A stretch of DNA of 15,606 nt, from contig JAKVBZ010000085.1 of assembly GCA_022448645.1 (NCBI GenBank), positions 7,055 to 22,660 of the forward strand, given 5' to 3'. Within the stretch, counting starts at the first letter, position 1, and the number at the start of each line of letters is the position of its first letter. Made by a program: the position numbers and the translations under genes. Source of the DNA: Pirellulaceae bacterium (GTDB lineage Bacteria > Planctomycetota > Planctomycetia > Pirellulales > Pirellulaceae). Below the pieces are notes generated by a model, which was not told where the DNA came from, did not search any database, and was given only the letters and a program-made list of their open reading frames with translations. Below are positions 1-15,606 of the stretch, one piece after another.

Positions 1-281
1 CCCTTGTTGGAATGTCCCTGGGAAAAGGGAACGTGCAAGCCGCCATTTGTATAGTCCTGGTTACTCTTCATCCAGAACGCGAAGGTACGGTCTTGGTCTT
101 CCGCCTCTGGGATCGTTGGCTGGTTCGTACTGATATTGGAATCGGCAGCACCTGAAAAACTAAACGCCTGCCCCAGGCCTGGTCGGCTGGCTGCATAGGA
201 CACTCCGCCCGCTTCAACACCGTCATGACTACCGATCGAATCGTTGGCGTTCCCTTCGGCTTGGTAGTGGTGAATCAGGGC
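1..281 (-). repeat. Direct repeat, left copy (LamG coding duplication)
   Basis: Position 1 aligns with 7668 at a constant offset of 7667 and no indels. I count 11 mismatches in the first 240 bases (about 95% identity). Similarity fades through the signal-peptide codons. The repeat may extend left of the window. Confidence 0.9.
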
Positions 282-368
282 GGCTTGGGTAATACCCCCT
301 ATGAATAACGCACTTGAGAAAAGCAAAATTAGGAAGGCATATTTCAGAACAAAACGGATCGATAACAT
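1..368 (-). CDS. LamG-domain exported protein, N-terminal part (copy 1, cut by window edge)
   Basis: The frame is open from ATG at 368 to the window edge (122 codons); the C-terminus lies outside. Residues 1-29 form a signal peptide (hydrophobic core around YAFLILLFSSALFIGG, likely cut after TQA). The mature part starts ALIHHYQAEGNANDS and continues as the start of a LamG/concanavalin-like jelly-roll domain, a fold that usually binds carbohydrate or surface ligands. It aligns without gaps to the complete gene at 7202-8032: 88 of 93 mature residues match, while the signal peptides differ strongly. By analogy the missing end probably carries a PEP-CTERM sorting signal. A purine-rich GGAG (375-378 on the complement) sits 6 bases before the ATG, and a promoter lies at 422-450. 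Reading frame and start are secure; the ligand is unknown. Confidence 0.85.
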   Translation of the reverse strand, partial: MLSIRFVLKYAFLILLFSSALFIGGITQAALIHHYQAEGNANDSIGSHDGVEAGGVSYAASRPGLGQAFSFSGAADSNISTNQPTIPEAEDQDRTFAFWMKSNQDYTNGGLHVPFSQGHSNK

Positions 369-421
369 TATGTTCTCCGAATCCAAAATAGGTGGGTGAT
401 TTCAGCGAAGGGAGGGTTTTT

Positions 422-450
422 ATAATAAGGCAGCAGCATCCAGAAGTCAA
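422..450 (-). promoter_or_regulatory. Sigma-70-type promoter for LamG copy 1
   Basis: On the minus strand a -35 box TTGACT (445-450) and a -10 box TATTAT (422-427) are separated by exactly 17 bases. Transcription would start near 415 and give a leader of about 45 bases before ATG 368. Both boxes and the spacing are close to consensus, which suggests that LamG copy 1 is transcribed on its own rather than only by read-through from the upstream genes. Confidence 0.6.
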
Positions 451-510
451 ACATTTTCGCGAGATTCGGTCCCAATTTGCGTATCTTAGAGATTTACCAT
501 TAAGAGGCAG

Positions 511-550
511 TTGCTCTACGTTTCGAGCAAATCTTAGCTCACACGTGAGC
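511..550 (-). terminator. Possible hairpins after the lipoprotein gene
   Basis: Two adjacent inverted repeats lie between the lipoprotein stop (584) and the LamG promoter: GCTCAC/GTGAGC (537-542 with 545-550) and TTGCTC/GAGCAA (511-516 with 525-530, 8-base loop). There is no clear U-tract, so intrinsic termination is only plausible. The remainder of 451-583 shows nothing else. Confidence 0.3.
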
Positions 551-583
551 GTCGTTCATCCGGTGCAAGACGCGATGAGGAGA

Positions 584-1015
584 CTACTGATCTGCATCTG
601 ACAGCTCGAAGTGGATCTCGTTGTGCCCCTGTGTGAGATCCTCCGTCAATTCGGAGATTTCGTTGTACTTTGCGGGGATGTACGAAATTCTTTCAGGTAT
701 TTCGGGGCCACCTCCATACGACACCATTTTTCCCGTTTCGCGAACTGCAACGATCTCGACGCGGTTCATACCGATCATGGGCCCTTTACTTTGGGCTATC
801 GAATACTTTCCCGCGAGGATCGAGCCGCCTGCCGACGGACCTCCATTTCCCTCCGTCGGAATGAACGTAATCGAACCGTTCGCGATGGGTTCACCGTTGA
901 AGGTAACCATTCCCGAAACCGAGGCTTTATTCGGGTCTCCCTGCGTGCATCCTGACCACAAGAACATGCACGTGGCAAACAGCAGTAAGCGAGGTATCAG
1001 CAGTTTAAATTCCAT
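584..1015 (-). CDS. Small lipoprotein with carboxypeptidase-regulatory-like fold
   Basis: This 143-residue protein starts at ATG 1015; the frame opens upstream at 1069, but only the internal Met gives a signal sequence. Residues 1-23 form a lipoprotein signal ending in the lipobox WSGC, so the mature protein should begin at the lipidated Cys. The rest, beginning with [20 protein letters not shown], matches the transthyretin/carboxypeptidase-regulatory-like beta-sandwich pattern (G-x-V-x-x-x-G-x-P-I/L-x-x-G-x-I-x-F-x-P). Such small lipoproteins commonly sit directly after DUF1559 genes in planctomycetes. It overlaps the end of the DUF1559 gene by 11 bases, so translation is probably coupled. 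The biochemical role is unknown; a structural or anchoring partner of the pseudopilin-like protein is my inference. Confidence 0.85.
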
Positions 1016-2024
1016 CTTCGATCCAGGCCATCGACCGCCAAGTGTCCAAATTAACGTTTTCCTGCACAAAATCGACGCTTCCGTCCCCCATCAGCGCATT
1101 CACACCACCCGGATGCAGGCTTCGCGGAGACGCGTGGTTATTCTTCCCATCACTGGTCCCTGACGAACATGGTAGATTATCGGCAGGTAGGTTGTTGACT
1201 GCTGGATCACAGAACCACAAGGTATCAGGCGAGGATGAGTTGGGAGTGTTACGCACAAGTAGAATCTGAGCTGAGCTGCGCGTTGTCGTCAGCCTGCCCC
1301 GATGATCGTCGCCGTAACCAGACCCTCCCGCAGAGACCATGGGATCCCCCGTCAGGTATTCGGAGAACACCATGACGTTGCTGGTGCCGTCGAACATGTT
1401 TGCGATTCTAGTACCCCGCACCATGTGGAACGTCGCTCGAACGCTGCTATCCTCGGGCCTATTGGAGTGTTGAGCGTCGCTCAGTCCAGAATGGATACCT
1501 TTGTAGTTACTGATAAACACTAGGGTGTCGCCGTATCTTTTTAACGGACCAGCGCGACCATCGCTGGGGCACAACATACCTTTAACCGGTTTCTCGGCAA
1601 TGCCGGCGGCCTGCCATAACGCATTCGCACCAGACCATTCCGGGTTGCGGATCGTCAAACGCTCCGTCGCCTCGTAGAATTCTCCTTGCTCCAAAAACGG
1701 CAGCAGCGCATGTAGAACATAGGGCCATTGTGGTTCCGAAAATGGAAGAGTCACATCCATGTGAATCGATCCCCGTGGGAACCTACCGTTGGCGCTATGG
1801 TAATTGTGTAGCGCTATCCCGATTTGCTTCAGATTGTTAACGCACTCGACGCGGCGGGCAGCTTCCCGTGCGGCCTGGACGGCCGGCAAGAGTAACGCTA
1901 TGAGTATCGCAATGATCGCAATGACCACGAGAAGTTCAACCAACGTGAATCCAGTAGCAGAACTATCTATCCTGCGTTCGTGAATCCTGCGTTCGTGAAT
2001 CCTGCGTTCCGATATTAGGGTCAT
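1005..2024 (-). CDS. DUF1559 protein with type IV pilin-like N-terminus
   Basis: This is a 339-residue protein counted from ATG 2024. An upstream in-frame GTG at 2039 would add five residues, but GGAG at 2034-2037 is well spaced (9 bases) for the ATG. The leader ends ...SSATG, followed by [16 protein letters not shown]: a prepilin peptidase site (G25|F26, Glu at +5) and a long hydrophobic helix leading into the usual [11 protein letters not shown] segment. The body has typical DUF1559 features: [16 protein letters not shown] after the helix and, near the C-terminus, [14 protein letters not shown]. The family is greatly expanded in planctomycetes and is thought to form pseudopilin-like or surface structures; individual functions are unknown. 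The leader is unusually long and contains three tandem copies of E-R-R-I-H/D encoded by a 15-bp repeat. The lipoprotein gene follows with an 11-bp overlap. Confidence 0.93.
1969..2010 (-). repeat. 15-bp tandem repeat (2.8 copies) in the pilin leader
   Basis: The plus-strand unit ATCCTGCGTTCGTGA occurs at 1969-1983 and 1984-1998, and 12 more bases (one mismatch, at the last) at 1999-2010. Its length is five codons, so copy-number change keeps the frame. It encodes the repeated ERRIH in the leader that is removed from the mature protein. Confidence 0.92.
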
Positions 2025-2283
2025 CACATGGCTCTCCACGTCGTGATGTTTCGCGCGCGAGCAGACAGGTGACCGTCCTCGACGATCCTATCGCAGCCCT
2101 CAAAACAGCATGTCCATGTACTGTAGACCGCGTCCCAAAATGAGTCAAGTCGCGCGCGTTGCCGGTCTTCGTCTGCAACCGTGTTTGCGTTGCCACCAAG
2201 GAGACCGACGCGCAAAATTCGATCGTCCGGTTTGGTTTTAGCCATTTGGTAGAGTTGTCGACAGCATCGTATCGCGACCGGGT

Positions 2284-2314
2284 TAAGAGTAGGATTAAGA
2301 TAAAGATTAAGAAG
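2284..2314. repeat. Short A/T-rich imperfect repeat (GATTAAGA units)
   Basis: The run contains taagagt, ggattaagat, aaagattaag: near-copies of GATTAAGA spaced 9-12 bases. It lies in the 611-base gap between the divergent DUF1559 and VCBS genes. Apart from this, the repeats at 2397-2509 and a weak promoter at 2609, I see nothing supportable in 2025-2635. Confidence 0.45.
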
Positions 2315-2396
2315 GTTGCTCATCGAGCTGTGAACGGAGATTTTATTTTTGATGACAGGATCTTCAGCGATTTTAGGGACTATCCTACTGATTCGT

Positions 2397-2458
2397 TCAG
2401 GCCAAACCGTCAAACACAATACATACTTCAACGTCCCTTCGGGAGGGTGAAGTGATGA
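2397..2458 (+). repeat. Bipartite dispersed repeat, copy A
   Basis: Part one is TCAGGCCAAACCGTC (2397-2411). After 22 bases, part two begins TCCC (2434) and ends AGGGTGAAGTGATGA (2444-2458). The same two parts in the same order occur at 6982-7052. Part two includes a short hairpin (CCCT...AGGG, 2435-2447). Confidence 0.65.
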
Positions 2459-2483
2459 GTTTGCCACGAAAGATGACGAAGAA

Positions 2484-2509
2484 CCCTCGGAGGGAGAGTA
2501 AAGTGACGA
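2484..2509 (+). repeat. Degenerate second copy of the AGGG...AAGTGA half-element
   Basis: CCCT-CGG-AGGG (2484-2494) is followed by AAAGTGACGA (2500-2509). It repeats the hairpin-plus-tail pattern of 2435-2458 with small indels, 49 bases downstream. Confidence 0.45.
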
Positions 2510-2608
2510 TACGGAGCTGCCACTTCAATCAATGAAGAACCCTGACAACATACCATTCCGTTCGCTCATGCTCCGATTCTGGTTGTTCTAAAAAGCATAG
2601 ATCTGTAG

Positions 2609-2614
2609 CATAAT
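2609..2614 (+). promoter_or_regulatory. Weak candidate -10 box for the VCBS gene
   Basis: CATAAT lies 22 bases before the GTG start at 2636. The only -35-like sequences upstream (TTGTTC at 20-base spacing, TTCTAA at 17) are poor matches, so this is a tentative call. Confidence 0.25.
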
Positions 2615-2635
2615 ACGCAGCAATTCAAGGGAGCT

Positions 2636-4651
2636 GTGATTGCCGTGCCAAGGCCAAAGAAGCGCAAGACTAAAGTAAATGCCCGAACCCCAACGGGGCA
2701 GCGACGTGGCCTCTGGATTGTCGCGGCGGCGGTGATTGTGGCGGTGGCCTGCATTTTGGCTATGTCGTTTCGCGACCCGACGAACCAGCTATCGGACATT
2801 CCGAGTAACGATGTCGTGGAACGGGCACGGCCGTCGACACAGCCCAACCCCGCTGACACGCTTTCCGACACAGTGGCGCCGGTAACTCTCTCCTTAGAGC
2901 GAAAGCCAGAAACCCCAGTCGACGAGTTGGTCGAAAGGTACGATCCGACTGCCGATGATTGGGATACGGAAGTTCTAAGCGATGCGGCCAACACACAACT
3001 TAAAAAGGTGAGTGAACAGATCCGTCATGGAATCGGAGATAAGGCCAGTTGGCAAAATGTTGACACGATACTGAATGACGACTTTTCTTGTACAGCGTTG
3101 GGTGGGCTGTCGACGTCAACACTGAACAATGTGTTCGATGACGGAACGCTCCGGGTGTGGCGACTCGGTGACGCCGTCGCTTTGCCTACGCCCGAGGAAG
3201 CCGAATCCATCGAAGTGTTACCACAATCCTACCAAGGCGCTGCGGGCTTTTTCGATGCCCTGGAACAACTGATACGCGGTTTGGGTCCGGGCACGGACAT
3301 GCGGGTGAAATTGAAGGTGTTTCAGATCGAAAAACGATCCGACGATTTTCTGACCCGTGTTCTTGTCGAGGCCAGTAGTCGTTCCGCTGAATCCGGCGTG
3401 CAGCAGAATGCGACTTGGCGTTGCTATTGGAGCTATCCGGAAACGGAACAGAAAAATCCTCGCTTGCTGCGGATCTCCCTGGAAGCCTACGAACAGGTGG
3501 GGATTGAATTGGCAAGTGGTACGCTCTTCGCAGACTGTACCCCGTCGGTTTTAGGAAGGACCACGGCATACCAACAACAGCTTTTGCGGGGTATCGGTCA
3601 CTGGTTGCCGCGGTTGGGCCGGTATACAGGGACGACGCTGCTAGGCCACCATGGGTTGGCAGTGGGAGATGTCAACGGTGACGGGCTCGATGATGTCTAT
3701 GTGTGTGAGCCAGGCGGTTTACCCAATCGTCTCTTTGTCCAGGAACGCGACGGATCAGCGACCGATCGCTCAGGCAAAGCAGGTGTCGACTGGCTGGAGG
3801 AGTCGAAGTCCGCGCTACTGATCGATCTGGACAACGACGGCGACCAGGATCTGGTCGTAGCGATGCCCGGGCAGATCCTGTTCGCTGAAAACGAGGATCA
3901 GGGACGTTTCACGCTGCAAGCTAGGAACTATGACGTCTCAGACCCAACTTCGCTTTGTGCTGCGGATTATGACAGTGATGGTGACCTGGACGTTTACGTG
4001 TGTGGCTACATTGCCGGAAAAGAAATAGGTGGGTTGCCGCTGCCCGTGCCGTTTCACGATGCCAACAATGGAGCTACGAATGTTCTGCTGCGGAACGAAG
4101 GCGAATTTCGATTTGTCGGTGCCACTGACACGTCAGGACTGAGCATTAACAACTCACGGTTCAGCTTGGCGGCCGCATGGGATGACTACGACAACGATGG
4201 TGATCAAGATCTCTATGTTGCCAATGACTTCGGCCGTAACAATCTCTACCAAAATGTCGGCGGACGCTTTACGGACGTCGCAGCTCAAGCGGGTGTTGAG
4301 GACATCGCCACTGGCATGTCGGTTTCCTGGGGAGATTACAATCGTGATGGACTCATGGATGTATACGTGGGAAACATGTACTCGAGCGCAGGAAACCGGG
4401 TGACCTATCAGCGAAAGCTGATCGAGACGCAATCTGATCAGGTAGTGGCACAGGTGCAGCGGATGGCCCGAGGAAACACACTGTTTGCCAATGTCGGAGA
4501 TCATGCGTTTCGGGATGTCAGCGAATTAGCCGCCGTGACCATGGGGCGCTGGGCTTGGGCTTCCAAGTTTGTCGACCTAAACAATGACGGTTGGCAAGAT
4601 CTAGTGATCACCAACGGATACGTTACCAATACCGACAGTGGTGATTTGTGA
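2636..4651 (+). CDS. FG-GAP/VCBS-repeat membrane-anchored protein; 5' part of a frame broken by TGA
   Basis: The frame has 671 codons and starts at GTG 2636. A GTG at 2645 is an alternative and is better spaced from the AAGGGAG at 2627-2633. Residues 27-46 (starting GLWIVAAAVIVAV) form a single membrane helix after a basic segment, so the bulk should face the periplasm. From about residue 335 there are six FG-GAP/VCBS-type calcium loops of the form DxNxDGxxD, near residues 345, 397, 444, 517, 567 and 647. Together they suggest the beta-propeller of the CRTAC1/ASPIC family. The frame ends in TGA just after LVITNGYVTNTDSGDL. The codons after the TGA read SFFWRQVV in the same frame, which is how I remember this family continuing, so the ancestral protein probably ran on into the frame ending at 6958. 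Function is not established for the family. Confidence 0.88.
   Translation: MIAVPRPKKRKTKVNARTPTGQRRGLWIVAAAVIVAVACILAMSFRDPTNQLSDIPSNDVVERARPSTQPNPADTLSDTVAPVTLSLERKPETPVDELVERYDPTADDWDTEVLSDAANTQLKKVSEQIRHGIGDKASWQNVDTILNDDFSCTALGGLSTSTLNNVFDDGTLRVWRLGDAVALPTPEEAESIEVLPQSYQGAAGFFDALEQLIRGLGPGTDMRVKLKVFQIEKRSDDFLTRVLVEASSRSAESGVQQNATWRCYWSYPETEQKNPRLLRISLEAYEQVGIELASGTLFADCTPSVLGRTTAYQQQLLRGIGHWLPRLGRYTGTTLLGHHGLAVGDVNGDGLDDVYVCEPGGLPNRLFVQERDGSATDRSGKAGVDWLEESKSALLIDLDNDGDQDLVVAMPGQILFAENEDQGRFTLQARNYDVSDPTSLCAADYDSDGDLDVYVCGYIAGKEIGGLPLPVPFHDANNGATNVLLRNEGEFRFVGATDTSGLSINNSRFSLAAAWDDYDNDGDQDLYVANDFGRNNLYQNVGGRFTDVAAQAGVEDIATGMSVSWGDYNRDGLMDVYVGNMYSSAGNRVTYQRKLIETQSDQVVAQVQRMARGNTLFANVGDHAFRDVSELAAVTMGRWAWASKFVDLNNDGWQDLVITNGYVTNTDSGDL
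4649..4651 (+). other. In-frame TGA interrupting a long conserved reading frame
   Basis: The codons read GAT TTG TGA AGT TTT TTC TGG CGG CAG. Both sides are in the same frame, and the frame is open for 671 codons before and 768 codons after. One base change from a sense codon (TCA Ser, CGA Arg or GGA Gly, for example) would explain it. Other genes here also end in TGA, so genome-wide recoding is not supported. Confidence 0.9.
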
Positions 4652-4672
4652 AGTTTTTTCTGGCGGCAGGTC

Positions 4673-6958
4673 GTGCCGCGATCCCAAGAAGAATCAGCGG
4701 GTACGAAGGCTAGTCGCGATTATCAAGCCGCCTGGAGAGCCACTCAACAGTTGCTTCAAAGCGGTAAATCCTGGAGCGGTCACGAACGGAATTGTGCGAT
4801 GCTGAGCTGTCCTCAACCGGACTCCGATCCCCGGTTTGCTAACGTATCAGCCGCCAGTGGTCTCGATCGGTTCGATGACGGTCGTGGTTTGGCGGTTGTG
4901 GATTGGGATCACGACGGAGACTTGGACCTATGGCTCTCCAACCGCACCGCTCCAAGACTGAGATTCATGAGAAATCAGCTTCCATCCTCTTCAGGGTTCC
5001 TGTCGTTGCGGTTGAGAGGCACAACGTGTAATCGAGACGCAATCGGTGCCAGGGTCGAAGTGCAACTGTCGGAATCAACGCATCCCAAACTGATTCAAAC
5101 ACTGTGCGCGGGCGACGGGTTTCTATCACAGTCGAGTAAATGGATGCATTTCGGGCTCGGCTCAGGCCGCATCCAGCGAGTAAACGTGCAATGGCCCGGC
5201 GGACCAGCGGAATCGTTTAGCGGGATGACAGAAGGACGCCGATACGAGTTGGTGCAGGGTTCTGGCCAGGCGGTGGAATGGCACCCACCCCGACGTTCCC
5301 TTGTGATCAAACCGTCCCCACAGGAACCAGCCGAATCGGTGCCCACCAGCCAGGCACTCATTCCGATGCGGTTTGCCCTTCCCATGCTGCCTTATCGCGA
5401 TTTCGATCAGACCACAAATCGACCGATCAAAACGAACGGCAGACCACTGTTAATCAACTTTTGGGCCAGCTGGTGCACACCGTGTGTCGCTGAACTGCAG
5501 GAATTAATTAATCGCCAGTCCGATTTGCGAGTGGCTCGTTTGGATGTATTGGCACTCAGCGTGGATGGAATGAGTGAGGAGGACACAACCGATTCCATCG
5601 ATGCTGTAAGCCTCCTCGATCAGATCGGTTTTTCGTTTCAACGAGGAATGGCAACGACAGAGTTGCTGGACAAGCTACGGCTGATCGAAGGTCTCCTGTT
5701 TGAACGAACGACATTTGCCGTACCTATGAGCTTGTTGTTAGACCACGATGGCAAGCTCGCCGCAGTTTACCGAGGACGCGTCTCGGTAAACAGGCTGCTC
5801 GATGATGTGAAAAACCTGACTGCCTTGCCGGATGAGCGACGAAATCAAGCCGTTCCATTTACAGGCAGGTGGGTGGATCCCCCCGCTGAAATCGACCTGA
5901 GTCAGGCGGCGGGAACGTTTTACGAGCGTTATCCTGAAGACACATTGATGTATTTTGAGATGGCGCTGAAACAACAGGCAGCTATGGGCGATTCGGACAA
6001 CGGAGCAGATAGCAGACAGGCCGGACTGGTTCGCGCTGACATCCATGGCAAGATGGCTATTGATTTTGCGCAGTCCGGCCGCCTCGAGGATGCCATCGAA
6101 CAATGCCGGAAATCGCTGAGCGTTGAACCACGGCAGGCGACGTTGCAATTGTTGCTTGGAAATCTACTGAGCGATACCGGCAAACCGGAACAGGCTATTG
6201 CGCCTTTTGAATTGGCGCTGCAAATCGACCCGGCGCTGACAGACGCACAGTTCAGCCTGGGATTAGCGCACGGACAACTGGGCCATTTTGAGCAAGCGGC
6301 GGATTGGTTTGAAAAGGTGGTTTCGACGCGGAAAAATGACGCGCAGGCCCATTTCAATCTTGGTATGGCCAGAGAGCAACTCGGACGAATCGCGGACGCG
6401 ATTGAGAGCTATCGTCTGGCGGTGGCCGTCGATCCCGATTTGGCCGACGCTCATAGCAAATTGAGTATGGCACTGGCTCAACGTGGCCAAATCGACGCAG
6501 CCATCAAGCATCTGCAAGAGTTTCTGCGTCTGCGTCCGGGCGCGTACGAGTGGCACTATACGTTGGGTCGGCTGCTACTCCAAACGAACCGCGTCTCGGA
6601 CGCCCTCGAACAATTTGCACAAACGGAACGACTCAAACCCCAATGGTTCCCACCTTTGAATGCTCAAGCTTGGATCTTGGCAACCCACCCGAATCCATCG
6701 ATCAGGGATGAGGGGAAAGCGCTGCAACTTGCCGAAAGAGCTGCTACGTTAACAAAGCATCGGAACGCTGAAATCCTGGACACGCTGGCGGCAGCGTATG
6801 CGTCAGTGGGGCAGTACGAACGGGCGGTCGAAACAGCCCAGCGGGCGATTGAGTTGGCAGAGGACATACCGCAGCTCTCCACCCAGCTTCGCGAAAGGCT
6901 CAAGTCATACGAACAAGACGAGCCTTATCGAGAAGGCGCAGCAGAGACGGTCGAATGA
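4673..6958 (+). CDS. ASPIC/UnbV + thioredoxin (TlpA-like) + TPR protein; 3' part of the same frame
   Basis: 761 residues can be read from GTG 4673, but no good Shine-Dalgarno precedes it. The frame actually continues upstream to the TGA at 4649, so this is probably the second half of one gene. Domains in order: another VCBS calcium loop (D77-W-D-H-D-G-D-L-D85), preceded by GKSWSGHERNCA; ASPIC/UnbV at about 110-195 (RDAIGARVEV, VNVQWPGGPAESF); and a TlpA/redoxin-like thioredoxin domain at about 230-370 with the redox motif W-C268-T-P-C271. The last part is an array of about six TPR units at 405-755 (for example AHFNLGMAREQLGRIADAIE), expected to bind partners. The exported location and redox motif suggest a periplasmic disulfide or thiol function; the substrate is unknown. 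There is no export signal of its own, so independent translation would leave it in the cytoplasm. Confidence 0.85.
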   Translation: MPRSQEESAGTKASRDYQAAWRATQQLLQSGKSWSGHERNCAMLSCPQPDSDPRFANVSAASGLDRFDDGRGLAVVDWDHDGDLDLWLSNRTAPRLRFMRNQLPSSSGFLSLRLRGTTCNRDAIGARVEVQLSESTHPKLIQTLCAGDGFLSQSSKWMHFGLGSGRIQRVNVQWPGGPAESFSGMTEGRRYELVQGSGQAVEWHPPRRSLVIKPSPQEPAESVPTSQALIPMRFALPMLPYRDFDQTTNRPIKTNGRPLLINFWASWCTPCVAELQELINRQSDLRVARLDVLALSVDGMSEEDTTDSIDAVSLLDQIGFSFQRGMATTELLDKLRLIEGLLFERTTFAVPMSLLLDHDGKLAAVYRGRVSVNRLLDDVKNLTALPDERRNQAVPFTGRWVDPPAEIDLSQAAGTFYERYPEDTLMYFEMALKQQAAMGDSDNGADSRQAGLVRADIHGKMAIDFAQSGRLEDAIEQCRKSLSVEPRQATLQLLLGNLLSDTGKPEQAIAPFELALQIDPALTDAQFSLGLAHGQLGHFEQAADWFEKVVSTRKNDAQAHFNLGMAREQLGRIADAIESYRLAVAVDPDLADAHSKLSMALAQRGQIDAAIKHLQEFLRLRPGAYEWHYTLGRLLLQTNRVSDALEQFAQTERLKPQWFPPLNAQAWILATHPNPSIRDEGKALQLAERAATLTKHRNAEILDTLAAAYASVGQYERAVETAQRAIELAEDIPQLSTQLRERLKSYEQDEPYREGAAETVE

Positions 6959-6981
6959 TGTGACGGAAGCGACAGACACAC

Positions 6982-7052
6982 TCAGGTCAAACCGTCCAAT
7001 GTATTTATCACTAGAATTGCCGCAGGGCTCCCGAAGCGAGGGTGATGTCATG
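6982..7052 (+). repeat. Bipartite dispersed repeat, copy B
   Basis: TCAGGTCAAACCGTC (6982-6996) matches 14 of 15 bases of copy A. It is followed at 7029-7052 by CCCGAAGCGAGGGTGATG and TCATGA, which match copy A's second part at about 19 of 25 positions. The spacing between parts is about 8 bases longer than in copy A. It lies between convergent genes. Confidence 0.62.
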
Positions 7053-7090
7053 AATCCGCCCCTAAATTCGCCGATGAGGAACTTACGAAA

Positions 7091-7174
7091 AAAGGGCACC
7101 AGCGGCCCGTGTGACCTTTCGAGTGGAAAGGCTTGCGAGCAGCCGTGCCCTTTGAAAAGACACGTGTTGTCTTT
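7091..7174. terminator. Nested/adjacent hairpins between convergent genes
   Basis: Three inverted repeats fill the gap between the plus-strand gene ending at 6958 and the minus-strand gene ending at 7202: AAAGGGCAC (7091-7099) with GTGCCCTTT (7145-7153); inside it CCTTTC/GAAAGG (7115-7120 with 7126-7131); and AAAGACA/TGTCTTT (7156-7162 with 7168-7174). The last is flanked by short A and T runs on both sides, as expected of a bidirectional terminator. Confidence 0.45.
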
Positions 7175-7201
7175 CAACAACTCCGCCGTGTTTAATCTTG
7201 G

Positions 7202-8032
7202 TTATGACTTCCTACGCCGACGAGCGGCAAGTACCATACCTATGCCGACCACCGTTAACAAATACGAGGTCGGTTCGGGCACCAATGCCGCAACCTCGCT
7301 GGCGCTAAGTTCATGATCATAGATGCGGATATCGTCCAGCAAACCATTGAATGTCCGAGAAGAAAGCTGGTCGTCCGTTCCAAATCGCAGATTATTGCCG
7401 TTGGAGGTAGCCTTACCAATCCAAGATGATTCCGGCGCGCCGTAGCTCGGGCCTCCCGTGAGACGACGCGTGTCCACCTGAACGCCATCGAAGTAGAGCG
7501 TATTCTCAAAACTCGTGCCGTTGTACGTCACGGCAATGTGATGCCAATCCAAGTCATCGGCGGGGTAGACGTCAATGCTTGAACCTTGTCCATCTTGGCC
7601 TTGATCGGCGTGACGACAGCAATACGACAGGTGATTGGCACCCCACGAACCATATTGGAACGTTAGTCCCTTGTTGGAATGTCCCTGGGAAAAGGGAACG
7701 TGCAAGCCGCCATTTGTATAGTCCTGGTTACTCTTCATCCAGAATGCGAAGGTACGGTCTTGGTCTTCCGCTTCTGGGATCGTTGCCTGGTTCGTACTGA
7801 TATTGGAATCAGCAGCCCCTGAAAAACTAAACGCCTGTCCCAGACCTGGTTGGCTGGCTGCATAGGACACTCCGCCTGCTTCAACACCGTCATGATTACC
7901 GACCGAATCGTTGGCGTTCCCTTCGGCTTCGTAGTGGTGGATCAACGCAGCCTGCGCCATACCACCGACAAATAACACAGTCAAAGTTATTGCGAAACAA
8001 GCACTTTTTTGGATTACATTGAGACACGTCAT
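7202..8032 (-). CDS. LamG-domain protein with PEP-CTERM sorting signal (copy 2)
   Basis: 276 residues. AAGGAG (8041-8046 on the complement) sits 8 bases before ATG 8032. Residues 1-28 form a signal peptide ending GGMAQA. The middle, about 31-245, is a LamG/concanavalin-like domain (FAFWMKSNQDYTNGG near 92-106, DWHHIAVTYNG, LYFDGVQVDTRR, GLLDDIRIYDHELS), the usual order of strands in this family. The C-terminus, VPEPTSYLLTVVGIGMV then a cluster of Arg/Lys, is a clear PEP-CTERM signal for exosortase processing, so the product is probably delivered to the outer surface or matrix. It is a paralogue of the truncated gene at the left edge. No convincing promoter was found in front of it. The ligand is not known. 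Confidence 0.92.
   Translation of the reverse strand: MTCLNVIQKSACFAITLTVLFVGGMAQAALIHHYEAEGNANDSVGNHDGVEAGGVSYAASQPGLGQAFSFSGAADSNISTNQATIPEAEDQDRTFAFWMKSNQDYTNGGLHVPFSQGHSNKGLTFQYGSWGANHLSYCCRHADQGQDGQGSSIDVYPADDLDWHHIAVTYNGTSFENTLYFDGVQVDTRRLTGGPSYGAPESSWIGKATSNGNNLRFGTDDQLSSRTFNGLLDDIRIYDHELSASEVAALVPEPTSYLLTVVGIGMVLAARRRRKS
7668..7948 (-). repeat. Direct repeat, right copy (LamG coding duplication)
   Basis: This is the counterpart of 1-281, same orientation, 7667 bases apart. Differences are mostly silent: 5 of 93 mature residues change. Confidence 0.9.
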
Positions 8033-8373
8033 TAACTTTTCTCCTTGTTTAAAATGGGTTCAGGTCAGAGTTGGCACGCCCAAGGCAGAATCCGATGAGC
8101 TAAAATAATGACAATCACTCGTACCAAACACACCTGCTGTCACACAGCGGCGAGACATCAGGTGCCATCTTTCGTAATGGGGCACGAGCGAAGTCAAAAA
8201 TACGTTGTTTAGAAGACGCAAAATTAAACTGTTTACCAATTAAACAAACTAATCTCTCGGTTTGGCACCGTCAATATGCGCAGTAGAAAGATTTCCATTT
8301 TGGTGCCCAGAACAGTTTCAAATGGCCAAAATGTCTTGCTTTGAGACAAAATTGCTGGTTTTGGAGTTGCTCT

Positions 8374-8431
8374 AAATGGTAACCCGCTATGTACGAGAAA
8401 GAGTGACATTGCCTACATCCCTCGTTGAGGG
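8374..8431 (+). repeat. Dispersed intergenic repeat (AAATGGTAACCCGC), copy 1
   Basis: AAATGGTAACCCGC at 8374-8387 is identical to 11514-11527. 31 bases on there is a perfect small hairpin CCCTC-GTT-GAGGG (8419-8431), similar in style to the hairpins at 2435 and 2484. A 60-codon frame across it (8376-8558) has no protein-like features. Otherwise 8033-8853 contains the LamG leader and no gene I can support. Confidence 0.5.
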
Positions 8432-8541
8432 CCCGTTGATGGAATGGCGGTCAACGATGATATCCACAGACCGTAACGCCTGGGGTTGCGATTTTTACGG
8501 AAAAAAGTTGTTAGCGTCACATCTGGGTCGCCAGCCGAGGA

Positions 8542-8571
8542 TAGACTCTTTCACTTGAACTGATGTAAAAT
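8542..8571 (+). promoter_or_regulatory. Tentative promoter for the cytochrome-DUF1501-oxidoreductase cluster
   Basis: TAGACT (8542-8547) and TAAAAT (8566-8571) are spaced by 18 bases. This would imply a leader of about 275 bases before the start at 8854. The -35 match is weak. Confidence 0.25.
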
Positions 8572-8853
8572 AGGAACCTCGGCTTCGATGCACGCCCGAC
8601 GGAGAATCGCGACCCAAGATTTGGGAAATCTTAGTTGGACGGCGCTACTTTTGTCGTGCTAATATTCTCGACCGTAAACACGTCGTAGGCACAAATGTGG
8701 CGCTGCCCAACTACACCAACGTCACGGTACACCAATGGCGCACCAAAGTGACACTGTCCATCTTGACGACATCCAAGTACGGGCTGGCCATCATTGGCGG
8801 TCCCCAGGCTCAGCTTCGATGATTGGCGTGTCAAGCCATGCCGAAAGCGCTCG

Positions 8854-11445
8854 ATGATACGATTTAGCATGCTGCTCGTGTTGATCTTTGCGGCAAACGC
8901 TGCGGCCCAGGATCCGGCCCAGGTCCTGTTTGAGCGCGACATTCAACCGGTTCTGCGTGTGCGGTGTATGTCTTGTCACGGTTTGGAGGATCGTCAGGGT
9001 GACCTCGACATGCGTACCGTCGAGTTGCTGCTCCGGGGCGGGAAGTCCGGCACTGCCATTGTGCCGGGAGATGCTTCGTCGAGCCTGATCTACCAACGCA
9101 TTCTGGACGACTCCATGCCGCCAGCTGGTGAATTGCGTTTGCCGGAAGAGAAGCAACAACTCATCAAGGACTGGCTTGATCAAGGAGCCCGGACAAAAGG
9201 TGTCCCGGAAATTATGGAAAGGTCGATCGATGTCTCAGACCGAGGTCACTGGTCTTTCAAGTCGTTAAACCGCCCGAAAGTTCCCGATATCAGTGATCCT
9301 TCGCTTGTCAGGACGCCGATTGACCGTTTTCTGCTAGAGAAACTGGCGCTTGATGGACTTTCCTATTCGCCGGTGGCCGATCGACGCACCTGGATTCGAC
9401 GACTCAGTTTCGACATCACTGGTTTACCACCTACGTCGAGCGAAATCCTCGCATTCGAATTGGACGAGGGCGAGGGATCCTACAAGCGCGCCATCGACCA
9501 ACTTCTCGACAAGCCGCAGTTTGGGGAACGCTGGGGACGACATTGGCTGGACGCTGCCGGCTACGTGGACACCATCGGCGACGATACCGATGCAACCATA
9601 GGCAAAGTGGCGAAGGGAAAATGGCGCTATCGTGACTGGGTCGTCCGTAGCTTGAACCAGAACAAGCCTTTTGATCAATTCGTGCAAGAACAGGTTGCCG
9701 GTGACGAAATGGTCGATTGGCGATCGGCCGAAGAGTTCGACGAACGTACGACCGACTTACTGATTGCTACGACGTTCCTGCGCAGCTCGGCAGACGAAAC
9801 CATTCAAGATGTACTGAATACGGCCGTGACGCGGCACGAAGTCGCTCAACGGACAATGGAAGTAACTTTTAATTGCTTGCTGGCACTGACCATGAATTGT
9901 GCCCGCTGTCACGACCACAAATACGACCCGATCGGCCAAGTCGACTATTACAGTTTGTTGGCTAATTTCACTCCCGCTTTTGACCCCCAGGCGTGGTTGA
10001 CTCCAAAAGAGCGTGAGCTGCCCGATATTCCGCCGAAACAACTGGCTCAATTCAAGCAGCACAATGCAGAAATTGACAAGCAGATCCAAGGCTTGGAATC
10101 GCAAAAAACCAAAGTCGTCGAGGCGGTTCAAGCTCGGGCTGTCGCAGAACGTTACCTGGCGATTCCCGAACCGATTCGCGCGGACGTGCGCAAGGCCATT
10201 GCAACACCGCAAGAGGAACGAAACCAGTTGCAGGCTTACCTGGCCGAAAAGTTTACTGAATCGGTTAGCGTCACCGCAGAGGAAGCCCAGAAACTGTTTC
10301 AGGAAGAAGACCAAAATGCGACCAAGAAACTGGATCAAGAGATTGGGCAGTTACGGTCCCGGCGGAAGAGCTGGGGATATATCCAAGCCGTCTACAATGT
10401 TGTTGACAGACCGCCGACCTACGTCTTGGTAAGGGGAAATCATGAACGGCCGGCACTCCAGGTTCACCCGCGGTCACCGCAGGTTCTTAGCCTGCCTGAG
10501 ACACACAATCTATTCGCACACGAATCCAAATCTCGGACTGTTTTGGTGCGGTGGCTTACTGATCGGGAGTCACCTGCTGCGGCGCTGATGGCGCGGGTGG
10601 TTGTGAATCGTGCGTGGCAGAAGTTATTCGGCCGTGGCCTTGTGGAGACCACGGACAATTTCGGTCGAAATGGTGCGACACCAAGTCATCCGGAGCTGTT
10701 GGAGTGGCTGGCTGCCGAGTTCGTCGAAAGTGGATGGGACTACAAACAACTCCTGCGGCTGATGGTCAACTCGCGAGTCTACTTGCAGCAGTCCAACTGG
10801 GACTCGCAAACGCATGAAGCCGATCCTGCCAATGTCCTGCTGGCCCGCATGCCGCTCCGGCAACTTGAATCGGAGGCCGTACGGGATGCCATCCTGCACG
10901 TGAGTGGTCAACTGAACTTGAAAATGGGCGGTTCGGCCGTGTCAACTTCTCCTCAACCGGATGGATTCGTAGTGGCATCCGGATCGGCGGACGCGCTCAA
11001 TCGGCGCTCGATGTACCTGTTGCAGCGACGACGCTACCACGAATCGTTTCTGGAATCATTTGGTCAGCCAGAACTGACTACCAATTGTACGGCGCGCAGG
11101 CCTACTGCTGTCGTTGGCCAATCCCTGGCGCAGCTGAACGGCGAATTTCTTTTCAATCAGTCGCAGGCATTTGCCAAACGAGTGATCGCCAGTCGTAAAG
11201 CTGACGAACCCGATCGGGATGATGGGCCGCAGGACGATATTGGCAAAGATATTGTGATGGCCTACCAACTGGCATTGGGTCGAACGCCCTCGAAAGAGGA
11301 AATGGTGTTCACGAAGGAGCTGGTGGAACAGCAGAAGCAAACATATGTCGACGCCGCCATTGCAGAAGATCAACTTTATGCGAGTGCATTCCGGCATCTG
11401 TGCCATATGTTACTATGTAGTAACGAGTTCCTTTATATTCATTAG
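8854..11445 (+). CDS. PSCyt1-DUF1549-DUF1553 multidomain cytochrome-like protein
   Basis: 863 residues from ATG 8854. The frame is open from TTG 8794, but only the internal Met gives a signal peptide (MIRFSMLLVLIFAANAAA|QD). Domains: planctomycete cytochrome c (PSCyt1), about 25-115, with one haem-binding motif C38-M-S-C-H42 and a later DDSMPP whose Met may be the distal ligand; DUF1549 (PSCyt2), about 135-370, with RRLSFDITGLPPTSSEI, FGERWGRHWLDAAGY and the second CxxCH (CARCHDHKYDPIG); a Gln/Glu/Lys-rich probably coiled segment near 400-500; and DUF1553 (PSD1), about 570-830 (NRAWQKLFGRGLVET, DNFGRNGATPSHPELL). These proteins are abundant in planctomycetes, exported, and usually paired with DUF1501, as here. 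A role in electron transfer or extracellular substrate breakdown is inferred; the substrate is unknown. Confidence 0.93.
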   Translation: MIRFSMLLVLIFAANAAAQDPAQVLFERDIQPVLRVRCMSCHGLEDRQGDLDMRTVELLLRGGKSGTAIVPGDASSSLIYQRILDDSMPPAGELRLPEEKQQLIKDWLDQGARTKGVPEIMERSIDVSDRGHWSFKSLNRPKVPDISDPSLVRTPIDRFLLEKLALDGLSYSPVADRRTWIRRLSFDITGLPPTSSEILAFELDEGEGSYKRAIDQLLDKPQFGERWGRHWLDAAGYVDTIGDDTDATIGKVAKGKWRYRDWVVRSLNQNKPFDQFVQEQVAGDEMVDWRSAEEFDERTTDLLIATTFLRSSADETIQDVLNTAVTRHEVAQRTMEVTFNCLLALTMNCARCHDHKYDPIGQVDYYSLLANFTPAFDPQAWLTPKERELPDIPPKQLAQFKQHNAEIDKQIQGLESQKTKVVEAVQARAVAERYLAIPEPIRADVRKAIATPQEERNQLQAYLAEKFTESVSVTAEEAQKLFQEEDQNATKKLDQEIGQLRSRRKSWGYIQAVYNVVDRPPTYVLVRGNHERPALQVHPRSPQVLSLPETHNLFAHESKSRTVLVRWLTDRESPAAALMARVVVNRAWQKLFGRGLVETTDNFGRNGATPSHPELLEWLAAEFVESGWDYKQLLRLMVNSRVYLQQSNWDSQTHEADPANVLLARMPLRQLESEAVRDAILHVSGQLNLKMGGSAVSTSPQPDGFVVASGSADALNRRSMYLLQRRRYHESFLESFGQPELTTNCTARRPTAVVGQSLAQLNGEFLFNQSQAFAKRVIASRKADEPDRDDGPQDDIGKDIVMAYQLALGRTPSKEEMVFTKELVEQQKQTYVDAAIAEDQLYASAFRHLCHMLLCSNEFLYIH

Positions 11446-11513
11446 ATCGCGTTTTCAAACGATGGTAACGCGATAAGTAAGTTTGAAATTGCGATAACAT
11501 GGTTTTTCGCCGG

Positions 11514-11573
11514 AAATGGTAACCCGCAGCGTTAGCGAAGGATGAAGTCAACGTCGGTATTCTCCTCGTTGAC
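11514..11573 (+). repeat. Dispersed intergenic repeat (AAATGGTAACCCGC), copy 2, with hairpin
   Basis: AAATGGTAACCCGC (11514-11527) is followed by AGCGTTAGCGAAGGATGAAG and a hairpin GTCAACG/CGTTGAC (11547-11553 with 11567-11573). The tail GGATGAAGTCA resembles the GGGTGATGTCA end of the repeat at 7029-7052. From memory, AACCCG(A/C)-GCG-t-AGCGAGGGA-like sequences are common in Rhodopirellula intergenic DNA. The element occupies most of the 296-base gap between the cytochrome and DUF1501 genes; a TTAAAATAGG at 11644-11653 could serve as a -10 box but has no good -35. Confidence 0.5.
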
Positions 11574-11741
11574 GCGCCGAGTTACGATGTGTCGCAACAT
11601 CAAGCTCATGCGTCGAATTGCGATCGCTAACACCCAAAGCGATTTAAAATAGGCTCTGACACTTGAGTTCAACCTGGCCTCACAAACACCTGCTTCCTGA
11701 AACTTGATCGCTCTTTAAAAGACCTCGAGGTCAATTCCCTC

Positions 11742-13136
11742 ATGTTAAGTCGCCGAGAGTTGTTGCAGAACAGTGGAATGGGATTCGGTGCTCTGGCATT
11801 GAATGCGATGTTGCATCGCACGACGTCAGCGGGGTCCAGCAGCAACACGCCGTCAGACGCCCATCATGCTCCTCGGGCAAAGTCGGTGATCTTCCTGATG
11901 CAGTCTGGTGGCGCAAGTCAAATGGATTTGTTCGATCCCAAGCCGGTGCTGCAGAGGTTGGGTGGCCAGACGTATGTCGATAAAGTGGAAATGTTTCAGC
12001 CGGGTAGTGAAAAAAATGTCTTGCTGGCATCGCCTTGGAAGTTCAAGAAATATGGCGCATGCGGGATGGATTTTTCCGAAGCCATACCTCACACGGCTCG
12101 CCACGCGGACGATATTTGCATGGTGCGGTCGATGTACACCGGCCATAACAATCACACCGAAGCGCTGGTGATGATTACCAGCGGCAAGATCTTTCCAGGC
12201 CGTCCGACTTGGGGATCGTGGATCAGCTACGCGCTGGGAAGCGAAAACGAAAACCTGCCCGCCTTTGTCGTACTACGGGATCCAGATGGTTACCCGGGTA
12301 CCGGGTCCACGCTCTGGCAAAACGGCTGGCTACCGGCCGTGCACCGTGGCACGGAGTTTAGCTCCCAGGGAAGTCCGGTGTTGAACTTGGCCCCACATCA
12401 GCAACCACTCGCCGGGACACGAGAAACCGACTTGGAATTTCTGCAGCAGCTCAATCGCCAACATCAGGAGAAGTACCCAGTAAATTCGTTGCTGGATGCA
12501 CGGATCCGGAACTTTGAGTTGGCGGCCCGGATGCAGCTGGCTGCTGTGGACACTCTCGATGTCGAGCAGGAATCCGAAGCAACACAGAAACTGTACGGTT
12601 TAGATAACCCGACCACCGCAGGCTACGGACGCCGGTTGTTGATGGCTCGTCGCATGATCGAATCGGGTGTACGCTTCATCCAAGTGTTTGCGGAACGTGG
12701 CAATCCGTGGGACAGTCATACTGACGTGGACGGTGAGATCCGTCGTATTTCTGGTGTCACGGATTTCTCGGTGTCCGCATTGCTCACCGACTTAAAACAG
12801 CGTGGTTTGCTGGACGAGACCATCGTTGTCTGGACTGGTGAATTTGGTCGGCTGCCGGTATCCCAAAATGGCAAGGGACGAGATCACAATCGCAACGCGT
12901 TTACGTTGTTGCTAGCCGGTGGTGGTTTCAAACCTGGTTATATTTACGGCACCACGGATGATGTCGGTTACAAAGCCGTCGAGGGGAGAGTGAGCGTGCC
13001 AGATATGTTCGCCACCGTCATGCATCAGCTGGGAATCGATCATGATGCGTTGACCTACGAACATCACGGTCGACCGGAGACACCGACCGATTCGGTCGTT
13101 ACCGATGCGCGGGTTGTTCGAGAACTGTTGGCATGA
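11742..13136 (+). CDS. DUF1501 family exported protein (Tat signal)
   Basis: 464 residues from ATG 11742. The N-terminus SRRELLQNSGMGFGALALNA is a twin-arginine signal, so the protein is exported folded. DUF1501 spans nearly the whole mature chain and is related to the alkaline phosphatase/sulfatase superfamily. Recognisable family segments are FLMQSGGASQMDLFDPKP near 50-68, MVRSMYTGHNNHTEALVMITSG, RRLLMARRMIESGVRFIQV, WDSHTDVDG, WTGEFGRLPVSQNGKGRDHN and PDMFATVMHQLGID. The Asp/His-rich positions (D-H-N, G-E-F-G-R) are probable metal ligands by analogy with that superfamily. The family normally follows a DUF1549/DUF1553 gene, as here, but the 296-base repeat-containing gap is larger than is usual for this pair. 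The reaction is unknown. Confidence 0.93.
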   Translation: MLSRRELLQNSGMGFGALALNAMLHRTTSAGSSSNTPSDAHHAPRAKSVIFLMQSGGASQMDLFDPKPVLQRLGGQTYVDKVEMFQPGSEKNVLLASPWKFKKYGACGMDFSEAIPHTARHADDICMVRSMYTGHNNHTEALVMITSGKIFPGRPTWGSWISYALGSENENLPAFVVLRDPDGYPGTGSTLWQNGWLPAVHRGTEFSSQGSPVLNLAPHQQPLAGTRETDLEFLQQLNRQHQEKYPVNSLLDARIRNFELAARMQLAAVDTLDVEQESEATQKLYGLDNPTTAGYGRRLLMARRMIESGVRFIQVFAERGNPWDSHTDVDGEIRRISGVTDFSVSALLTDLKQRGLLDETIVVWTGEFGRLPVSQNGKGRDHNRNAFTLLLAGGGFKPGYIYGTTDDVGYKAVEGRVSVPDMFATVMHQLGIDHDALTYEHHGRPETPTDSVVTDARVVRELLA

Positions 13137-13160
13137 GATTCAACGCCTTCAGAGTGTGAC

Positions 13161-14492
13161 ATGAAGCAGCTGAAACCAACCCGTCGCCAATTCGTTGCAA
13201 CGTCCGCAGCGACCTTCATGCCTTATGTCTTTACCCCCCAGGCCCACGCGTCTGACGAGCCGAAGAGCAAGAACGACCGCTTGACCATCGGCGCCATCGG
13301 CATGAGACATCGCGGCTCCTTTGTAACACACAAAGCTCTCCCCTATGGCGATGTGGTGGCCCTTTGCGATGTGGACCAACAGATTGCCGAAAAGGCCAAG
13401 GAGGAATTTGGCGGTAAGGCCGACCTGTACGAAGACTATCGGGCCCTGCTCGATCGCCAGGACATTGACGTGGTGATCATTGCTACGCCCGACCACTGGC
13501 ATGCGGTCCAGGCAATCGATGCTTGTTTTGCTGAGAAGGATGTGTTTCTGGAGAAGCCGTTGGCTTTGACGATCGATGAAGGAAAGCTGCTCTGCAAGGT
13601 AGTGAAACAGACGGGTCGTGTCGTTCAGGTGGGCAATTGGCGACGCAGCGATCCAATTTTTCGCCAGGCGTGCGAAATGGTTCGTGCCGGTCGACTTGGC
13701 CAAGTTCAAAAAGTGATTGTCACCATGGGAAAGAACGAAACCGGCGGGCCGTTTGTCACGAAAGAACCGCCCGCGCACCTCAATTGGGATATGTGGCTTG
13801 GCCAAGCGCCCCTGGTCCCCTACTGCGCCGAGCGGTGTCATCACAACTTCCGCTGGTGGTTCGACTACGCCGGAGGACAGATGACCGATTGGGGGGCTCA
13901 TTTCCTGGACATCGCCCAATGGGGCCTTGGCATGGATGACTCAGGCCCGGTGGAAATCGACAGCCAGGCGACGTTTCCTGAAATCGAAAACGGTTATGAC
14001 GTGCCAACCCGATATTGGGCCCGGCTAACCTACGCCGGCGGTATCGATGTGATTGTCGACGACAGCCAAACTCGCTATGGCATCATGTTTGAAGGAGACA
14101 AAGGACGGATATTCGTCAACGATGGAGGCGTCTTCGGTATGCCCGTCGATCAGCTCAAGGACAATCCATTGCCGCCCGAAGACTACAAGCTTTACGCCCA
14201 CGACGATCTTTCCTACGAGCCCAAGCGTGGAAGTAGTCTCGCACCGGAAAACCACGTGCGAAATTTTGTGGACTGTGTCAAATCGGGGAACACCCCAATC
14301 TCCAGCGTCGACAGTCAGCACCGCACCGCCAGTTTGTGTCATCTGGGTAATCTATCCATGCGGCTCGGGCGCAAGTTGACATGGGATCCACATGGTGAGC
14401 AGTTTGTTGGTGATGACGAAGCTGACCAGTGGCTCTCCCGAACTCAACGCGAGCCATATCAAATATCGAGTCGTGGGTCCTCAAAAACCTGA
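13161..14492 (+). CDS. Tat-exported Gfo/Idh/MocA family oxidoreductase
   Basis: 443 residues from ATG 13161, 24 bases after the DUF1501 stop, so probably co-transcribed. TRRQFVATSAATFM is a twin-arginine signal, which suits export with bound cofactor. A Rossmann NAD(P)-binding fold covers about 41-165, with the nucleotide loop GAIGMRHRG (44-52), acidic VALCDVD, ATPDHWH (109-115) and the family motif E131-K-P133. The C-terminal dimerisation/substrate domain contains HHNFRWWFDYAGGQMTDWGA and ENHVRNFVDCVKSG, the usual features of planctomycete exported members. These enzymes typically oxidise or isomerise sugars or cyclic polyols. The last residues (SSRGSSKT) look like a nonconserved tail. The substrate cannot be read from sequence, but the neighbours suggest an extracellular carbohydrate-type compound. 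Confidence 0.93.
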   Translation: MKQLKPTRRQFVATSAATFMPYVFTPQAHASDEPKSKNDRLTIGAIGMRHRGSFVTHKALPYGDVVALCDVDQQIAEKAKEEFGGKADLYEDYRALLDRQDIDVVIIATPDHWHAVQAIDACFAEKDVFLEKPLALTIDEGKLLCKVVKQTGRVVQVGNWRRSDPIFRQACEMVRAGRLGQVQKVIVTMGKNETGGPFVTKEPPAHLNWDMWLGQAPLVPYCAERCHHNFRWWFDYAGGQMTDWGAHFLDIAQWGLGMDDSGPVEIDSQATFPEIENGYDVPTRYWARLTYAGGIDVIVDDSQTRYGIMFEGDKGRIFVNDGGVFGMPVDQLKDNPLPPEDYKLYAHDDLSYEPKRGSSLAPENHVRNFVDCVKSGNTPISSVDSQHRTASLCHLGNLSMRLGRKLTWDPHGEQFVGDDEADQWLSRTQREPYQISSRGSSKT

Positions 14493-14983
14493 TCTCTTGG
14501 CACCTCCGCATGAAACAAGTCCGCTCTTTGTCGCGGTTGTTATCAGGTCGATTGCACGATCCAGACGAAACGATGGACATCCCCGTTTGCGTTTCAATCA
14601 AGTCGATCCGGTGTTCAGAAAACGGGAGCCGACCCTGCCAGCAGATTCTCCACGACGTGTGCAGCGGTCACCCGGTCTGATTTGTTTTCTGCTTGCGAAA
14701 TGTCCGCCAAAAGAGCGTGTCCCATGAACACCCGCATAACAAGGTCAATGACAACAACAGTCTGTCGAATTGGTAAGCTTCTAGTCGCAATTTTCTACCT
14801 CACGGAAATACTCGCATTCGACCGGCCCGGACAAGATTGTAGGCGAGTGCCAAAATCATACAGCAACCACGGTTTACGAAGAGACAAGCAACCTAACCAC
14901 GATGATATCAGCATATCTGACTTGTGCGTCAGTGGATTCAACGGGACACGAAATCGAGCGGCCGATGTTTGAACGGTGACTGT
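14493..14983. other. Non-coding gap with possible decayed minus-strand coding traces
   Basis: The gap lies between the convergent oxidoreductase and dockerin genes. No frame has a ribosome site plus recognisable product. On the minus strand, an open stretch ending in TGA at 14615-14617 reads MRVFMGHALLADISQAEN and onward to VVENLLAGSAPVF (40 codons from ATG 14737, open further upstream to a TAG near 14795). Another nearby frame contains MILALAYNLVRAGRMRV, reminiscent of the C-terminal part of DDE transposases. Both lack usable starts and may be chance or remnants. A weak inverted repeat ACCTGAT/ATCAGGT (14488-14494, 14542-14548) is not a convincing terminator. Confidence 0.3.
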
Positions 14984-15606
14984 CTAGAAGTGTCCTGGCT
15001 GATCTTCGGGAACGTCCTCCTTGACTGCCCGTTTGCGTTGGGGGATGGAGGTTTCCTCTGGCTGTCCCCAGACGCCCACGTCACCGTCATTCAGCGATGG
15101 TGGCGGTGCGGGGTGTTGAGTTGAGATCAACGGTTCCAATGGTGTCTTCTGAATCTCCTGTCCGTCGTCCACTGATGGAGTTTGCTTCAATACTAAGGAT
15201 GGTGTTTCGACATCCAACATGTTGTGACCCGTGGCGACCTCGATAGATGTTAGACCGCCGATGGAATATCCGAGTGGTGCAAAATTCGTCGCGAGCTGAT
15301 TGAAGTCATTGATATCCACGTCATTGTCGCCGTCAAAGTTGCCCTGACTCCAGCTGGCAAACCCGTTCCATCCAAGCGGATCGAAATGTCGTACCAGTCG
15401 ACCGAAGTCGGTGATGTCAACATCCTGGTCAAGGTCAGCATCACCGTATCGTTTCTCCATGATCGTGAGTACCAAATGGTCGACATCCATTTGGTCGGCA
15501 TCACCGTCGTTGTCCAGGTCATAGGTGGCGTCAGCGGACCCCAGTTTGGCGAATAGCAGGTCGATGTCGGTTGCATCCAATTGACTGCCGTAGTTCAGAT
15601 TGCCTT
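14984..15606 (-). CDS. Dockerin-type calcium-repeat surface protein, C-terminal part (cut by window edge)
   Basis: The frame is open from the right edge (first full codon 15604-15602) to TAG at 14984; the N-terminus is outside. The visible 206 residues start GNLNYGSQLDATDIDLLFAK and contain four dockerin/EF-hand-like calcium loops: around TYDLDNDGDAD, GDADLDQDVDITDFG and GNFDGDNDVDINDFN, plus the LDATDIDLL helix. This arrangement is typical of the C-termini of large planctomycete surface proteins. Unusually, about 95 residues follow the last loop: a proline-, glutamate- and acid-rich tail (HPAPPPSLNDGDVGVWG, then QRKRAVKEDVPEDQPGHF) without a PEP-CTERM or other known sorting signal. The function of the whole protein cannot be inferred from this part. 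Confidence 0.85.
   Translation of the reverse strand, partial: GNLNYGSQLDATDIDLLFAKLGSADATYDLDNDGDADQMDVDHLVLTIMEKRYGDADLDQDVDITDFGRLVRHFDPLGWNGFASWSQGNFDGDNDVDINDFNQLATNFAPLGYSIGGLTSIEVATGHNMLDVETPSLVLKQTPSVDDGQEIQKTPLEPLISTQHPAPPPSLNDGDVGVWGQPEETSIPQRKRAVKEDVPEDQPGHF

Follow-up and report, generated by a model that had tools for sequence, protein, structure and literature searches.

The locus raises the question of how a single in-frame TGA is read when the reading frame continues beyond it. In the window, i.e. the whole analysed stretch of 15,606 nucleotides from a Pirellulaceae bacterium, the frame running from GTG 2636 to TGA 6956-6958 on the forward strand contains exactly one internal stop, TGA 4649-4651 (codon 672), with 671 codons upstream and 768 downstream; read-through gives 1440 residues. 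GTG 2645 is a second start candidate, and the choice between the two is immaterial to the TGA question. A first-pass annotation had described the frame as open and domain-consistent on either side of this stop, which the translation bears out, and had offered a recent nonsense mutation, a sequencing error, a deliberate split into two genes or stop read-through as explanations. Read-through had thus been listed, but neither selenocysteine nor the hairpin that follows had been named. Comparison with relatives indicates that the TGA is most probably decoded as selenocysteine (Sec), for which we estimate a probability of about 0.97. Since the TGA is conserved, is followed by a SECIS hairpin and occurs in genomes with Sec machinery, the gene (2636..6958, + strand) is best read as one selenoprotein of 1440 residues with Sec at position 672.

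Homologues are collinear with the read-through protein across nearly its full length. Identity to eight relatives amounts to 45-53% before the TGA and 38-47% after it. On both sides of the TGA the differences from these relatives lie mostly at third codon positions (for locus L001, 213/181/384 by codon position before and 296/219/458 after), so that selection on the protein also acts on the second half. A restart at GTG 4673 would rely on an unconvincing ribosome site (AGG alone, 2 nt upstream), and the downstream half is nowhere strongly hydrophobic (19-residue means reach 1.1 at best, versus 2.7 at residue 25), in line with the earlier statement that this half lacks an export signal and a good ribosome site. 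Likewise, the continuation SFFWRQVV after the TGA is indeed how homologues run on. From the 2.3 kb free of lesions after the stop, either retained function or a recent origin had been argued; the former is supported, the latter is not.

A protein database search with the read-through protein matched 2712 homologues, of which the best 120 were listed; being made of called frames, the database is biased toward sense forms. Searches of species genomes gave 92 matching places, of which 80 loci were retained, using peptide patterns that exclude residue 672. The alignment at the stop position that the first-pass annotation had proposed showed TGA at codon 672 in 83 of 84 sites with at least 33% identity and TCG in the remaining one. 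Loci from whole-genome samples carry TGA in 61 of 75 sites and further stretches (L175-L182) in 8 of 8; the first 84 sites and the set of 75 combined give TGA in 140 of 154 distinct sites. Such recurrence at one codon greatly exceeds what chance would produce. A stop at this codon is TGA every time, never TAA or TAG. Sites with TGA are also found on contigs longer than 1 Mb (G245, G303, G333, G352, G428, G400). By title, 79 TGA loci belong to Planctomycetota (37), Verrucomicrobiota (36), Acidobacteriota (2) and Lentisphaerota (2), with 2 unassigned. One of the loci, L049, is titled Akkermansia muciniphila; its gene groups by similarity with environmental Verrucomicrobiota genes, and the title may be wrong.

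The whole-genome phylum samples were searched with E-value limits that favour relatives near the window's gene. In the G008 sample 26 of 199 genomes matched, and 38 of the 43 matches had exactly one stop, a TGA. The sample around G046 (itself a Thermoanaerobaculia genome by title) yielded matches in 35 of 199 genomes; among 40 matches, 28 contained one TGA, 1 contained TGA plus TAG and 11 had no stop. Only G016 itself, a record titled Verrucomicrobia, matched in the sample named after it (1/194 genomes), with two matches that both carry TGA. Among plasmid records there were three weak matches, at 28-32% identity and each spanning less than 80% of the query. The Thermoanaerobaculia copy with TAG besides TGA (L078 and L124, from G046) is a match that does not form one open frame, and may reflect gene decay or an assembly error.

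In 126 non-redundant sense homologues the position of residue 672 is occupied by Ser (26), Asp (25), Glu (20), Asn (16), Ala (15), Gly (6), Cys (6), His (5), Gln (4) or others (3). The Sec residue is therefore not required superfamily-wide: Cys stands there in only 6/126, and Ser, Asp, Glu and Asn are common.

The TGA is followed by AGUUUUUUCUG and then by GCGGCA-GGUCG-UGCCGC, which forms a hairpin (4663..4679, + strand) with a stem of 6 bp (4663-4668 with 4674-4679) and a 5-nt loop, GGUCG (4669-4673), that starts with GG and lies 17 nt from the UGA. These values are within all limits of the bSECIS model as specified in the legend to Fig. 2 of PMC13188914 (loop 3-9 nt, stem 4-16 bp, a G in the first two loop positions, UGA-to-loop distance 16-37 nt). 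The loop G is present in 140 of 140 TGA sites. All six pairs can form in 127 of the 140 distinct TGA sites versus 1 of 14 sense sites, the latter serving as the strongest control, which encodes nearly the same peptide, and the inner five pairs in 133/140 versus 1/14; at least one of the six pairs is thus missing in 13 TGA sites and one of the inner five in 7. For these counts repeated and short rows were dropped and later-fetched sites were excluded. Among the later sites, eight with TGA have six pairs (five sites) or four pairs (three sites), and the sense site L174 has three; the other later sites are repeats.

Covariation was assessed over 85 aligned sites (77 distinct, TCG row included). 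Paired cells make up 97.8% versus 92.0% in shuffled alignments (reached in 0/500), and 27 cells are changed on both sides versus 2.1 in shuffles (0/500). Three pairs are changed on both sides versus 0.8, matched by 2/500 shuffles; further pair types, one of the five measures, are unremarkable (6 versus 4.7, reached in 76/500). When the stem partners are slid against each other, pairing falls to 14-67%, and RNAalifold, unaided, predicts five of the six pairs. The covarying codons encode Arg and, four codons further on, Ser, Pro, Ala or Thr, in the combinations CGG-TCG/CCG, CGA-TCG, CGC-GCG, AGG-CCT and CGT-ACG. Because the paired codons change together, the amino acid that follows WRQVV tracks the Arg codon. 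The folding energy of the window's stretch is no better than that of shuffles (z -0.19), its best fold includes the hairpin, and an Rfam scan of the window returned no match.

Several individual sites deviate from this pattern. L024 (8134-8175), a paralogue in the genome of L002 (isolate Bpl_9), has TCG for TGA and one broken hairpin pair, and is the only row of the first alignment with a broken pair in columns 18-28; it has the appearance of a replacement of Sec by Ser accompanied by decay of the SECIS. L133 and L165 (G369) carry the sense codon GAC (Asp) together with all six hairpin pairs, either by chance or as a relic of lost Sec. A divergent branch of 33-39% identity (L135-L144, L110, L153-L155 and part of L175-L182), mostly reading ...M.DTUSxFWRxVV, keeps the TGA, and most of its rows keep the hairpin; in six rows (L136, L139, L141, L175, L177 and L181) a shift in register, as from a bulge in the stem, affects the lower pairs.

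The genomes of the relatives were then considered for Sec machinery. Strong SelA was defined as E below 1e-60 and counted by hand; for tRNA-Sec, which also scores in all 14 control genomes, we set a line of 53 bits, other tRNAs reaching up to 51.9. Forty-seven genomes behind TGA loci contain tRNA-Sec of at least 53 bits in 36 and strong SelA in 43 cases. The four without strong SelA are G005, G014, G041 and G042: tRNA-Sec scores 68-70 bits in G005, G014 and G042, and SelB is over the cut-off in G042 and G041, while G005 and G014 have neither SelA nor SelB over the cut-off. In the G008 sample strong SelA occurs in 25 of 26 TGA genomes versus 111 of 173 others (p 0.0005), and in the G046 sample in 24 of 26 versus 106 of 173 (p 0.0015), both by Fisher tests that ignore relatedness. 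The exception in the G008 sample, G196, has SelB, and like G041 it has neither SelA nor tRNA-Sec above background; in the two exceptions of the G046 sample, tRNA-Sec scores 70 bits (G324) and 69 bits (G384). Strong SelA is common in these phyla anyway (136/199 and 130/199 genomes of the G008 and G046 samples). Altogether, SelA, tRNA-Sec or SelB is present in every distinct TGA-bearing genome among the relatives (96 of 96), though not all parts in each. Nine genomes of the G046 sample carry sense forms only; strong SelA is found in four of these, and in the others (G293, G338, G347, G356, G407) neither SelB over the cut-off nor tRNA-Sec above background was detected.

These data bear directly on the other ways in which the TGA could be read. 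The window sequence by itself, with its single stop, would be compatible with a recent nonsense mutation, a sequencing error or a pair of separate genes. This reading is refuted by the comparison with relatives and has a negligible probability: the same TGA recurs at 140 distinct sites in loci of Planctomycetota, Verrucomicrobiota, Lentisphaerota and Acidobacteriota, protein-coding selection continues past the stop, and the second gene of a split would have no convincing ribosome site or export signal. An organism-wide use of UGA as a sense codon (code 4 or 25) would account for the open frame and nothing more, and is just as negligible. It is refuted within the window, where three genes terminate at TGA (the DUF1501 gene, the Gfo/Idh gene and the selenoprotein gene itself), and the first two of these stops lie no more than 8 residues from the ends of the Pfam domains; moreover, the selenoprotein gene has only one internal TGA. 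Very unlikely, if a little less so, is read-through of the UGA by a near-cognate tRNA, e.g. that for Trp, giving short and long forms of a protein that lacks selenocysteine. Such read-through occurs in bacteria, and the truncated product would remain a membrane-anchored propeller; however, this explanation leaves unaccounted for both the covarying SECIS-like hairpin, which is tied to the TGA forms, and the Sec machinery in 96/96 TGA genomes, and Trp occupies the position in 0 of 126 sense homologues.

The remaining genes of the window include a DUF1559 protein with a prepilin-like N-terminus (1005-2039, - strand) and, at 8794-14492, a Planctomycete cytochrome C/DUF1549/DUF1553 protein followed by the DUF1501 protein and a Gfo/Idh/MocA oxidoreductase, a set that is usual in Planctomycetota. 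When neighbouring frames of at least 180 aa from L001-L080 and the window were compared all-against-all, no neighbour family occurred in more than 9 of 81 loci, so the gene neighbourhood gives no functional lead.

The selenoprotein itself combines several domains, all on the + strand. A hydrophobic N-terminal stretch (residues 25-46, 2708..2773; Kyte-Doolittle 19-residue maximum 2.7 at residue 25) is a probable membrane anchor. Pfam models detect FG-GAP repeats, UnbV_ASPIC, an AhpC/TSA-thioredoxin domain and many TPRs in the read-through protein. The FG-GAP repeats and UnbV_ASPIC (PF07593, residues 802-870, 5039..5245; E 2e-14) exceed their cut-offs and belong to a CRTAC1-like core of FG-GAP/VCBS beta-propeller plus UnbV/ASPIC (3524..5263), its fold being shared with CRTAC1. 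A ResA/TlpA-like thioredoxin domain follows (residues 933-1041, 5432..5758; PF00578 E 1e-6, Foldseek match to ResA 1st9_A with TMt 0.82) with the redox motif CTPC (residues 947-950, 5474..5485), and tetratricopeptide repeats matched by Pfam TPR models cover residues about 1134-1410 (6035..6865). Among the 25 families listed of 32 NCBIfam matches, only a TPR end-of-group domain exceeds its cut-off. A structure model (pLDDT 93.7, pTM 0.94) has helix 376-386 begin with Sec.

Of 130 Sec forms, 121 have an intact CxxC motif in the thioredoxin domain, versus 24 of 119 sense forms. Rows identical over residues 560-800 were treated as repeats, leaving 138 of 142 Sec and 126 of 130 sense rows, from which 8 Sec and 7 sense rows with nothing aligned at CxxC were omitted; with repeats included the counts are 125/134 and 26/123. 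A tree-based test with nine independent pairs gave on average 5.9 pairs changing in the same direction, 0.0 in opposite directions and 3.1 without difference (median p 0.031, range 0.016-0.22), and modestly supports an association of Sec and CxxC in these sequences. In L045, L050, L051, L052 and L060 (by title four Roseibacillus and one Akkermansiaceae), UGA and hairpin are kept and the second Cys of the thioredoxin motif is lost.

Based on these results we propose the following course of events. At the UGA, the downstream mRNA hairpin, acting as a bacterial SECIS, would recruit SelB with Sec-tRNA, and insertion of selenocysteine would yield the single long protein. The product would be extracytoplasmic and probably membrane-anchored, joining the CRTAC1-like beta-propeller/UnbV core to the ResA/TlpA-like thioredoxin domain and the TPRs. 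Its selenol, at the start of a helix just past the propeller repeats, would most likely be the reactive centre of a redox reaction; that the TGA encodes Sec and that this Sec has a redox role is, taken jointly, highly probable. Because Sec and CxxC co-occur, we further propose that the fused thioredoxin domain re-reduces the selenol in cis, a step to which we assign roughly even odds. A different role of the inserted Sec, structural or metal-binding and without catalysis together with the thioredoxin domain, so that CxxC would merely mark the same lineage, appears unlikely. FG-GAP/VCBS propellers bind metal ions, many non-Sec homologues have Asp, Glu, Asn or Ser at the position, and CxxC is missing in 9 of 130 Sec forms, all of which would fit such a role; against it, Sec and CxxC vary jointly on the tree, where opposite pairs average 0.0, and CxxC is also kept in three Cys forms out of six (P0004, P0013, P0014).

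With known bacterial selenoproteins such as formate dehydrogenase H, the family shares the in-frame UGA, a hairpin at SECIS distance, a G-rich apical loop and Sec machinery in relatives; unlike in those, Cys seldom takes the Sec position (6/126) and there is no UxxC/CxxU motif. CRTAC1 (cartilage acidic protein 1) and the bacterial UnbV/ASPIC-FG-GAP family differ from the window protein, which adds Sec, thioredoxin and TPR domains and the probable anchor. Fold and CxxC of the thioredoxin domain are those of the ResA/TlpA/CcmG thiol-disulfide oxidoreductases, but here the domain is part of a 1440-residue protein and its own motif is without Sec. Selenoproteins with a ResA/TlpA-like domain do exist, namely the UGC-containing TlpA disulfide reductase, which has a row in a 2026 selenoprotein catalogue (PMC13188914), and a WAxxUGC ResA-like protein (NF041054); judged by their names, their Sec lies in the thioredoxin motif, whereas the window protein has Sec beside the propeller and a plain CxxC. 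The window protein scores 35.9 against NF041054 (cut-off 300).

The whole of Table 1 of the 2026 catalogue, the part of PMC13188914 that lists its 119 families and subfamilies, contains by name no FG-GAP, VCBS, UnbV/ASPIC or CRTAC1-like family. Literature searches, covering mostly open-access journal papers, found nothing for selenocysteine with UnbV, and nothing relevant among the matches listed for selenocysteine with FG-GAP, VCBS or CRTAC1. Selenoprotein genes have been reported in two planctomycetes from Porphyra, in a paper whose supplementary candidate table could include a member (PMC4807772). The family of the window protein, built on a CRTAC1-like scaffold and present in several bacterial phyla, thus appears to be new among selenoproteins. 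The authors of deep-Sep state that the program may miss selenoproteins without Cys homologues (PMC12013277), and the family may have been overlooked because search programs require such homologues. Gene callers that treat UGA as a stop cut genes of this kind in two, and each piece is then mistaken for a protein of its own or a pseudogene.

Tentatively, and with somewhat less than even confidence, we suggest a recurrent class of extracytoplasmic selenoenzymes in which the reaction with an external substrate takes place at a selenol on a CRTAC1-like propeller/UnbV scaffold, and the protein's own thioredoxin domain regenerates that selenol. The class would occur in a considerable minority of planctomycete and acidobacterial genomes as well as some verrucomicrobia, and the many UnbV/ASPIC proteins in which Asp, Glu, Ser or Asn takes the Sec position and CxxC is broken would represent its redox-dead descendants or forerunners. 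The family would give selenium biology a beta-propeller scaffold and would show that environmental planctomycetes, verrucomicrobia and acidobacteria use selenium outside the catalogued families. It would also provide a concrete chemical lead on the UnbV/ASPIC domain.
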